From Kineothrix alysoides (GTDB lineage Bacteria > Bacillota > Clostridia > Lachnospirales > Lachnospiraceae), in contig NZ_JPNB01000001.1 of NCBI RefSeq assembly GCF_000732725.1, forward strand, positions 2,170,001 through 2,234,000: a stretch of 64,000 nt of DNA. Reading direction: 5' to 3'. This document shows, one piece after another, positions 1-64,000 of this stretch. The stretch's first letter is position 1. Each line of letters opens with the position of its first letter. The notes below the pieces were generated by a model. It was not told the origin of the DNA, did no database searches, and saw only the letters and a list, made by a program, of their open reading frames with translations. Position numbers and translations under genes: made by a program.

Positions 1-1017
1 GCCTACGCCATACTCAAACTGTGCATCCGGGCCGAGGAAGGTTCCTACGTTCCACGCTCCGTCCGTAGACATAACCACTTTTTCTGTTCCGAGTGAAGTA
101 TTCAAAGAATTTGAGGCGTCGCTGACTTCAGGTGCGCAATGATATTTTAAGGATAAATCAGCAATTGCCTGAATTGCATCTGCTGTTTCTTTGGAATTAA
201 TGGTACATTCCGTACCGTCTGCGTTAAAATATCCGCCGCCGTTTGACAATGCCCATACTTCCATCTGCCATGCCAGCGTATTGATATTGCATCCGTAGAT
301 TTCAACGTTCTGAGGATCAAAAGCGGGATCCAGTGCATTTTTCCCATTGATATCCAGCGTCAGTGTCTGTGCAATCTTTACGAAGGTATTCCAGTCCCAA
401 GCCGCATCTGCGGAAGCAGGCGGTGTAAACTCTGCCGGATCGAGATTCTGCTTCTCACATACTTCCTTGAGCAAATCGATGTTATACCACATATTTAAAA
501 CTTCGTTCGCTGCAGAATAAGCTACCGGCGTGCCCTTGAAGGTAAAGGTAAGGGACTCTAACGGCTTCGCATCTCCTTCGCCGTACATGTCACTTATGTC
601 GTAGAGCAATCCATTTTCCGCAAAATCCAAAACGCCTGCTTCGCTCATAATACCGGTATCCGGCAATTCCCCTGCCGTAGCCATAGCATTCAGCTTCGTA
701 ACGTAATTGTCGTGATCAATCTTCAATACTTCTACATAAATTTCATCCTGCTCCGAATTGAATTTATCTGCCACTGCCTGAGTAGCCGCTGTTTCCGTGT
801 CATTTCCCCACTGCGCATAGGTAATATGTACTTTGCTACCGTCGTCAGCCTTTTCCGCCTTGGGGGCCTCGGCTTTGTCCGTCTCCGCCGCTTCTGTCTG
901 CGTCGCACTCTCCTGGGTTACTGCGTTTGTCGTTTCCTGGCTGCTTCCGCAGCCTGCCAGCATTGTTCCTGCCAAAATCAGGGACATCGCCAAACTTACT
1001 AGTTGCTTTCTCTTCAT
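1..1017 (-). CDS. Sugar ABC transporter substrate-binding lipoprotein (partial)
   Basis: Extracellular solute-binding protein, family 1 type, that would capture a sugar or oligosaccharide outside the membrane. The N-terminus shows a Lys/Arg start, a hydrophobic stretch and the lipobox LAGC with Cys about residue 23, so it should be lipid-anchored. An acidic, Ala-rich linker follows, then a fold opening (HITYAQWGNDTE) typical of family 1 binding proteins. The C-terminus runs off the left edge. It lies 79 bp downstream of the GH127 hydrolase on the same strand, so the pair likely belongs to one operon whose permease genes should lie beyond the window. The ligand is not visible; an arabinoside is inferred from the hydrolase. 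Confidence 0.9.
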   Translation of the reverse strand, partial: MKRKQLVSLAMSLILAGTMLAGCGSSQETTNAVTQESATQTEAAETDKAEAPKAEKADDGSKVHITYAQWGNDTETAATQAVADKFNSEQDEIYVEVLKIDHDNYVTKLNAMATAGELPDTGIMSEAGVLDFAENGLLYDISDMYGEGDAKPLESLTFTFKGTPVAYSAANEVLNMWYNIDLLKEVCEKQNLDPAEFTPPASADAAWDWNTFVKIAQTLTLDINGKNALDPAFDPQNVEIYGCNINTLAWQMEVWALSNGGGYFNADGTECTINSKETADAIQAIADLSLKYHCAPEVSDASNSLNTSLGTEKVVMSTDGAWNVGTFLGPDAQFEYGVG

Positions 1018-1096
1018 AGTTTCCTCTCCTTTAATAATTTGATTTTTATTCCACGGCATTCGTTATTGAATACCGGCATAAACACCCCATTTTGAC

Positions 1097-3034
1097 CTAA
1101 AATTTTACTTTCTGCCACACCAGCATCTCTCCGCTGCCTCGATTATTCCATAAGCAGTACGGAACTGCTTGAAGTTTTGTTTCCCTTAACTCAAACCCCG
1201 GTTCACCATACAGTCCGTCACTTGGAATTCTTTTATTTTCCAGACGGCTCCCCTCATACTCCAGCACCGGTATATCCCCAACCAGCCCCTCCGCCGGCTC
1301 TTTCGGTTCAATCGGTTTGTGTATTTCCACGAACACTCCGGCAAGGTTTCTTCCATTTTCCTTTTCTTCCAAACAGTACACCAAAGGTCCCTTTACCAAG
1401 GCTACCTTTCCGCAGTCCTCGCGAACATTATCGCTGGCCGCCACCCATTTGGCATCTATTCCGAAATAAACCGCAAGTTCATGCTTTCCGGCTTCTCCCG
1501 CCCCGACAATCATATATCCGGCTTCTTTCTCCGGCTCTATCAAATCTCCATCCAAAATCATCTTTACGCTCTTCGCATATTCAGGAACTCTTATCTTTAT
1601 CCGAAGTTCTTTTGTCCCTTCGTTCTCATAGCCGATTCTGACAACACCGTTTTGCAGCAGCTTGGACCCCATCTTCACATGTAAGCTGCCATCTTTTAAA
1701 GCGACCTTGGCCTCTGACGAAATAAACTGATGAATAAACAATGTATTTCCTTCCCTGGCGTAAATATATTGTCCCAAAGATGCCAGCGTTCGAGCCACAT
1801 TGGTCGGACAGCAAGCCACAGAAAACCATTTCTGCCTATTCGCCTTCACGTGGTCCATATAGGTGCGCTTCGTACAAAATTCCGGCACTACCTCCAAAGG
1901 ATTCACATAAAAATAACGGTTGCCTTCTATATTGATTCCCGCAAGAACCGTATTATAGAGCGCTTTCTCGACAATATCGTAATACCTGGCATCCCCCGTC
2001 ACCGCCGTCATCCTCTGTCCAAACATCATAAGCCCTATGGAAGCACAGGTCTCCGAGTAGTTCGTCCGATTGGGCAAATCGTAATCCACCGTAAATCTTT
2101 CCAATAAGCCGCTGGAACCGACACCCCCGGTAATGTACATCCGCTTCTGCGTAACGTTATTCCAAATAGCCTTGCAGGCTTCTAAAAGATCTTTGTCCTG
2201 CCGCTCTCCGGCCAAATCTGCCATCGCGCTGCACATATACATGGCACGGACCGCATGCCCTTCTGCCGTTTTTTGCTTTACCGGACGCATATGAGCCTGG
2301 GAATATGACAAGTCATAATTATCGAATTCCGGAAAGAACTCATATCTGCCTCGCTGCCTGATCTCCCCCAGGAAATAACTCGGTTCCTTTCCCCTCTCAT
2401 CAATAAAGTAATACGCACAATCTAAATATCTCTTATCTCCGGTAACTTTATAGAGTTTTATCAACCCCAGTTCCACTTCCTGATGCCCCGGATAGCCGTG
2501 TATCTGTCCTTCCTCTTGGCCGAAGACCCGGCAAATAAGGTCTGCGTTCTTTCTGGCAATATTAAGAAGGTGATCCTTCCCGGTTGCTTCATAATACGCT
2601 GTTGCGGCCTCCATCAAATGTCCTGCGGTATATAGTTCATGACCCTCTACCTGATTACTCCATTTCTTTTCAGGAGCCATAATCGTAAAATATGTATTCA
2701 AATATCCATCCGGCTCCTGCGCCCTGCCTACCAGTTCAATTATCTCATCTGCCTGACGCTCAAAAGCCTTGCCGGTTCCGTTATCGATGCAATAGGCCAC
2801 TGCCTCCAGCCACTTATATAAATCCGTATCCTGAAAAACGACACCTCTGCGTTCTCCCTCCATCTCTCCGGCCGCTATCTTAAAATTAGCGATGCAATAG
2901 GTTGGCATAGCCTCCTTCTGACGGTCATTCAACACTTCCCACTGATATTCTAGAATCTTATCCGCCACCTGCTTCGTATAGCTGCCAAATAACGAATCCG
3001 TAATCTTAATATTATTCAACTTTATTTTTTCCAA
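1097..3034 (-). CDS. GH127 beta-L-arabinofuranosidase-type glycoside hydrolase
   Basis: A 645-residue enzyme resembling the GH127 family (type member HypBA1, about 658 residues), which removes beta-L-arabinofuranose from arabinosides and hydroxyproline-linked glycans. The family's Zn/cysteine active site is visible: Glu328 and Cys330 in NYSETCAS, and the double cysteine Cys408-Cys409 in SVACCPTN. There is no signal peptide, so it should act in the cytoplasm on imported oligosaccharide. The start is TTG, preceded by GGGAG; no better in-frame ATG is available. It is divergent from a LacI-type regulator and precedes a sugar-binding lipoprotein. Family assignment is firm; the exact substrate is inferred. 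Confidence 0.92.
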   Translation of the reverse strand: MEKIKLNNIKITDSLFGSYTKQVADKILEYQWEVLNDRQKEAMPTYCIANFKIAAGEMEGERRGVVFQDTDLYKWLEAVAYCIDNGTGKAFERQADEIIELVGRAQEPDGYLNTYFTIMAPEKKWSNQVEGHELYTAGHLMEAATAYYEATGKDHLLNIARKNADLICRVFGQEEGQIHGYPGHQEVELGLIKLYKVTGDKRYLDCAYYFIDERGKEPSYFLGEIRQRGRYEFFPEFDNYDLSYSQAHMRPVKQKTAEGHAVRAMYMCSAMADLAGERQDKDLLEACKAIWNNVTQKRMYITGGVGSSGLLERFTVDYDLPNRTNYSETCASIGLMMFGQRMTAVTGDARYYDIVEKALYNTVLAGINIEGNRYFYVNPLEVVPEFCTKRTYMDHVKANRQKWFSVACCPTNVARTLASLGQYIYAREGNTLFIHQFISSEAKVALKDGSLHVKMGSKLLQNGVVRIGYENEGTKELRIKIRVPEYAKSVKMILDGDLIEPEKEAGYMIVGAGEAGKHELAVYFGIDAKWVAASDNVREDCGKVALVKGPLVYCLEEKENGRNLAGVFVEIHKPIEPKEPAEGLVGDIPVLEYEGSRLENKRIPSDGLYGEPGFELRETKLQAVPYCLWNNRGSGEMLVWQKVKF

Positions 3035-3130
3035 TCATCTCCCAGCCTTTCTGTTATATTTTTCTACTTTTTTATTTCATTTTTACTTTTTTACTCTATT
3101 TTCTTTCTTGCTTTTCCACTTTTATTTTTT

Positions 3131-3143
3131 GTTAAACGTTTAC
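3131..3143. promoter_or_regulatory. LacI-type operator copy 1
   Basis: The sequence GTTAAACGTTTAC has a perfect TAAACGTTTA palindromic core with the central CG step typical of LacI-family operators. It repeats exactly at 3208-3220 and nearly at 3357-3370. It sits in the 5' region of the GH127 gene, downstream of the probable promoter, where a bound repressor would block elongation or loop to the other sites. A CcpA cre site is an alternative reading, but the identical copies in one spacer favour the local regulator. Confidence 0.75.
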
Positions 3144-3184
3144 TATAAAAAAATAAAACATATACAATTTCTCTGAAAACATGC

Positions 3185-3213
3185 ATTATATTTGTTTTTA
3201 TTTTTTTGTTAAA
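3185..3213 (-). promoter_or_regulatory. Possible promoter of the GH127 operon
   Basis: On the minus strand a perfect TATAAT lies at 3190-3185, with a weak -35 (TTTAAC) at 3213-3208 separated by 17 bp. The second LacI-type operator overlaps that -35. The -10 is convincing; the -35 is poor, so the promoter may need an activator or be weak. Confidence 0.4.
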
Positions 3214-3220
3214 CGTTTAC
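3208..3220. promoter_or_regulatory. LacI-type operator copy 2
   Basis: Exact 13-bp copy of the operator at 3131. The two centres are 77 bp apart, about seven helical turns, which suits looping by a tetrameric or paired LacI-family repressor. It overlaps the probable -35 of the GH127 promoter. Confidence 0.75.
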
Positions 3221-3354
3221 CTTATCATTGGTTTATTCTAACACTCACATTATTATTTGTAAATACTGTTTGTTATTTTTGTTAAATATATAACATTTTG
3301 CTTTCTCCTTTTTGTATAAATTGAACATCTAACTTCTTTGCTCCGCTTTTCAAC

Positions 3355-3383
3355 TTGTAAAACGTTTATCCTGCATATATAAT
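3355..3383 (+). promoter_or_regulatory. Promoter of the LacI regulator with overlapping operator copy 3
   Basis: TTGTAA at 3355-3360 and TATAAT at 3378-3383 are separated by 17 bp, a good vegetative promoter 34 bp before the regulator start. The third operator-like site (GTAAAACGTTTATC, 3357-3370) overlaps the -35 and spacer, which predicts autoregulation by the LacI-family protein. Confidence 0.65.
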
Positions 3384-3416
3384 ATAAACAAATGTATTTA
3401 TCGAGGTGGAAATTTT

Positions 3417-4457
3417 ATGGCAAATATGAAAGACATTGCAGACAAGGCGAATGTTTCTATTGCTACCGTTTCCAAGGTCTTAAACGGAATCGGCGGAATA
3501 AGCAGCGAGACGACGGAGCTGGTGCTTTCCATTGCGGACGAATTGAATTACCGTCCGAATCTTTATGCACGGAATTTAAAAAAAGGCCAGAGCCATTCCC
3601 TTGGCATCATATCGGAGGATATTACCGTCTTCAATACGCCGCCTATCATAGATGGAATAGGTGCTTGCTGCGAAGAACGGAACTATCATTATCTGCTGGA
3701 AAATCTCCGTCTCCACAAGCTGAGTATCGATCCTGTCATTCACGCCGCCAAGTATAATCAACTGACTGATGAGGCCATTGATCTGATGCTTTCCATGCAG
3801 GTAGATGGAATCATTTATTTGAGCTGCCACAGTCATAAAGTTCTTGCACATCCCTTGAACCAAAACATTCCTTTTGTCTGTGCCTATTGCAGCAGTCCAA
3901 GCCTTTCTATCCCTTCCCTGCTTTACAATGACAGAAAGGCAGCTTATGAAGCTACCGGTCTGCTCGTCCGCCAGGGACATGCACGTATTGGCTGCGTAAC
4001 AGGTTCCTCTGACAGTATTCACATGAGAAACCGCCTGACCGGATATCAGGAGGCACTTTTTGAAAATGATATTCCTTATAATCCTCATTTGACCATACAA
4101 GGCGATTGGCACAGAGACAGCGGATACCAAGCGGCCGAAAAGCTGCTGAAACAGAATGTTACTGCGATTTTCTGCCACAATGATATAATGGCAATGGGAA
4201 TTATCGATTATTGTACGAAACAGGGCGTCGAAATCGGCCGAGATCTGGCTCTTATCGGTTTCGATAACCTGGAAATCAGTACGGTATGCCGCCCGACGCT
4301 TTCTACCGTGGAGCTTCCGCTTTTCGACATTGGCCACGCTTCTGCCCGCATCTTGATTGACAAGATCGAAGGCACAAAAGAGCCTGCGATAGGAGAGATA
4401 TATTTGGATTGCCAGATTATCGAGAGAGAGTCGACACAGCTCTACCGGAAAAAATAG
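3417..4457 (+). CDS. LacI family transcriptional regulator
   Basis: A 346-residue DNA-binding repressor. Residues 1-55 form the classic helix-turn-helix and hinge helix (MKDIADKANVSIATVSKVLNG, then LNYRPNLYARNLKKG). Residues 60-340 form the periplasmic-binding-protein-like sensor, including the family signature around ALIGFDNLEIS near residue 280. The start is chosen by GAGGTGG nine bases upstream. It is divergent from the GH127/sugar-binding operon and its own promoter overlaps an operator, so it is the likely local, autoregulated sugar-responsive repressor. The inducer is unknown, presumably the released pentose or the imported arabinoside. Confidence 0.95.
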   Translation: MANMKDIADKANVSIATVSKVLNGIGGISSETTELVLSIADELNYRPNLYARNLKKGQSHSLGIISEDITVFNTPPIIDGIGACCEERNYHYLLENLRLHKLSIDPVIHAAKYNQLTDEAIDLMLSMQVDGIIYLSCHSHKVLAHPLNQNIPFVCAYCSSPSLSIPSLLYNDRKAAYEATGLLVRQGHARIGCVTGSSDSIHMRNRLTGYQEALFENDIPYNPHLTIQGDWHRDSGYQAAEKLLKQNVTAIFCHNDIMAMGIIDYCTKQGVEIGRDLALIGFDNLEISTVCRPTLSTVELPLFDIGHASARILIDKIEGTKEPAIGEIYLDCQIIERESTQLYRKK

Positions 4458-4503
4458 CCGAACAAAATGTGCTTCGAATCGTGATTTTCATGGGTAGATA
4501 TGC

Positions 4504-4540
4504 AGCAGCTTATCAATAAGATAAGCTGCTTTTTATTTTG
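4504..4540 (+). terminator. Rho-independent terminator of the LacI gene
   Basis: A perfect 11-bp stem (AGCAGCTTATC / GATAAGCTGCT) with a 5-base loop is followed directly by TTTTTATTTT. It ends the regulator transcript before the BlaI operon. Confidence 0.9.
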
Positions 4541-4605
4541 TCTATTACAATACTGGTACTATATAATTGGAAATATGTACCTGTCAGGAATCATTGACAC
4601 AAATG

Positions 4606-4621
4606 GTCTAACGTGGTAGAC
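4606..4621. promoter_or_regulatory. Candidate BlaI-family operator
   Basis: The inverted repeat GTCTA-N6-TAGAC lies 39 bp before the BlaI start, and a second TAGAC half-site follows at 4641-4645 next to the ribosome site. BlaI/MecI dimers bind short TACA/TGTA- or GTCTA-type inverted repeats in their own promoters, so this is the natural autoregulatory site. Confidence 0.6.
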
Positions 4622-4659
4622 TTATTTTGGTTTAATGAATTAGACTAAGGAGGTATTGT

Positions 4660-5022
4660 ATGGAAAAGTCAAAAGTATTTGAAAGTGAGTATCGATTTTG
4701 TCTGCTGCTGTGGGAGTATGAGCCGATAAAAAGCACTGAACTGGTAAAGCTATGTGAAGAGCGGTTGGGATGGAAGAAAGCGACAACTTATACCGTAATA
4801 AGAAGGTTGAGCGATCGCGGGATTGTAAAGAGCGAAAATGCCGTTGTTACAAGTGTTGTATCGAAAAGTGACGTTCAAGCCGCAGAAATTGATGAGCTGG
4901 TAGAAAAGACATTTGAGGGTTCCATACCGGCATTTATTGCAGCATTTACAAAGAGAAAGAAATTATCAGAAAAAGAAGTCAGCGAGCTTCGTCAAATGCT
5001 CGATTCATATGGAGAGGAATAA
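4660..5022 (+). CDS. BlaI/MecI family transcriptional repressor
   Basis: A 120-residue winged-helix repressor of the BlaI/MecI/CopY family. The N-terminal two-thirds shows the family helix-turn-helix (ELVKLCEERLGWKKATTYTVIRRLSDRGIV), and the C-terminal helices (FIAAFTKRKKLSEKEVSELRQML) match the dimerisation part cleaved by M56 sensors. It has AAGGAGG seven bases before ATG and ends 2 bp before the M56 gene, so the two are translationally close. No beta-lactamase gene lies nearby, so the signal and targets are unknown. Family call is secure. Confidence 0.93.
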   Translation: MEKSKVFESEYRFCLLLWEYEPIKSTELVKLCEERLGWKKATTYTVIRRLSDRGIVKSENAVVTSVVSKSDVQAAEIDELVEKTFEGSIPAFIAAFTKRKKLSEKEVSELRQMLDSYGEE

Positions 5023-5024
5023 GT

Positions 5025-6860
5025 ATGGAGATATTATTTCTAAAATTGTTAAATATGAGTATTTCTGCCAGCTGGATGATTCTTGCGGTTATCGTATTGC
5101 GGGGAGTCTTATATAGAGCACCGAAATCCATGCGCCGACTTCTTTGGCTTTTGGTTGGAATTCGATTAATTTGTCCATTTTCCATAGAAAGCGCAGTAAG
5201 TCTTATTCCGAATACAGAAGCAGTCCAGGCGGAAAGAATCTATTTTTCCGATGCGCCGGTGACTGATACGGAAAGTGCAATTATTGAAGCAGCAGATAGT
5301 TCCATTATAACAGATACGGCAGCTGCGGCACCGGGAGCCAGCATGAATCCATTTCAGATAGTAATCTTTATGGCGGCTGCTGCCTGGATTATCGGAATGC
5401 TTATAATGTTCTTGTATACTGTTGTAAGCTGGATGAGCTTAAGAAGAAGGGTATGTACAGCAATCCATTTAAGAGATAACATCTGGCAAAGTGAATTGGT
5501 TGATTCTCCTTTTATTTTAGGATTGTTTCATCCGCATATATATATTCCTTCCTATCTGGATAATGAGCAGCTTTCTTACGTAATTGCACATGAAAACTCT
5601 CATATAAGGCATTGCGATCACTGGATTAAGCCCGTTGGGTTTTTATTGCTTGGAATATATTGGTTCAATCCTTTCATTTGGCTTGCATATATATTGCTTT
5701 GCCGGGATATAGAATTCGCTTGTGATGAACGTGTAATCAAAGAGATGAATCCTTCAGAGAAAAAGGCCTATTCCAGCACGCTTCTTTCCTGCAGCATAAC
5801 AAGAAAATCAATTGCTGCATGTCCGCTGGCATTTGGTGAAAATAGTATAAAAGCAAGAATTAAATTAGTACTGAGCTATAAAAAGCCAACGCTTTGGATA
5901 ATGCTTGCAGCTGTTATTTCGTGTATTGTAGTTGGAGTATGCTTTTTAACGAATCCAAGGGAATCAAAGGAACCCCAGAATAATAGCCTGAATACACCAG
6001 ACTCCGCAACAGAAAGCTCAGGCACGGACGATGCGGGAACAGATGATTTAGGTACGGATGGTTCGGGCACAGAGGGCTTAGATACGAATGAGTCGGACAC
6101 AGCGGGATTAAACGCGGATGATTCGGATAAAGAGGAAATGAATGGAGCAAAGCAATTTGTGGAAGCTTGGGGAAGCGCGTTCTGCCATAGAGACGGAAAT
6201 TATATTGCTGAGCATATATCGGATGATGTGCAGTCTGAGCTTAGCAAGGATTTGCTGGTTGTTGGAGAGGGATATTATTCATTTGGTTTTTCAAGCCCGT
6301 GGCCGATGTTTACGGAAAATGATTATCATATTGAATCCCTGGATGAAGACAAAGCAGAGATCATCTACTATGCATGGACATCTGAACCTCATGTGACTGT
6401 TTGGAGAGAAACTATAAAATATACGATAGAAGACGGCGTCTATACAGTTATCGATGAAGAACTGTTATATCTGGATCATATTCATACAGCAAAAGAGTTT
6501 ACTTTAGCAAACCCGGAAGGTGTTATCACGAGGATGATGGATTATCAGTATAATGGAGCCGGAGAGGTATTGAATCAGAATGCATTATCTTCGGAAATGC
6601 CGGCATATACAGAATTGTTTGAACCTGACAGAGCTGCTATCCGTCTTCTGAATCTTTTAGATGATCCGGATAAAGTAAAGGTAACGGCGGATACAAATGC
6701 GGAGAATACAGTATCACAGGTTGTAATTTATTTTAAAGAGGACGGCACAAATGTGGAAATAACAATGATAAAGCCGTTTGGCAAAGATGGTATATGGGTT
6801 CCGAAGACAAGGTCGAATGATAAAGAGGCAAGTGAATATATTACTGATATAGAAGATTAG
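5025..6860 (+). CDS. M56 family peptidase / BlaR1-like sensor with atypical C-terminal domain
   Basis: A 611-residue membrane sensor-protease that would cleave the adjacent BlaI-type repressor. Membrane helices are visible near residues 4-28, 36-52, 110-135 and 290-310. The zinc site is HENSH (189-193) in AHENSHIRHCDHW, followed by the family's FNPFIWL and DIEFACDERV motifs. Beyond the last helix BlaR1 would carry a penicillin-binding sensor. Here there is instead a low-complexity linker of roughly GTDDS-like repeats (about 325-370) and a 240-residue domain without an SxxK motif, somewhat like ketosteroid-isomerase/DUF4829-type extracytoplasmic domains. The sensed signal is therefore probably not a beta-lactam bound by acylation. 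Confidence 0.88.
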   Translation: MEILFLKLLNMSISASWMILAVIVLRGVLYRAPKSMRRLLWLLVGIRLICPFSIESAVSLIPNTEAVQAERIYFSDAPVTDTESAIIEAADSSIITDTAAAAPGASMNPFQIVIFMAAAAWIIGMLIMFLYTVVSWMSLRRRVCTAIHLRDNIWQSELVDSPFILGLFHPHIYIPSYLDNEQLSYVIAHENSHIRHCDHWIKPVGFLLLGIYWFNPFIWLAYILLCRDIEFACDERVIKEMNPSEKKAYSSTLLSCSITRKSIAACPLAFGENSIKARIKLVLSYKKPTLWIMLAAVISCIVVGVCFLTNPRESKEPQNNSLNTPDSATESSGTDDAGTDDLGTDGSGTEGLDTNESDTAGLNADDSDKEEMNGAKQFVEAWGSAFCHRDGNYIAEHISDDVQSELSKDLLVVGEGYYSFGFSSPWPMFTENDYHIESLDEDKAEIIYYAWTSEPHVTVWRETIKYTIEDGVYTVIDEELLYLDHIHTAKEFTLANPEGVITRMMDYQYNGAGEVLNQNALSSEMPAYTELFEPDRAAIRLLNLLDDPDKVKVTADTNAENTVSQVVIYFKEDGTNVEITMIKPFGKDGIWVPKTRSNDKEASEYITDIED

Positions 6861-6915
6861 CAAAGGAACAAACTGCATCATAAATACAAAAATCACTTCA
6901 TAACGGTCAAAAAGA

Positions 6916-6968
6916 GGGCTATCGCCAAGCTAACTATTTTTAGCCGGTGCGATGGCCCCAAAACTTTT
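6916..6968 (-). terminator. Terminator of the rhodanese gene
   Basis: A two-part stem (GGGCTATCGC / GCGATGGCCC outside, AGCTAA / TTAGC inside) between convergent genes. On the minus strand it is followed by CTCTTTTTGACC, so it mainly ends the rhodanese transcript. The plus-strand side has only AAAACTTTTT after a short gap. Confidence 0.7.
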
Positions 6969-6991
6969 TAAACATCTTCCTATCTCAGCAT

Positions 6992-7306
6992 TTACCTCCT
7001 GTTTAGCGGTCCTTTATAGCCGGAGATCCCTCCGATATTTTCCGCCTGATATCCTTGCTTTTTAAGCCATGCGCAGGCTTGTGTGCTGCGTCCGCCGCTT
7101 TGGCAATATACAAATAGGGGGATTTTTTTATCGAGCCTTATGGACTCTATTTTATTTAATGGAATATTTTTGCTTTGAGGAATATTTCCATGAGAAAATT
7201 CCTCCGGGGTTCTTACGTCCAGCAAAACTGCGCCTTCCGTTTTTTTAAAGCGCTCTACTCCTTCATTGATCGTTCCTGTTATTCGTAGTAAATCAAAAAG
7301 TCCCAT
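6992..7306 (-). CDS. Rhodanese-like sulfurtransferase domain protein
   Basis: A single-domain rhodanese of 104 residues. It carries the family signatures LLDVRTPEEFSHGNIPQSKNIPL and the active-site loop VYCQSGGRS, with the persulfide-forming Cys intact. Such proteins transfer sulfane sulfur to acceptors such as cyanide or thiols in the cytoplasm. The start at MGLFDLL is chosen because AAAGG lies ten bases upstream; longer in-frame starts lack a ribosome site. It stands alone between convergent neighbours. Confidence 0.9.
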   Translation of the reverse strand: MGLFDLLRITGTINEGVERFKKTEGAVLLDVRTPEEFSHGNIPQSKNIPLNKIESIRLDKKIPLFVYCQSGGRSTQACAWLKKQGYQAENIGGISGYKGPLNRR

Positions 7307-7711
7307 TTTTATCATTCCTTTCTTTCGTGCTTTTTGTTTAGAAAACTGCAAAATTGTGGGGTGGAGAATTCTATACTCCATTTGTGGGTGTGAATCTTGT
7401 AATTATCCTTGGTTTGCAGGTCATTATTTATGCCGCCATAATATACATTTATTGGATATAGGTGAAATGTAGCATGTTTAACCGAAATTTTCTGTGACTG
7501 TGTCACATATACTGTTTCTTTATTAAGTGAGGATAAATTTCAATATCGATTTATTTATGATAAGAAAGGCGTTACTGAGAACGGAGTGAACAGTAACAGA
7601 AAGGCTGCTTTCTGAAATTTAAGAAATTTACGGTTTATATTATTGGTCAATTAAGTTATAATACAAGGGTCGTAATCTTTTATTGATAAAAATTAACATA
7701 AGGAGTAAGTT
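7307..7711. other. Non-coding spacer with repeat core and PopT promoter
   Basis: No convincing gene is visible. The spacer holds one 27-bp copy of a dispersed repeat (7571-7597), directly followed by a small hairpin (AGAAAG-GCTG-CTTTCT), and the promoter of the DUF368 gene: TTTATA at 7634-7639, 17 bp, then a perfect TATAAT at 7657-7662. Confidence 0.6.
7571..7597. repeat. Dispersed repeat core, copy A
   Basis: 27 bp beginning GTTACTG and ending CAGTAAC. Its reverse complement is identical to 36087-36113 and differs at one base from 35273-35299. A 12-bp partial match (GTGAACAGTAAC) occurs at 9410-9421. Only the core is shared here; the larger hairpin seen in the other two copies is absent. 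Confidence 0.75.
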
Positions 7712-8533
7712 ATGGAAAATTGGCTTTTACGTTTTGTAAAGGGAATGTTTATCGGTTCCGGTTTTATTCTTCCCGGTGTCAGCGGCGGCGCGCTTGCCGC
7801 AGTTTTTGGGATTTATGAGCGGATCATTTCCTTTCTGGCACACATTACAAAGGATTTTAAGAATAACGTGTTATTCTTTATTCCGGTAGGACTTGGCGGC
7901 TTGACCGGGGTATTTGTATTATCATTTGCTGTAAGCTTTTTGCTTGGTACTTTTGAATCATACATACTTTGGTTCTTTGTCGGCTGTATTGTAGGAACGG
8001 TGCCCGCCTTGTGGGAGCAGGCCGGTAAGAAGGGACGGAGCGGTAAACATATCGCTATTCTCGTCGTTACATTTATTATTGGTCTGGTCTTCTTGTTTTA
8101 TGGTGAAGAACTGTTCAGTACGGGCGTTCCGCAGAATTTCGGTACATGGATGTTTGCAGGAGCACTGATTGGACTTGGTATTATCGTTCCTGGACTGAGC
8201 CCGTCTAATTTCCTGGTTTACATGGGAATGTATAAGGCTATGGCTGACGGTATTAAGACTATGGATATGGGAGTTCTTATTCCTCTGGCAATCGGCGGAA
8301 TGGCTTGTGTACTTCTTCTTGCGAAACTGATGGATTATATTTTCTCCAAGGCGTATGCCGGTCTGTTTCATTTTATCCTGGGCATAGTCTTCGCTTCCAC
8401 TGTGATGATTATACCGAGAGATTTCAACTATCTCAGTGCCGGTACGATTATATGCGTTATCATGTGTGCTGCCGGAGCCGCTCTGGGTTACTGGATGAGC
8501 ATGCTGGAGAAGAGATATAAGCCTGAGGATTAA
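7712..8533 (+). CDS. DUF368 family protein, PopT-type undecaprenyl-phosphate transporter
   Basis: A 273-residue polytopic membrane protein of the DUF368 family. Members (PopT) have been identified as transporters that return undecaprenyl phosphate, the lipid carrier of wall precursors, to the cytoplasmic leaflet. The signature start GMFIGSGFILPGVSGGALAAVFGIYE is present, and its internal repeat GLGIIVPGLSPSNFL appears near residue 155, the expected two-fold pseudo-symmetry. Seven to eight hydrophobic helices are visible. AAGGAG precedes the ATG, and a strong vegetative promoter lies 50 bp upstream. Monocistronic, ending at the terminator at 8651. Confidence 0.9.
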   Translation: MENWLLRFVKGMFIGSGFILPGVSGGALAAVFGIYERIISFLAHITKDFKNNVLFFIPVGLGGLTGVFVLSFAVSFLLGTFESYILWFFVGCIVGTVPALWEQAGKKGRSGKHIAILVVTFIIGLVFLFYGEELFSTGVPQNFGTWMFAGALIGLGIIVPGLSPSNFLVYMGMYKAMADGIKTMDMGVLIPLAIGGMACVLLLAKLMDYIFSKAYAGLFHFILGIVFASTVMIIPRDFNYLSAGTIICVIMCAAGAALGYWMSMLEKRYKPED

Positions 8534-8650
8534 TAGTTGGTCTGAAGGGCAACACGAGTGTTTTCCGCTCGCGTTTATACCATAAGAGGCAATACCTTCA
8601 CACGGTAAATCGGTAAGGTCTTTCCCCGATTATAAAAAAGCGATATAAAA

Positions 8651-8692
8651 AGGTAAATTGTCCATGATAAAGTGGACAATTTACCTCTTTTT
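8651..8692 (+). terminator. Bidirectional terminator between popT-like and mgsA
   Basis: A perfect 14-bp stem (AGGTAAATTGTCCA / TGGACAATTTACCT) with an 8-base loop has CTTTTT after it on the plus strand and TTTTTATA after it on the minus strand, so it serves both convergent genes. Confidence 0.93.
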
Positions 8693-8745
8693 AAATTGAG
8701 CGGACATATCTTAATTGCTCTTCGCTAATTATTTTCTATAAACGG

Positions 8746-9228
8746 TTAAGCATTCTCTTTCATACTGGTTGCCCTCTCAGCGATATTCTTGCTGAAATTG
8801 ATAACATCGTGGTCATAGCTTTCATTCATCAGTTTAGACTGAATGAGAAAGTCTGCGGTCGCTCTGTTATTAGCTATCGGTATATCGTACACTTGGGCGA
8901 TCCTGAGCAAAGCCTTGACATCAGGATCATGAGGCGCTGCTGTCAGCGGGTCTGAGAAAAATATTACAAAATCAATTCTTCCCTCTACAATCTTCGCTCC
9001 TATCTGTTGGTCTCCGCCCAACGGGCCGCTGTTATATCCCCTTACAGGAAGTCCGGTGCTGTCCGTGATCATATGAGCCGTCGTACCCGTTCCGCAAAGG
9101 AAGTGGCCTTTTAATATCTCCCTGTTATCCTGACACCATTTGATCAAATCAGCCTTTTTGGCATCATGAGCAATCAGTGCAATATTCTTCTGTTTCCCAA
9201 TTGTAAGTGTGATAAAGTCTTTGTCCAT
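8746..9228 (-). CDS. mgsA: Methylglyoxal synthase
   Basis: A 160-residue cytoplasmic enzyme converting dihydroxyacetone phosphate to methylglyoxal and phosphate, an overflow bypass of lower glycolysis. The family block is complete: ALIAHDAKKADLI near the start, phosphate-binding GTGTTAH, the catalytic Asp in GPLGGDQQIGAKI, and DPLTAAPHDPDVKALLRI. Length matches the family (about 130-155) with a short C-terminal tail. Single gene with its own terminator. Confidence 0.96.
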   Translation of the reverse strand: MDKDFITLTIGKQKNIALIAHDAKKADLIKWCQDNREILKGHFLCGTGTTAHMITDSTGLPVRGYNSGPLGGDQQIGAKIVEGRIDFVIFFSDPLTAAPHDPDVKALLRIAQVYDIPIANNRATADFLIQSKLMNESYDHDVINFSKNIAERATSMKENA

Positions 9229-9300
9229 GCAGTTCGTTTCTCCTTACGTTACGTATAATTTTAAGCATTTGTAAGTATCAAAAATATTTTTGAACTTTTA

Positions 9301-9325
9301 GGCTGCGTTTTTTCCGCAGCCTTTC
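9301..9325 (+). terminator. Small hairpin between mgsA and the MFS gene
   Basis: GGCTGCG / CGCAGCC with a T-rich loop, followed by TTTC on the plus strand. It looks like a terminator for plus-strand or read-through transcription, but no plus-strand gene ends here. Its use is uncertain. Confidence 0.4.
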
Positions 9326-9483
9326 AATTTATATTATAACAGACTTTTTAAGTTTTTTCATTTAATTCTGAAACCTAATGAAATATTTAAATTACTCTTC
9401 CTTTACTCTGTGAACAGTAACGGCTCTTCCTCCTTCTGATACCGTAAGGTGCTTTTTGTGAACATAGGTTCATATGTAAGGAC

Positions 9484-10722
9484 TCATAGACTTTTAAATA
9501 CCTTTTTGGTCCCGATTGCAATTGCGAGAGCTATTATTCCTGCAAATAACACTACCACATACTCAAATCCCCGGAAGTTTTCAAAAAGAATACCATAGAT
9601 AGCGCTTCCTATGGGCTGTGCACACATGGAAATCATAAGAATTACCGCAATGACCTTGCCAACGAGATCAGGCGGCGTTTCTGCCTGAACGAAGGTAAGC
9701 ATCTGCACGGTGAACATAGTCGAAATTGCCATAAGGAGAAAACAGCAGGAACTTATCACGATGTAATTTATCATATCTGAGGAGCAAACCGCCAGAGTTA
9801 TTCCTATGGGAAAAACACAGACGGCACATGCAAGCAGCAAATTTCCAGCCTTTTTGACAGCAAGCCTTTTGGAAAGAATTCCTGTCAGGACTCCTCCTGC
9901 AATTCCTCCGGCCGCCAGTGCTCCCTCTGCAAACCCGTAAAGCCTATTCGCTTGCACCGGAGAAAAGTTAAGTACCTCAGTAATCAGATAAGGCAAACCT
10001 ACAACAATCATTGCCGACATAAACAGATTGATTGCGCAGACTACAAGCAGAACCTTACCGATAATAGGCTTTTCTTTTCGGATAAAGGAAAGGCTCTCAG
10101 AAAAATCACATCCCGCAGTTTTCCATATATTTTCCCCATCTCTCCTTTTTTCAAAAGGAATCACAATGAAAAGCTCCATAATCGCTGACAGCAGGAAGCA
10201 GAAAAAGCAAAGAAAAAGTACCGTCTTCAACCCATATAAGCTATATAAAATCCCTCCGAGTACAGGTCCCAATAGCCCCGAAAGGGAGCTAACGGAATTT
10301 ATAACAGCATTTGCAGCCATGAGTTTATCCTTATTCACTAATGCCGGGATGCTAGCTTGAACCGACGGCTGATAAAATCCGGCAATGCCGTATAGGAGCA
10401 TAAGCATACCCCCAATCAGAAGGATGATATTCGCTCCGCCCATGCACAAATAAAATATCAATATGAGGGCCGAAGTAAGAAAGTCCAATATAACCATAAC
10501 ATTTCGTTTATTCACCCGATCCGCGATGATGCCTCCTGCTGGTGAGAGAAGAATTGCCGGGATAAAGGCGCAAGCGGTAACAGCTCCGTAAAGTGTGCAA
10601 GATCCGGTTCGATTCAACAGATACAAAGGCAAAGCGAACCTGAGCGCCGCATTTCCGAACAGGGAAATAATCTGCCCCGCTATTACTAAAGTAAAATCCT
10701 TAGAAAATAATTTTTGATTCAT
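9484..10722 (-). CDS. MFS transporter, drug-efflux type
   Basis: A 412-residue protein with twelve predicted membrane helices of the MFS_3/macrolide-efflux type. Landmarks are the N-terminal LVIAGQIISLFGNAALRFALPLYLL and the loop 2-3 motif GGIIADRVNKRNVMV (motif A). It should export a hydrophobic or amphipathic compound. It lies directly downstream of a same-strand TetR regulator and is preceded by a 7-3-7 palindrome matching those in front of that regulator. It is paralogous to the MFS protein at 26331-27587. Substrate unknown. Confidence 0.9.
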   Translation of the reverse strand: MNQKLFSKDFTLVIAGQIISLFGNAALRFALPLYLLNRTGSCTLYGAVTACAFIPAILLSPAGGIIADRVNKRNVMVILDFLTSALILIFYLCMGGANIILLIGGMLMLLYGIAGFYQPSVQASIPALVNKDKLMAANAVINSVSSLSGLLGPVLGGILYSLYGLKTVLFLCFFCFLLSAIMELFIVIPFEKRRDGENIWKTAGCDFSESLSFIRKEKPIIGKVLLVVCAINLFMSAMIVVGLPYLITEVLNFSPVQANRLYGFAEGALAAGGIAGGVLTGILSKRLAVKKAGNLLLACAVCVFPIGITLAVCSSDMINYIVISSCCFLLMAISTMFTVQMLTFVQAETPPDLVGKVIAVILMISMCAQPIGSAIYGILFENFRGFEYVVVLFAGIIALAIAIGTKKVFKSL

Positions 10723-10741
10723 AATTTCAATCTCCTTTTTA

Positions 10742-10758
10742 ATACCAAACGTTGGTAT
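10742..10758. promoter_or_regulatory. TetR operator before the MFS gene
   Basis: ATACCAA-ACG-TTGGTAT, a perfect 7+7 inverted repeat 20 bp before the MFS start. The half-site TTGGTAT recurs in the operators at 11533-11572, so the same TetR protein should bind both places. Confidence 0.75.
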
Positions 10759-10827
10759 GTATTATCTCAAAAATAAGAAAAGCGCATATGAAAGGCTTTT
10801 CCCATTAATTTAAGCTTATATACTATT

Positions 10828-11481
10828 CTATTTACGATTCTGATAAATCAGCGCCAGCTCCTGCATCCGATTTATCATCTCCTCATCCAAAACATCCAGA
10901 CCGAAGCCGCGCAGCATTTGGTCAAACACCATAAGCTTCCTATAACATTCCTCGGGCGTATTGTTAAAAATCATAGGATTAAGCCAGAAATTAGCGACCA
11001 GCACGATCAGTTCGGAAAGCTCCGCAGGATATTGCGTCTGAATCGAACCGTCCGCTATCCCCTGCTCAACGACTGGCCGGATATATAAAGGAACCGTTTC
11101 ATCTATCGTGTCGCGAAGCATTATAAACATAAATCTGGAATTCTCACCCAGACTGGGAGCCGCCGCAAACATATCGCTCTGTACCGGACGCAGGACGGAT
11201 TCTTTAAAAATAGTTTTCAGCTTTTCTCTTCCGTTCATATCCGAACGGTCGCGAATAGCTGCTAACATCCGATTGGAATCCGCAGTCATTCTATCCGCGG
11301 CAGCAATCAGAATCTCTTCCTTCGATTTAAAATGATGATAGATTGCCCCTTTGCTAAGGCCGCCCAGATGATCGATAATATCTTGTATGGAAGTATGCTC
11401 ATAGCCCTTCTCCATAAATAAACGAAAGGAAACGTCCAGTATCAGATTAATCGTCTCCTCAGGATACTTGTTTCTCGCCAT
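10828..11481 (-). CDS. TetR family regulator
   Basis: A 217-residue repressor with an N-terminal helix-turn-helix (TSIQDIIDHLGGLSKGAIYHHFKSKEEIL, residues 27-55) and a variable ligand-binding C-terminal domain. It is transcribed just before the MFS exporter, and CATAC-N5-GTATG operators lie upstream of it, so it probably represses itself and the exporter until a toxic substrate binds. Confidence 0.93.
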   Translation of the reverse strand: MARNKYPEETINLILDVSFRLFMEKGYEHTSIQDIIDHLGGLSKGAIYHHFKSKEEILIAAADRMTADSNRMLAAIRDRSDMNGREKLKTIFKESVLRPVQSDMFAAAPSLGENSRFMFIMLRDTIDETVPLYIRPVVEQGIADGSIQTQYPAELSELIVLVANFWLNPMIFNNTPEECYRKLMVFDQMLRGFGLDVLDEEMINRMQELALIYQNRK

Positions 11482-11532
11482 TTCATCTCACCTCATAAAT
11501 TTGCCGTATTAAAACATACCAATAGCACAAAA

Positions 11533-11572
11533 CATACTTATGGTATGTTTACTTTATCATACTGTTGGTATG
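11533..11572. promoter_or_regulatory. Tandem TetR operators
   Basis: Two copies of CATAC-N5-GTATG (11533-11547 and 11558-11572) have centres 25 bp apart, 50-90 bp upstream of the TetR start. A further half-site CATACC lies at 11515-11520. Tandem sites suggest cooperative binding over the regulator's own promoter. Confidence 0.75.
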
Positions 11573-11618
11573 TTTTCAAGCAATTATTTTATTTATTTCA
11601 AATAGAACGAAATCAATC

Positions 11619-11885
11619 TTATTCTTCCGTCAATGCAATCTCAAAGTCAAAAGGAAATTCCTCAGCCGTACGGTTGGTAAAATCCACCCTGAATCCCCTC
11701 TCGTCCTTATGAAAAAATCCTGAGACAGGTTCTATCCTCACATAGCACATATTTTCATCCGCTTCATTATTGTGCCTGAAATACCAGCTTTTAAATACCT
11801 CTGTTAACTTCTCCCTGATTTCGGAGTTTTCCGGCTTTAGAGGATGTCCGATATCATAAGCCTTGACTTTGCGGCAACCCCGATG
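11619..11885 (-). pseudogene. Coding-like remnant directly after the GNAT stop codon
   Basis: An open frame of 88 codons continues in the same frame as the upstream GNAT gene, immediately past its TAA stop. The translation reads like real protein (KAYDIGHPLKPENSEIREK, CYVRIEPVSGFFHKDERG, EEFPFDFEIALTEE) and ends in a proper stop. It has no usable start or ribosome site in its first half, so it looks like the C-terminal end of a lost gene. The VRIEP...GFFHKD...RVDF pattern faintly recalls FMN-binding split-barrel proteins, but I do not recognise the family with confidence. Confidence 0.5.
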
Positions 11886-12305
11886 TTAAAGCGGTTTCAT
11901 CATAAACATTTCCATTGTCTCCGCAAATGGCTCGAAATCTTTTATCAGACATCCGCAATCCTTGTAACCCAGCTTGCGATAAAAATGCTGGGAGCTTTCT
12001 TCCACCATCGTGGATGTCATAACCAGCTTATGATCCAATTTTCGCATCTCTGACTCCCATAACAGCATAGCGGCTCTCCCGATTCCTCTTTTGTGAAATC
12101 CCGGATCTATATAAATCAAATTCAAAAAAGGTATCAAATCCCAGAATAAATTGTATCTGATTATTCCGAAACATTTCTTGTCCTCTTCGATAATATAGCA
12201 CTGATTCTGCAAAATTTTATTTGAATATTCCTTTTTGCTCAAGTGCTTATCCAGTTCGAACCAGTAACGCTCATCCCCGGCGCTCGCATATCGTATCTCA
12301 ATCAT
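11886..12305 (-). CDS. GNAT family N-acetyltransferase
   Basis: A 139-residue single-domain acetyltransferase. The acetyl-CoA pyrophosphate loop is visible as DPGFHKRGIGRAAMLLWE (about residues 72-90), preceded by the beta strand LNLIYI and followed by MVEESSQHFYRKLGYKD, the usual C-terminal motif. It should acetylate an amine of a small molecule or peptide; the substrate is unknown. It is third in a minus-strand run after the carbamoyltransferase-like and YoaP-like genes, 66 bp from the latter. Confidence 0.88.
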   Translation of the reverse strand: MIEIRYASAGDERYWFELDKHLSKKEYSNKILQNQCYIIEEDKKCFGIIRYNLFWDLIPFLNLIYIDPGFHKRGIGRAAMLLWESEMRKLDHKLVMTSTMVEESSQHFYRKLGYKDCGCLIKDFEPFAETMEMFMMKPL

Positions 12306-12371
12306 TTCTTTCCCCCTCCTTTACCGCTTTTCCCAAAAGTCAAAGCCCTCCTGTGATATCCATCCGATTCC

Positions 12372-13127
12372 TTAACCGCCCAATTCTGCGGCAATCGCCA
12401 GAAATCTTTTTTCTGACAATATCTCGTTTGTTATATATTTCCCATCATAAAACAGCGCGTAATTTGTCCATGCTGCCGGAGCGTTCCTGGCCGCTTCTGC
12501 GTTATCGATAAAATTGCTGTGGAAGGGCAGGCCCATATCCCTGGCTTTTTCCTCAATTAGCGGTACATATTTTGCGGTATACGGACAGCCGGCGGTATAA
12601 TACAGCGAGAAACCTTTCTCTTCTGTATGCGGTTGTTTCACCTGCTCTTTGAACTTCGGTACGGGAGCATTCTTCTCAAGCGGGAGATATAACAGTGTGA
12701 AATATGGCTCGGCCGTATCTGCTGTTAGAAATCCTTTGTAAGCGAGATACTTCGGATCAGAAAGAAAAGACATTTTCTTCGTCGATGAGATGGTGCAAAT
12801 ACCTCTTTTTCCCTTTTCCATGCTATCACTGATACAAGCGCCCAGCAGCTCATTGGAGTAACCGTGCCCCTTAAAGCTCCCGGATACCCAAAAGCAGTTA
12901 ATATACATATACTCCTGCGCCTCTATGGGAACCCATGCGTATTCCGAAGGTATGTATTCGATGAAGCACTTTCCCCGCTCCGCGCTTTTTAAAAATACCA
13001 GTCCCTCGGCGAGCCTATCGGAAATCCACGCCTTTTTCGCCATAGTCTGCGGATCCTTATTATTCGTCATTGCGCAGCAGATGTGCTCATTCTCAAGATT
13101 TTCAGGTGTCAGTTTTATATAATTCAT
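12372..13127 (-). CDS. GNAT acetyltransferase with C-terminal YoaP/thioredoxin-like domain
   Basis: A 251-residue protein like the YoaP family: residues 1-150 form a GNAT fold (SGSFKGHGYSNELLGACI holds the acetyl-CoA loop), and the rest is a thioredoxin-like domain opening with YYTAGCPYTAKYVP, where one cysteine stands in place of a CxxC pair. The start at MNYIKL has AAGGAG five bases upstream; the longer frame lacks this. The gene begins 21 bp after the carbamoyltransferase-like gene, so they are probably co-translated. Substrate unknown; the YoaP part suggests handling of a thiol or disulfide. Confidence 0.85.
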   Translation of the reverse strand: MNYIKLTPENLENEHICCAMTNNKDPQTMAKKAWISDRLAEGLVFLKSAERGKCFIEYIPSEYAWVPIEAQEYMYINCFWVSGSFKGHGYSNELLGACISDSMEKGKRGICTISSTKKMSFLSDPKYLAYKGFLTADTAEPYFTLLYLPLEKNAPVPKFKEQVKQPHTEEKGFSLYYTAGCPYTAKYVPLIEEKARDMGLPFHSNFIDNAEAARNAPAAWTNYALFYDGKYITNEILSEKRFLAIAAELGG

Positions 13128-13148
13128 AGCTACTCCTTCTTCACCCAT

Positions 13149-13979
13149 TCAGTGAGATAAACAATAAATTATAATTGCCTGCTGCACAACAAGCAGACTT
13201 TTTTTGAACTCATAGCCCGGAAAGTATTCGGACTCAATCACATCCCCGGATACCTCTTCGCCGCGGTAAAACGGAGGGCAGGGATTGAGGATCGCACCGG
13301 GATTCGCTCTGTCCATCATCTCTTTTGTAATCCGATACCCTTTAAAATCAGCCAATGCGCCTTCCTGTATTGAATCCGTGCATATGATATCCCTGCCCTC
13401 CACAGCATCCCGTAACTCACCGAAAACATCTGTGCCGTCCATCTCATAGCCCTTAGGACAGCACTGGGCAAACCGAAATCCCATAACTTCGGCAGCCTCC
13501 TTCCATGCCAAACCGATATTGCCGCTTCCTCCGCAGAATAAATAACTGTCATTCAGAAAATCTTTGCGAAGTTTTGACAGAGTGTACAAATCTGATATGA
13601 TTTCGCAAGGGTGATTTTGATCCGTCATCGCATTGATTACGGGTACTCCGGAGAATATTTGCATCTTTTCCATGAGGGAAATGTCCTTATGCCTTACAAC
13701 AATCACGTCACACCAGTTGTTCAGATATCCTATTATGTCTTTTATCTCCTCTTTTTTATCCAGCGTTTGCGGGGGAAACAGTATCGTCTGCCCGCCCAGC
13801 AAATATATCCCCTTTTCGAAGGTGACCCTTGTCCGGATACTCGCTTCCGGAAAAAACATGACGGCTGTTTTCCCCTTTAAAAAATCCTTATATTTCCCGG
13901 CTTGAATAGCGTCGGCAATATCAAATATTTCAAAAATATCCTTTTTCGTATAATCCGTTATCCGAAGAAAGCTTCTCAT
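13149..13979 (-). CDS. Aspartate/ornithine carbamoyltransferase family protein, atypical
   Basis: A 276-residue member of the ATCase/OTCase fold, shorter than true OTCases (about 310-335). The carbamoyl-phosphate motif is SIRTRVTFEK (Ser-x-Arg-Thr-Arg, near residue 49), and the second motif is NHPCEIISDLYTL where OTCases have HPxQ. The amino-acid-binding loop reads NPCPPFYRGEEV, not the HCLP of OTCase nor a perfect HPGP of ATCase. It therefore probably carbamoylates a different amine. No arginine or pyrimidine genes are nearby; the neighbours are acetyltransferases. First gene of a short operon with the YoaP-like and GNAT genes. Confidence 0.85.
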   Translation of the reverse strand: MRSFLRITDYTKKDIFEIFDIADAIQAGKYKDFLKGKTAVMFFPEASIRTRVTFEKGIYLLGGQTILFPPQTLDKKEEIKDIIGYLNNWCDVIVVRHKDISLMEKMQIFSGVPVINAMTDQNHPCEIISDLYTLSKLRKDFLNDSYLFCGGSGNIGLAWKEAAEVMGFRFAQCCPKGYEMDGTDVFGELRDAVEGRDIICTDSIQEGALADFKGYRITKEMMDRANPGAILNPCPPFYRGEEVSGDVIESEYFPGYEFKKSLLVVQQAIIIYCLSH

Positions 13980-14008
13980 TTTTATCCCCCTGCAAGAGTC
14001 TGTTGCCC

Positions 14009-15178
14009 CTATACATATTCTTCTATCCCGTATTTGCTTATTTTTATCTTTTTCACATATATTTCCTTGAGCCTGGAAAGAGCATTGTAATGGGCCGTTG
14101 CCGCATGCCGCTTCAACTCATGCTGATTCGTCCACATCTCCATCAGGCACATATCATCTGATGAATCCAATGGATAATAAAAATCATATTTAATATTTCC
14201 CGGTTCTTGTCTGGAAGCCGTTGTTATTTTTTCTTCCTGAAGCTTTCTGTAAAATTCCTCTCTTTTTCCGGTTTGAATGGTATACCTTACATTTACGAGG
14301 ACATATTTGCGTATCGAAAGAAGAGCAGCCCCATAATTCTCCGCCTTAGTTACTGCAAAATATTTGCCGAAGGAGACCGTCCACATATCCATTTCTTCAT
14401 CCATTCCGTCATCCTTCTCCGCTATATCGTTCATAATAAAAGAAACGAATCTGCATGAGGTTCCCGCTATCTCAGGAAGGAGATAAGATACACCCCATTC
14501 TGCATCTTCCTTGTCATCCACAAATCCATTTCTTGCATCTACAATAAAATTACTGCCCTCATACTTTGCCAAAAGGCTTGCCGCAAACATAGTAGGGCGT
14601 CTGTAATCCTCCAGATGACAATACTTTTTCCACCTGAGCAAAACCACATGATCCTCAGGAATATATTTTACATTGCAATATTCCGAATCAAACTCCTCCT
14701 GCGCAACCGCAATTTCCATGAATCCCACCGTAAAAGGCAAATGAGGAAAAAGCTTCGTTCCTGTATGTACGAACCCATTCTGGATATACCAGTTTTTTAA
14801 ACGAGTGTTTTCCTCTATGATTCCGATAACGATTTTATTTCCCTCGAGGGTTTTTACCATATCATAACAAAATTCTACAAGCTGCTTTCCGTACCCTTTG
14901 TGCCTATATGCCGGCAATACCGTCAATTTAGCCAACTCATAGCTTCCATTATCCTTTGCTTCCAGCTGTGCAAAACCGACAATCTTATCCCCTTCGCATG
15001 TTGCAAACATTTTATTTCCTTTTTTGTAATCGTTGTCCAATCTTTCATATGGCATAAAAGCCCCGTTTGTCGGACAATTATCCGTGGTAAGCCCGAATTC
15101 GTCCGCAACTGTCATCGAACTGTCCCTAATTACGGCAAGACATTCCATTAAATCCTTTTCTTCTACCGATCTTATCAT
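14009..15178 (-). CDS. GNAT acetyltransferase fused to a middle domain and an ABM-like monooxygenase domain
   Basis: A 389-residue three-part protein. Residues 1-165 are a GNAT domain (acetyl-CoA loop VLPAYRHKGYGKQLVEFC). Residues about 165-290 form a domain I do not recognise (HVVLLRWKKYCHLEDYRRP, VDARNGFVDD). Residues about 295-375 look like an antibiotic-biosynthesis-monooxygenase (ABM) dimeric ferredoxin-like domain (VLVNVRYTIQTGKREEFYRK ... MWTNQHELKRH). The ATG at MIRSVEE is preceded by AGGAGGAG, so the longer GTG start is not used. It follows the HAD-like gene by about 20 bp. Function unknown. Confidence 0.8.
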   Translation of the reverse strand: MIRSVEEKDLMECLAVIRDSSMTVADEFGLTTDNCPTNGAFMPYERLDNDYKKGNKMFATCEGDKIVGFAQLEAKDNGSYELAKLTVLPAYRHKGYGKQLVEFCYDMVKTLEGNKIVIGIIEENTRLKNWYIQNGFVHTGTKLFPHLPFTVGFMEIAVAQEEFDSEYCNVKYIPEDHVVLLRWKKYCHLEDYRRPTMFAASLLAKYEGSNFIVDARNGFVDDKEDAEWGVSYLLPEIAGTSCRFVSFIMNDIAEKDDGMDEEMDMWTVSFGKYFAVTKAENYGAALLSIRKYVLVNVRYTIQTGKREEFYRKLQEEKITTASRQEPGNIKYDFYYPLDSSDDMCLMEMWTNQHELKRHAATAHYNALSRLKEIYVKKIKISKYGIEEYV

Positions 15179-15201
15179 TCTACTTCTCCTCCTGCTCCTC
15201 A

Positions 15202-15636
15202 CTATTGTAAATTTACTAATTTATCGATACCGTCGATACCGGAAAATTCCTCTACTATAATAGATTCAATATGTTCTTTTAATGCTTTATTTACGCTTGT
15301 AATACACCAATTTTTTTCACCGCCTATACTTTTACAATCGTCTTCAATTAAAATATCCGGCCTTATTCGTTCTACCAAATCGGCGTACTCTTCTTTTCTC
15401 CCTCTGCATAAAATTTCCGTATATTTTATCCCATGGAAATCCATGACTCTTTTTATAAATAAATATCTTTTCTTCTTAACATAAGAACATAAGTAAATTT
15501 CATTTCCCTTATCATATAAATCATTTATTATTTGCTCCGCCTTCCCTATTGGTGCATATCCACGCTTGGAAAACAGGAACAACACGGGCTTTGTATAAAA
15601 GGTCGTACCCTCGATAAAAATCATTATTTTCTTCAA
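15202..15636 (-). CDS. HAD-like small protein
   Basis: A protein of about 144 residues resembling 5'-nucleotidase/HAD-fold proteins: a hydrophobic first strand (KIMIFIEGTTFY), a second strand with Ser (IYLCSYVKKKRYLFIK) and a late acidic motif PDILIEDDCKSIGG that fits HAD motif IV. The motif I aspartates (DxD) are replaced by EGT, so phosphatase activity is doubtful. The start is probably TTG at 15636 behind GGGAGAAGGG; ATG codons lie slightly downstream. It is transcribed with the GNAT-ABM gene and follows a truncated phosphoesterase fragment. Confidence 0.6.
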   Translation of the reverse strand: MKKIMIFIEGTTFYTKPVLFLFSKRGYAPIGKAEQIINDLYDKGNEIYLCSYVKKKRYLFIKRVMDFHGIKYTEILCRGRKEEYADLVERIRPDILIEDDCKSIGGEKNWCITSVNKALKEHIESIIVEEFSGIDGIDKLVNLQ

Positions 15637-15664
15637 CCCTTCTCCCTCCACTCATTATGGCATA

Positions 15665-15739
15665 TTATTTCACGTACTTTATACATCTGTCGAGGGCAAT
15701 ATAATTCCCGTGTATATCCGCCAAGACTGCTATATCCAT
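15665..15739 (-). pseudogene. N-terminal stub of a metallophosphoesterase
   Basis: A GGGAG ribosome site and ATG begin 24 codons ending in TAA. The peptide opens MDIAVLADIHGNYIALDRC, the unmistakable start of calcineurin-type metallophosphoesterases with the first metal motif DxHGN. The rest of the gene, including GD and GNHE motifs, is missing; the HAD-like gene begins about 30 bp later. This looks like a deletion remnant, with the promoter and leader possibly now serving the downstream genes. Confidence 0.7.
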
Positions 15740-15882
15740 CGTAATTCTCCCATTTTTTAATAATTTATCACAATCACTCTAAATACTAAATGTTTTTTGC
15801 AAATTAAATATCCATATCCTCTAACATAAACCTTCGTAATCATACATAAACTTCTGCCATATATTTTTCCACTTCTTTATTT

Positions 15883-16353
15883 TTACTTTTCTTCTTTATG
15901 CCCGGCTTCATGCCAAACCATACATTCTTCCGCTCTTACAAATCCGCACTTTTCATATAACGCCTGTCCTGCTTCGGTGGCATCAAGGCTTATTTCTGTA
16001 ATTCCCTTCTGCCTTGCTTCCATCATTAACCATGCCATCATTTTTAAGGCAATTCCCTGCCTTCTATAATCTGCACGGGTATAGACATTCATAATATGAG
16101 CTCTTTTCCCGGTAGGATGATCGAACGTAGGCATCACATTTATATAACAAATGGAGGCACACCCAATGGCCTCACTATCTTCCACTGCCAGTACAGTAGT
16201 TTGGCCGGAGCTTTTAAAATATTCTCTTGTGTTGTTTATAAACTCCTTATCGAAGGGTATGCCGCCGGACAGCCCGTTTACAGCTCTCAGCATCTCTAGC
16301 CTGATATCCATAACCATATCTAAATCGGTATTCACTGCTTTTATCAATTTCAT
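15883..16353 (-). CDS. GNAT family N-acetyltransferase
   Basis: A 156-residue acetyltransferase with the acetyl-CoA loop YTRADYRRQGIALKMMAWLM and the end motif GQALYEKCGFVRAEECMVW. The strand ICYINVMP before the loop and the phrase HIMNVYT fit ribosomal-protein or amine acetyltransferases of this superfamily. The start at MKLIKAV has AGGAGA nine bases upstream. It is monocistronic, downstream of a terminator hairpin. Substrate unknown. Confidence 0.88.
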   Translation of the reverse strand: MKLIKAVNTDLDMVMDIRLEMLRAVNGLSGGIPFDKEFINNTREYFKSSGQTTVLAVEDSEAIGCASICYINVMPTFDHPTGKRAHIMNVYTRADYRRQGIALKMMAWLMMEARQKGITEISLDATEAGQALYEKCGFVRAEECMVWHEAGHKEEK

Positions 16354-16444
16354 TCTGTATAGTCTCCTGTATCTTTCGCTTTGCACACGCAGCTGCGCAT
16401 TCACTGCTTCTGTAAGAGAAGCGCCTTTTCCTCTTATAAAAATG

Positions 16445-16487
16445 CAGAGCTGTCCATCCCTTTATAAAAGGATGATTAACAGCTCTG
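16445..16487 (-). terminator. Terminator hairpin after the permease gene
   Basis: Nested perfect stems (CAGAGCTGT / ACAGCTCTG and CATCC / GGATG). On the minus strand they are followed by CATTTTTATAAG. It would end the DUF362-permease transcript and isolate the GNAT gene at 15883. Confidence 0.7.
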
Positions 16488-16658
16488 TGTCATAAATTTT
16501 GTTCTTTACAGACTTCTCCGCGCAGCAGAACTCCTCCCCTTTTGAGTATCGATTAAAGATAATTTTAGGTAGATGCCGCGCGGTTGTCAACACAATTTTA
16601 AATATTGATTATAATTCGAAAATAGAAATTTTAAATTCCATCTCGTAATCCATGATAT

Positions 16659-17555
16659 TCAAATGTTTATGATCAGACCCGTTATAAATGCAAAAAATAT
16701 CACATATAACAAATACAATATAAACTGCCGAACACCCAATACAATTTTAACAGCTCCTAAATTGGTAATTTTTGTGGCCGGTCCGGTAAGCATAAATGCT
16801 GCAGCGGAGCCCATGCTCATACCGTCATAAAGCCACTGCTGCAGAAGAGGTATGGTTCCGCCCCCGCACATGTAAAGCGGAACGCCGATGGTAGCCGCCA
16901 TCAGTACACCAAATCCCTCGTTATTGCCAAATAGTTTAACAAACGCATCTGTCGGTACATATCTTTGAAACAATGCGGATAATACGATTCCTAAAAGAAA
17001 GTACAGCCAAGTTGCTTTCACGTTCCGTCCGAAGTTTTTAAGTAAGCGTAACAGGATATTAGGGTCTGTATCACGGCTTTTCACTTCTGCAATGGAAGAA
17101 AAGTTAAAAAATGAAGTTTCCCTGCAGAATATATGTACCAGCAGCCCCGCTACAATGCCACACAGAAAACAAGCCGATATACGTACGATCAAAGCCTTCG
17201 TTCCTAAAGCAACGCTATAAATAACCAGCTGTGGATTGAGTAGAATAGAAGACATCATAAAAGCAGCCAGCCAGTCATCTCTCATCCCCTTAGCTGAAAA
17301 GGATGCCGCAATCGGGATTGTTCCATACATGCAGAGTGGTGAAGCCATGCCAAGTAAACATGCCGGTACAATACCCAATACCCCCATCCTTTTATCCTTT
17401 AAGCCACTGAACAAACTATGTATCCGTTCTTTGCCGAACACAGACACTACCGATCCTATAACCATACCAAACAACCAGTACCCAAAAATCTGATTCAATT
17501 GAATGCTAAAATAATACCATAGATAAATAAATTCCCTATGCAATATATCAATCAT
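16659..17555 (-). CDS. Predicted permease, ArsP/YraQ (UPF0718) type
   Basis: A 298-residue membrane protein of the DUF318/UPF0718 permease family, which includes organoarsenical exporters (ArsP) and uncharacterised metal-associated permeases. Two inverted-topology halves each carry a signature: ASPLCMYGTIPIAASF (near residue 75) and YMCGGGTIPLLQQW (near 230), both with conserved Cys-x(2-3)-G-T-I-P; TGPATKITNLGA follows. About eight to ten helices are visible. Its ATG overlaps the end of the DUF362 gene by 8 bp, so translation is coupled. Substrate unknown; a metal, metalloid or thiol compound is plausible by family. Confidence 0.85.
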   Translation of the reverse strand: MIDILHREFIYLWYYFSIQLNQIFGYWLFGMVIGSVVSVFGKERIHSLFSGLKDKRMGVLGIVPACLLGMASPLCMYGTIPIAASFSAKGMRDDWLAAFMMSSILLNPQLVIYSVALGTKALIVRISACFLCGIVAGLLVHIFCRETSFFNFSSIAEVKSRDTDPNILLRLLKNFGRNVKATWLYFLLGIVLSALFQRYVPTDAFVKLFGNNEGFGVLMAATIGVPLYMCGGGTIPLLQQWLYDGMSMGSAAAFMLTGPATKITNLGAVKIVLGVRQFILYLLYVIFFAFITGLIINI

Positions 17556-18672
17556 CAATATTCACCAATTCATACTCACGGCTGCCAAGTCCGATCTCTT
17601 CCGCACTTTCCAATGTATGAAGTCCGTTCAATTGTTCAATTCTGTTTACAAGTTTTTCTCTGCCTTCCGCAGTATATACAAGATCGATACATGCCTGATC
17701 CAGAGCTACCGGATCAGTTGAAGCAAGAATTCCGATATCGTGAATATCCGGTTCAGCCGGTCTTCCATTGCAGTCGCAGTCTATACTGATTCTGTTCATA
17801 ACATTGATATATGCAATATTCTTCCCATTCCCCAAACTGTCGGAAACAGCCTTACCGGCCTCAGCCATTGATTCCAGAAAGTCATCCTGAACGCCTCCCC
17901 ACATACTTGTACTGCTCTTTCCTGCGGTATGTATCAGGCATTTTCCTTCTTTTGAACCAATCCCTATGGAAATATTTTTAATAGCTCCTCCAAAGCCAGC
18001 CATCTCATGCCCTTTAAAGTGAGAAAGTACAAGAAAAGAATCATAATTTGCAAAGTGCGCACCTACAAGATCTTCCTCCAGATGAATTCCTCCATTTACA
18101 GGAAGGCTTATTGATCCGTCAGCATCCATAATATCCACTTCTGCAATATCCGTAAAACCATGATCCTTTGCTACCTGCATATGCATAGCAGTTTCGCCTC
18201 GCGAACCGCCATATGCCGTATTACATTCGACAATCGTACCATCCACAGACTGCACCAGGTCTTTAATCAGTTCCGGTTTCAGATAGTTGCTGGAGGGAGG
18301 CTCACCTGTACTAAGTTTCACAGCAACCTTCCCTTCCGGTGTCCAGCCCATGGCTTCATAAACTGCCATCAAACCTTCCGAGCTGATATCATCTGTCATG
18401 TAAACTTTTGGTGTTTCCTTCGGTAATTGTGTTACTTCTTCCGAATCAGAGGTATCTGTCTGTTCTGTTTCACTAACTTCCGATTTTTCTTCTCCCGAAT
18501 CTTCTACTTCTGAACTTTCGGCTTCTGAACTTTCTACTTCTGAACTTTCTACTTCTGAGCTTTCTACTTCCGTATTAGCTGCATTACTGCTACCCTGCAC
18601 ATTTCCACATGCCGTGAGAGAAAGCGCTGCCGCAAGTATTAAAGTAAAATCAATAACTCTTTTCCATTTCAT
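17548..18672 (-). CDS. DUF362 domain lipoprotein
   Basis: A 374-residue exported protein. Residues 1-22 form a lipoprotein signal with lipobox LTAC, followed by an acidic low-complexity linker containing five near-copies of ESSEV (about residues 35-60). Residues about 90-370 are a DUF362 domain (GGAIKNISIGIGSKEGKCLIHT, CDCNGRPAEPDIHDIGILASTDPVALDQACIDL). DUF362 proteins often sit beside ferredoxins; here no FeS motif is present and the partner is a permease. The role is unknown, possibly an extracytoplasmic binding or maturation step for the permease substrate. Two-component genes lie just upstream. Confidence 0.85.
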   Translation of the reverse strand: MKWKRVIDFTLILAAALSLTACGNVQGSSNAANTEVESSEVESSEVESSEAESSEVEDSGEEKSEVSETEQTDTSDSEEVTQLPKETPKVYMTDDISSEGLMAVYEAMGWTPEGKVAVKLSTGEPPSSNYLKPELIKDLVQSVDGTIVECNTAYGGSRGETAMHMQVAKDHGFTDIAEVDIMDADGSISLPVNGGIHLEEDLVGAHFANYDSFLVLSHFKGHEMAGFGGAIKNISIGIGSKEGKCLIHTAGKSSTSMWGGVQDDFLESMAEAGKAVSDSLGNGKNIAYINVMNRISIDCDCNGRPAEPDIHDIGILASTDPVALDQACIDLVYTAEGREKLVNRIEQLNGLHTLESAEEIGLGSREYELVNIDD

Positions 18673-18751
18673 AACTCACACCCTCCATCCCTATTATTCT
18701 TTTTTACATACTCTTTTCAGTATACATTCTAATCAGATAACACAAACTTAA

Positions 18752-18775
18752 TGTGAAAATGTGAGAATTCTGTGA
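18752..18775. promoter_or_regulatory. Direct repeats, candidate response-regulator site
   Basis: TGTGA occurs at 18752, 18760 and 18771 on the plus strand, about 80-100 bp upstream of the DUF362 start; the last two are 11 bp apart. OmpR-type regulators bind such head-to-tail half-sites one turn apart, so the adjacent regulator is the natural candidate. Confidence 0.35.
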
Positions 18776-18830
18776 GAAAAAAGGTAGATTTATATGAAAA
18801 TATACTGAAATTTATATTTAACATCAGCAA

Positions 18831-20291
18831 TCAGCTTTGGCTCATATTACTTTGACTTGAATACTCAAACCAAAAAGTTGTCAGCGTTTCTTTACAGTCT
18901 ACACCATAGCACATATCGTGAGCCTTTAAAAATGTGCTGACAATAGAAAGGCCGATGCCGGTTCCCTTTTTACGTCCGCCATGATGTTGACTGCACTGAT
19001 ATCTTTCCCAGATGATTGCCCGCTCCTCTTCCGGAATAGGTTCCCCCTGATTGACGACCGACACTCGTATCCCGTTACCCAATTTTTCAATCACTACGGA
19101 AATCCTTTCCCCATCCGCAGTATGATTGACGGCATTATTCAATAGATTTCGCATTACCTGGCAAATTTTCATTGCATCTACATTGACAGGAATATCCTTC
19201 CGAGCGCTTTCCAGACGGACCGTGATACCATATTGAGCGGCGTTTTGTTTGCAATGAACTACTTCTGACTCAACAATCTCATACAGATTATACCAATCCT
19301 TTTTTAGCTGGATATACCCAGCCTGCAACTGAGAGTAATCCATGATATCGCTGACCATTTCGCTCATCCGTCCAGCTTCTTGTATAATAAGGTTAAGGTC
19401 TTCATTGCGCTTCTCATCATTTTTCCAACTGATATCCCGCACCATTTCAGCATACCCCCTGATAAGGGCCAGCGGTGAGCGCAACTCATGGGACACATTG
19501 GCTATAACCTCTTTGCGAAGAACATCCACTCGTTGGAGCGCCTGGCTGAGCTCGTCTACCGAATCGGATAATTGCCCGAGTTCATCATTCAGGGACAGCC
19601 CTGGTGTTGCGGTTAATTCGCCCTTTGCAAGTTCATCTACCGTGCATTTTATAATATGTATCGGCTTCACAAAATAGCGGGACAACAATGCTGCCAACAT
19701 AGCAGCAGCCAGAGACAGTGTTATGCTCAATGTCACAAGCTGGCTACGGTTAATACGAAGTACCGTATGCAGTTCATCCATTGAATGATACAAAACAATC
19801 AAAGCCTGCCGGTTTCCATACACTACCGGAACACCAATTTCAAGTATCAACGGTTCCGATCCGCATCGTATAATTTTATGGTATGATTCTCCCTGCAAAA
19901 CCTGCCGGTATTCTTCACTATTCTCAAACTCACTTAGAAATACACATGCAGACTCCAAAGAACTTTCATCTTGTAATCTATACCCTAAGCTATAAAGCGC
20001 AAGCAGCTTTCCGTCAACGCCGATCAGCATCATTTTTCCGTTCGTGGACTTGCTTAAAGAGGCAAGCAGTTGATTATGATAGGCGAGATCTTTTGTTTTC
20101 AGTTTTTCTATGACAGGCTGCAAGCGGCTTTGTACTTCAGCAACGGTAGAATCAACATAATTGCGCTCGAACAAAAAAATCTGCACAATCCACATAAATA
20201 CTATGCTGAGAGTCACCAAAAGCATCATAATCAACCACAAACGGACTACGATCATGGAGTGTAAGGGCGACTTTCTACGAAGTTTATTCAT
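18831..20291 (-). CDS. Sensor histidine kinase
   Basis: A 486-residue membrane kinase. A first helix (about residues 12-38) is followed by a ~140-residue extracytoplasmic sensor, a second helix (about 180-200), a HAMP linker (FVKPIHIIKCTVDELAKGEL), the HisKA phosphoacceptor His in NVSHELRSPLALIRGY, and a HATPase domain with N box MRNLLNNAVNHT and G box GTGIGLSIV. The ATG at MNKLRRK overlaps the response-regulator stop by 8 bp, indicating coupling. It probably controls the DUF362/permease operon immediately downstream. Confidence 0.93.
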   Translation of the reverse strand: MNKLRRKSPLHSMIVVRLWLIMMLLVTLSIVFMWIVQIFLFERNYVDSTVAEVQSRLQPVIEKLKTKDLAYHNQLLASLSKSTNGKMMLIGVDGKLLALYSLGYRLQDESSLESACVFLSEFENSEEYRQVLQGESYHKIIRCGSEPLILEIGVPVVYGNRQALIVLYHSMDELHTVLRINRSQLVTLSITLSLAAAMLAALLSRYFVKPIHIIKCTVDELAKGELTATPGLSLNDELGQLSDSVDELSQALQRVDVLRKEVIANVSHELRSPLALIRGYAEMVRDISWKNDEKRNEDLNLIIQEAGRMSEMVSDIMDYSQLQAGYIQLKKDWYNLYEIVESEVVHCKQNAAQYGITVRLESARKDIPVNVDAMKICQVMRNLLNNAVNHTADGERISVVIEKLGNGIRVSVVNQGEPIPEEERAIIWERYQCSQHHGGRKKGTGIGLSIVSTFLKAHDMCYGVDCKETLTTFWFEYSSQSNMSQS

Positions 20292-20952
20292 ATTCAAATT
20301 TATACCCAACCCCCCATGCCGTTTGAATTATTTTTCTGTAGTCACCCAGATGCTCCCTAAGTGATTTGACATGAGTATCTACCGTACGTGCATCACCATA
20401 ATAGTCATAGCCCCAGACCTTATTCAACAGCTGTTCCCGGCTGAGAACAAGTCCTTCATTCTGTGCAAGATACAATAGAAGATCAAACTCTTTGGGCGGC
20501 AGGTTAAGTACTTTTTCACCTACGGTTACAGTTCTCGAACCGGGCGAAACACAGAACTCTCCAAAAAAAAGCTTATCACATGACCTTTTTCCGCTGCGCT
20601 TGAGTACGGCACCGATACGGGCCATCAGTTCCTTTGGACTGAATGGTTTCGCCACATAATCATCTGCCCCAAGATTAAATCCCAACAGCTTGTCATATTC
20701 CTCGCAGCGGGAAGTCAGCATAATAACCGGAACCTGACTTTCCTTACGTATTTCTCCCAGAGTTTCAAAACCATCGAGTTCCGGCATCATGACATCCAGC
20801 ACAACGATATCAAACTGTGTGCTATTTGCTTTCTCAATAGCTTTCTGGCCGTTTTCTGCCTCTTCGCACTGATATCCATCTAATTCCGCATAAGTCATCA
20901 CCAGCTTCCGAAGATGTATATCATCATCGACAATTAGTAGTTTCGGCATCAT
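20284..20952 (-). CDS. OmpR family response regulator
   Basis: A 222-residue regulator with a receiver domain (acidic DDD near residues 9-11, phospho-Asp in VVLDVMMPELDG, Lys in YVAKPF) and a C-terminal winged helix (LNLPPKEFDLLLYLAQNEG, DARTVDTHVKSLREHLG). First gene of the two-component operon. Its likely targets are its own operon and the DUF362-permease genes, where TGTGA direct repeats occur. Confidence 0.95.
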   Translation of the reverse strand: MMPKLLIVDDDIHLRKLVMTYAELDGYQCEEAENGQKAIEKANSTQFDIVVLDVMMPELDGFETLGEIRKESQVPVIMLTSRCEEYDKLLGFNLGADDYVAKPFSPKELMARIGAVLKRSGKRSCDKLFFGEFCVSPGSRTVTVGEKVLNLPPKEFDLLLYLAQNEGLVLSREQLLNKVWGYDYYGDARTVDTHVKSLREHLGDYRKIIQTAWGVGYKFEYE

Positions 20953-21033
20953 GCTCCCCTCTTTCTTTGAATATGTATATTATTTATCTGGATAATAGAT
21001 TTTATTGGTCAATAAATGTGCGACTTGAGTTTG

Positions 21034-21309
21034 TCATATAGGCAATATCAAGTATATATTTTGTGATTGGCTCATAATCTGATAAATGCTGATACAAAAT
21101 ATGTTGCAGCAAATAAGTCTCTGCAATAAAACTACGGCCTCAACATACCTATTAACGAGATGTCGCCTTAGCTTTGCGTTTTTTTCTAACTCCACCATTA
21201 TATCATACAGACTATCTAATCGAATAGTCATATCATACAGCTTTCTTTCCTTGCAACGGATATCTTCATGCGAAGTATCAATTTCATTTTCCAAGTGTGC
21301 TTTGGTCAA
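21034..21309 (-). pseudogene. Unrecognised short ORF, possible gene fragment
   Basis: A 91-codon frame with protein-like composition in its first 55 residues (charged, helical: CKERKLYDMTIRLDSLYDIM) and a hydrophobic, less convincing tail. The same frame extends about 22 codons further upstream with sensible residues but no start codon or ribosome site. The helical Lys/Glu/Leu pattern loosely recalls the coiled region of large serine recombinases or mobilisation proteins, so it could be a decayed mobile-element piece. This is speculative. Confidence 0.25.
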
Positions 21310-21443
21310 GTCAACCTCTCGGAGCTTGTCAAAAAAACATATAACCGCATTTATTTCTGCGTGTTATCGGCTCTACCTCATTGTATATATTGACTGCTGA
21401 TCAAATCGTTTTCGATTGAAAATCAGTAAAATTAAAGAAAAAA

Positions 21444-21490
21444 GTATTCGTGACGGAATCTTAAAAAAAGATTCGTCACGAATACGGACA
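21444..21490 (-). terminator. Terminator of the BtrH_N-like gene
   Basis: A near-perfect 18-bp stem (GTATTCGTGACG...CGTCACGAATAC outside) with an A/T loop is followed on the minus strand by TTTTTTCTTTAATTTT. Confidence 0.9.
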
Positions 21491-21515
21491 ATGCAATATC
21501 TGTCAATAAATAATG

Positions 21516-22673
21516 TTACAAAACCTCTGAAAGAAGAATCAGTTCCTCAAGTGCCTTGCTGTCCTCTTGTTTACATCCTTCAATCAACGCCGCCAGTTGC
21601 TTCCTTACTTCCGGCTCGGCAAAGCTTCTCATTTGCTTCTCGTTTCTCTCATATCCGCCCAGAATCTTCGCCATGCTCCATATATTCGTTGCAACATTGG
21701 AAAAATGCTTTTCTATCCTCCTGCAGCTATCGCTATGCTCTTCCAATTCATCCGACAGCCTTTTCATATAAGCGGCCGCATTGCTTCGCCCGTCTGCAAG
21801 ACAGTCCATCGCATCCCCATGGCACATAAGGCGCTCTGCCAAAAGCGGTAAGACCGCATCTCTTGGAAAATTGGCTTCGTTCAATATCCCTTCCCGCCAC
21901 GCATCGTAAGCGAAGATTCCTTTCGCAAAAGTCTTGCCTGATTCCTCATAAAACCGTCCGGTCATTACTCTTATTGCATTTTCAATAATCTCTTTATTTG
22001 AGATTAGCGGTTTGTTTTTCTCCCCAATGGAAATCACAGCTATCGTATCGCTGTTCTCCCACCATTTGCTCGCGATGAAATAGCCGGATTCGTCTATCTC
22101 AACGTCTCTCGCGAATTCAATAGCGTCCTGAAAAAAGTTCCATCCGAGCAAGGTCTCTCCATTATCCTTATAACCGGTAATGATGCAGGCCTCCGGGGGG
22201 CCGATAATTCCAAGGGCAATGCACGGAAATCCCGCATCAATCCGTTGTTTAATAAAATGAGTAAAATCGCTCTTCTTATCCGGGCAATTCCCTTCAAACT
22301 TTACATCGCAGGAGGAATTCGTTCTCGTTATCATATGAAACTCCCGTCCTAGCGATTCCACTCCCAGCCTATAGACCTCCTCTGGATTGTCAAAGGTATG
22401 GATGACATCCACGTTTCCCCCATTCCACGCTCCCTTTTCCCACGTGAGACGAAATGCTGCTCCCGTAGCTGCCATGGAAAAATCTGCTCCCACATCTTGC
22501 CCCAGATAATTCGCACAGCTTTTTACGCACATAGGATATGGCGTGCATCCTTCCGCACCGTATTCTACCTTGGATATCCCATATAATACCGTTGCACCTT
22601 CATTTTGTAATTTATTTCCCAAGCTATTTCCCTGTTCATTTTTTAATTCATTCCCTTTATTCATGACTTTCAC
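21516..22673 (-). CDS. BtrH_N-like (papain-fold) protein
   Basis: A 385-residue cytoplasmic protein resembling the BtrH N-terminal/DUF4872 group, which shares a papain-like fold with the butirosin acyltransferase BtrH. The likely nucleophile region is GCTPYPMCVKSCANYLG near residue 45. A later block (GFPCIALGIIGPPEACIITGYKDNGETLLGWNFF) matches the family's His/Asp-containing strands only loosely. The C-terminal 130 residues are helical and charged. Its start overlaps the stop of a small AraC-type regulator by 4 bp (ATGA), so the two are one unit. An amide-bond-forming or peptidase reaction is possible; the substrate is unknown. Confidence 0.6.
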   Translation of the reverse strand: MKVMNKGNELKNEQGNSLGNKLQNEGATVLYGISKVEYGAEGCTPYPMCVKSCANYLGQDVGADFSMAATGAAFRLTWEKGAWNGGNVDVIHTFDNPEEVYRLGVESLGREFHMITRTNSSCDVKFEGNCPDKKSDFTHFIKQRIDAGFPCIALGIIGPPEACIITGYKDNGETLLGWNFFQDAIEFARDVEIDESGYFIASKWWENSDTIAVISIGEKNKPLISNKEIIENAIRVMTGRFYEESGKTFAKGIFAYDAWREGILNEANFPRDAVLPLLAERLMCHGDAMDCLADGRSNAAAYMKRLSDELEEHSDSCRRIEKHFSNVATNIWSMAKILGGYERNEKQMRSFAEPEVRKQLAALIEGCKQEDSKALEELILLSEVL

Positions 22674-23074
22674 CCTTTCTTTCTATCGAGTATGCCTATA
22701 CCAAATGCGCCTGCGCATAGCTTTATTCTGCCTACCGGCGGACGCTTTCTCCTGAATTCAGAAGGCGTAAGCCCCGTCACTCTTTTGAATGCACGCGTAA
22801 AGCTATCATAATTTGCAAAGCTGTATTTAGTGGCAATATCCATAATACTCTGATTATTATAAAGAATTTCATAAGCGGCATTTGAAATTTTCCGAGTAAG
22901 AATATACCGGGCAAGGGGTATACCGGTTTTGTCCGCAAATATACTGCGTATGTGCGCAATGGAAAATCCGGTCGCCCGTTCGAGCTCCTTATAATCGATT
23001 TTTTCTTCTACCCTGTTTTCAATATAAATAATAATCGAGCTTATCGTTAAAAAGTAATCCATTCCGTATACCAT
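22670..23074 (-). CDS. AraC-type HTH regulator without sensor domain
   Basis: A 134-residue protein consisting almost only of the AraC DNA-binding domain: two helix-turn-helix units (YKELERATGFSIAHIRSIFADKTG and MDIATKYSFANYDSFTRAFKRVTGLTPSEFRR). Usual AraC regulators carry an extra 150-residue ligand domain, which is missing. Its stop overlaps the BtrH_N-like start (ATGA). Either it is a stand-alone regulator or its signal comes from the partner protein. Confidence 0.85.
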   Translation of the reverse strand: MVYGMDYFLTISSIIIYIENRVEEKIDYKELERATGFSIAHIRSIFADKTGIPLARYILTRKISNAAYEILYNNQSIMDIATKYSFANYDSFTRAFKRVTGLTPSEFRRKRPPVGRIKLCAGAFGIGILDRKKG

Positions 23075-23213
23075 TATTTCCCTTCATGAAGTAAATTCAA
23101 TATACCATACGAATGAAAATCTTTCTCGACATTTTTAAGGATGTTATCTGCAATTATATATTGGAATGATTTGTGTGATAAACTTATCTACTATACTGTC
23201 ATTTTTCGGCAAG

Positions 23214-23981
23214 CTAAAATCCCATCTGCGCAAGCCATGATGTAAGCTCATTTTCCCGGTCTTTTGCATCGGATTTATCTTTTGAACATTTGCCAAGCTG
23301 TTTCTCTCCTGCGATAACGCCATCCGACATAAACAGAACCCGCTCGGTTTTTGCCGCTACCTTTGCATCATGGGTAACAAGCAGAATCGTCGTGCCGGAC
23401 TGATTGATTTCCAACAAAATATCCATCACTTCTCCCGCCGACTTTGAATTTAACGCTCCCGTCGGTTCGTCACCAAAAACAATCTGCGGCTTATTAATTA
23501 ACGCCCGGCAAATAGCCGCCCGTTGAAGCTGACCTCCCGACGCTTGGGTAATAGTATTGTCTCTAAGCTCCAGAATCCCCGTTTGTTCCATAAGCTGTGT
23601 CGCTCGTTCATTTATTGCCTGACGGCTCTCCTCTTTTGCCCTGAAAGCGGAGAGAATAATATTATCAAAGATACTAAGGTTTTTAAGCAGACTGCTTTGT
23701 TGGAATATGAAGCCCATCATTGTGAGACGCAGCTTTGACAATTCATCCTCGTTCATCTTGGCGATCTCTTTGCCACAGAATTTCACATTGCCGGATGTCA
23801 TGCGATCCATGCCGCTGATATTATAGAGCAGCGTTGACTTGCCGGAACCGGATGGCCCCATGACCAACACAAACTCGCCCTGACTTATATCCAGATCTAC
23901 ATCCCGCAAGACCTGTTGGCTATTATTTTTACCTATGTCGTAGGTTTTGTTTAGTTTTCTTGCTTCCAGTATGTTGTTCAT
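23214..23981 (-). CDS. ABC transporter ATP-binding protein (MacB/LolD type)
   Basis: A 255-residue ATPase with Walker A GPSGSGKST, Q-loop FIFQQSSLL, signature ASGGQLQRAAICRAL and Walker B IVFGDEPTGALN followed by the His switch LLVTHD. This is the class that powers FtsX-type exporters. The start at MNNILEARK is set by AAAGGAGG; the longer frame reads through the spacer. It lies 14 bp after the FtsX-like permease gene and acts with it. Confidence 0.95.
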   Translation of the reverse strand: MNNILEARKLNKTYDIGKNNSQQVLRDVDLDISQGEFVLVMGPSGSGKSTLLYNISGMDRMTSGNVKFCGKEIAKMNEDELSKLRLTMMGFIFQQSSLLKNLSIFDNIILSAFRAKEESRQAINERATQLMEQTGILELRDNTITQASGGQLQRAAICRALINKPQIVFGDEPTGALNSKSAGEVMDILLEINQSGTTILLVTHDAKVAAKTERVLFMSDGVIAGEKQLGKCSKDKSDAKDRENELTSWLAQMGF

Positions 23982-23995
23982 TTTATTTTCCTCCT

Positions 23996-26329
23996 TTATT
24001 CCACAGACATAATGAATCCGCTTGTTTTTTTCATAGGGGCAATCACAAGCCATAATGTAATAATGACTGCCGATATTATTGAAGCCGGGCAAAGAAGATA
24101 AGTAAGCGGACCCACCACAAACTTTATGCTTGACGCACCCGGAATCATCAGAGCGGCCATGCTTTGCCCAAGCGTTCCTGCCGCCAGCATTCCTATAACG
24201 ATGCCGATTAACAGGACAATCATCACGCGTGTAACATATTGAACCTGTATATCCTTCATGGAAAACCCAACACTTCGCAGGATGGCGATTTGCGGAGCCT
24301 CCTTTGCCGTAAGCATTTTGAAAAACATTGCCGTTATCAGTACTGCGATTCCGACTGCAATCCCAACTGCAAATATCGAAGCTGATTTAAGCTGCCCGAT
24401 GACATTTCCCATTGTCTGCCGGACAACCTCATCCACCTCATTCACTTTGGCGTCGGAAAAAGCTGACGCATATTCCGCACCCTTTGCGGAAATACCGGCA
24501 CCGTCCTTTATATTCATGTATACGACATACCAAAGGATGTTTTTGGGGTCATGAGGCAAAATTGCCTTAGCTGTTTTGCCCGCATTTGTCGTATCCTGAT
24601 AAATTCCGCAGACTGTTAGATTCTGTTCTTGACCGTTTACCAAAACGGTCAATGGTTCTCCGATTTTTTTACCGAACGCATCCGCATTCATAACGGAAAG
24701 GGCAATCTCTCCCTCCTCCCCCGGCGCGGAGCCTTGCATATACTCAAGCGGAAATACGGAAAAGTCTCCGCTCTCTATTCGAATTCTTTCATACATCCCG
24801 TCTGGGGTCAATGCCTCATACGAGCCGGCAAAAAAGCCGGCATACTTATCAATCTCTCTGTCATTTTGCAGATACGCCAGCAGGTCGTTATACTGACGGT
24901 TCATGTCGCCGCGCTGTATATCAATCCGCATATCACTTCGCCCAACACCCATATAGGTGATATATTCCGGCGACTCTATGGTATTCAGCGTGTTTATAGG
25001 AAGAATAATTAAAAACGTGCAAACCATAAAAACTACGCACAGTAACCCGTATACACGAAAGTGTCCAATCACTTCCTTTACGCCAAGGAACACATTTACA
25101 TTCGCAATTGCGCTTTTATGCAGCATAAGGTTTTGCCGCCCTATCCCCCCGTTATCGGATGAGCTTCCGTTTCGTATAGCTTCCACGGCGGATATATGCC
25201 GGAAGCGGCGAAGTACCAGTCTGCAAAATAAGACAACTGCGAGGAAAATAAGTACTGCGCCAGCCATCGGAAGCAGCCTGCTGAATACAGTTTTTTCAAC
25301 TTCCCCCATGTATAGACGGATGTTTGCCGTAAATATGCTTCCCATAATAAAAGAAAGCGCATAACCGACGATACTTGCCGCCGCTGCCATCACGACATAC
25401 TTTGTAAGGTACAGCTTTCCGATATCCTTGTGGTTAATGCCAATTGCCCGCATTACGCCGATTTCTCTGTAATCTTCCTCCATTGCGGCTATCATGGTAA
25501 AACGCAGGCACAAGGCCGCAATTAAACCTAATAAAACGCCGACAAGAATCATAACTGCCGCCACAATATCGTCCGATGCACTGTTCAAAAGCCTGTATAA
25601 CGGATAAGTTACAGAAGGGCCTTTTTGCGGTAAGCCTGCGGATAGATAGAGGCTTTCCAGCTCCCCAATGTTGTTTACGTCATGCAGCCTGAACTCAATC
25701 AAATATTCGATTTCTCCGATGTTTTCCCGTAAATCAGCAAAGTCGTTATCGCTCACCAAAAACCGTTTCGATTCAGATAGGGCCGAGTTCATCTGCGCGT
25801 CTCGGAGATATGATACAATCGTAAACTCTTTGCTGTAATTTCCTGACTGAATTCTGACGGTATCACCAATTTGCAAATTATATTCCTGTTTATGATAAAT
25901 TGGTACAGCGATTTCTCCGTCGTTAAGTCTCAACACCTGATTATCCATGTCGAGGAAAAATCCGAACACGGTATTTTGTTTTACAAAAGCGTTTTGCTGG
26001 ATATTGTCCGCTTCCGAACTCTCATTGTTCCCCAAAAAGATGTCGGCGCCATCTATATTGAGCATTTCCGCCGTTTGATGACTTTCTATGATATCACCAT
26101 GTTCGGCGGCAAAGCTGTCGATGTCCGGATTGTTAATTTCCCCGGCGTGCATCTGTGTGAAATGCGGAATGCTCGCTTTTTCAAACAGATTGGTTGTAGC
26201 ACCGGATATCTCCGTGATGACTCCTACCGCACAAGAAATTGATAAAGCTGCAAGCATGATAAACAAGAATAGGGTCACAGCAATAATCTTGTTTCTTTGA
26301 AAATCCTTTTTTAACATTCGTGTCAACAT
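23996..26329 (-). CDS. FtsX-like ABC transporter permease
   Basis: A 777-residue permease with the layout of one-piece FtsX/MacB-like exporters: helix about 17-40, large extracytoplasmic domain, helices about 255-385, a second cytoplasmic start (about 430), another extracytoplasmic domain, and three C-terminal helices (about 660-770). Motifs AVEAIRNG and REIGVMRAIGIN / QIAILRSVGFS mark the two FtsX cores. Its start is 1 bp past the MFS stop, and the cognate ATPase follows. It probably exports a peptide, lipid or antibiotic under the TetR regulator at 27670. Confidence 0.92.
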   Translation of the reverse strand: MLTRMLKKDFQRNKIIAVTLFLFIMLAALSISCAVGVITEISGATTNLFEKASIPHFTQMHAGEINNPDIDSFAAEHGDIIESHQTAEMLNIDGADIFLGNNESSEADNIQQNAFVKQNTVFGFFLDMDNQVLRLNDGEIAVPIYHKQEYNLQIGDTVRIQSGNYSKEFTIVSYLRDAQMNSALSESKRFLVSDNDFADLRENIGEIEYLIEFRLHDVNNIGELESLYLSAGLPQKGPSVTYPLYRLLNSASDDIVAAVMILVGVLLGLIAALCLRFTMIAAMEEDYREIGVMRAIGINHKDIGKLYLTKYVVMAAAASIVGYALSFIMGSIFTANIRLYMGEVEKTVFSRLLPMAGAVLIFLAVVLFCRLVLRRFRHISAVEAIRNGSSSDNGGIGRQNLMLHKSAIANVNVFLGVKEVIGHFRVYGLLCVVFMVCTFLIILPINTLNTIESPEYITYMGVGRSDMRIDIQRGDMNRQYNDLLAYLQNDREIDKYAGFFAGSYEALTPDGMYERIRIESGDFSVFPLEYMQGSAPGEEGEIALSVMNADAFGKKIGEPLTVLVNGQEQNLTVCGIYQDTTNAGKTAKAILPHDPKNILWYVVYMNIKDGAGISAKGAEYASAFSDAKVNEVDEVVRQTMGNVIGQLKSASIFAVGIAVGIAVLITAMFFKMLTAKEAPQIAILRSVGFSMKDIQVQYVTRVMIVLLIGIVIGMLAAGTLGQSMAALMIPGASSIKFVVGPLTYLLCPASIISAVIITLWLVIAPMKKTSGFIMSVE

Positions 26330-26330
26330 G

Positions 26331-27587
26331 TTATGCAGTACCTCCTTCGTTTTTGAGCATTTGCCGCATGATAAAGGTTATTGCTAACATGGCTGAAACA
26401 GCGGCAAGTATTGGAATATAGGGCGTTTCCCTAAAAGTTTTAAACAGGTTTCCATACATGATTTGGCCTAATGGCGCAGCGCATTGGGCGACCGCCATCA
26501 TAATAGCCATAACCTTCCCTAAAAGTTCATCCGGTGTTTTTTTCTGTACTTTTGTAACAATGAAAATAGATATAATCGTCACCGCAGCAGCTATTGGAAC
26601 CCCGCACACCATGAAAAGGATAAACGAGGGATAATAACCAAGCCCAAGCATAAAGGTAGTAACGGACAATGCCATTGGAACAAGCAGCATGGTAATTACC
26701 AAAGACCAGCGGTGCAACGTTTTAACTTTCATTCGTTTTGAGAACAGCCCGACAGTAAGTGCTCCTAAAATCGTAGAGAATTGAATCATCCCCATACCAA
26801 GGCCGTATGCGCTATCGCTGCTTCGCATAGTTACCCGTAAAATAATAGGTGCACCGACAATAAAGAGGGGAACAAGAATAAAATTCAGAATGGCGGCAAG
26901 TATAACAGCTTTTAGAATAAACCGTTTTTTTATCACATATGCGAAGCCCTCTTTTATATCTTTGAAAATCATTGCCGCCATAAGTCCATCCCGTTCTCGT
27001 TTGCTGAACGGTATCTGTATAAATATTTCCATCACGGCGGATAAAAAGAATGCGGCGCAACTCATCACAAGGAGATTATGTACACCGAAGCCTGAATAGA
27101 GAACACCGCCTAAAATTGGAGCCACAACGCCGGACAACGCTTGAACCGCCTGTACAATTCCGTTTGCACCTTCTAACTTTTCCTTTGCCACAAGCAAGGG
27201 GATACTGGCGGTCACAGCAGGGGTATACAAGGCGCTGATAACGGATAACGCTACCATAATTACACCAATCATTAAAACAGAATGATTACCCGCACCCATC
27301 AATAAAATTAAGCACAGTACAAACGCGCTGCTGGTGAAATCAAATATTACCATCAGATTACGCCGATTAAATCTATCTGCAATAGCCCCGCCCACTGGTG
27401 CGAGTAAAAGGGGAATATTGGATATAGCGTATAACGCGGCAAACATGGACTCATTGCCTGTTGTATCTAAGACATATAAAGAAAGGGCGAACCGCAGCAA
27501 AGCTGCTCCGAAAATGGATATAATCTGTCCCAATACCATTAAGTTAAAGTTTTTAGGCGATGGTGTATAAATCATATTGTCTTGCAT
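26331..27587 (-). CDS. MFS transporter, drug-efflux type
   Basis: A 418-residue twelve-helix exporter (LMVLGQIISIFGAALLRFALSLYVLD; motif A GGAIADRFNRRNLMV). It is clearly paralogous to the MFS protein at 9484-10722. AAGGAGG lies directly before its ATG. It is followed without a gap by the FtsX permease and ATPase, giving an unusual three-gene unit combining an MFS pump and an ABC exporter under one TetR regulator. Substrate unknown. Confidence 0.9.
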   Translation of the reverse strand: MQDNMIYTPSPKNFNLMVLGQIISIFGAALLRFALSLYVLDTTGNESMFAALYAISNIPLLLAPVGGAIADRFNRRNLMVIFDFTSSAFVLCLILLMGAGNHSVLMIGVIMVALSVISALYTPAVTASIPLLVAKEKLEGANGIVQAVQALSGVVAPILGGVLYSGFGVHNLLVMSCAAFFLSAVMEIFIQIPFSKRERDGLMAAMIFKDIKEGFAYVIKKRFILKAVILAAILNFILVPLFIVGAPIILRVTMRSSDSAYGLGMGMIQFSTILGALTVGLFSKRMKVKTLHRWSLVITMLLVPMALSVTTFMLGLGYYPSFILFMVCGVPIAAAVTIISIFIVTKVQKKTPDELLGKVMAIMMAVAQCAAPLGQIMYGNLFKTFRETPYIPILAAVSAMLAITFIMRQMLKNEGGTA

Positions 27588-27610
27588 TCTGAACCTCCTT
27601 AATAAAATAT

Positions 27611-27627
27611 AAACTAACCGTCAGTCT
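27611..27627. promoter_or_regulatory. TetR operator before MFS/ABC operon
   Basis: On the minus strand this reads AGACTGACGGTTAGTTT, matching the site at 28324-28340 (AGACCAGCGGTCAGTTT) at 13 of 17 positions. It lies 24 bp before the MFS start, where the TetR protein could block transcription. Confidence 0.65.
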
Positions 27628-27669
27628 ATATATATGTTAAAAATATGCACGATACGAATGGTAAAAGTA

Positions 27670-28302
27670 TCATGCAAATATTTTTATAACATCCTTAAAA
27701 TATCCCGCCGGAACACCCAGCGTCTTTTCTATCATTTCGATAAAAGCAGCTCCATACCGGGCGCGTTCTTCCCCGCTCCAAGAAAAAAGTCCTTCATCGA
27801 AAATAGTTTGCCCTGCCGCCAGAAACAAAGCGACTGTTTCCTGCGGATAATCAGTAGAAAATGTATTTGCACCGTTATCTTCTTTGAGTATTTCCGCCAT
27901 GACAGGCGCAAGGCACTTGATCGATTGTACCAAGCTTTTTTGGTGCATTTCTGCGTTCTCTGCCTCATGGAATTGGTGTGCTATATTTTCCCTGTCTTTA
28001 ATCATTTCCTCTGTTTGACCCTGACCCATCAAAATGGCGCATAGCTTTTGCGGTGGCGTCATTTGAGGATTTGCCACAATCTTTTTGGCATTATTTACAC
28101 TTGCGTCAACAATGCGTCCGATAATTGCGTCCATGACTTCTTCTTTTGATTTGAAATAATAGTAAAACACACCTTTTGATAGACCATGTACGTTTAAAAT
28201 ATCAGTAACCGTTGTTTTGGCATACCCTTTTTCTATAAAAAGTTTTTGCGCCGCATCCAATATTTCGCTTTTTCTTACTTCCGGCTCTTTATGCCTGCGC
28301 AT
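27670..28302 (-). CDS. TetR family regulator
   Basis: A 210-residue repressor with the HTH near residues 25-50 (KTTVTDILNVHGLSKGVFYYYFKSKEEV) and a C-terminal ligand domain. It is transcribed toward the MFS/FtsX/ATPase operon, and matching operators precede both, so it should control itself and that export operon. Confidence 0.93.
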   Translation of the reverse strand: MRRHKEPEVRKSEILDAAQKLFIEKGYAKTTVTDILNVHGLSKGVFYYYFKSKEEVMDAIIGRIVDASVNNAKKIVANPQMTPPQKLCAILMGQGQTEEMIKDRENIAHQFHEAENAEMHQKSLVQSIKCLAPVMAEILKEDNGANTFSTDYPQETVALFLAAGQTIFDEGLFSWSGEERARYGAAFIEMIEKTLGVPAGYFKDVIKIFA

Positions 28303-28323
28303 AATCTATTCACCACCCTTTTT

Positions 28324-28340
28324 AGACCAGCGGTCAGTTT
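28324..28340. promoter_or_regulatory. TetR operator before the regulator
   Basis: AGACCAGCGGTCAGTTT with the perfect core GACC-AGC-GGTC, 22 bp upstream of the TetR start. Its partner site is at 27611-27627. Confidence 0.65.
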
Positions 28341-28433
28341 GCAATTATATTAGCATCCGGCTGAAAAAATGTCAATATAATTTGTTCAGACTCTTCAAAC
28401 TCTATTATGTAATAGGAGCACTTTCCCTCTATT

Positions 28434-28476
28434 ACATAAAAAATAAGCGTACCACTATTTCTAATGATACGCTTAT
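28434..28476 (-). terminator. Terminator of ppdK
   Basis: ATAAGCGTA / TACGCTTAT (28443-28451 and 28468-28476) forms a 9-bp stem that on the minus strand is followed by TTTTTTATG, 50 bp past the ppdK stop. Confidence 0.85.
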
Positions 28477-28523
28477 CGTTATGCTTCCTCAAAACCTATG
28501 GTAAATGTCCAAAATGGTTTCGC

Positions 28524-31145
28524 CTATCTTTGTTTAATAGCTGCCTGTGCCGCTGCCAGCCTTGCAATGGGAACTCTGAAAGGAGAACAGGACACATAAT
28601 CGAGACCCGCATTGTGGCAGAATTCAACGGAGGAAGGATCACCGCCATGCTCGCCGCAGATTCCCAGCTTCAGTCCGGGCCGTGTCTTTCTTCCCCTCTG
28701 GGCTGCCATCTCTATCAACTGCCCCACGCCGTTGTGGTCCAGCTTGGCAAAAGGATCGGATTCATAAATTTTACTCTTATAGTACGCCGATAAGAACTTA
28801 CCCGCGTCATCTCTCGAAAAACCGAAAGTCATCTGTGTCAGATCGTTGGTTCCGAAGGAGAAAAACTCTGCTTCCTCGGCAATTTCGTCCGCCAGTAACG
28901 CCGCGCGCGGTATTTCTATCATCGTTCCTATCTGATAGCAGATATCGGAGCCCTTTTCACGTTTTACGGCTTCCGCGGTCTCCACCACCACATCTTTCAC
29001 ATATTTCAATTCCTTTTTGTCCCCTACAAGAGGAATCATGATTTCAGGTACAATGTCAAAGCCCTTTTCCGCCTTCACCTCGATGGCCGCCTCCATTATC
29101 GCTCTCGTCTGCATTCTGGCAATTTCCGGATAGGTCACGGACAGACGACAGCCTCTGTGGCCCATCATCGGGTTGAATTCATGAAGTGCATCGCAGGCTG
29201 CCTTTACCTTTTCTACAGGAAGGCCCATCTCTTCCGCCATCTGCTCGATATCCTTTTCTTCCGTAGGCACGAACTCATGAAGAGGTGGATCTAAGAAGCG
29301 AATCGTTACCGGTCTTCCTTCCATCACCTCGTACAATCCTTTGAAATCGCCCTTTTGGTAGGGGATAAGCTCTGCCAGGGCTGCTTCTCTTGCCTCCACC
29401 GTTTCGGACAATATCATCTTTCTGATCTTAGGGATTCTGTCAGGCTCGAAAAACATGTGCTCCGTACGGCAAAGACCGATTCCCTCAGCCCCCAGTTTAA
29501 TCGCATTGAGCGCATCCGCCGGAGTATCAGCATTTGTGCGCACCTTCAAAGTACGCAACTCGTCCGCCCACGCCATGATACGCCTGAAATTGCCGGTGAC
29601 TCCTGCTTCCACCGTCTTAATATCTCCGTTATAAATCTTACCGGTTGAGCCGTCGAGGGAAAGGTAATCTCCTTCCGTAAACTTGCAGCCTCCCAGTTCA
29701 AAGATTTTTGCGTTTTCATCGATTACGATTTCCCCACAGCCCGATACACAACAGGTACCCATTCCTCTGGCCACAACTGCAGCATGTGAGGTCATGCCGC
29801 CTCTTACGGTAAGGATTCCTTCCGCCGCGTGCATTCCTTCGATGTCCTCCGGAGAGGTCTCCTGACGCACCAGAATGACTCTTTCTCCTCTTTCATGAGC
29901 CATTACTGCATCTTCTGCGTGAAAATATACTTTTCCTGCCGCCGCACCCGGAGATGCGGGGAGTGCTTGCCCGATTACCTGCCCGGCCTTTAATGCTTCT
30001 TCATCAAAGTTCGGATGGAGCAGTTGATCCAGCGATTTTGCCTCGATTCTCTCTACTGCCATGCGGGGGCTGATCATTCCTTCATCTACCAGGTCGCAGG
30101 CTATTTGCAGCGCAGCTCCCGCAGTACGCTTGCCGCTTCTCGTCTGTAAGAAGAACAGCTTACCGTTTTCGATGGTGAATTCCATATCCTGCATATCCCG
30201 GTAATGGACCTCCAAGCGGTTTGCCGTCTCTAAAAATTGCTCATAGCACTCCGGCAGTTCTTCTTTTAGTTTTGTAATGGGCTGGGGCGTGCGGATTCCC
30301 GCTACTACATCTTCGCCCTGAGCATTAATCAGGTATTCTCCAAAGATTCCTTTCGCTCCCGTAGACGGATTTCTTGTAAATGCCACACCCGTCCCTGATG
30401 TTTCTCCCATGTTGCCGAATACCATGGCCTGTACATTGACCGCAGTTCCCCAGTCTCCCGGAATATCGTTCATCCTGCGGTAAATGATCGCACGGTCGTT
30501 ATCCCAGGAACGGAATACTGCCTTTACCGCCTCCATCAACTGTCTCTTCGGTTCCTGCGGGAAGCCCTCTCCTTTTTGTTCTTTATATATTTGCTTGAAA
30601 CGCTCCGTTGTCTCCTTAAGGTCCTGAGCCGTCAGCTCCGCATCTGTATGCACTCCTCTTGTTTCCTTCATTTCCGCCAGGACTTTTTCAAAGCTGGATT
30701 TAGGAATCTCCATAACCACGTCGGAGAACATTTGAATGAACCGGCGGTAAGAATCGTAAGCGAATCTGGGATTACCCGTCTTTTTCGCAAAGCCTTCCAC
30801 CGCTTCATCGTTCAGTCCCAGATTCAAAATCGTATCCATCATGCCCGGCATAGAAGCACGTGCTCCCGAGCGGACGGATACGAGAAGTGGATTCTTCGTA
30901 TCTCCGAACTTTTTCTCTTGTTTACGCTCCAGTTCTTCCAGCGCAGTAAAAATCTGGGCCTCGATTTCTGGCGCAATCTGCTTTTGCTTTTTGTAATAAT
31001 CAGTGCACGCCTCTGTCGTTACCGTAAATCCCTGCGGAATCGGTAGCCCGAGCTTCGTCATCTCCGCCAGATTCGCTCCTTTTCCTCCCAGGAGATTCTT
31101 CATGTCCGCGCTGCCTTCTTCAAATAAGTACACCCATTTTGCCAT
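28524..31145 (-). CDS. ppdK: Pyruvate, phosphate dikinase
   Basis: An 873-residue cytoplasmic enzyme interconverting pyruvate, ATP and phosphate with PEP, AMP and pyrophosphate; in clostridia it often works in PPi-linked glycolysis. The N-terminal ATP-grasp opens KWVYLFEEGSADMKNLLGGKGANLAEM. The phospho-transfer His is in GGMTSHAAVVARGMGTCCVSG near residue 455. The PEP/pyruvate barrel shows GLCRTEHMFFE, GHRGCRL and the end motif FSFGTNDLTQMTFGFSRDD. Length matches the C. symbiosum enzyme. Single gene with its own terminator. Confidence 0.98.
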   Translation of the reverse strand: MAKWVYLFEEGSADMKNLLGGKGANLAEMTKLGLPIPQGFTVTTEACTDYYKKQKQIAPEIEAQIFTALEELERKQEKKFGDTKNPLLVSVRSGARASMPGMMDTILNLGLNDEAVEGFAKKTGNPRFAYDSYRRFIQMFSDVVMEIPKSSFEKVLAEMKETRGVHTDAELTAQDLKETTERFKQIYKEQKGEGFPQEPKRQLMEAVKAVFRSWDNDRAIIYRRMNDIPGDWGTAVNVQAMVFGNMGETSGTGVAFTRNPSTGAKGIFGEYLINAQGEDVVAGIRTPQPITKLKEELPECYEQFLETANRLEVHYRDMQDMEFTIENGKLFFLQTRSGKRTAGAALQIACDLVDEGMISPRMAVERIEAKSLDQLLHPNFDEEALKAGQVIGQALPASPGAAAGKVYFHAEDAVMAHERGERVILVRQETSPEDIEGMHAAEGILTVRGGMTSHAAVVARGMGTCCVSGCGEIVIDENAKIFELGGCKFTEGDYLSLDGSTGKIYNGDIKTVEAGVTGNFRRIMAWADELRTLKVRTNADTPADALNAIKLGAEGIGLCRTEHMFFEPDRIPKIRKMILSETVEAREAALAELIPYQKGDFKGLYEVMEGRPVTIRFLDPPLHEFVPTEEKDIEQMAEEMGLPVEKVKAACDALHEFNPMMGHRGCRLSVTYPEIARMQTRAIMEAAIEVKAEKGFDIVPEIMIPLVGDKKELKYVKDVVVETAEAVKREKGSDICYQIGTMIEIPRAALLADEIAEEAEFFSFGTNDLTQMTFGFSRDDAGKFLSAYYKSKIYESDPFAKLDHNGVGQLIEMAAQRGRKTRPGLKLGICGEHGGDPSSVEFCHNAGLDYVSCSPFRVPIARLAAAQAAIKQR

Positions 31146-31202
31146 ACTCTTTCCTTTCTCATCCTTTTGCCATTTTTCATTTTCGTCTCACACAGACGCA
31201 AT

Positions 31203-31232
31203 ATACCATGAGCGTTAGACGTCCATGGTATA
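31203..31232. promoter_or_regulatory. Inverted repeat upstream of ppdK
   Basis: ATACCATG (31203-31210) and CATGGTAT (31225-31232) form an 8-bp perfect inverted repeat separated by 14 bp, 58-87 bp before the ppdK start. It could be an operator or a leader hairpin; nothing else in the window shares it. Confidence 0.4.
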
Positions 31233-31396
31233 TTATAACGCCAAAAGGCGCCTTTCATTCTGTGTGCAAACTTGTCTGATAATTGATAAGTTATTATATC
31301 ATATATTTCCAAAAATGCACAGTTTTTTCAATTAACTTCCATTTTCCTCTAAATAATTAAGAAATTTGAGCGAAATGTGAAAAATTTAACAACAAT

Positions 31397-32137
31397 TCAT
31401 TCTTCCACGCTTTTTATTTTCCCGGAGAGAAATCTATAAAAGAAAGAAGCCGCAGCTTTCTTTACCGGATCAATGGATGCTTCAAAATAATAGTGTTTAT
31501 TCAACCATTGCTTTTCCACCCAGTATTCCTTGTCTCTTGTCAAGACCTTTTCGGCCAATATCTTCTTTATTTCGAAGGTTATCAATTCTTTCATGCCAGG
31601 TTTGTACCGGTGCATATCCATATTGAGGTATTCTACAAATCTTATATATTCCTTCTTTTCAAGCCTTTTCGCCCGGCTGCCGGCACTCCTGCCGATTTTC
31701 CCGGCGGGAATCGCCCCCCATTGCAAAGCGGCATCCTCCAGATAGTTCAGCGTGTGCCTAAGGCCTGAGCCGGCGGTGGAAGCGACGAACAAAACAGGAA
31801 TTCCGGTAAGCTCCGGCCTATGGACCCATCTGCACGTTCTGTCCAGAAAAGTCTTAAGCATTCCGCTGACATTATTCATATAAACCGGTGAACTCAATAT
31901 AATGCCGTCATACTCAGGTATCCTTCGCATGACGGCATCCACATCGTCCTTCAAATGACAGGTGCCGCTTCGCAGGCACGCCTCACAGCCTACGCACCGC
32001 CCGATATCCAACTCACTTAAACATAGGATTTCCACATCGATGTCATAGGCCGCAAGCTCCTCCTTTAAGTTCTCGAGGAGATGATAGGTGTTTTTCTTCC
32101 GGCTGCTGGCATGTATTGCAATTACTTTCTTTTTCAT
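31397..32137 (-). CDS. Flavodoxin/NADPH-dependent FMN reductase family protein
   Basis: A protein of about 246 residues of the flavodoxin-fold FMN reductase group. The FMN phosphate loop is HASSRKKNTYHLLENL, the cysteine motif CVGCEACLRSGTCHLKDD (near residue 50) is typical of anaerobe members that may bind a metal or FeS cluster, and ILSSPVYMNNVSGMLKTFLDRT contacts FMN. The C-terminal 90 residues are a charged extension ending in helical segments. Last gene of the HypB/flavoprotein/HypA run, so it may pass electrons in the same pathway. The start MKKKVIAI has GGAG nine bases upstream; MERQY at 32152 is possible. Confidence 0.82.
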   Translation of the reverse strand: MKKKVIAIHASSRKKNTYHLLENLKEELAAYDIDVEILCLSELDIGRCVGCEACLRSGTCHLKDDVDAVMRRIPEYDGIILSSPVYMNNVSGMLKTFLDRTCRWVHRPELTGIPVLFVASTAGSGLRHTLNYLEDAALQWGAIPAGKIGRSAGSRAKRLEKKEYIRFVEYLNMDMHRYKPGMKELITFEIKKILAEKVLTRDKEYWVEKQWLNKHYYFEASIDPVKKAAASFFYRFLSGKIKSVEE

Positions 32138-32160
32138 ATACTGCCGCTCCATATCTGCCT

Positions 32161-32502
32161 TTAATAGCAAACAATTTCTTTAATATAAAACTCTCTTCCG
32201 CTTAACAGCTCAAACTGCGTCGATTGGCAATTGGGACAGGCCGTATGGTTTTCCAGTATATTAAAAACCGTCTTACATCCTACGCACTGACCGTTGCCGG
32301 GAATGATTTCTATATCCAGCTTTGTCTTCTCCAGCATGGTTCCATCCACAGCGGCCGGATAAACATCATATATATACTTGGGAATCATGGAGGAAAGTTC
32401 TCCCACCTGCAATACGATGGTGTCTACTTCCTCCACATCGTTTTCCCTTGCGAACTCTTCCACCACTCTTGCCACTTCCATCACCACGCCTAGCTCATGC
32501 AA
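32161..32502 (-). CDS. hypA: HypA-type nickel metallochaperone
   Basis: A 113-residue protein with the invariant MHEL start (His2 is a nickel ligand) and a zinc-ribbon CVGCKTVF...TACPNCQS. HypA hands nickel, with HypB, to [NiFe]-hydrogenase or, in some organisms, urease. Length is normal. It lies between the large flavoprotein and the FMN-reductase-like gene; no hydrogenase or urease subunit is in the window, so the client enzyme is either elsewhere or unconventional. Confidence 0.95.
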   Translation of the reverse strand: MHELGVVMEVARVVEEFARENDVEEVDTIVLQVGELSSMIPKYIYDVYPAAVDGTMLEKTKLDIEIIPGNGQCVGCKTVFNILENHTACPNCQSTQFELLSGREFYIKEIVCY

Positions 32503-32518
32503 TTTTGCTCAGCTCCTT

Positions 32519-35284
32519 TTATTTGCTTTTGGAAAAAGCATTTTGTACTTTTTTAACCGCAATCTTGCCTTTTCTCTTAATAATAGTCTTCACCACTACC
32601 GGCTTCATATCCGTAAAGGCAACGCCTTCCCCGTCATATACGCGTTCCAGCTTTATCGCATCAAACTTGCACTTTGTCGTACACTGGCCACAGCCTACGC
32701 ACATGTAAGAATCCACCACCGTTACACCGCAGCCAAGACAGCGCTCCGTCTCCCTTTTCATCTGTTCTTCCGTAAAAGTTCCCCTTAAATCACGGAAGCT
32801 TTCCTCCGCCTTTTTATCGGATTCAATATTCTCAGGGCACTGACGGGATGTATTGTCATAGGATTCAATAATTGCAGCCTCTTTATCCAGCTCCTTGAAG
32901 ATACGGCGGTCGCGTCCGTATACGAGACTCTGGCCAGGCTGTACAAAACGATGGATAGAAATAGCTGCCTGCTTGCCCGCCGCAATCGCATCGATGGCAA
33001 AACGAGGGCCTGTATACACATCTCCGCCTGTGAAAATATCCTCCTGCGCCGTCTGGTAGGTAAAGGAGTCTGCTTCCAGCGTTCCGTTAGGTCTTGTTAC
33101 CACCGCAGAGCCATTTAACAATTCTCCGAGGAGAATGGACTGTCCTACAGAAAGAAGTATGTAATCTGCCTCCACCGTCATCGTGTCGTTTTCATCATAC
33201 TGAGGACTGAACCTTCCCTCGCTGTCAAATACGCGGACACATTTCTTGAACTCGATTCCCGTAACTTTCCCTTCTTTTGTCAAAATACGTTTCGGGCCCC
33301 ACCCATTTTGTATCTCAATATCTTCCTCCTGCGCTTCCATGATTTCGTCTTTAGAAGCCGGCATCTGCTCTCTGCTTTCCAGACAGCACTGAACCACTGA
33401 ATCTGCTCCGGCGCGGACTGCTGTTCTTGCTACGTCTATGGCAACGTTTCCTCCGCCTACTACTACAGTCTTTCCACTTATTCTCGCCTCGTTATCCTGA
33501 TTTACCATGCGAAGGAATTCGATACCGGACATAACGCCCTGCGCATCCTCTCCCTCAATGCCTACCTTTCTTCCTCCCTGAGCTCCGATTGCCAGATAGA
33601 ACGCATTATAGCCTTGCTTTCTCAGTTCCTCTAAAGTAACATCCTTTCCTACCTCGACGCCCGTTTTGAACTCAACGCCCATTCCCTTAATAATGTCGAT
33701 TTCCGCTTCCACCACGTCCTTTTCCAAACGGAAGCTGGGAATACCCATGGTCAACATACCGCCAAGCTTCTTCTCCTTTTCGAATACCGTAATGGTATAA
33801 CCATCCAACGCGAGGTAATATGCGCAGGAAAGGCCTGCAGGTCCCGCACCCACAACAGCAATCTTCTTATCGCTGTAATCATGTCTCTTCTTGGGAATTA
33901 TGCGGTTTTCTTTGTCCAACTCCTGCTCGGCAATGAATTTTTTAATTTCATCGATGGCGATGGGAGCGTCGATATCTCCTCTCGTGCAGGCATCCTCACA
34001 TCGTCTGTTGCAAATACGCCCGCAGACTGCCGGAAGAGGATTCTCATGACGGATCAGTTCCAGTGCATCCTTGTATTTTCCTTGTGATGCCAGTTTAATA
34101 TATCCTTGTACTCCGATGTGCGCGGGGCAGTTAGTCTTGCACGGAGCGGTTCCGGTATCTACCACATTCTCCCTGTTGGTGCGGTATTCCGGATTCCACT
34201 TTTCCTCTCCCCATTCCATATCTCTGGGCGTTTCCTTCGTCGTAATATCGTCGGTCACCGGTTTCGAGGAGCACAGCTTCTGGCCCAACTTCAAAGCATT
34301 TACCGGACAGTTCTCCACACATTGTCCACATGCAACGCACTTTTCGGGATCTACCTTCGCCACATAATTGGAGCGCACCATGTCATTATTCTTAAACATG
34401 GATGCCGTCCTGAGCGAAAGGCAGCCGCAGCCGCAGCAATTACAAATGGCATGCGTTTTTCCTGAACCGTCGATATTGGGAATCTGATGCATCAGTCCGT
34501 TTTCTTCCGCACGTCTGATAATTTCAAAGGCTTCTTCCCTCGTAATCTGACGGCCCCTTCCGGTCTTGATATAATACTCAGCCGCATGGCCCATCTGGAT
34601 ACACATATCTTCTTTCAGATGTCCACAGCCTTCGCCCATGATTTCGCGGTCGGTACGGCAGGAGCAATCGGTAACGGTAAAAATATTGTTCTCATTCAAA
34701 TACTTGGATACTTCTTCATAGGAAGCCCTGCGGGTATTTCCGTCGATCGCTGTCTCTATAGGGATAACACGCATAAGTCCTACACCCGGAGGGAAGGAAC
34801 CGGCGCTCATGGGCCCTCTTACACGTCCGTAGGCTTCCATGGCATATCCGATAATGGGGTATTTTTCCACATTTTCCCTGCTGTTTACGATCATTTCCAT
34901 CGTTCCGGGAATCCATGTCTCCGCCCAGAATATGTCTTCTCCATCCTTGGTGTTGACGAAGCATACGCCATACTGTGCCAGCTTCATCAGCCGTTCGTGG
35001 CAATAATCTTCCGGCTTGTTCAATAGCTTCGCGATTTCCCTGGTGGTACGCTTTTCGCAAACACCAAGCCCTAAACCTACCTCCGCCATTTCGTCGTCTA
35101 CTCCGGCCTCCAGAATAACATATTCAGGATCATCCCATTTATAAGCACTCTTAGAACCCGGCTTTTTACGGCCGATGTGATTGGCGAGAGCCAATACCTT
35201 CTCATTATATTGGCATTTATACCACTCGGGAAAAATCATTTTTGTAATATCTTTCATCTCATTTAACCTTTCGTTACTGTTCAC
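32519..35284 (-). CDS. Multi-domain FeS flavoprotein, GltD-like NAD(P)H oxidoreductase
   Basis: A 921-residue fusion. Residues 1-300 form an N-terminal domain I cannot name, rich in cysteine: CSCRTDREIMGEGC (207-220) and CNCCGCGC (281-288). A ferredoxin motif CVACGQCVENCPVNALKLGQKLC lies at 316-338. A GltD-type FeS module with CKTNCPAH (382-389) and CGRICNRRCEDAC (421-433) precedes the FAD fold (VVGAGPAGLSCAYYL, 477-491) and the NAD(P) fold (VVVGGGNVAIDVA, 607-619). C-terminal cysteines 849-872 (CLGCG, CVGCGQCTTKC) bind at least one more cluster. It should shuttle electrons between NAD(P)H and ferredoxin-like partners. It sits between hypB and hypA. Confidence 0.88.
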   Translation of the reverse strand: MNSNERLNEMKDITKMIFPEWYKCQYNEKVLALANHIGRKKPGSKSAYKWDDPEYVILEAGVDDEMAEVGLGLGVCEKRTTREIAKLLNKPEDYCHERLMKLAQYGVCFVNTKDGEDIFWAETWIPGTMEMIVNSRENVEKYPIIGYAMEAYGRVRGPMSAGSFPPGVGLMRVIPIETAIDGNTRRASYEEVSKYLNENNIFTVTDCSCRTDREIMGEGCGHLKEDMCIQMGHAAEYYIKTGRGRQITREEAFEIIRRAEENGLMHQIPNIDGSGKTHAICNCCGCGCLSLRTASMFKNNDMVRSNYVAKVDPEKCVACGQCVENCPVNALKLGQKLCSSKPVTDDITTKETPRDMEWGEEKWNPEYRTNRENVVDTGTAPCKTNCPAHIGVQGYIKLASQGKYKDALELIRHENPLPAVCGRICNRRCEDACTRGDIDAPIAIDEIKKFIAEQELDKENRIIPKKRHDYSDKKIAVVGAGPAGLSCAYYLALDGYTITVFEKEKKLGGMLTMGIPSFRLEKDVVEAEIDIIKGMGVEFKTGVEVGKDVTLEELRKQGYNAFYLAIGAQGGRKVGIEGEDAQGVMSGIEFLRMVNQDNEARISGKTVVVGGGNVAIDVARTAVRAGADSVVQCCLESREQMPASKDEIMEAQEEDIEIQNGWGPKRILTKEGKVTGIEFKKCVRVFDSEGRFSPQYDENDTMTVEADYILLSVGQSILLGELLNGSAVVTRPNGTLEADSFTYQTAQEDIFTGGDVYTGPRFAIDAIAAGKQAAISIHRFVQPGQSLVYGRDRRIFKELDKEAAIIESYDNTSRQCPENIESDKKAEESFRDLRGTFTEEQMKRETERCLGCGVTVVDSYMCVGCGQCTTKCKFDAIKLERVYDGEGVAFTDMKPVVVKTIIKRKGKIAVKKVQNAFSKSK

Positions 35285-35374
35285 TCCGTTCTCAGCAACT
35301 CATGATTTCTGCATTTAAATTCGCTCTGCGAAGCAGAAATCATCTCTTGAATCACGTTCTTATGTAAACAGTAA
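35273..35374. repeat. Hairpin repeat element, copy B
   Basis: About 102 bp in the hypB-flavoprotein spacer, matching copy C (36087-36192). Outer arms TTACTGTT / AACAGTAA enclose the 27-bp core and a strong inner stem ATGATTTCTGC (35302-35312) / GCAGAAATCAT (35333-35343), itself capped by TTCGC-TCT-GCGAA. It lies inside a presumed operon, so transcripts would carry it as a long hairpin. Confidence 0.8.
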
Positions 35375-35383
35375 TAACCTTTC

Positions 35384-36052
35384 TTACGCCTGCCATTTTT
35401 TAGTTTCATCACAAAGCCAGTCAGCAAAATCCGCTATTCCCTCTCCCGTTTTCGCGCAAACCGGAATGACCCTGATATCCGGATTCAGTTTCCTGGCCCG
35501 CTCTATGCAGACCTGCAAGTCAAAATCAAAGTATGGCATTACATCTATTTTATTGATCAAAAGTACATCGCAAATGCTGAACATCAAAGGATACTTAAGC
35601 GGTTTGTCATCGCCCTCGGGTACGCTTAAAATCATGGCATTCTTTACCGATCCGGTATCGAATTCCGCAGGACATACGAGATTGCCTACGTTTTCTAAAA
35701 TCGCCAGATCCACGCCTTCTGTTCCCAAGCCTTCCAAGCCCTGTTTCGTCATATCCGCATCCAGATGGCACATGCCGCCCGTATGGAGCTGAATGACCTT
35801 CGCCCCCGTCTTTGCAATCGCAGCCGCATCCACATCCGAATCGATATCAGCTTCCATCACACCGATACGCAGCTTATCCTTCAGCAATTCGATAGTGCGT
35901 GTCAACGTGGTCGTCTTCCCCGCACCGGGGGAAGACATCAGGTTGAGTAAAAATATTTTTTCTTCTTTTAATTTCTGCCTCAGTAAGTCTGCTTGTTTAT
36001 TATTATCTTCAAATACACTTTGCTTAATTTCCAGTACTCTATATTCTTTCAT
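35384..36052 (-). CDS. hypB: HypB-type nickel-insertion GTPase
   Basis: A 222-residue SIMIBI GTPase. P-loop SSPGAGKTT lies near residues 41-49, the metal site in the G-domain is GGMCHLDADM (Cys-His pair), followed by ENVGNLVCPAEFD and INKIDVMPYFDFD (NKxD). The N-terminus lacks the His-rich storage stretch and the CxxCGC motif of some HypBs. The start MKEYRVLE is chosen over an in-frame TTG in the repeat-rich leader. It is flanked on both sides by ~100 bp hairpin repeats. With HypA it would deliver nickel to an unidentified client. Confidence 0.94.
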   Translation of the reverse strand: MKEYRVLEIKQSVFEDNNKQADLLRQKLKEEKIFLLNLMSSPGAGKTTTLTRTIELLKDKLRIGVMEADIDSDVDAAAIAKTGAKVIQLHTGGMCHLDADMTKQGLEGLGTEGVDLAILENVGNLVCPAEFDTGSVKNAMILSVPEGDDKPLKYPLMFSICDVLLINKIDVMPYFDFDLQVCIERARKLNPDIRVIPVCAKTGEGIADFADWLCDETKKWQA

Positions 36053-36086
36053 CTTATGCTGACCTGCTCCTTCCAAAGTACGGCAT

Positions 36087-36192
36087 GTTACTGTTCACTC
36101 CGTTCTCAGTAACGCATGATTTCTGCATTTCAATTCGCTCCGCGAAGCAGAAATCATCTCTTGCATCACGTTCTTACTCAGCTTAACAGTAA
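36087..36192. repeat. Hairpin repeat element, copy C
   Basis: About 106 bp between the membrane-protein gene and hypB. The 27-bp core (36087-36113) is followed by ATGATTTCTGC / GCAGAAATCAT with the TTCGC-TCC-GCGAA cap, and outer arms TTACTGTT / AACAGTAA. A further AACAGTAA-like word lies 30 bp beyond. Differences from copy B are compensatory or in loops (for example TCT to TCC at the tip). Confidence 0.8.
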
Positions 36193-36235
36193 ATGTTAAA
36201 CTGCTGTGTAAACAGTAAGTACTGCAATTTCTTAT

Positions 36236-37216
36236 TTATTCTGCTAAAGCTGCGACTTCTTTATATTTTGCAATATCCGTATACAGTTCCGCCTTATAAG
36301 GATTGCGTTTCGTCTTCGTTACCTTGTAAATCATGTAGGCCAATACCGCTATATTAGCTGCCAATGCAAGGAAACTTACGATAAAGTAGATAGTCGTATT
36401 ATAGGTCGAGGAAACGGAGAACATTCCCGTATCCTGGAATGCAGGGAACGTCTGTGCAAACATACACCAGAGCGCGAGTGTCTGTGCGCGGTGCTGAAGC
36501 CATGCTCCTTTTCCCAAGGTAAATGCACAAAGAGTCGGAGCTAACAGCAGTGCGAAGCCGCAGTACCATGAATGTCCCGGGAGACAGTTGTATGTATACG
36601 CAAAGTTCCAAAGGTCATAAGCGATAATCCAGAACCAGAGCATATCAGGCCAAATCATATCTCTGCTCTTATCCTTAGCTGTCGCCTTTCTTATCTTGAT
36701 GCCGAACCATCCGGTAATCGTGATAATATTCAAAATACCCGCAATCGCGTTCATGTAGTTCCAAGGTCCGCCGATTACGTACTGTGCATCGTCCACCAGC
36801 ATTCCGCCGCCCACATAATTCATTCCTACTTCCAAATCACGGGCTACGGCCTCACCGATATTGATTGCAAGAATCAAAGGAGGGAAGCACAGTGCGATTT
36901 TGTTCTCGGAAAGTCTCCACGCTTTTCCTGTCTTCTTGTTCGTTCCATGAAGATGGCGGATACACCAGAAGCCGATACAGCCGGCCGTGGAAGAATATAC
37001 CTTTGCCAGATGGAACCAGTCCGTATAGGTGGTATCTGATAAAACCGTAAACCACAGAACGGATAAAACAGCGGGAAGTACGACAAAGCATACGATTCCC
37101 ATTACCTTGTATCTTCTGGATACCTCATTCAGTGCAAATAACGCTGCAAAAACCACTAACCACATGAGCCACGACGTTAAGCCGGTTGCTCCCTCCGCAT
37201 AATTAAATGTAAACAT
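36236..37216 (-). CDS. Polytopic membrane protein, resembles DUF5692
   Basis: A 326-residue protein with about eight hydrophobic helices and no cleavable signal (opening MFTFNYAEGATGLTSWLMWLVVFAAL). Between helices are conserved-looking polar residues: HLHGTNKKTGKAW, INIGEAVARDLEVG, NAIAGILNIITITGW, YDLWNFAYTYNCLPGHSWYCG. The sequence recalls the uncharacterised DUF5692 family; no transporter motif is evident. It is the first gene of the operon continuing to hypB and the flavoprotein, behind a GntR operator. A channel for nickel or a membrane redox partner are both conceivable. The start has AGGTGAG upstream. Confidence 0.7.
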   Translation of the reverse strand: MFTFNYAEGATGLTSWLMWLVVFAALFALNEVSRRYKVMGIVCFVVLPAVLSVLWFTVLSDTTYTDWFHLAKVYSSTAGCIGFWCIRHLHGTNKKTGKAWRLSENKIALCFPPLILAINIGEAVARDLEVGMNYVGGGMLVDDAQYVIGGPWNYMNAIAGILNIITITGWFGIKIRKATAKDKSRDMIWPDMLWFWIIAYDLWNFAYTYNCLPGHSWYCGFALLLAPTLCAFTLGKGAWLQHRAQTLALWCMFAQTFPAFQDTGMFSVSSTYNTTIYFIVSFLALAANIAVLAYMIYKVTKTKRNPYKAELYTDIAKYKEVAALAE

Positions 37217-37238
37217 AACTCTCACCTTTCCTTTGTTA

Positions 37239-37255
37239 TGCTGGTCATACCAGCA
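37239..37255. promoter_or_regulatory. GntR-type operator before the membrane protein/hypB operon
   Basis: TGCTGGT-CAT-ACCAGCA, a perfect 7-3-7 palindrome 22 bp before the start. The TGGT/ACCA arms are of the FadR/GntR type and recur before the divergent GntR gene. Confidence 0.75.
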
Positions 37256-37404
37256 CATATTTTTCGTTTTCTTCTTGATATAAATTTATCATTATTATAG
37301 AAAATAGTCAATTCTTTATAAACCTTTCTACATTATACTAAAATTTTGTTGTTGATTTTAGTCATTTCGTACAATATAATGATTGAATAAGCAGTTTTGG
37401 TATG

Positions 37405-37415
37405 TGGTTAAACCA
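37405..37415. promoter_or_regulatory. GntR-type operator before its own gene
   Basis: TGGTTAAACCA, an 11-bp palindrome 23 bp before the GntR start; an extra TGGT half-site lies at 37398-37401. The arms match the operator at 37239, predicting joint control of both divergent units. Confidence 0.65.
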
Positions 37416-37437
37416 GTTATTATATGGAGGTCATTTT

Positions 37438-38145
37438 ATGGAATTTCAAAAAATAAGCTCCCCTTCTCTCAGGGAGCTGTTCGTAGAACAATTAGAGCAT
37501 ATGATTTTATCCGGCAAGCTGGGAATCGGAGAAAAGCTTCCTCCGGAAAGACAGCTTTCGGAGGCTATGCAGGTCAGCCGGGCCGTAGTCAACAGCGGTA
37601 TTGCCGAGTTGGAAAAAAAGGGCTTTCTCATAGTAAAACCCAGAGTCGGCACCTTTGTCGCAGACTACCGCAGAACAGGAACGCTCGATACCCTGCTTTC
37701 TATTATGAAATATAATGGAGGAAAGCTGAGAAATGATGAAATAAGATCGATTCTCGAAGTCAGAATTGCTTTAGATACTCTTGCGGCACAGCAATGTATT
37801 AAACGCATTACCGACGAAGAGGTTCAATTGCTGCTGGAAAAAACAGAACGCATCCGGGATGCCTCCTCGATTGCCGGGGCCTCTCAGGCTGCGTTCGAAT
37901 TTCAGCATGAATTTGCCGTATTGTCCCAAAATGTCTTAATACCTTTAATTTTTCAATCCTTTAAGGTTCCGGTATTCACCCTTTGGGAACGTTTCTGCAC
38001 GCTTTATGGAATCCCAGCCCTATATCAAAATACTTATAAGCTCTGGTCCTTCATTCATGACCGGGATATAGACGGAGCGGTTCACTGGATTCAGCACTCC
38101 GTAGGAGAAACCATAAACGGCAGTCGGAAAATTTATTACGAATGA
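37438..38145 (+). CDS. GntR/FadR family regulator
   Basis: A 235-residue regulator. The winged helix lies at residues 8-75 (LREQLEHMI-type start, LPPERQLSEAMQVSRAVVNSGIAELEKKGFL), and the C-terminal FCD-like helical domain (about 90-230) contains the EVRIALDTLAAQ helix. FadR-group FCD domains bind metal and small organic acids. The start MEFQKIS follows TGGAGG. It is divergent from the membrane protein/hypB/flavoprotein operon with matching palindromes on both sides, so it is the likely regulator; its ligand may reveal the substrate. Confidence 0.9.
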   Translation: MEFQKISSPSLRELFVEQLEHMILSGKLGIGEKLPPERQLSEAMQVSRAVVNSGIAELEKKGFLIVKPRVGTFVADYRRTGTLDTLLSIMKYNGGKLRNDEIRSILEVRIALDTLAAQQCIKRITDEEVQLLLEKTERIRDASSIAGASQAAFEFQHEFAVLSQNVLIPLIFQSFKVPVFTLWERFCTLYGIPALYQNTYKLWSFIHDRDIDGAVHWIQHSVGETINGSRKIYYE

Positions 38146-38159
38146 CAAAAGACAGAGGC

Positions 38160-38927
38160 CTATTCTTTCCTGCTCTTCACATAACCAAGAAATAGGAATA
38201 CCGCAGCACACAACAGATAAGCCGCCGTGTCGATCCATTCGTATCCTACTGTATAAATTTCTTTCAACGTAGCCTGGTTCGCGATTGCATTGGTAACCGC
38301 GGAACCTACGGCTACAAACAGTAAGAATATACCTATGGAGGTCCATACATTTACCTTCGTAAACCGTGTGATTAGTATGTTGGCCCAGACAATCGCAATC
38401 CAGAGGACTCCGATAGTGAGAGCATATTCCCTTACCCAATAAATCGGCTGGCTTATATAGTTCTCATTCGCTACATATTCAATCACACATAGAAGCGGAA
38501 GCAGAAGAATGCTGGCAGCCGCCGTCATTTTCATAATCTTGTTCTTCTTGCTGATTACCAGCGGAAGCCCGCAGGCATAAACATAGGCGATGCTGGCATC
38601 GACGATCAAGGACCAGGTAAGATGTCTGTTCACTGCAACGTCAACAATAAAGGAGACAAGGATTGCAATAACTCCCACCGATAAAGCAATTCCCTTCAGA
38701 ACATATAATATCTTTGCTTTTTTCAAATAATTCACTACCTTCTCATTTTTTTTAGTAATAGCAATTGTATCATGAATCGTCTTCATCATCGTATCCCGCT
38801 CCGAGGTACATTCTTCACAATCCGCAAAATGCTCTTCTATCACTCGGTTAGTCTCCTCGCTGGTCAATCTTTCCACATAGCTTGGAAGCAAATCCCTTAC
38901 TACCGCACAATCAATTTTATTTCCCAT
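38160..38927 (-). CDS. Zinc-binding anti-sigma factor, membrane-anchored
   Basis: A 255-residue protein with an N-terminal cytoplasmic zf-HC2 motif (EEHFADCEEC: His-x3-Cys-x2-Cys, near residue 32-39) and five to six membrane helices in the rest. It should hold the preceding ECF sigma factor inactive. Its ATG overlaps the sigma stop (TAATG), a typical coupled pair. The trigger is unknown. It is convergent with the GntR gene, only 14 bp apart. Confidence 0.88.
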   Translation of the reverse strand: MGNKIDCAVVRDLLPSYVERLTSEETNRVIEEHFADCEECTSERDTMMKTIHDTIAITKKNEKVVNYLKKAKILYVLKGIALSVGVIAILVSFIVDVAVNRHLTWSLIVDASIAYVYACGLPLVISKKNKIMKMTAAASILLLPLLCVIEYVANENYISQPIYWVREYALTIGVLWIAIVWANILITRFTKVNVWTSIGIFLLFVAVGSAVTNAIANQATLKEIYTVGYEWIDTAAYLLCAAVFLFLGYVKSRKE

Positions 38928-39415
38928 TATGAATCTTCTCCCTTCAATATTTTTTGCTTTCCTCTGTAAAAGGTAACTCTTGCCCAGTTCTCCGTTACTC
39001 CCATGATTTCACCGATTTCCGCGAAGCTCAGTTCTCCGGTAAGCCTAAGATACATAACCTCTCTTACTTTACCTTCCAGCCGGTATATTTTTCGGAACAA
39101 TTCTACCTTATCGCATTTCATCAAATATTGTTCTTCCAAATCCTCCTCGGAAATCTTTTCGGTAAGCTCATCGATGGATACCGTTTTTTTCTTTCGCCGC
39201 TCCAACTCCTTATACCACAGCCTTTTTCCGATTTGGCAGAGCCAGACGGATATCTTACAGTCCCCGCGAAACTTCTGGATTCCTCTTATCGCCTGATAAA
39301 ATGTTTCCTGAGTCAACTCTTCCGCCAAATAGGCGTCCTGGGTCAAGCAGAATAGATATTTATATACGACAGAAACATTCTCTTCATAAATTTGTTCCAT
39401 ATTCTGCTTATCCAA
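38927..39415 (-). CDS. ECF-type RNA polymerase sigma factor
   Basis: A sigma-70 family factor of about 162 residues. Region 2 is EENVSVVYKYLFCLTQDAYLAEELTQETFYQAIRGIQKFRGD, and region 4 is VREVMYLRLTGELSFAEIGEIMGVTENWARVTFYRGKQKI. Region 3 is absent, as in ECF factors. The start is probably TTG at 39415, seven bases after GGGAGG; ATG at 39400 is the alternative. It forms an operon with its anti-sigma factor. Confidence 0.9.
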   Translation of the reverse strand: MDKQNMEQIYEENVSVVYKYLFCLTQDAYLAEELTQETFYQAIRGIQKFRGDCKISVWLCQIGKRLWYKELERRKKKTVSIDELTEKISEEDLEEQYLMKCDKVELFRKIYRLEGKVREVMYLRLTGELSFAEIGEIMGVTENWARVTFYRGKQKILKGEDS

Positions 39416-39769
39416 TTCCACACCTCCCCATACGGCGCAGTATAAACCGGTATCGGCCTTATACGCCGGAATAAATCCGCTTGCTTTTCTTCCTTTTACT
39501 TTCGTTACATTAATAAGTGCGGCAATCATTACAAAACGTTACACACTTTTCAAAATTTTTGATTTAAACTGAACGCAGTACTGACTTCTATCATTTTATA
39601 AAAACCAAAAGTTAGAAGCGTTTGATCCGATTATGAAGAAACGGCGATTTTGAATGACCTCAAATACGCCGTCTTACTTTACAAAAATATTTATTACATA
39701 TGTCTGGTATTGTCATTCTGTCTCCTCCCCGAACATTCCTTCCCGTTCCTGAGACTTATTTCTTTGTGC

Positions 39770-40273
39770 TTATATCCACTTCTCTATGGCATCTTTTGCT
39801 TCATTCACGCTCGCACCATGTATGGAAAACGGGGTTTCAACCTCGGCATACGGACACAGCTTCTTGATGTCCTGTTCACTGCTTCCCATGTCGCTTCCTT
39901 CATGAGTGCAGAACGGCCTGATTTTTTTTCCTGTAAAATCATATTTTTCGAGGAAGGTCCAAACGTGCATCGGCATGGTTCCCCAATAATTAGGATAGCC
40001 CAGATAAATTGTCTCATACTCCGAAATATCAGCCGGCGAATTCTTAAACTCCGGTCTGATATTCGCGCCTTTATCACGCTTCGCTTCCTCTATACATATA
40101 TTATAATCGGCGTTATACTCCTTTACCGGCTCAATCTGAAACATATCGGCTCCCGTCGTATCGCTGATCATCTTTGCCGCTACCTCCGTATTGCCGATGT
40201 CCAGGCTTTTAATTGCGCCATTTACATAATTCTCACCCTTTCTTGAAAAATATGCGACTAACTCTTTTGACAT
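39770..40273 (-). CDS. Flavodoxin
   Basis: A 167-residue flavodoxin-fold protein of the anaerobe-specific type: KELVAYFSRKGENYVNG holds the FMN phosphate loop, IYLGYPNYWGTMPMHVWTFLEKYDFTGKKIRPFCTHEGSDMGSSEQDI is the long conserved block. It would carry electrons or reduce small quinones with bound FMN. The start MSKELVA follows GGAGGAAATG. It stands alone, next to the long hairpin element. Confidence 0.9.
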   Translation of the reverse strand: MSKELVAYFSRKGENYVNGAIKSLDIGNTEVAAKMISDTTGADMFQIEPVKEYNADYNICIEEAKRDKGANIRPEFKNSPADISEYETIYLGYPNYWGTMPMHVWTFLEKYDFTGKKIRPFCTHEGSDMGSSEQDIKKLCPYAEVETPFSIHGASVNEAKDAIEKWI

Positions 40274-40663
40274 GTCATTTCCTCCTGAAAACATTTTATC
40301 CGTATCTACTTATGTTAACTATTTTCTACCGGTACAGCATGCATTAAATACCTGTGCATAGTTCTGAGGATGATTTTTCTTAGGCAATGCCAGACAAACG
40401 CAGGCGTAGTGGTGCTACGCTGAGGCTTGGCTGGTATTGGTTAAGGGAAATCAGACCAGAAATGCATAGGTATTTACAGTACGCTGTACTAGCTCTCAGT
40501 ACAATTATGACTTGGACTTCCGTCTAAGGCAAGAATAATTAATTTTTTAACAATATATTTCTCCAAAAACCTTCATCGTTTGCACGATTATCCCTTTTTT
40601 GAATACATTGTAGTAAGAATGAGGATTATGAAATCCAAGATGTTTCATAGGAGTTAGATTAGA
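40274..40663. other. Spacer dominated by a long hairpin
   Basis: No gene is visible. Most of the 390 bp is occupied by the 158-bp hairpin element at 40332-40489; the remainder is AT-rich sequence that must hold the promoter of the anchor-domain gene. Confidence 0.6.
40332..40489 (+). ncRNA. Candidate 158-nt long-hairpin RNA or MITE-like element
   Basis: The two ends GTACAGC and GCTGTAC pair, then TAAATACCTGTGCAT (40345-40359) with ATGCATAGGTATTTA (40462-40476), then a 22-nt segment ending CCAG (40372-40393) with one beginning CTGG (40430-40451), and finally CGTAG-TGGTG-CTACG at the tip. Mismatches in the arms are nearly all G-T pairs that become G-U wobbles only in the plus-strand RNA; the other strand would have A-C clashes. 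This points to a folded plus-strand transcript, although a decayed inverted-repeat transposable element is also possible. No coding frame crosses it. Confidence 0.5.
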
Positions 40664-42520
40664 TTGGATTATAATATTACTAGTAATAAGATTACATCAA
40701 AAGTGGGGATTCCCTATGACGATATTCGCTGGCAAGATGTTACCGGGCAGCCTTTCGGTACCGCATCTCAATTCAACGCTATTGTTTTTGGCAATGCTAA
40801 TAACATCGTGGACGCTAACGGCGCAATGGCAGTTGGCGGAAACTTTGTCAGTCCCCGGGGCCTTAGTCTTGCCTTTGGAGGCGGTTCACAACCGGTAGAA
40901 ATAGGCTATTCCCCTGATATGGTAAGATTTCTTGTGGGAAATAATGTTTCAATGAACGGCCCTTTAGGAGTGGTTGGCCATGTTGTGGCCGGCGGTAACT
41001 TCCGGACCGACAAAGGCAGTACCTATTTCATCGGCAAAAGCGGAGAACCCGGACAGGTACAAAAGTTAGAATCTCTATATCATTCCGATTCAGGCAGCCC
41101 TTATTGGAAGCCCAGCGATAAAGGAGATCACTACATTATTCCAAGCTACGATGTGCCAAGATTCATTCCTGCAAGCCGGATTGGCGCAGATACTGCCGGC
41201 TTCTTCCAGGATGCAAGAAACAGCATTGAGAATTATAAGAACTGTATTGAAAATTTACCCGCAAACGGAGAAGTAATCGATAATTTCCACGAATGGATTC
41301 TTCGCGGTAATAATCCGCAGCAGAATGTATTCACGCTTGATGTACCAAACGGTATCCTAAAGAAAGGTATTCGTGCCGAAGTGCCGGAAGGCAGCTTAGT
41401 CATTGTAAAACTAAGAACAGGAGATAATGCACATCTGCAGTATGGCCTTATAGGAGAACGCAGCAAAGCGGACCATACCCTTTATGTGTTTGAAGACGCT
41501 AAAAATATATTTATGGAAGTTCCTGCTGCAATCTGGGGAAGTATTCTGGCTCCACAGGCTATGTTTCATGCTCACTCAACAGGAGGAAATGTTACTGGAA
41601 ATGTCGCTCTGAATTCGTTTGCAGTAAATCCGACCAGCGGGTTCGAATTCCATCTTCCTCCTTTTACAGGAGGCGTAATGTGCGAAACAGGAGGAGCAGT
41701 TCTTCCTGCAACGCCTGTTACTCCGGCTGTACCTGTTACTCCGACTGTACCTGTTACCCCGGTAGCCCCTGTTACCCCGACAACACCACCTACTATGGTG
41801 AGTCCCGAGACTGTCGTTTGTCCGGTTTGTCCGGAACCGGCTCCCTGCCCGATTTACCCTACTTGTCCGGAACCGCTGCCTTGCCCGATTTGCCCGGAGC
41901 AGATGCCTTGTCCGGTCTGCCCGTCTTGTCCGGAGCAGATGCCTTGCCCGGTCTGCCCGTCTTGTCCGGAGCAGATGCCTTGCCCGATTTGTCCGGAGCC
42001 GGTTACTTGTCCGGTTTGCCCTACCTGTCCGGAGCCGGTTACTTGTCCGGTTTGCCCTACCTGTCCGCAACCGATGCCTTGCCCGGTTTGTCCTACTTGT
42101 CCGGAACCGATGCCTTGCCCGGTCTGCCCGGTCTGCCCGGTTTGCCCGGAGCCGGTTATTTGTCCGGAATGTCCGCCTTGTCCTGCTTGCCCGGTTTGTC
42201 CGGAGCAGATGTCCTGTCCGGAATGTCCTCCTTGCCCGGAATGTATGATTACCCCAGGGCTCATTGCCGGCTACATCAAGGGATGTTCCTGCTGCAGCGA
42301 GCATGAATGGGAGCTGCGGCTTTACCAAATATTCTGCAACACTCAGGTTTTATTATCATGCAAATGCGTATCTTGCTTTGGGTATTTTGAATTCGAAGTT
42401 CCGTACAGCGGAAGTTATTTATTACAAGTATGTCCGTCAAAGAGCTTCAGAAAAAGCTTCAGATGTAAGCCGAATATATCACTGAATAATATTGGAGTAT
42501 CTAACTTTATGATGGAATAA
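40664..42520 (+). CDS. Choice-of-anchor A family protein with Cys-Pro repeat region
   Basis: A 618-residue protein in four parts. Residues about 20-345 match the choice-of-anchor A domain (FNAIVFGNANNIVDANGAMAVGGNFV ... AAIWGSILAPQAMFHAHSTGGNVTGNVALNSF), normally on secreted proteins. A Pro/Thr/Val linker (about 350-380) precedes a 143-residue array (386-528) of CPVCPxCPEPMP-like units holding 36 cysteines. A 90-residue C-terminal domain with nine cysteines resembles a carboxypeptidase-regulatory-like beta sandwich. There is no signal peptide, LPxTG or membrane anchor. The start is TTG ten bases after AGGAG; an in-frame stop lies just upstream. A spore-surface or other disulfide-rich coat role is possible. 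Confidence 0.8.
   Translation: MDYNITSNKITSKVGIPYDDIRWQDVTGQPFGTASQFNAIVFGNANNIVDANGAMAVGGNFVSPRGLSLAFGGGSQPVEIGYSPDMVRFLVGNNVSMNGPLGVVGHVVAGGNFRTDKGSTYFIGKSGEPGQVQKLESLYHSDSGSPYWKPSDKGDHYIIPSYDVPRFIPASRIGADTAGFFQDARNSIENYKNCIENLPANGEVIDNFHEWILRGNNPQQNVFTLDVPNGILKKGIRAEVPEGSLVIVKLRTGDNAHLQYGLIGERSKADHTLYVFEDAKNIFMEVPAAIWGSILAPQAMFHAHSTGGNVTGNVALNSFAVNPTSGFEFHLPPFTGGVMCETGGAVLPATPVTPAVPVTPTVPVTPVAPVTPTTPPTMVSPETVVCPVCPEPAPCPIYPTCPEPLPCPICPEQMPCPVCPSCPEQMPCPVCPSCPEQMPCPICPEPVTCPVCPTCPEPVTCPVCPTCPQPMPCPVCPTCPEPMPCPVCPVCPVCPEPVICPECPPCPACPVCPEQMSCPECPPCPECMITPGLIAGYIKGCSCCSEHEWELRLYQIFCNTQVLLSCKCVSCFGYFEFEVPYSGSYLLQVCPSKSFRKSFRCKPNISLNNIGVSNFMME
41819..42247 (+). repeat. Tandem Cys-Pro coding repeat
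   Basis: About 430 bp of imperfect tandem repeats with unit lengths of 21 to 39 bp, built from TGT/TGC-CCG codons. Long frames also stay open in other phases because of the repeat, but only the plus frame continuous with the anchor domain makes sense. Confidence 0.85.
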
Positions 42521-42537
42521 AGGATAGCTGAAAATCC

Positions 42538-42584
42538 TAAAGGCGCAGGGAATGAATCCTTGCGCCTTTAAAGTTATTTTTTTT
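42538..42584 (+). terminator. Terminator of the anchor-domain gene
   Basis: TAAAGGCGCAGGG / CCTTGCGCCTTTA forms a 12-13 bp stem with a 7-base loop, followed by AAGTTATTTTTTTTTC. Confidence 0.9.
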
Positions 42585-42602
42585 TCTTAATTCCATCTAT
42601 AA

Positions 42603-43082
42603 TTAATTTCTGCATCTCATTTTTATTTTTCCTAAAGCAAAGGCCAACTCTTCATATAAGTTATTCTCCGCAACCTTAAAATAACGTTCATCTATAACAG
42701 TATCTTTCTTTCCTTGTTCATCTCTTTTTCTTCTCCTGTAATACATGCTTTTAATAATACTGATTAATATTTTAGGTTCACACCTTTGGATAGCCTCTTT
42801 ATATTTCTTTTCGCACAATCTGCTATTATCAATCAACATTTCTTCTATTTCCGGAACTTCACCAATTATTTTCCATGCTTCCTCTTCATTGATAACTTTG
42901 CGAATTCTATGTTTAGTTCCATCCACAGGAATATATATTTTTGCACCTGTTTCTTCCAATGGACTCATATGGTAATAAAGTGCATTCCCGACGGCCATAG
43001 AAACATCTAAATATGCAATATCTTCAATTTTACATATTCCATAATTTGAGTTAACTACTACATAATCACCAATTTTAAACAT
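42603..43082 (-). CDS. CarD family RNA-polymerase-binding regulator
   Basis: A 159-residue protein. Residues 1-65 form the CarD/TRCF RNAP-interaction Tudor-like domain (MFKIGDYVVVNSNYGICKIEDI, MSPLEETGAKIYIPVD), and residues 70-159 form the helical, basic DNA-binding part (SMYYRRRKRDEQGKKD). CarD proteins bind the polymerase beta subunit and tune promoter opening; short accessory CarD homologues are common in Firmicutes. AGGAG precedes the ATG. It is convergent with the anchor-domain gene; no partner is evident. Confidence 0.88.
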   Translation of the reverse strand: MFKIGDYVVVNSNYGICKIEDIAYLDVSMAVGNALYYHMSPLEETGAKIYIPVDGTKHRIRKVINEEEAWKIIGEVPEIEEMLIDNSRLCEKKYKEAIQRCEPKILISIIKSMYYRRRKRDEQGKKDTVIDERYFKVAENNLYEELAFALGKIKMRCRN

Positions 43083-43583
43083 TTAAATTACTCCTATATT
43101 CTTATCTAATTATTACTATTAGTTGACAAGGTCTCACATGGTTGGATAAGGCCTTGTTAATCGATGGTAAACTAATTCAAATGATTTTCAGACTGTATGC
43201 CAAAACACTATGCCTCAATATTGATATAAATAAAAGAAGGAATCATCACACTCAGTGAATTAGAGTGAACCATATCCCTTCCGTTTACCCAATAATTACT
43301 AGTTGTTTATTCTATGTTTAATATTATAACAAATTTTATGACTTTTTGTAAGTGTTTTAAATAATTATATAAAAAAATATCGTATCATTATTTTTTTGTC
43401 TTTATATTTTCAGTATTTTCCCCAAAAGTGATACATTATTTAAGACCGGTGAGGACTATACTTTGAAGCTTTTAAATTTTTTTGAAGAAGATACATACAT
43501 AAAAAGGAGCTTATTCAATGTACTCATTATGAGATTCCTGAATAAGCTCGATATGATATTTTTAAATACATTAAATTATATTA
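43083..43583. other. AT-rich spacer, no gene seen
   Basis: About 500 bp without a credible reading frame. It contains a weak hairpin (ACAAGG / CCTTGT, 43126-43157), a purine-poor AT tract around 43320-43400 and the terminator at 43506-43548 belonging to the aldo/keto reductase. Confidence 0.5.
43499..43548 (-). terminator. Terminator of the aldo/keto reductase gene
   Basis: GAGCTTATTCA / TGAATAAGCTC (43506-43516 and 43538-43548), an 11-bp stem followed on the minus strand by CTTTTTATG, 36 bp beyond the stop codon. Confidence 0.8.
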
Positions 43584-44696
43584 CTACCTGCTCTTCTCGA
43601 ACATCTCGCTGACATCCTCCAGACATGCTCTGATCTTTATATGCTGAGGGCAAACCTTCTCGCACTTTCCGCATTTAATACAGTCGGAAGCCGCGCCTCT
43701 GTCCTTGGTGCTCACGCTGTAATACACATCACTGTTCCAGTCATTATATTGCTTTTTCGCATTATAGCAAGCGAATAAATCGGGAATCGCTATATGTACG
43801 GGACAACCATCCACGCAGTATTGGCAAGCTGTACACGGAATCATGTCTTGATCCTTCATGATTTCCCTGACATGGCCTATCAACTCGAATTCTTCCTCTG
43901 TAAATGGAACGAAATCCTTCATATAGCTGAGATTATCTTCCATCTGCTCTATCGTACTCATTCCGCTTAGGACCATACATACCTTATCGAAGGAAGCGCA
44001 AAAGCGAATGGCATAGCTTGCATAGCTCGCACCGTTTCTATGCTCGTCCAAAATGATTTCAGCCGCCTTGGGCAAATTCACAAGTCCGCCTCCTTTTACC
44101 GGCTCCATTATGATAACCGGCTTACCGTACTTCTCGCACACCTGATAGCAGAGATGACTTTCAATGCCCGGATCATCATAGTCCGCATAGTTGAACTGTA
44201 TTTGAACCACCTCAATATCGGGCTGCTCGCTTAGAATTTTATCTAACACCGCCGCCTTATCGTGGAAAGAAATACCGATATGCCTGATTCTGCCTTCCTC
44301 CTTTAACTGCTTTACCGTTTCGAAAGCATGGCATTCTACGTATTTCGCGTAATAATCGGAATTCAAGGCGTGCATCAGATAATAGTCGAAATACTCCACA
44401 CCCGTATTTTCAAGCTGTTTTTCAAAAAATGGGATAATTTCCTCTTCCTTCTGGAAATAATTGGAGGTCAATTTATCGGTAAGGATATAGGACTCTCTCG
44501 GATATCTCTTTACCAGGCATTCTCTAATCGCTGTCTCGCTTTTTCCCCCGATATAGCCGTGGGCCGTATCAAAATAGCAAAAGCCCTCCTTAAAAAATGC
44601 ATCGATCATCTGATTGAACTGTTCATAGTCCACTTCCAATTCATTCTCTCCCTGTTTCATGGGAAGTCTCATACAGCCAAAGCCCAGTTTCTTCAT
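43584..44696 (-). CDS. Aldo/keto reductase with C-terminal 4Fe-4S ferredoxin domain
   Basis: A 370-residue oxidoreductase. The barrel carries the catalytic set: Asp and Tyr in FDTAHGY, Lys in ILTDKL and His in YYLMHAL. Past residue 280 is a dicluster-type tail: CTACQYCVDGCPVHI and CIKCGKCEKVCPQHIKI. Fused members are typical of strict anaerobes and may use ferredoxin rather than, or in addition to, NADPH to reduce a carbonyl. The start MKKLGFG has GGAGG upstream. Monocistronic with its own terminator. Substrate unknown. Confidence 0.92.
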   Translation of the reverse strand: MKKLGFGCMRLPMKQGENELEVDYEQFNQMIDAFFKEGFCYFDTAHGYIGGKSETAIRECLVKRYPRESYILTDKLTSNYFQKEEEIIPFFEKQLENTGVEYFDYYLMHALNSDYYAKYVECHAFETVKQLKEEGRIRHIGISFHDKAAVLDKILSEQPDIEVVQIQFNYADYDDPGIESHLCYQVCEKYGKPVIIMEPVKGGGLVNLPKAAEIILDEHRNGASYASYAIRFCASFDKVCMVLSGMSTIEQMEDNLSYMKDFVPFTEEEFELIGHVREIMKDQDMIPCTACQYCVDGCPVHIAIPDLFACYNAKKQYNDWNSDVYYSVSTKDRGAASDCIKCGKCEKVCPQHIKIRACLEDVSEMFEKSR

Positions 44697-45006
44697 CTTA
44701 ATCCTCCATGTTTTCAATACCTGCTAATTCGGGCGCAAGCACAATATTTGCAGGCATAATAAATTATGCTGTGAAAAATTTATTTTTCACATTAATTTCC
44801 TTATTACTTCGCAAATTAATATAGGAAAATCATTCTTTAAAAGCTCATATTTTCCATATATTAAAATACTACACCTTGGAGTTAAGTTTATGTCAAGAGG
44901 ATTTTAAATAAAATTTTATAATATTCTTATTAAAATGTTTTTTCGTATATTTGGTCGAGCTATACTTTGCTCACTTTCACCGTAGGACGCCTTGTCATTA
45001 CAGCAT
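44697..45006. other. Spacer, no gene seen
   Basis: About 310 bp of AT-rich sequence. It contains a 20-bp palindrome (GTGAAAAAT-TT-ATTTTTCAC, 44771-44790), located where the aldo/keto reductase promoter should lie, that could be an operator. No reading frame is convincing. Confidence 0.45.
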
Positions 45007-46692
45007 TTACGATTTACCGGGGGAAGTTTTTCCTATGATGGAAAAAAGTACTGACTGCCCCACAGAGTATATAATATTCAGTGAAATAAATATAAGAACA
45101 ATAACGGCAGCATTCGTTCCAAACGGTATATAATCCTTAATTGAAACGGACAGCGATCGCTGAATGAACTTAACTATATATATGCTTGGAACAATTGTCA
45201 GAAAAAATACGGCCCATAAAATGGGGCGGTAAATATCTATCAGCATCCTACGAATACCCTTGGGCGAATGACCCATTAAATTCAAAATCACCATATCCTG
45301 CTTATTGTCTTGAAAGTTTACATAAATTGCCAGAAACAGCAAAATTCCTCCTATGATTCCGCCTATAACTTGGTTGATAACAGAACTGGTATTGTTCGAT
45401 ACCGCATCTTTTTCCAAGCGAAGAATACGCTGCTCCCTATCGGTGGTTATCCCGCCAGCAGGTTTTTCCATGCTCCATACGCCATTATAGGTGCCTTCCG
45501 GTATTCCCATTATCTCCGCCAGCTGAGCCGCATTGGCCAAAATACTTTCAGCCTTTGCATTGGCGGCAACTCCGGCTACTGCAAAGATATATTTCCTGCC
45601 GTCTATAAAGACAGAAAGAGAATCTCCCTTCCGGACTCCATACACCTCCGCCAGCCCGGGATTGATATAGATACTGCCTGCCTCAGGAAGGGGCAGCGGC
45701 TTCATATCCATATCCTGCAGCTCATATACTTCGTTCAAATGGTATAGCCCGATTATCGTCTGTTCTATCTCATAACCGCCCGCCATCAATCCGGCTTCAT
45801 GATAGAGGTAGGGCAATCCGTCAAAAGGCAGAAGCTCCCCCATATAAGCAGGATACCTCGTATCGAAATCATAATTATGACCCAGCATCTGAGAATCAAA
45901 AACCTTCTGACTGCTGAAATTCAAAGACTGCCCTAAGATAATGCAGACATTGAAAGCCGTTACCGCTCCGAAAATAAGGAACACCGCAAGAGGCTTTCTC
46001 AAAGCAATGCGCAGCGGAAATTTATTTTTTACAGGAAGGAGCTTCACTATCCCATCGGCAATCAACAAGGTCTTTCGAACTCCGCTTCTCTTCCTTCCTG
46101 CAATTAATGCTCCCGGCTCCTTGCCGCGCACAAAGAAGTAGCATAGAAAAGCATTCAGACAAAGAATCGCTGCTGCCCCCAAGAACCCCACGACCATGCT
46201 GAAAGGGGCAACGCCCTTTATAAGGCCCGTGACGGAATAGGTTCTCTTATTGGCCATTACGAGAATGTCCGACAAAAAATATCCTCCCGCCAGCCCGATA
46301 AGGGAACCGGCAAAAGATACCCCCGCGGTAAACAGTACAAAATAAAAGCACAATGACCTGTCGGTGAAGCCCAAAGCCTTCAGGCACCCGAAGTTCTTTG
46401 CATTCGAGCCGAAGAAATGATAAAAAAACATGAAAAAGACGAAGCAAGCCAGACCCAGCATGGAAAAGAAAAAGGTATATGCCAAAGATGTATTGGAGGC
46501 CAGCGCATTTTTATATTGCAACTGATTTGCGCTAAGAACCGGAAGCGATTCCAGTACGGCTGCATTGCCGTCAATAGAAAATTTTACGAAATAAAAGGAA
46601 AGCTCACTCAAAAAGACAAGTAAAAACAGCAGCCATACAAATACTTTATTTCTCAACACTTCCTTTGTTAATTGCTTATACAATAACCTCAT
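45007..46692 (-). CDS. FtsX-like ABC transporter permease
   Basis: A 561-residue permease: first helix about 17-37, then three helices (about 75-200) with the FtsX core NAKNFGCLKALGFTDRSLCFYF, a second helix at about 230-250, an extracytoplasmic domain (about 260-430) and three C-terminal helices with INLMGHSPKGIRRMLID-like motif VILNLMGHSPKGIRR. It is shorter than the MacB-type permease at 23996. Its ATG lies 2 bp after the ATPase stop. It is likely a bacitracin- or lantibiotic-type exporter partner; substrate unknown. Confidence 0.9.
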   Translation of the reverse strand: MRLLYKQLTKEVLRNKVFVWLLFLLVFLSELSFYFVKFSIDGNAAVLESLPVLSANQLQYKNALASNTSLAYTFFFSMLGLACFVFFMFFYHFFGSNAKNFGCLKALGFTDRSLCFYFVLFTAGVSFAGSLIGLAGGYFLSDILVMANKRTYSVTGLIKGVAPFSMVVGFLGAAAILCLNAFLCYFFVRGKEPGALIAGRKRSGVRKTLLIADGIVKLLPVKNKFPLRIALRKPLAVFLIFGAVTAFNVCIILGQSLNFSSQKVFDSQMLGHNYDFDTRYPAYMGELLPFDGLPYLYHEAGLMAGGYEIEQTIIGLYHLNEVYELQDMDMKPLPLPEAGSIYINPGLAEVYGVRKGDSLSVFIDGRKYIFAVAGVAANAKAESILANAAQLAEIMGIPEGTYNGVWSMEKPAGGITTDREQRILRLEKDAVSNNTSSVINQVIGGIIGGILLFLAIYVNFQDNKQDMVILNLMGHSPKGIRRMLIDIYRPILWAVFFLTIVPSIYIVKFIQRSLSVSIKDYIPFGTNAAVIVLIFISLNIIYSVGQSVLFSIIGKTSPGKS

Positions 46693-46694
46693 AT

Positions 46695-47390
46695 TTACCC
46701 CCATATCATGGCGTCGGCTGTTATCGGGTCATCGTTGAAAACATCCTGATATACCATCCCATTCTTCATTGTCAAAATGCGATCGGCCGTTTTAGCAATC
46801 TGTTGATTATGTGTGGTAAATAAAACGGCGATACCGAACGTCGATTTCAGATCGTGCAGCAACCCTACTACCTTTTTGCTGTTTTCTTCGTCTAAAGCTC
46901 CCGTGACTTCATCACAAAATAAAAGGCGGGGGCCTTTGATAACTGCACGTGCTATTGCAGTGCGCTGTTTCTGACCACCGGAGAGCTGCGCAGGAAATTT
47001 GCACAATATGTCATCGATTTCAAGAATGCGCACCAAGCGTTCGAAGGAAAGGGAACCCTTTTTAGGGCTGATGCCGATTTTTATATTTTCCTCTACCGTC
47101 AGATTTTCCAGCAGCAAATATTCCTGAAAAATGTTTCCGGCTTCGGTACGTTTCCAGTCGGCCAGCCTTCGTTCGGACCATGAAGTCATCATCTCATCCC
47201 CGTACTTAACGTTTCCCTCCGTAGGGCGTATAAGGCCCGATAGGATGTTCAGCAAAGTAGACTTCCCCGAGCCGCTGGGGCCGAGGATTACAGTAAATGT
47301 ATTTTCGTAAATATCTAAGGAAATGCCTTTGATAACCCTTTCCTTTTCAAAATCCTTGGTAATGTTTTCTGCTTTCAATATAGCCTTCAA
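46695..47390 (-). CDS. ABC transporter ATP-binding protein
   Basis: A 231-residue ATPase with Walker A GPSGSGKST, Q-loop NIFQEYLLL, signature LSGGQKQRTAIARAV and Walker B LLFCDEVTGALD. The glutamate after DE is followed by VTGAL, where most exporters have PTGAL. The start is TTG at 47390 behind GGGGGAAGG; an in-frame upstream extension would overlap DUF3021. It works with the downstream FtsX permease and is regulated by the LytTR/DUF3021 pair upstream. Confidence 0.93.
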   Translation of the reverse strand: MKAILKAENITKDFEKERVIKGISLDIYENTFTVILGPSGSGKSTLLNILSGLIRPTEGNVKYGDEMMTSWSERRLADWKRTEAGNIFQEYLLLENLTVEENIKIGISPKKGSLSFERLVRILEIDDILCKFPAQLSGGQKQRTAIARAVIKGPRLLFCDEVTGALDEENSKKVVGLLHDLKSTFGIAVLFTTHNQQIAKTADRILTMKNGMVYQDVFNDDPITADAMIWG

Positions 47391-47406
47391 AATCCTTCCC
47401 CCTTTA

Positions 47407-47811
47407 TCATTTTGATTTGAATGAATCCTTACGTTCCCGGAGCAGCCGATTGATTTCCTCCGTATCCTCTTTCGTGCCGAGGACACTGATAAAATAGCCT
47501 ATGACATAAACGAGCAGGGCCATAATAATCAAAACACCTATGGGCGTACTGCTGTACCAGTCAAAAATAAGTCCGAAGATAACGATTACGGCTGTTGTAT
47601 AGGTAATGTTCAAAAGTGTTTCCAATATGGGGTATTTGTTTTCATACTTGCCGGTAAGGAGCAGCCCGAAATGTACCGCAGCATTAGCTATGAAAACCTG
47701 AAAAACAGTACTGAGGAAAAGACACTCGCCTCCATACAACATGGCTATCGCTGCCAGAACGACAAGGGTGATGCCAGTAGTTGACATAATATTTATCAAT
47801 ATTTTTTTCAT
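47407..47811 (-). CDS. DUF3021 membrane protein
   Basis: A 134-residue protein with four hydrophobic helices (about residues 6-30, 35-53, 65-85 and 92-112) and a charged cytoplasmic tail (GTKEDTEEINRLLRERKDSFKSK). DUF3021 proteins are usual partners of LytTR regulators and are thought to act as membrane signal receivers for them. It overlaps the LytTR stop by 4 bp (ATGA). The pair should sense an envelope signal and control the ABC exporter behind it. Confidence 0.85.
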   Translation of the reverse strand: MKKILINIMSTTGITLVVLAAIAMLYGGECLFLSTVFQVFIANAAVHFGLLLTGKYENKYPILETLLNITYTTAVIVIFGLIFDWYSSTPIGVLIIMALLVYVIGYFISVLGTKEDTEEINRLLRERKDSFKSK

Positions 47812-48257
47812 GCTTCTTCTCCTCCCCTCAGCTTGTTCTTAATTCCATTTAGATACTTTCTTGTTACATAAAGCCGTTCCCCGTTTTTCAGCGTCGCTTC
47901 CATCCTGCTGTTGAATAAGGTCTTCATCGCATCCAGAACATTTACATTTAAAATGCAGGCCTTGTTAATCTGAACAAAATCCATATCGGACAGCATGTTC
48001 AGCAACTGATATAGACGCAGCTGCGTTCGATATACCTCATTTTCACAATAGATATAAGTCCGCTTATCCACGCTTTCAATGTAAAAAATATCGGCGGCAT
48101 TCACTATTTTCTCTCCATTCTCCGCTTCGCATATAATCTTTGTATCCACCGCCTGAAGAAGCGAAATGAGACGCTTCACATCCTGATCCATTTTCGCATA
48201 TTTAACAACTACTTCCGTCTCCTGCTGTGCAGAATTTCTTTCCAGTCTAAGAAACAA
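47808..48257 (-). CDS. LytTR-domain DNA-binding regulator
   Basis: A 149-residue protein lacking a receiver domain. The C-terminal 100 residues form the LytTR fold: DIFYIESVDKRTYIYCENEVYRT, FVQINKACILNVNVLDAM, RLYVTRKYLNGIKNKL. Stand-alone LytTR plus DUF3021 units are frequent in Firmicutes. The start is probably TTG at 48257 after GGGGGTGG; a longer frame reaches 48314. It is first of a four-gene operon with DUF3021, ATPase and permease. Confidence 0.88.
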   Translation of the reverse strand: MFLRLERNSAQQETEVVVKYAKMDQDVKRLISLLQAVDTKIICEAENGEKIVNAADIFYIESVDKRTYIYCENEVYRTQLRLYQLLNMLSDMDFVQINKACILNVNVLDAMKTLFNSRMEATLKNGERLYVTRKYLNGIKNKLRGGEEA

Positions 48258-48326
48258 TCTACCACCCCCATATCTTCTTATCATGAGTATAATCGGGTGT
48301 GCTCCCCCTGGCAATATGATTTCCTC

Positions 48327-48437
48327 TCAAATGCAAAAATTGGCGACCGTCATGCAGTTAGCGCAAAGAACAAAACTGTGTTTCGTATACTCCCGCAGCC
48401 AAATATCCCGGCTGCATAGCTTTTGCCTGACGCGCAT
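48327..48437 (-). CDS. Possible 36-residue leader peptide or small protein
   Basis: The start MRVRQKLCSRDIW follows a near-perfect GGAGGT seven bases upstream, and the frame runs 36 codons with three cysteines near the C-terminal half (VLCANC, NFC). It has no recognisable family. Two hairpins precede it, and the LytTR gene starts 69 bp after its stop, so it could be a translated leader that senses translation stress, or noise. Confidence 0.35.
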   Translation of the reverse strand: MRVRQKLCSRDIWLREYTKHSFVLCANCMTVANFCI

Positions 48438-48458
48438 AGCTGTACCTCCATTCTTTCT

Positions 48459-48541
48459 GTAATAGGAACCTTTCCTGTTACGTAAAGAAGACAATAAACC
48501 CCAGCTCATCCAACTAATATTGGATAAGGGCATTTATTGTC
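48459..48541 (-). promoter_or_regulatory. Two tandem hairpins in the leader of the LytTR operon
   Basis: GACAATAAA / TTTATTGTC (48490-48541, with an inner ATCCAA / TTGGAT stem) is followed by GTAATAGGAA / TTCCTGTTAC (48459-48481, one mismatch). Both precede the GGAGGT of the small ORF. No known riboswitch motif was recognised. No T-run follows, so these are leader structures rather than plain terminators. Confidence 0.45.
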
Positions 48542-48691
48542 TCCTTGTTCGTACCATATTTTTATACACTATATCATGTACAAGTTAGTTTACCATTGCT
48601 TCTTACTTCTTCTTTCTCATCCTTTTACTTACAATATACTTAAATACTGACAATAACTTAATCTACACCAATTCTAACTCAAATACTTTTA

Positions 48692-51514
48692 TCAGCAGCT
48701 ATAAGTATAATTGTCATCAAGCAGCTTCTGATTGTCATCGAGCTGTGAGATTCCATCCTTATGGACCCTCTTCAGCACTTTCATTGACAGAAACAGTAAA
48801 AGCTGTGAAACTGCCGCTATGCCGAGCATCAACAGCGCGTTGTTCGTAAAAGTCGCCTTTCCCAAACCCGAGCTTATCGTCTCTCTAAAGCCGTAGATAG
48901 AGTGTGTCATCGGCAGATACGGGTGGATAATCCTGAAGAACTTATCCGTAAGCGGTATTGGGAAGGTTCCGCCCGAGCCTGCGAGCTGCAGTATAAGCAA
49001 TATCATAGCCACGAATCTTCCCGGATTATCGAAGGCCATCGCCAGAAACATGATGAGGAACATATAAGCGTATGCGGATACCAACGCTACCGCAAAATAT
49101 TGAAGTATATGGTCTGGTTCCAATCCGATGAACATCATCACTCCGGCTTCGATAAGAGCCATTGCCGTAGCCGCGGCAACTCCCACTGTTATCTTGCTCA
49201 GCCACCACTGGAACACCGATTTATCTTTTACCGCAATCTTCCGGATAGGGTAAATGAAATTGAATACCAGACAGCCAACATACAAGGCCAGCGATAATAC
49301 ATACGGAGCAAGCGCATGACCGTAGTTGGGCACGTCGCTGTATTTTTCCTGCGTGATCTCATCCGGCTGTGCAATCATCTTTGCCGTCTTATCCGTCGCA
49401 TGAACATCGTTTACCTGTTCAGAGCCGTCAGTTAAGGCCGAAGCCAATTCGCTGCTTCCGTCTTTAAAGGTATTCAGGCCGTCCTGAAGGGTAATGCCGC
49501 CGTCCGCTAATTTTGCTGAACCTTCGGTCAACTGTACGGAAGCCTCCTGAAGCTTGGTCTGTCCTGCCATAAGGTCGTCGTTGTTCCTTACCAGCTCTTC
49601 GCTTCCTTCTTTTATCGTATTGGTACCGGATATCAGTGCGTTCACACCATCCTGAAGGGCGGGCACATTGTCGTTTAGCTGGTTAAGGCCACTGCTCAGC
49701 GTCGATGCACCGCTATTCAGGGCCGCAGAATTGCTCTTCAAAGTTTTCACACCTTCGTTTACCTGTTCTACACCCGCAATATAGGTATCCAGACCTGTGC
49801 TAAGCTGCGCAGAGCGGCCTGCCAGACCGGTCTGAAGACTTGCAATGCCTCCCGTTAACTGGCTCATGCCTGGGATGAGCTGACCGTCCAAAGCGGTCTT
49901 CACACTGTTTAGCCCTCCCGAAAGGCTGTTTATCGCACCCTGAGCTCCCGGAAGCACCTGATTAGCTCCCGCAGCGATCTGATTTACCGCTGCGGCGATT
50001 GCAGCGGTAGAGTTTGCTGCAGCCGCCATAGTGCTCACCTGTGCACTCATACTTGCCTCACCGGCCTGAATGCCGGATACTCCGCTTTCTATCGCATCCA
50101 TATTTGCTACAATGTTCGCAGCTTCATCCGAAATGCCCGAACCTGAGCCGCTGTTTGCCGCTGCTGCATCAATCATACCGAGCACGATTCCCTTGGACGT
50201 ATCATCCAAATCCGGCGAGTTATTTACCGCTTCTCTAAGTCCATCCAGGGTCGAAGATGCCGATGAGACTGTGGCAGAGCTGTTCATTATATTATTCGCG
50301 CTGCTTTTTGCCGCTTCCGCAGCATTGATAATGTTCGCAGTGTCATCTCCCGAAATATTCGAAACTGCTGCATCAGCCACTGCCGGACTGGCTGCACTTG
50401 CCGCCGCCAACATTTGGTTCAGTCCTTGAATACTGTTATTGAGATTTGTTAACCCTTTATCCAGTGTTGCCAACTGCTCAGCATTGGAATCGATCTGGGT
50501 GCCTATGCTGCTTGACATCTGGGTCAGGCCTGCCGAAACCTGATTCGCTCCGCTTTGAAGCTGCGCTGTTCCGCTGCTCAAGCCGGTGACCAGGGTAGTC
50601 ACGCCTGTTTTAAGAGTGGTTCCATTGCTGGCTAAGGTATCGGTTCCGTCCGCCAGTTTGGAAACACCGCCGGTATAATCCTTGATGCCGGATGCCAGCT
50701 TGCCGGAGCCATCATCCAGCCGGCTTACTCCGTCTGCCAAATCGGGAACCTTTGCGCCCAATGTATCCACGCCTGCTTTCAACTCTCCGAGACCGTCATC
50801 CAACTTGATAGTGCCCTCCAAATATTGTCCGAGGGCAACGCTGAAAGTTTCTTCTCCATCGCTGAAGGTTATGGTGCTGTCTGCCAGAGTATTCAGTCCG
50901 CCCGTCAGCGTCTTGCTTCCTTCCGCCAAATCGTTTGCACCTTTATCTAACTGCTCGGCTCCGTCAGCTGCCTTCGCAAATCCATCTCCTATTTCAGAAA
51001 GCTGGTCGAAAATCGCGTTTGCATAAACCTCCGTAACCTTCTGGGAAACCTCGCTCTTTAGCTGCTTCATGGCCGTTTCACCGATTACCTCACCGAGGTA
51101 ATTCAAAGCGCCGTTAGTCTCGTATTCAATATTCATTTTCTTCGGGTGCTCATCCATTACTGTGGCTGCATTTGCAGAAAAGTCTTCGGGAATCGTTACT
51201 ATCATATAATATTCCTGATTCTCCAAGCCCTGCTGCGCTTCCTCTCCCGAAACAAACTCCCAATTTAAGTTCTCGTCTTCCTTTAGCTGGTCTACAACCT
51301 CTGCTCCTACATTCAGCATTTTTCCGTTGTATTGCACTTCTTTATCTTCATTCACTACCGCAACCGGCAAGTCTCCGGTTTTTCCATAGGGATCCCAAAC
51401 GGATTTCAGGAAAAATGAAGCATAGAGAAGCGGGATAAAAGAAATAACAATAAAAGAAATTAATAAAATTTTGTTCTTATAGATTGCCTGCCATTCTTTT
51501 TTAATCATTTCCAT
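48692..51514 (-). CDS. YhgE/Pip family membrane protein
   Basis: A 940-residue protein with one N-terminal helix (about 14-36, LLISFIVISFIPLLYASFFL), a domain opening YGKTGDLPVAVVNEDKEV, a very long extracytoplasmic stretch (about 180-730) of heptad-like units (LADGTxxLxxG, LxxGxxxLxxG) and five C-terminal helices of ABC-2 type (about 745-915). Related proteins include Lactococcus phage-infection protein Pip and the type VII secretion component EsaA. The repeats form a long helical stalk. It overlaps the Rrf2 gene by 14 bp. A role in wall-spanning export or surface function is inferred. Confidence 0.9.
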   Translation of the reverse strand: MEMIKKEWQAIYKNKILLISFIVISFIPLLYASFFLKSVWDPYGKTGDLPVAVVNEDKEVQYNGKMLNVGAEVVDQLKEDENLNWEFVSGEEAQQGLENQEYYMIVTIPEDFSANAATVMDEHPKKMNIEYETNGALNYLGEVIGETAMKQLKSEVSQKVTEVYANAIFDQLSEIGDGFAKAADGAEQLDKGANDLAEGSKTLTGGLNTLADSTITFSDGEETFSVALGQYLEGTIKLDDGLGELKAGVDTLGAKVPDLADGVSRLDDGSGKLASGIKDYTGGVSKLADGTDTLASNGTTLKTGVTTLVTGLSSGTAQLQSGANQVSAGLTQMSSSIGTQIDSNAEQLATLDKGLTNLNNSIQGLNQMLAAASAASPAVADAAVSNISGDDTANIINAAEAAKSSANNIMNSSATVSSASSTLDGLREAVNNSPDLDDTSKGIVLGMIDAAAANSGSGSGISDEAANIVANMDAIESGVSGIQAGEASMSAQVSTMAAAANSTAAIAAAVNQIAAGANQVLPGAQGAINSLSGGLNSVKTALDGQLIPGMSQLTGGIASLQTGLAGRSAQLSTGLDTYIAGVEQVNEGVKTLKSNSAALNSGASTLSSGLNQLNDNVPALQDGVNALISGTNTIKEGSEELVRNNDDLMAGQTKLQEASVQLTEGSAKLADGGITLQDGLNTFKDGSSELASALTDGSEQVNDVHATDKTAKMIAQPDEITQEKYSDVPNYGHALAPYVLSLALYVGCLVFNFIYPIRKIAVKDKSVFQWWLSKITVGVAAATAMALIEAGVMMFIGLEPDHILQYFAVALVSAYAYMFLIMFLAMAFDNPGRFVAMILLILQLAGSGGTFPIPLTDKFFRIIHPYLPMTHSIYGFRETISSGLGKATFTNNALLMLGIAAVSQLLLFLSMKVLKRVHKDGISQLDDNQKLLDDNYTYSC

Positions 51515-52025
51515 GAATCGAATTCATCACCTTTCTAATTAATAACTCTCTTTTTTCTTCCGGCTGGTTCCAATCGTACAAAGCCAGCTTTTCTTCCCCC
51601 ACCGCTTCCATAAGCAATTGATAAACCGTTTTGTTTCTCAGAGAATCCCTCCACAGCTTGTCGGCCTGTGCAAATGCATTCTTCAAAATTGCAGTACCTT
51701 GATCCGTAATGAACGGGAACTCATTAAATACCTCGCTGATAAGCTCCGTATCGGTAAACGTTTCAATTGGCCCTTCCAGTGCTTCTACCACCTGCAGTAA
51801 ATTAATATCCTCCGCATTTGCTGCCAGCGTAAAGCCGCCGTTGTTTCCCGAAACAGAATTTACCAGCTTGGAAACAACCAGTTTACGGATTATTTTCCGC
51901 AAATAAGAGGGAGAACACTTTAACCTCTTGTTTATTTCCTGTGAGGATAAAGGAATACCGGGGTCTTGGGTTGCAAGCAGAACGATAATGCAGGCCGCTT
52001 GTTCAAATCCTTTTGTAAGTTTCAA
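51501..52025 (-). CDS. Rrf2 family transcriptional regulator
   Basis: A 174-residue regulator with an N-terminal winged helix (LSSQEINKRLKCSPSYLRKIIRKLVVSKLVNSVSGNNGGFTLA) and a helical tail. The FeS-binding cysteine triad of IscR/NsrR is absent, so it is a YwnA- or CymR-like redox-independent type. AAGGAGG precedes the start. It ends inside the YhgE/Pip start, forming a regulator-target pair. A palindrome lies 60 bp upstream. Confidence 0.88.
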   Translation of the reverse strand: MKLTKGFEQAACIIVLLATQDPGIPLSSQEINKRLKCSPSYLRKIIRKLVVSKLVNSVSGNNGGFTLAANAEDINLLQVVEALEGPIETFTDTELISEVFNEFPFITDQGTAILKNAFAQADKLWRDSLRNKTVYQLLMEAVGEEKLALYDWNQPEEKRELLIRKVMNSIHGND

Positions 52026-52353
52026 CGCTTTACCTCCTTAACATATCTAGCGAATATCAATACGGTTTACAAATCATTTTGCGGATATCCATTATCCATT
52101 ATGGATATTTGTTATCTACAATCGGTAATTATACTACTCTTAAATCATATTGCAAGTAAAAAAAATTGTGCTTATGATGAAAATTTTCATCATAATGCAC
52201 AATTATAAGTTATTATTCAGCCTTCTATATCACAAAGCCAAAGTTGCATCTCAATGCACAATTCTAATTGAACGGTAGATTTCTCTTGCATTTCAGCGTA
52301 TAATTTCTATATCATATCTTTAAAAACACAAAATGAGAAAGCGAGATTTTATT
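52026..52353. other. Divergent spacer between Rrf2 and DUF4236 genes
   Basis: Holds the palindrome at 52085-52108 and an AT-rich promoter region for both neighbours. No additional gene is visible. Confidence 0.5.
52085..52108. promoter_or_regulatory. Candidate Rrf2 operator
   Basis: ATATCCAT and ATGGATAT form an 8-bp inverted repeat with an 8-bp spacer, extended by an internal TTATCCATT. It lies 60 bp before the Rrf2 start and suits an autoregulatory dimer site. Confidence 0.5.
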
Positions 52354-52668
52354 ATGGGATTTAGATTTCGAAAAAGCATTAAAATCGCTCCGGGGCTGAA
52401 GCTGAACATCAATAGCAAAAGCGTGAGTGTAACGGGCGGAATCAAGGGTGCCCATCACACAGTCAGCTCCACCGGCAAACGGACTACTTCGGTAGGTCTT
52501 CCCGGAACAGGCTTATCTTATACCACTTCCTCCGACGGAAAGTCCTCAAAGAAAAAGAGCAGTGCCTCCGACAGCGGCGGATGTCTGACTATCATATTAA
52601 AACTGCTGGGAATTATTCTGCTTATCGTTATCATTTTCCTGCTTATTCGAAGTTCCGGCATAATATAG
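52354..52668 (+). CDS. DUF4236 domain protein
   Basis: A 104-residue small protein. The N-terminus is the DUF4236 motif (MGFRFRKSIKIAPGLKLNINSKSVSVTGG ... TTSVGLPGTGLSYTTS), and the C-terminus is one hydrophobic helix (ILKLLGIILLIVIIFLLI) after a Ser/Lys-rich linker. DUF4236 proteins are widespread in phages and bacteria and their function is unknown. The start is placed at MGFRF because the family begins there; an ATG 21 bp upstream is alternative. Single gene. Confidence 0.85.
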   Translation: MGFRFRKSIKIAPGLKLNINSKSVSVTGGIKGAHHTVSSTGKRTTSVGLPGTGLSYTTSSDGKSSKKKSSASDSGGCLTIILKLLGIILLIVIIFLLIRSSGII

Positions 52669-52814
52669 CAGCACTTTCTTTTGTTAACACAAGGTTGTGT
52701 TATGTACAGCCACGATTCCACGGGGTGTTTTGTGCTGTTTTTGCACAAAATCCCGAGGGTAGGCAACGCTAAATTATATGCTCCATGTAATTCGAGTGCT
52801 TATCATTATCAGAT

Positions 52815-53246
52815 TCAGGCTTTTGCCAGTTGGCTTCCAAGTTCGCTGCACTGGGCCAATACGGAAGCGTCCGGCGTTTCCTGGCATATCAGGCCTTCCC
52901 CATTCAGTACAGATGCACCCACTGCGCCCATTCTGTCCACCCATTCACGCATCCATTGTCCGTCCCCCCATCCGTATGAGCCGAACAGAGCAATGGTCTT
53001 TCCTGCCGCAAAGGCTTCCACATCGCATACGAACGGCTCCATTTCGGATTCCTCCAGCACTTCAACTCCCATAGACGGGCAGCCTAACGCGAATGCCTTT
53101 GCTTTTTTCAATTCCTCCAAAGAAGCACTGCTCACATCTACTACCTCGGCTTCCATACCAGCCTCTTTGATTCCCTGCCCTACCGCTTCCGCCATAGCCA
53201 GCGTGTTGCCGGATAGGGACCAATATACAACATAAATTTTTTCCAT
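52815..53246 (-). CDS. Flavodoxin
   Basis: A 143-residue classic short-chain flavodoxin: FMN phosphate loop YWSLSGNTLAMAEAVGQGI, second loop LGCPSMGVEVLEESEMEPF and third loop LFGSYGWGDGQWMREW, where Trp and Tyr stack on FMN. It replaces ferredoxin when iron is short. It begins 12 bp after the DUF3793 gene, whose upstream region holds a DtxR-like box, so iron control is likely. Confidence 0.95.
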   Translation of the reverse strand: MEKIYVVYWSLSGNTLAMAEAVGQGIKEAGMEAEVVDVSSASLEELKKAKAFALGCPSMGVEVLEESEMEPFVCDVEAFAAGKTIALFGSYGWGDGQWMREWVDRMGAVGASVLNGEGLICQETPDASVLAQCSELGSQLAKA

Positions 53247-53258
53247 CTCTTTTTCCTC

Positions 53259-53876
53259 TTAGGCCGCTATCTCCTGCAGCCTATCCTCTCTATAACTTTC
53301 TATAATATCTTCCATACCCACCCCAAAGAAAACCAATTGCAGCATCGTTTCCTTTACTATCTCAAATCTGTGGAAAAGCTGCTCCTTCGCCGCGATGTTT
53401 TCATATACCTTCCAATATCCGGTAAGCATGGAATTTCTCCCATTATGACGGATGAAGCCTTCCACATCTTCAATCGGATAACCAAGCAGAACTCCCATTT
53501 CATGGGGGAACTGTATTTTATCCGACATGTATTTTCTATACCTTTCTCTAAAAATCGGCAAGATGTCATACAGGGAATTCTCCCGATACCCCATTCCGGC
53601 TAACAGCTTTATCACACGCTCTTGTTTCAGATACGAAACCAGTTTTGTCTTATTAAATAGAAGAAGCGTTATTTTCTCTCCGCTATCCCGCAGTGCATAG
53701 CAGGAAATACTTGTTGACCTTAAAATCGCTATAAGCTGCGCAAGTTTGTCTCTGCGGATAATTAATAAATTCGAGACTTTCAATCCCGCTATAAGTGGAG
53801 CACACTGCAAAGCCAGTTGTGTTTCTATGTTCTTTATATCTATTTTCTGCATTATCTCAAATACATCCTTGCTCAT
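53259..53876 (-). CDS. DUF3793 family protein
   Basis: A 205-residue cytoplasmic protein of the clostridial DUF3793 family, recognised by ALQCAPLIAGLKVSNLL near the start, the central LLLFNKTKLVSYL and FPHEMGVLLGYPIEDVEGFI. Members are nearly always paired with a flavodoxin, as here, and are seen near iron-regulated genes; the biochemical role is unknown. It shows a conserved Cys (ALQC) and His-Glu but no known catalytic motif. It leads the operon with the flavodoxin. Confidence 0.9.
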   Translation of the reverse strand: MSKDVFEIMQKIDIKNIETQLALQCAPLIAGLKVSNLLIIRRDKLAQLIAILRSTSISCYALRDSGEKITLLLFNKTKLVSYLKQERVIKLLAGMGYRENSLYDILPIFRERYRKYMSDKIQFPHEMGVLLGYPIEDVEGFIRHNGRNSMLTGYWKVYENIAAKEQLFHRFEIVKETMLQLVFFGVGMEDIIESYREDRLQEIAA

Positions 53877-54341
53877 TTCATCTCCTTTCCGGTTAGGTAT
53901 GACTAACTTATGAATATGATATATTTTTTGCTGGGGTTAGTCAAGGGATTTATTGAGATAATTCATCATGTATCCACCTAAAAAGGTGGGAGAATTATTT
54001 AGATATACTCTTATATATTATTAAAGAAAACTGGATAAATATAACATATATTTAATCTGATAATACCACTTGTTTTATTAGCATAATGGATTCCACTAAA
54101 AACTTCTTTTTCAAAAAATACCCCATTTCCAGTAATTATTTTTTACCGCCTACTACCATCGATTTCTCAGATGTAGGCCTCTACATTATCAACAGAAGAA
54201 TACATGTTTAATGGACTAATAAAGATTTGTTTACGTTTATCTATAGAAACATCTCTTCCCTTTGCCACAAAATGTTCATCTACTCAACTCGTAATGATAT
54301 TCGAGAAAAATATATTTAGTATGAAATAAATTTAATCCAAC
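53877..54341. other. AT-rich spacer with DtxR-like box
   Basis: About 465 bp without a convincing gene. Besides the box at 53892 it has a short stem CCACCT / AGGTGG (53974-53989) extended by AATTC / GAATT, which may end the SPFH/NAD-kinase-like transcript but lacks a T-run. Confidence 0.45.
53892..53907. promoter_or_regulatory. DtxR/IdeR-like iron box
   Basis: GTTAG-GTATGA-CTAAC, inverted repeats matching the TTAGG...CCTAA style of DtxR/IdeR-type metal regulators, 16 bp before the DUF3793 start. A second GTTAGTC word follows at 53936. It would repress the DUF3793-flavodoxin operon when iron is replete. Confidence 0.6.
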
Positions 54342-55310
54342 TCATACCACCAACTTCCCCTTTTTCTCCGCCACAGTAATCGTTGCCTCTATCCCCGAGT
54401 TAAACTGAAGATAGTCATTTTCGATACCATCACTGAATATTACTCCATTTTCCGGCATTTGTGATAATATTCTTAAGGGTGTCTCGTCAGTAACCGTTCC
54501 AAAGACAAGCTCTGCTCCTGAGTTTTTGCTGGGAAATGGCTCACGTACGGAAAAATATAGGTAGTCACTGTTCCAAGGCAGACTTCTCTCTATTTGCACT
54601 TTAGTATTCTTATCCAACTTAGAACGTTTATCTGAAGTTCCATTCATGGTTCCGTTGACGATGCTGTTAGCACCTGCAAGTACACTTTTTAACCAACCTG
54701 TTGAACCCAGTCCGGTTGATACTATGATTCCGCTAGAGGATTGATATTCACACCGCCGCCCGCATTGTATCCGGTATCTTGAGGATACATGGGTTCTCTG
54801 CCCTATAAATAAGTCATTTACTGCATAAATAGCCTGACCGTCATTTAAAGTGGCTTTTGCCATGGATACCTCTTTCACCTGCCTTTTTTTCCTGAATACA
54901 TCTTGAATAACCAGCCTAAGCTCCGCAACTGTAAACGGAAGAAGTACGCCGTCCCACCTGGCAGGATCTGGATTAACTCCAATGAGCTGCTGGTTTGACA
55001 AATACTTTAAAGTATTGGCCACAAGTCCATCCTGACCGATAGCCACCACAATATCGTCCTCTCCGAATATAAAGTTGGGCACATATTCCCTATCAACCAC
55101 TTGCACCCTTCCCAATGCTTCTAAATGGCCTTGGGCTTCCGCAATTGCCTTTTTATACCGTTCATCTTCCATTATGTAATCTGAAAAATCGCTTCCCATA
55201 TGCTCAATATAAAATTTGGCTTGAGCTATGGTATTGTATCTTGCGATCAAGTCTTCAAGCCTTGTTTTCCTTTTGACCAGTACAATCTTATTTTCCGTTA
55301 ATCTTTCCAT
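54342..55310 (-). CDS. NAD-kinase-fold protein paired with an SPFH protein
   Basis: A 322-residue protein with the NAD kinase/diacylglycerol kinase-like core. The nucleotide loop reads IVVAIGQDGLVANTL (GQDG at 92-95 where NAD kinases have GGDG), followed by LIGVNPDPARWDGVLLPF, and the later motif is GIIVSTGLGSTGW (197-206) for the family's S/TTGSTAY. The region INDLFIGQ-like VNDLFIGQRTHVSSRY matches the substrate strand. Its N-terminal 80 residues are family-specific. NAD kinase itself is usually shorter. It starts 2 bp after the SPFH stop. The phosphoryl acceptor is unknown. Confidence 0.75.
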   Translation of the reverse strand: MERLTENKIVLVKRKTRLEDLIARYNTIAQAKFYIEHMGSDFSDYIMEDERYKKAIAEAQGHLEALGRVQVVDREYVPNFIFGEDDIVVAIGQDGLVANTLKYLSNQQLIGVNPDPARWDGVLLPFTVAELRLVIQDVFRKKRQVKEVSMAKATLNDGQAIYAVNDLFIGQRTHVSSRYRIQCGRRCEYQSSSGIIVSTGLGSTGWLKSVLAGANSIVNGTMNGTSDKRSKLDKNTKVQIERSLPWNSDYLYFSVREPFPSKNSGAELVFGTVTDETPLRILSQMPENGVIFSDGIENDYLQFNSGIEATITVAEKKGKLVV

Positions 55311-55312
55311 AA

Positions 55313-56329
55313 TTACTTAGATTCTTTCATTAATTCGTGAAGTAAATCAGGCGATATATTGAGTTGCCCTATCTGTCCTGCTTTTCCGGCCAACTCTTGA
55401 AATGCTATTGCAATAAGCTTATTAGGCTGCATACCGATGCTTGCAAGCGACTGAATTACATCTGGATTTATTCCTTCCAAAGCCTTCATAGCCACGGATA
55501 ACTCGTAAGCTTTTTCATCAGCTTCTGCCTTTGAATTCTCCACGGTCAGCTCAATCAGAGCTTTTCTCTTCTCTTCCAAAGCAGTTTCAAACTGCATCTG
55601 CTCTTCCTTCAGCTGATTTTGTTTATGCTGAACAGCTCTCTCTGCTTCTATTTGTGTTTCCCGTACCTGCTTTTTCTTGTTCTCTATTGCGATTTCTGTA
55701 TTAAATTCGTTTTCCTTGACGCGCCTTTCCTGCTCAATAGATGCATTGCGCCGTTCGTAAATAGCTTCATCAGCCTTCTTAAGGATTTGCTCTCTGGCCT
55801 GTGCCTCCAGTGCCCTGGATGTTTCTTTATTCGGAAGAATGGCAAGGATGGAAATACCTAATATCTCTATACCAACCCTATTAATCTCCGCATTCCCTTT
55901 AATATCGTTCAAAATTCCTTGTGCCAAAGCCTCACTGGACTTGATAGCATCCTCTAGCAGCAATTCTTCTAACGTTTTCTTCGTTAACACTCTTACTATA
56001 TTGATTACTCTCTGCGGCAACTTCTGCGGATCGTCCGAAGCATACCCCTTGCCTTTCATATCAAGCGTATAGTTCAAAAGCTCTGTGATTTTCTTCTGGT
56101 CAACTATTCTGTAATTAATCTGTCCCTGAACCGTCACTGTCTGAAAATCTGACGTGACTTCCTCAAAGATAAAAGGCACATCAACACTTCCGACAGGGAC
56201 AACAACGATTGATGTTACCGGAGCAAAATAGTTGAACGATATTCCGGCACCTTCCTTTACAATCTTACCGCTCCTGTACTTTAAAACATACTCGTTTGGC
56301 TGAAACTTAATAAATCTGAATCCGAACAT
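55313..56329 (-). CDS. SPFH/band 7 domain protein
   Basis: A 338-residue protein: beta-rich SPFH domain at about residues 15-190 (KIVKEGAGISFNYFAPVTSIVVVPVGSVDV, VTVQGQINYRIVD), a charged coiled coil at about 190-265 (EQERRVKENEFNTEIAIENKKK), and a C-terminal oligomerisation-like segment. There is no N-terminal membrane helix, unlike flotillin or HflK/C, so it may be soluble or peripheral. It is co-transcribed with the NAD-kinase-fold gene and starts 230 bp from a divergent TetR gene. Function unknown; SPFH proteins form large rings or scaffolds. Confidence 0.9.
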   Translation of the reverse strand: MFGFRFIKFQPNEYVLKYRSGKIVKEGAGISFNYFAPVTSIVVVPVGSVDVPFIFEEVTSDFQTVTVQGQINYRIVDQKKITELLNYTLDMKGKGYASDDPQKLPQRVINIVRVLTKKTLEELLLEDAIKSSEALAQGILNDIKGNAEINRVGIEILGISILAILPNKETSRALEAQAREQILKKADEAIYERRNASIEQERRVKENEFNTEIAIENKKKQVRETQIEAERAVQHKQNQLKEEQMQFETALEEKRKALIELTVENSKAEADEKAYELSVAMKALEGINPDVIQSLASIGMQPNKLIAIAFQELAGKAGQIGQLNISPDLLHELMKESK

Positions 56330-56527
56330 AATTTAAACCTCCCCTATTAATGTAGTTAAGTATATTCTATACTAAATTACATACTTTTTCCATTATAATT
56401 TTATATGGCATACTGTGAAAAGGATATTCACCGCAGAATTTTTCTCTTTCATTAATTCATCTCCTATCAATTAGTAATAACATCATCTTTTTAATTATCT
56501 TGACATTCCATTGGAATCAAAATATAA

Positions 56528-56541
56528 TGAGTGCATACTCA
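56528..56541. promoter_or_regulatory. TetR-type operator
   Basis: TGAGT-GCAT-ACTCA is a perfect palindrome 19 bp before the TetR TTG start; a TGAGT half-site follows directly. Likely autoregulatory. Confidence 0.6.
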
Positions 56542-56560
56542 ATGAGTCGGAGGTCATTAA

Positions 56561-57142
56561 TTGAAAGTCAAAAGACAGTTGCAAAAAGAAAACACTAGGA
56601 TAAGAATAATTGAAACTGCTTATAAAATATATTCTGAGCATGGCTTCACTGCCACCACCGCTATGATCGCAAAAGAAGCAAGGGTATCGCATGGTACAAT
56701 TTTTGTTCATTTTCCATCAGTGAATGAATTATTAACCCATTTGATAGAAGACTTTGGGAATAAGCTGGCTTTGGAAATGCATAATTTAGCAGAAAAAAAT
56801 GACAACATCGAAAAATTACTTAAAGCCTATTTAGAAGTTTTAAAAAAATATGAAAGCTTTTATATTCATCTTATCAGCGAAAGAAGCCTATTGCCCGAAG
56901 ATGTACAGATGATATTTGTAAATATACAATCTAATATAGCTGTTCACTTTAATAAGGTAATTGAACGGGAAATTGAAAGTCAGACTGTTAAAAACATACC
57001 TGTTCATATGATATTCAATACATGGATGGGGCTAATTCATTACTATTTACTCAATAAGGATTTGTTTTCTCCTGAAAAACCGCTTTTAGAACGGTATGAG
57101 GAGGAACTGATAACAACCTTTTTAGAATATATACGAAAATAA
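56561..57142 (+). CDS. TetR family regulator
   Basis: A 193-residue repressor; the HTH is IIETAYKIYSEHGFTATTAMIAKEARVSHGTIFVHFPSVNEL. The start is TTG, seven bases after GGAGGT. It leads a four-gene plus-strand operon with a zinc-ribbon protein, a TfoX-C protein and a cysteine-less AhpD-like protein, which it probably controls. It may also affect the divergent SPFH operon. Ligand unknown. Confidence 0.9.
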   Translation: MKVKRQLQKENTRIRIIETAYKIYSEHGFTATTAMIAKEARVSHGTIFVHFPSVNELLTHLIEDFGNKLALEMHNLAEKNDNIEKLLKAYLEVLKKYESFYIHLISERSLLPEDVQMIFVNIQSNIAVHFNKVIEREIESQTVKNIPVHMIFNTWMGLIHYYLLNKDLFSPEKPLLERYEEELITTFLEYIRK

Positions 57143-57158
57143 ACTGGAGGTAATTAAA

Positions 57159-57413
57159 ATGAAAACCTGTATTGCTTGTGGTATGCCAATGATGGAAAAG
57201 TCAGACTTTGCCGGAGAGGATACGGGCAAAGACTATTGTGTCTATTGTGCCCGTCCTGATGGCTCAATGCAATCATTCGAGGAGAAAAGAACCGGGATGA
57301 TCAACTTTATAATTAAAACACAAGGCTTCGATTACAAAGCTGCAACTAAGATAGCAGAAAGCAATATGAAACGACTCCCTGCCTGGAAAGATTATTTTAA
57401 TATGGAGGAATGA
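57159..57413 (+). CDS. Small zinc-ribbon domain protein
   Basis: An 84-residue protein with CIACGMPM (7 residues in), an acidic stretch, then CVYCARPDG: two Cys pairs that should bind one zinc, as in the putative zinc-ribbon family (PF12674 type). The C-terminal half (MINFIIKTQGFDYKAATKIAESNMKRLPAWK) is conserved in the family and helical. AGGAGG-like TGGAGG precedes the ATG. It is followed 1 bp later by the TfoX-C gene. Function unknown. Confidence 0.85.
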   Translation: MKTCIACGMPMMEKSDFAGEDTGKDYCVYCARPDGSMQSFEEKRTGMINFIIKTQGFDYKAATKIAESNMKRLPAWKDYFNMEE

Positions 57414-57414
57414 T

Positions 57415-57666
57415 ATGGGTGAACTATCCAAACTTCAAAATATCGGCGAAGTTATTGAAAAACATTTAAATACAATTGGAATTTGTACACCCGAAGAGCT
57501 TGTCAATATAGGCAGCAAAGAAGCATTTTTTCATATAAAGATTATTGACAATACGGCATGTTTACATATGCTTTATGCTTTACAAGGCGCGGTCGAGGGA
57601 AAACGCTATACCCAGCTTGCAGAAAGCACAAAAAAAGATTTAAAACATTTTTTTAATAATTTATAA
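57415..57666 (+). CDS. TfoX C-terminal domain protein
   Basis: An 83-residue helix-hairpin-helix-like protein matching the TfoX/Sxy C-terminal domain (LQNIGEVIEKHLNTIGICTPEELVNIGSKEAFFHI ... LHMLYALQGAVEGKRY). Stand-alone copies are common and not competence regulators. It is translated from within the same operon as the zinc-ribbon gene. Function unknown. Confidence 0.88.
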   Translation: MGELSKLQNIGEVIEKHLNTIGICTPEELVNIGSKEAFFHIKIIDNTACLHMLYALQGAVEGKRYTQLAESTKKDLKHFFNNL

Positions 57667-57679
57667 AGGAGCAACAATT

Positions 57680-57991
57680 ATGAAAGTCAGCAAAGCATAT
57701 CAATTATTTGAACAGGAAGCACCGGCGGTGCATAACGCATGGATGGAAACAGTTTATACGCTGGAAAAGGAAAGTGCGTTGGATAAAAAAACAAAAGAAC
57801 TTGCTTACCTTGCCGTTTTGGCGGCAACACGTCTTGACAGCGGATTGCCTTTTCACGTGAAGATGGCAAAATCTTTTGGTGCTACAAGAGAAGAAATTAT
57901 CAGCAGCATTTTAGCAGGATTGCCCGCTGTGGGAAATGTTGTTATTCAATCATTGCCGACGGCCTTAGAAGCCTATGATGAATCATTATGA
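57680..57991 (+). CDS. AhpD-like carboxymuconolactone decarboxylase family protein lacking the Cys pair
   Basis: A 103-residue CMD-fold protein (KTKELAYLAVLAATRLDSGLPFHVKMAKSFGATREEIISSIL). In AhpD-type enzymes this stretch is CxxCxxxH; here the positions are Leu, Gly and His, so the redox pair is missing and peroxidase or disulfide activity is not expected. Its stop overlaps the convergent lyase gene by 6 bp. Last gene of the TetR operon. Role unknown. Confidence 0.88.
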   Translation: MKVSKAYQLFEQEAPAVHNAWMETVYTLEKESALDKKTKELAYLAVLAATRLDSGLPFHVKMAKSFGATREEIISSILAGLPAVGNVVIQSLPTALEAYDESL

Positions 57992-59416
57992 CTGTAAATC
58001 GATCGATAAAGAAAATCTCCTTTTACATTCCACGGCCGTAAGTGAAGAACATAGCCCGCCCTCTGCAGTGCATTTTAGACTTGCCGGCATTTCTCTCCCG
58101 ACTCTATCCATCACATCCACAACCTCATGAAAAGGTATTACACCTTCACGTCCCGACAATGCAAGGTCGGAAAATGTAATTGCCATCGTTACCGCCGTGG
58201 TAAATCTGCTAAAGCATGGCTGATTGTTTCCGCCCGGTATCGGATCACAGGGCCAGCCAATGGCTGCCTGTAATGCCAATGACGCTGCGCTTTCCACCTG
58301 ACTTGGTGTTCCGCCGGACATTTCTGTTATTGCTGCCGCCGCCATGGCTGAACAGACGCCGCATTCTCCGGCACACCCTGTTGTTTCTCCGGTGGGTTCC
58401 GACCTTGTATAACAGATTGCGCCTACACCCGCCGCAACAAACAATCCATGCAAGGCATCCTCTCCTGACAGATGTCTTGCCTCCATAACTGCTCTCACGG
58501 CAGAATACAAATATCCCCCTCCGGTTCCCATAGGCCCCGGCACGATTTGAACTCCTCGCCTGAATGCCTGAGCACGATATGCGTATGCCAACGCGTTCGT
58601 AATAACATCTCCAACAGCCGGAGGTGATTGTTTACAATAATTTTCCCACTTACGAAAATGATAACCGGAAAAAGGTGTTTCCAAAAGCCGTTCCTGCGCC
58701 TCATCTATGTAATCCGTCTGCCTTTTGAGCAGCCTCTGGATTTTTCTCATATACTCTACTATTTCTTCTCTGCCCCATCCGGAGGAATTCTCTTCATAAG
58801 CAAGTGCCGTTTCCCACAAACTTTGATGATTTTCTTCCGCTATCCGGACCCATTCATTAAAATCCCTGAAAAGCTGGGGTTTCTTTCTTTCCGTTGTAAT
58901 AACCGGCAAGATTGGCTTTAGAACGTATTGCCTGCGGCTCCCTTGAATCACTAATTCTTTATCCCCTTTAAAGGATATCGGGGTGCCCATAGCCCATACA
59001 ACTTCTATCATTCCGCCTCCGATGGAATTGCCGACAAGCGCTGCCTGCTCATCATTCCTGTCTGTCAGAACAAGTTTAACTGCATTTGGATGAGAACTTT
59101 CCGCTATCTTCTCGAAATCAAAACGATAAAGAATGCCCTCTTCGCTTAAAATCTGCTTAATATCAAATATCTTTTCCTCCTCAGGCAAAAAACCATAAGC
59201 ACCTGCGAGCATTCCCAGATCCTCATTCATCCATCCGAAAGTTCCGGCAAAAGATCCGTCCGGATCGAGATACACCTGTATCTGCTTCAGCGGCGCATCT
59301 AGCAGACAGGACGCAACATAACCGATTCTGCACGGACCGGCTGTGTGAGAACTTGAGCCGGGCTGCATGATCGGCCCAAAAACATCATTATAAAAATCCG
59401 GATACAATTCTAACAT
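57986..59416 (-). CDS. Single-chain iron-sulfur L-serine dehydratase-like lyase
   Basis: A 476-residue protein with the beta-type domain first (GPIMQPGSSSHTAGPCRIG, about residues 14-30; the SSSHTAGP loop) and an alpha-type domain after about 180. The cluster and active-site region reads GETTGCAGECGVCSAMAAAAITEMSGGTPSQVESAASLAL, then GWPCDPIPGGNNQPC. True L-serine ammonia-lyases have GCQGEIGVASSMAAAGL...CDPIGGLVQVPC; the ECGVC and PIPGGNNQ variants suggest another beta-hydroxy or beta-thio amino acid. It ends the transporter/amidohydrolase operon and would deaminate its product. Confidence 0.8.
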   Translation of the reverse strand: MLELYPDFYNDVFGPIMQPGSSSHTAGPCRIGYVASCLLDAPLKQIQVYLDPDGSFAGTFGWMNEDLGMLAGAYGFLPEEEKIFDIKQILSEEGILYRFDFEKIAESSHPNAVKLVLTDRNDEQAALVGNSIGGGMIEVVWAMGTPISFKGDKELVIQGSRRQYVLKPILPVITTERKKPQLFRDFNEWVRIAEENHQSLWETALAYEENSSGWGREEIVEYMRKIQRLLKRQTDYIDEAQERLLETPFSGYHFRKWENYCKQSPPAVGDVITNALAYAYRAQAFRRGVQIVPGPMGTGGGYLYSAVRAVMEARHLSGEDALHGLFVAAGVGAICYTRSEPTGETTGCAGECGVCSAMAAAAITEMSGGTPSQVESAASLALQAAIGWPCDPIPGGNNQPCFSRFTTAVTMAITFSDLALSGREGVIPFHEVVDVMDRVGREMPASLKCTAEGGLCSSLTAVECKRRFSLSIDLQS

Positions 59417-59457
59417 CGTGCTTTTTTCACTCCTGCTTTTAATTTTATATTTGAAAT

Positions 59458-60582
59458 CTATCCGGCTGTTTCCAGTAAGACATCGGTCAATAGTTCCGCC
59501 GCAATTTCTATCGCAGAAATATCCACCGTAAATCTGGAATTGTGGAGCGGATATCCTTCTCCGGTTCCTATTTTAAGGTATATCCCTGCTGCCTTTTCAT
59601 TTGCTTCCAAATAGCATGAAAAATCATCACTGATCATATTAGTTTCAACTTGCTTTATATTGAAATGTTTCTTTTTTGCAATGCGCTCTATTGTATCGCA
59701 CAAATCCTCGTCATTAATGACAGGGGCCGGACCTTCATGCCACTCAACACGAGCCTGCATATCGTTCATTTTTACAAAGCCCTGAACAATTGTAAAAAAA
59801 CGCTCTTTCATCTCTTTTCTTTCCTGAAAGAGAATGCTGCGCATCGTACCTTGAAAAAAGCCGTTCCCCGGAATCACATTCCATGTGTTCCCTGCACATA
59901 TCTGAGTAAAGCTAAGTACACTCGGATGGATAGCCGGAATCTTTTGCGGCACTGATGTCTGTAAGGCAATCATCATCTGTGCCATCACGGGTATAGGATT
60001 ATTTCCCAAATAGGGCATTGCCGCATGTGTGTCCTTTCCCTCTACGGTAACCTTAAACTGATCAACGGCTGCCATAATGGTTCCTTTTTTCAGCCCAATC
60101 GTTCCTGCCGGAAGTGAAGGATCTACGTGAAAAGCATAATATTCTTCCACTTCCTTCAGCATTCCTGTTTGAATTACTGTTTTGGCACCATCTGCCACCT
60201 CTTCCGCAGGCTGAAAAATAAAAAATACGTTTCCGGATATCTCTTTTCTTTTTTCATGCAGACGCTCTGCCGCTGCAAGCGCTGTCGTTATATGAAAATC
60301 ATGACCGCAGGCATGCATGATGCCGCTGTGGGCAGACGCATATGAAAGCCCTGTTTGTTCTTCTATCGGCAGAGCATCGATATCCGCTCTGAAAGCGACG
60401 CTCTTTCCCTCCGTACTCCCACGTACTACTGCAATTATTCCTGTAGAAAGGTCGGTCTCTAATATTTCAATACCATCCTTTTCAAGAATTTCTCTAATTT
60501 TCCGTGTTGTATCATATTCCTGATATCCCAGTTCCGGATGTTCATGGAACCAGCGGAATATTTCCTTCCAATCCTTGTCCAT
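59458..60582 (-). CDS. M20 family amidohydrolase/peptidase
   Basis: A 374-residue di-metal aminoacylase-type enzyme: FRADIDALPIEEQTGL and MHACGHDFH bind the metals, QPAEE holds the catalytic Glu, and the dimerisation domain includes KGTIMAAVDQFKVTVEGKDTHAA with MPYLGNNPI. C-terminal HNSRFTVD supplies the last metal ligand. Such enzymes (IAA-amino acid hydrolase, hippuricase, N-acetyl-amino-acid deacetylase) free an amino acid from an N-acyl conjugate. It lies between the lyase and an AhpD-like gene, so it may release the lyase substrate. Confidence 0.93.
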   Translation of the reverse strand: MDKDWKEIFRWFHEHPELGYQEYDTTRKIREILEKDGIEILETDLSTGIIAVVRGSTEGKSVAFRADIDALPIEEQTGLSYASAHSGIMHACGHDFHITTALAAAERLHEKRKEISGNVFFIFQPAEEVADGAKTVIQTGMLKEVEEYYAFHVDPSLPAGTIGLKKGTIMAAVDQFKVTVEGKDTHAAMPYLGNNPIPVMAQMMIALQTSVPQKIPAIHPSVLSFTQICAGNTWNVIPGNGFFQGTMRSILFQERKEMKERFFTIVQGFVKMNDMQARVEWHEGPAPVINDEDLCDTIERIAKKKHFNIKQVETNMISDDFSCYLEANEKAAGIYLKIGTGEGYPLHNSRFTVDISAIEIAAELLTDVLLETAG

Positions 60583-60592
60583 ACTGCCCCGC

Positions 60593-61117
60593 TTAATCCT
60601 TTGTATATGCCTTAAGGTAATCGTCCAAATCTACCTGAAGAATCTTATTAATCAGATTCGTTGCGATCATAATCGTTGCGAATGCCGTGATCGCTACGAT
60701 CTGCTCCTCGTTCCAATGCTTTTTTAATTCATCAAAAACTTCTTCCGGAACGTGATTCGCATCGTTTACGATAGCTCTTCCATACCGGATAAGAATATCT
60801 TCCTCTTCCGTAAACTGAAAAGTATTGAAATCAATATTCAGATCCTTTAGTATCTTGCGGAAAAAAACACTGCATATGAGGCAATCATTCTCTGTTGATA
60901 TCGCATAGCAGAAGAAATTCACCGCACGTTCTCCGAGAAACTGCTCAATGGTTTTCTCAAGCGGATACCATTCCATCAATGCATGATAAGATGGAAGCGA
61001 ATGGAGCAAAGTCAGTTTCATATTTGTAATACGCCCATTCTCACTGATTTGCCTATCAATTTGATGCTTCACTTCATCAGATGCTTTTTCATATTCTATC
61101 TGTGATATATATGCCAT
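60593..61117 (-). CDS. AhpD-like carboxymuconolactone decarboxylase family protein
   Basis: A 174-residue CMD-superfamily protein, longer than the other copy at 57680. The redox motif is present: FCYAISTENDCLICSVFFRKIL (Cys-x2-Cys, near residue 78). The C-terminal half repeats the fold (WNEEQIVAITAFATIMIATNLINKIL). It should reduce or detoxify peroxides or act as a thiol oxidoreductase. TAGGAGG precedes the start. It is between the ABC transporter and the amidohydrolase, so it may protect or process the imported substrate. Confidence 0.85.
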   Translation of the reverse strand: MAYISQIEYEKASDEVKHQIDRQISENGRITNMKLTLLHSLPSYHALMEWYPLEKTIEQFLGERAVNFFCYAISTENDCLICSVFFRKILKDLNIDFNTFQFTEEEDILIRYGRAIVNDANHVPEEVFDELKKHWNEEQIVAITAFATIMIATNLINKILQVDLDDYLKAYTKD

Positions 61118-61135
61118 AACCTAACCTCCTAAGCT

Positions 61136-61888
61136 CTATATGGTATAACTGAATCTCTGCATATATCTGTCAATAAATTGCTTTGTCCTCTCATGTTCCG
61201 GATGAAAAAACAACTTTTCCGGAGGGGCCACCTCTAACACGATACCATCATCCATAAATGCCACCTTATCGGAGACCTCCCTTGCAAAATCCATTTCATG
61301 TGTAACGATCAGCATAGTCATTCTTTCATCAGATGCCTGTTTAATTACTTGCAAAACCTCCTGAACGAGTTCCGGGTCCAAAGCAGAGGTAGGCTCGTCA
61401 AATAAGATGATCTGGGGGTTCAATGCCAATGCCCTGGCAATCGCCACTCGCTGCTTCTGCCCGCCCGATAATGCTGTCGGATAGTAATCGGCCCGATTGA
61501 GCATACCTACTTTATCAAGATAAAACCGCCCAATTTCGATGGCCTCGTTCTTTTTCTTTTTTTGTACAACTATTAAAGCTTCTGTCACATTTTCAAGCGC
61601 AGTCTTATTTTCAAAAAGTCCGAAACTTTGAAAAACCATACTTGTTCTTTTTCTTACTTCTTTTTTTGTATGCCTCGAAATATCATGTGCTTTAAACTTA
61701 TAATCACCGATCGCAATACTGCCTTGATCCGGTATTTCCAATAAATTAATACATCTGAGCAGGGTTGATTTCCCGGAACCGCTTGAGCCAATAAGAGCGA
61801 CGGTCTCTCCTTCCTCTACTGTCAGATTGACTCCTTTCAGAACTACGGTATTCTTAAATGACTTTTGTACTCCTCTAATATCTATCAT
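61136..61888 (-). CDS. Polar amino acid ABC transporter ATP-binding protein
   Basis: A 250-residue ATPase of the GlnQ/TcyC class: Walker A GSSGSGKST, Q-loop MVFQSFGLFENKTALEN, signature LSGGQKQRVAIARAL, Walker B IILFDEPTSALD, His-switch IVTHEMDFA. It drives the adjacent permease. The ATG overlaps the permease stop by 4 bp. Confidence 0.97.
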   Translation of the reverse strand: MIDIRGVQKSFKNTVVLKGVNLTVEEGETVALIGSSGSGKSTLLRCINLLEIPDQGSIAIGDYKFKAHDISRHTKKEVRKRTSMVFQSFGLFENKTALENVTEALIVVQKKKKNEAIEIGRFYLDKVGMLNRADYYPTALSGGQKQRVAIARALALNPQIILFDEPTSALDPELVQEVLQVIKQASDERMTMLIVTHEMDFAREVSDKVAFMDDGIVLEVAPPEKLFFHPEHERTKQFIDRYMQRFSYTI

Positions 61889-62601
61889 TTGGCAATACCT
61901 CTCTCGTTTCTTCGAACATTTTTTTCCAGTTTTGCTACCAAAAATTCAAATATAATACATATCGCCCAATAAATAAGTGCCGCATCAATATATGCCTCAA
62001 AGAAACGAGATGCTCTTCCTGCCTCAATCTTAGCCTGCCCCATAATCTCAGTTACAGAGGCGGCAAAAGCCAAAGAGGTATCCTTTAAAAGGCCGATAAA
62101 AAAGTTGGCAAACACTGGAAGTGCAACCTTTACCGCCTGCGGCAGTACGATCCGGACCATAGCTTGAGTGGTATTCATCCCAACCGAGTATGCAGATTCT
62201 AACTGCCCCTTATCCACGGAAATAATTGCCGCACGAATGGATTCTGTTAAATAGGCACCGGCACTGACCGAAAAAGCCACCAGCATAAAAACCATGGCCG
62301 GTACCCTTGAAACATCAAAGGAAGTTCCGAATTTCTGATTAACAATCCTTAATAAAATAGGGACACCATAGTAGAACAGTAAGATTTGTACAATCAGGGG
62401 TGTCCCTCTAAAGAAGGACACATACAATCCTGTAAAAAATCGCAGCACAGGAACCCTGTAAATCTTAATTAACGCTCCAATTAATCCAATAAAAAGCCCG
62501 ATAATAAATGAAACGACCGCAAGTGTCAGCGTATAAGGAATTCCCCTGAGAATATCCGGGATAATCTCTATCATGAACTCCACATCAAATATTTTTCCCA
62601 T
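61885..62601 (-). CDS. Polar amino acid ABC transporter permease
   Basis: A 238-residue His/Glu/Gln/Arg-type permease with five to six helices: opening IPDILRGIPYTLTLAVVSFIIG, VSFFRGTPLIVQILLFYYGVPILL, and the EAA loop ESAYSVGMNTTQAMVRIVLPQAVKVALPVFAN. Single permease suggests a homodimer, as in cystine importers. It overlaps the ATPase by ATGA. Confidence 0.96.
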   Translation of the reverse strand: MGKIFDVEFMIEIIPDILRGIPYTLTLAVVSFIIGLFIGLIGALIKIYRVPVLRFFTGLYVSFFRGTPLIVQILLFYYGVPILLRIVNQKFGTSFDVSRVPAMVFMLVAFSVSAGAYLTESIRAAIISVDKGQLESAYSVGMNTTQAMVRIVLPQAVKVALPVFANFFIGLLKDTSLAFAASVTEIMGQAKIEAGRASRFFEAYIDAALIYWAICIIFEFLVAKLEKNVRRNERGIAK

Positions 62602-62603
62602 TA

Positions 62604-63530
62604 CTATTTACCCTGTGGTGTATAATCAGCCCCAAACCATTCAGTTGAGAACTTTGATAATTCTCCGCTTTCAATTAGTTGTCCCAGTGCTGTGTCTATT
62701 TTCTCCTGAAGAGTCTTTCCGAGCTCATCCTGTTTAAAAATAAAGTAAACCGGGGTTTCTGAAAGCCGTTCGCCGACAGGTTCTACATCAAGGCCCTGAA
62801 TCTCTGCTTTGCTGATTGCAACAGCGGGATCATTTAATGTTGCATCGATTTTTCCATTTACGATTTCCTGAAGGAGAGTTGTAATGTCCTCTTCATAATA
62901 TACAAGTGTTAAAGAATTCCCATTTTCTTCATTCCATTTTTCCGCTTCAATATTATGTGCATCTCCAACCGTAAGGCCGATTTTCTTTCCGACCAAATCC
63001 TCAAATCCGTTAATATCGGTTCTTCCCTTTTTTACAATCAGCTGATTCACAGCAGTATGATAAGGATTCTCTGTCAGATAATATTTTTGTCTGCGTTCGT
63101 CTGTGCCTGATATCTGATTCGCAAGCATCTGGAATTTATCAGAATCCAGTCCTACAAATAATGACTCCCATGGCCCTGTAGTAAATTCAAAATGAAGGCT
63201 GGGATCTACCTCTTCCACCTTACGAAGAACTTCAATATCATATCCTGTCAGATAGTCGTTTTCATCTACATAGCTAAAAGGACTGTATGTACCCATCGTT
63301 CCTACTGAAACTGTAATCACTTCATCCACTGCTGCCTGCGAGACGGCTTCCGCCTCTCCACTTTCTTTCGCTTGCGTCTCAATATCTTTCGCTTCTGACT
63401 CATTTACAGCTTCCGTTCCGGATACTTCTTCCGCACTTTTTGCGGCTGTTTCGCTCTCCGCTTTCCCGCATCCTCCGAATACTCCTGCCATAGCAATTAA
63501 TAATGCTCCTAAAACAATCTTCTTTTTCAT
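62604..63530 (-). CDS. Polar amino acid ABC substrate-binding lipoprotein
   Basis: A 308-residue lipoprotein: signal peptide with lipobox GGC at residue 21, an acidic Glu/Ala-rich linker to about residue 75, then the periplasmic-binding fold (TYSPFSYVDENDYLTGYDIEVLRKVEE, GPWESLFVGLDSDKFQMLANQISGTDERRQKYYLTENPY). These are the cystine/glutamine-type SBP_bac_3 landmarks. The start MKKKIVL has GAGGAG upstream. First transporter gene; the operon continues into the catabolic genes. The ligand is probably an amino acid or a conjugate. Confidence 0.94.
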   Translation of the reverse strand: MKKKIVLGALLIAMAGVFGGCGKAESETAAKSAEEVSGTEAVNESEAKDIETQAKESGEAEAVSQAAVDEVITVSVGTMGTYSPFSYVDENDYLTGYDIEVLRKVEEVDPSLHFEFTTGPWESLFVGLDSDKFQMLANQISGTDERRQKYYLTENPYHTAVNQLIVKKGRTDINGFEDLVGKKIGLTVGDAHNIEAEKWNEENGNSLTLVYYEEDITTLLQEIVNGKIDATLNDPAVAISKAEIQGLDVEPVGERLSETPVYFIFKQDELGKTLQEKIDTALGQLIESGELSKFSTEWFGADYTPQGK

Positions 63531-63586
63531 AATCTTTTCTCCTCGTTTCATAGTTTCATAAAAGTTCTCTGTTTGTTCTATCGATA

Positions 63587-64000
63587 TTATCTTGTAAGCA
63601 GTCCGGCATCCAACACAAACTGACTTCCGGTTATATACCTCGCTTTATCGCTTGCAAGAAACTTCACGGACTCCACCACATCTTCTGTTTCCACCCATGG
63701 CACCGGAAGAAGATTTCCTGCGGAACGCTCTGCAATTTCTAACGGAGTAGAACCTTCCATCTGAGCAAGCCCGTCATTCATAGGCGTATTGACCCCTGTT
63801 GGATGGAGCGTGACAACACGGATTCCATGTGCTGCCAGTTCAATCGCCTGTGATCTTGCCAGACCGATAAGCCCATGCTTAGATGCCGCATAATGGCTCA
63901 TTCTGTTCATTCCCCTTAAACCGGCGATTGATGAATTATAAATAATTACACCGCTGCCTTGTTCGATCATATGGGGGATAACATGTTTGGAAACAAGCCA
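63587..64000 (-). CDS. SDR family oxidoreductase (partial, N-terminus off window)
   Basis: The visible 137 residues are the C-terminal half of a classical short-chain dehydrogenase: IIYNSSIAGLRGMNRMSHYAASKHGLIGLARSQAIELA (Ser, Tyr-x3-Lys), then GIRVVTLHPTGVNTPM and the end VKFLASDKARYITGSQFVLDAG. The family usually has 250 residues; the Rossmann part with GxxxGIG lies past the right edge. It sits 57 bp upstream of the amino-acid-binding lipoprotein and is probably in the same operon. It would oxidise or reduce a hydroxy or keto compound. Confidence 0.92.
   Translation of the reverse strand, partial: WLVSKHVIPHMIEQGSGVIIYNSSIAGLRGMNRMSHYAASKHGLIGLARSQAIELAAHGIRVVTLHPTGVNTPMNDGLAQMEGSTPLEIAERSAGNLLPVPWVETEDVVESVKFLASDKARYITGSQFVLDAGLLTR

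Follow-up and report, generated by a model that had tools for sequence, protein, structure and literature searches.

An operon of Kineothrix alysoides encodes a DUF5692 membrane protein, HypB, a 912-residue FeS flavoprotein and HypA, with a GntR regulator divergent from it. We consider it likely that the flavoprotein is an anaerobic reductase of the IsrA family for which HypA and HypB form a dedicated nickel-insertion pair, with nickel at a site of six cysteines (Cys6) in its N-terminal domain. Few classes of nickel enzymes are known, and we know of none that hydrogenates unactivated C=C bonds; the locus offers a clean test of whether the IsrA-type protein represents a new class of them. Because the genome and 18 to 20 others contain IsrA and HypA and, among the other nickel enzymes searched for, at most doubtful partial matches, nickel dependence should be directly readable in them.

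Organization of the locus

In an ORF check of the 64-kb window (the whole stretch of DNA analysed), the five minus-strand ORFs were present at about the coordinates given by an earlier sequence-only reading, and ORFs and Pfam matches together confirmed its five co-directional genes, with corrected start sites:

31397..32137, minus strand: FMN-reductase-like flavoprotein (Pfam FMN_red; likely start ATG 32137)
32161..32502, minus strand: HypA, 113 aa (Pfam E 9e-30; tree; likely start TTG 32502)
32519..35257, minus strand: IsrA-type flavoprotein, 912 aa (Pfam/NCBIfam domains, Cys conservation; likely start ATG 35257)
34352..35257, minus strand: IsrA N-terminal domain, proposed nickel client site (C198, C200, C219, H257, C272, C274, C279)
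35273..35360, minus strand: 88-nt repeat, second copy, in the hypB-isrA gap (includes the GTG from which the 921-aa ORF starts)
35384..36052, minus strand: HypB, 222 aa (NCBIfam TIGR00073; likely start ATG 36052)
36087..36174, minus strand: 88-nt palindromic repeat, between the DUF5692 gene and hypB (genome-wide element, not operon-specific)
36236..37216, minus strand: DUF5692 membrane protein, 326 aa (Pfam E 5e-122; likely start ATG 37216)
37239..37255, no strand: palindrome TGCTGGTATGACCAGCA, 5' of the DUF5692 gene, likely operator (motif search)
37405..37415, no strand: TGGTnnnACCA site TGGTTTAACCA, ahead of the likely gntR start (motif search)
37438..38145, plus strand: divergent GntR/FCD regulator (Pfam GntR and FCD)

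The GTG at 35284, from which the flavoprotein had been read as 921 residues, falls inside one of the two copies of the genome-wide repeat within the operon, so the likely start is 35257. HypA and HypB turned out to be as recognisable as claimed, with all metal residues kept: HypA, which scored 78 bits against the NCBIfam hypA model (under its cut-off of 88), retains MHE, read from the TTG start, and two CxxC motifs, and HypB, a member of a nickel-binding GTPase family (Pfam HypB/cobW; 242 bits against a TIGR00073 cut-off of 121), retains its P-loop and CH...C residues. The same gene set and order were found in other genera (L062, L063 and L066). A tRNA search of the 64-kb window and an Rfam search of 31100-37600 gave no match, and a PHROGs search gave nothing useful.

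The perfect GntR palindrome reported ahead of the operon was recovered, together with the second site. The gntR ORF runs from 37402, and the ATG at 37438, which follows GGAGG, gives 235 residues, the usual length of its homologues. Of 25 related GntR genes, 20 are preceded by TGGTnnnACCA, which we take to be the motif of GntR/FCD-regulated operons, and a divergent gntR with such sites suggests, at the sequence level, an operon of this type. GntR would control the operon through the two sites and would probably come off both in response to the substrate or to an acid related to it.

The FMN-reductase-like gene, counted as part of the unit in the sequence-only reading, is a real ORF and is possibly co-transcribed in the present locus, yet it lies outside the conserved unit. 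A tblastn search of 60 family loci gave no match to it, nor did one lie within 6 kb of IsrA at any of the 64 evaluable loci among the best 80 of at least 554 relatives, and the gene was therefore rejected as part of the system; a 44-bit match in L177 is sub-threshold and far from IsrA.

The flavoprotein and the isr operon

Pfam places the protein among GltD/NfnB-like flavoproteins with Fer4 motifs. Its 912 residues comprise a winged-helix-like part and the Cys6 domain (1-302), a ferredoxin-type cluster (307-317), Fer4_20 and a FAD/NAD(P)H GltD-like domain (about 360-780; Fer4_20 and Pyr_redox_2 lie within 378-770 when numbered on the 921-aa ORF) and C-terminal cluster motifs (840-863). Residues of about 360-780 resemble NfnB, GltD and AegA-like NAD(P)H-FeS flavoproteins, to which the Cys6-bearing first 300 residues and the C-terminal cluster are additions. 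None of the 25 NCBIfam models among the matches listed was matched above its curated cut-off.

The cysteines and the histidine of the site (C198, C200, C219, H257, C272, C274 and C279) are kept in 118-119 of 119 homologues, the single gap being a truncated ORF. The two extra cysteines of CNCCGCGC occur in just 84 of the 119, and CNCCGCGC was therefore ruled out as a family signature. The acetyl-CoA synthase (ACS) A-cluster (Ni-Ni-[4Fe-4S]) likewise has six cysteines with a CxC; a profile of the N-terminal domain retrieved no ACS among the solved structures, and an ACS-domain protein is absent from the genome. A search with the domain against solved structures gave nothing at E <= 0.001; its top match was winged-helix-like. 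The lack of a fold match for the Cys6 site was counted against the nickel reading, as was the occurrence of the Cys6 spacing in short FeS proteins, which need not be nickel proteins. No Pfam model scored above its cut-off for the N-terminal 302 residues; the earlier statement that this part matches no family holds for Pfam but not for the literature, in which the family has been published as IsrA (PMC10134865).

Judged by the IsrA features printed in PMC10134865, the flavoprotein fits the putative isoprene reductase (IsrA, VUZ27132.1) family, clade 9 of that paper, in sequence, with about 900 residues, a GltD-like domain of 500 residues at about 300-800, six N-terminal cysteines including two CxC, and canonical [4Fe-4S] motifs. 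In both proteins the CxC pairs stand 74 residues apart (180/182 and 254/256 in IsrA, 198/200 and 272/274 here), and the ferredoxin motif, from 289 in IsrA and 307 here, shows the same offset of 18 (PMC10134865). The locus shares with the isr operon of Acetobacterium wieringae ISORED-2 / strain Y a product of about 900 aa with Fer4_20 and FAD/NAD(P)H domains (PMC10134865; PMC12509576), HypA and HypB in the operon, a genome without [NiFe]-hydrogenase and an N-terminal part without a Pfam family. For IsrA of A. wieringae, the HypA/HypB/DUF5692 neighbours, the lack of a [NiFe]-hydrogenase, a Cys6 nickel hypothesis and a comparison of cluster V with cluster A were published in 2023 (PMC10134865), so this type of locus is not new and the suggestion of a new nickel-linked redox system is not supported in its novelty.

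Unlike the isr operon, which has two hypA genes and a ferredoxin gene (VUZ27135-type), the present operon has no ferredoxin gene and its genome a single hypA; isoprene as the substrate is therefore not implied. DUF5692 and GntR further set the present operon apart, as does a genome in which neither CODH nor LarA was recognised, the published nickel idea having come from an acetogen with CODH/ACS and lactate racemases (PMC10134865). According to the same source, isoprene induces IsrA, and homologues of about 47-49% identity occur in other Acetobacterium, of which the strains named as tested did not reduce isoprene (PMC10134865). The family is suspected of hydrogenating unactivated C=C bonds. 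The homologue in L147, a MAG labelled Acetobacterium woodii, is 55% identical to the present protein, and DUF5692, HypB and HypA adjoin its gene.

Association with HypA and search for other nickel clients

The sequence-only reading had seen no other hyp gene and no nickel enzyme in the window, and the search was extended to the complete 4.68 Mb genome, in which no HypD (the family searched among hypC-F), no [NiFe] large subunit and no urease were found. The single match for CODH, below its model cut-off, is a hydroxylamine reductase, and the LarA model matched part of a DUF362 protein at 24.5 bits, barely exceeding its cut-off of 23.3. IsrA (one match of the N-terminal-domain profile), HypA, HypB and DUF5692 each occur once; the hyp set with a [NiFe]-hydrogenase that had been named as counter-evidence is thus not what the genome holds.

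In a survey of 200 family genomes, IsrA was present in 39, and HypA in 38 of these (Fisher p 1.4e-28); the exception, G001, is 74% complete and has isrA at a contig end. IsrA was independent of HypD (7/39, p 0.62) and weakly related to [NiFe]-hydrogenase (7/39, p 0.08), and 11 of the 13 HypA genomes without IsrA carried HypD. Neither HypD nor [NiFe]-hydrogenase accompanied IsrA and HypA in 31 of the 38 genomes, 21 of which had no CODH above the cut-off and no LarA match beyond short partial ones, just over the cut-off in two (the present genome and G176); the count is 19 when two genomes with partial urease-model matches are also excluded. These figures rest on 71 IsrA-domain matches from which 20 weak ones were dropped (E 3.5e-10 or worse, short frames, sole matches in 16 genomes). 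Also omitted from the counts were G131 for HypA, G092 for DUF5692, two genomes with weak HypD matches and G080 with a weak ACS-domain match.

HypA lay within 6 kb of 40 of the 51 IsrA loci in these genomes, the other 11 being mostly extra copies. Among the best 80 of at least 554 relatives, 16 loci lay too close to the end of a contig to be judged; tblastn placed HypA within 6 kb of IsrA in 60 of the 64 evaluable loci, HypB in 41 and a GntR homologue in 21 (L100 and L103 are on the same contigs as family loci). Four of the 64 had neither HypA nor HypB at that distance, with their Cys sites intact. These four and the 11 family loci were also counted against the nickel reading.

In a tree that omitted three partial HypA matches scoring above threshold (G164:C12 and two from G048), all 40 IsrA-linked HypAs fell into one clade (96/92), joined by two unlinked ones and standing apart from 17 HypAs of HypD-bearing genomes. 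The pair is thus like HypA/HypB of [NiFe]-hydrogenase systems in family and metal residues, and unlike them in its separate HypA clade and in a genome that lacks both HypD and a hydrogenase large subunit as client. The co-occurrence, the lack of other searched clients in the genome and the separate HypA clade lend good support to the suggestion that nickel is delivered to the N-terminal domain; nickel itself we infer.

Proposed mechanism and alternative explanations

HypB, as a GTPase, would load nickel and hand it to HypA, which would insert it into a cluster held by the six invariant cysteines, two CxC pairs and two single residues. The GltD/NfnB-like FAD domain would take up electrons from NAD(P)H and send them through the ferredoxin-type clusters to the Cys6 site. 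The substrate hydrogenated there would be unsaturated and is probably hydrophobic, and the enzyme may also bifurcate electrons with ferredoxin. DUF5692 would be the partner in the membrane, where it might let the substrate in or exchange electrons.

HypA and HypB could also be chaperones for another client, such as an unrecognised nickel enzyme, a glyoxalase-type enzyme or general nickel/zinc handling, merely co-inherited with isrA. HypAB serve more than one client elsewhere, for example Helicobacter urease, the nickel-enzyme search covered selected families, and several IsrA loci have no HypA nearby. We nevertheless regard this as unlikely, since the link spans 39 genomes of different genera and records labelled as several phyla (best 80 of at least 554), the HypA clade tracks IsrA, with both HypA types in six of the seven genomes that have IsrA and HypD, and a genome search for five further families of clients or maturation proteins gave only the two misassigned matches. 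Slightly less probable still is a protein with FeS clusters only, for which the Hyp pair would bring a non-nickel metal or aid assembly. The Cys6 spacing of short FeS proteins and the zinc site of HypA would suit it, but the preserved metal residues of HypA and HypB, and a CooC-type ATPase with a CxC beside a subset of IsrA loci, point to nickel. That the pair might carry another metal or serve another client was counted against the nickel reading. Orphan hypAB as the remnant of a lost [NiFe]-hydrogenase system would agree with the missing large subunit; we rejected this, giving it almost no credence, because the unit is conserved in other genera and its HypA clade is separate with intact metal residues, and neither decay nor scattered loss was seen.

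The client could instead be DUF5692, as a membrane nickel or redox protein with IsrA as its nickel-free electron partner. DUF5692 has about nine TM helices, predicted as N-out/C-in from loop charges, and its model (pLDDT 82) places invariant polar residues, H69 and H215 among them, close to the face predicted to point outwards; the protein had no match among solved structures at E <= 0.001. IsrA was present in 28 of the 29 DUF5692 genomes of the survey, which gives DUF5692 a genome-level link and would favour such a role. We hold it to be very improbable, as 10 of the 11 IsrA genomes without DUF5692 still have HypA, DUF5692 lies within 6 kb of 16 of the 51 IsrA loci versus 40 for HypA, and no clustered Cys motif was seen in it. 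The exception, G156, which has DUF5692 without IsrA, was counted against the main nickel reading, as was the presence of the ACS-domain family in three genomes without IsrA.

To return to IsrA as the nickel client, a CooC-type ATPase and/or a homologue with the acetyl-CoA-synthase middle domain stands beside IsrA in seven family loci and L174, an arrangement like CooC/AcsF maturation; the CYC of the ATPase aligns with that of CooC1 (3KJE). Double-cubane-type proteins adjoin IsrA in some relatives. These neighbours are new here: the main text of PMC10134865 has no terms for double-cubane-type subunits, an activase, CooC1, CdhC or FecCD neighbours, and 'double cubane clusters' appear in it as a comparison. 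As a tentative generalization, somewhat short of probable, IsrA-type proteins might make up a widespread class of nickel-iron-sulfur enzymes that reduce C=C bonds at a mixed-metal cluster, ACS-like but set in a new fold. Their maturation would then depend on a HypA/HypB pair of their own or, at loci of a second kind, on HypA and a CooC-type ATPase with the ACS-domain homologue and an ATP-driven double-cubane reductase, and DUF5692 would be their membrane partner. The neighbours recurring in many loci were only HypA, HypB, DUF5692 and GntR, so the substrate could not be named from them, but the CooC-type, ACS-domain and double-cubane neighbours suggest which kind of cluster to look for. FecCD-type importer genes, found near seven loci, were also counted for the nickel reading.

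Operon layout and its published relatives

The operon behind a GntR palindrome described in the sequence-only reading was confirmed, and is arranged as follows:

DUF5692 membrane protein, minus strand
HypB, minus strand
912-residue FeS flavoprotein, minus strand
HypA, minus strand
FMN-reductase-like protein, minus strand
GntR/FCD regulator, opposite (divergent) direction
TGCTGGTATGACCAGCA, TGGTnnnACCA site ahead of the DUF5692 gene

The other of the two TGGTnnnACCA sites in the divergent region lies ahead of the likely gntR start, and the motif was found upstream in 20 of 25 related GntR genes. The order GntR-DUF5692-HypB-flavoprotein-HypA is identical in three further loci (L062, L063 and L066), and no FMN-reductase gene was found beside the other operon genes in 64 evaluable loci from named genomes or in 60 loci from the family surveyed here, probably Lachnospiraceae. 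An 88 nt palindromic repeat lies in both gaps around hypB (36087-36174 and 35273-35360, minus strand). It has at least 40 copies in the genome at 92-100% (40 of 112 candidates scored) and a hairpin z of −3.1 and −2.6, and corresponds to no Rfam family. Elsewhere in the window, an ORF of 618 aa with a long CPxCP repeat run was noticed at 40664-42520 on the plus strand.

Residues ~360-780 of the flavoprotein form a GltD/NfnB-like domain for FAD and NAD(P)H together with a Fer4_20 cluster domain, flanked on both sides by ferredoxin-type motifs. No Pfam family reached its cut-off in residues 1-302, which were modelled (mean pLDDT 84.5) as a winged-helix-like part plus a Cys domain, and comparison of this N-terminal domain with solved structures gave nothing at E ≤ 0.001. 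Kronen et al. 2023 (PMC10134865) describe the same build for IsrA, the isoprene-induced putative isoprene reductase of Acetobacterium wieringae: a single constant offset brings the IsrA ferredoxin motif (289-300) and CxC motifs (180/182, 254/256) into register with those of the window protein (from 307 on, and 198/200 and 272/274). According to that paper, HypA neighbours 73%, HypB 56% and DUF5692 40% of 988 IsrA homologues, the IsrA host is without [NiFe]-hydrogenase or hypCDEF, and nickel is proposed at the Cys6 cluster of IsrA. With this build, these neighbours and this nickel idea already in print, the window system belongs to a known kind, and the suggestion that it may be new is not supported. 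It differs from the isr operon proper, which has a second hypA and a ferredoxin gene that are both missing here. A 2025 genome announcement (PMC12509576) also mentions a putative diene reductase cluster. Added here to the published work are a clean genome-level test, a separate clade of HypA, the profile of DUF5692 across genomes and the neighbours of CooC, ACS-domain and double-cubane type.

HypA without hydrogenase

The refuting outcome named in the sequence-only reading was a complete hyp set and a [NiFe]-hydrogenase elsewhere in the genome, with this as the sole hypA/hypB pair, and flavoprotein homologues that mostly lack hypA/hypB; it did not materialise. The complete genome (4.68 Mb, 3 contigs, 100%) encodes one HypA and one HypB, but a search for HypD, the [NiFe] large subunit and urease found none of them. 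A CODH model match below the cut-off is hydroxylamine reductase, and a partial LarA match barely over the cut-off is a DUF362 protein.

Among 200 family genomes, one per genus, IsrA was found in 39, HypA in 51, HypD in 30, [NiFe] in 20 and DUF5692 in 29. HypA accompanies IsrA in 38 of 39 genomes (p 1.4e-28); the exception has its isrA at a contig end. HypD is present in 11 of the 13 HypA genomes lacking IsrA, so that IsrA or HypD explains HypA in 49 of 51. IsrA itself is independent of HypD (7/39, p 0.62) and shows a weak tendency to co-occur with [NiFe] (7/39, p 0.08). Neither HypD nor [NiFe] was found in 31 genomes with IsrA and HypA; 21 of them lack a CODH match over the cut-off and show at most short partial LarA matches (just over the cut-off in the window genome and G176), or 19 once two with partial urease-model matches are excluded. 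HypA lies within 6 kb of IsrA in 40 of 51 loci; most of the other 11 are additional copies, are fragmentary or sit at the end of a contig. The named loci were the best 80 of at least 554 relatives (one genome per species), a set biased to near relatives. Of the 64 that were evaluable, 60 have HypA within 6 kb, 41 HypB, 19 DUF5692, 21 a GntR homologue and 4 neither Hyp protein.

A tree built from 59 HypA sequences (112 alignment columns) places all 40 IsrA-linked HypAs in one clade (96/92) together with two unlinked ones, from the fragmented genome G199, with IsrA on another contig, and from G023, which is 60% complete and where IsrA was not found. The 17 HypAs of HypD-bearing genomes fall outside, and the IsrA-link label requires 3 changes versus 16.2 when shuffled. 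Both HypA types occur in 6 of the 7 genomes having IsrA and HypD; the other one, G164, has a fourth, fragmentary HypA that was left out of the tree. Because the alignment is short, inner forks are weak.

Within the N-terminal domain, C198, C200, C219, H257, C272, C274 and C279 are conserved in 119 homologues bar one truncated ORF, and the full Cys/His set is retained in the four named loci that have neither HypA nor HypB close by. CNCCGCGC does not hold as a signature, since its C275 and C277 are Cys in only 84 of 119 homologues; C211 is Cys in 106. The six Cys recur in two short FeS proteins. One of them is at L079 (5656-7744), where a 339-aa protein that resembles only the N-terminal domain of IsrA lies beside HypB and an 80-residue protein like HypA, with MHE and without the zinc finger. 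This gene set hints that the client may be the N-terminal domain and not the flavin part. The idea of a nickel client in the IsrA family is well supported by the genetics, as is the earlier placing of it in this domain, while the nickel itself is what we infer.

Genes neighbouring isrA

DUF5692 genomes have IsrA in 28 of 29 cases, and DUF5692 lies within 6 kb of IsrA in just 16 of 51 loci, so that the link exceeds adjacency. Its model has about nine long helices, and loop charges suggest an N-out/C-in topology, which would place two invariant residues, H69 and H215, close to the outer face. A fold search gave nothing at E ≤ 0.001. The protein may admit a substrate or a metal, or exchange electrons.

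A second kind of IsrA locus (L045, L055, L058, L067, L082 and L088 in the family, and L174 from Faecalicatena orotica) adjoins a module of five genes, encoding a CooC-like ATPase, two double-cubane-type HGD-D proteins, a BadF/BcrAD-type activase and a ~235-aa homologue of the acetyl-CoA synthase (ACS) middle domain. L051 has the activase and ACS-domain genes, followed by the contig end. The best solved match of the two ATPases scanned is CooC1 (3KJE, E 8e-18 and 1e-14), with CYC falling on CYC in the alignment. Pfam CdhC is matched by all seven ACS-domain proteins at E < 1, most strongly at 7.6e-9 and by that of L055 below the cut-off, and ACS subunits are the first 14 of 15 matches of their profile to solved structures (best E 1.3e-4). 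The protein occurs in 17 of 200 genomes, 14 with IsrA (p 5.8e-9), and was searched for and found absent in the window genome; three family genomes have it without IsrA. By tblastn, within the stretch covered, HypA is present in five of the six CooC-bearing family loci and HypB in just one; in L174, HypA was found and HypB was not.

Homologues of a FecCD permease and an ABC ATPase, a possible metal-chelate importer, flank the IsrA operon in seven loci (L062, L113, L124, L132, L137, L156 and L178), four of which also have an FmdE homologue. The main text of PMC10134865 mentions neither the module neighbours nor these importer genes. L114 (Clostridium sp. Marseille-P2415) apparently carries three IsrA-HypA units in succession, and in two of them the IsrA ORF is shorter.
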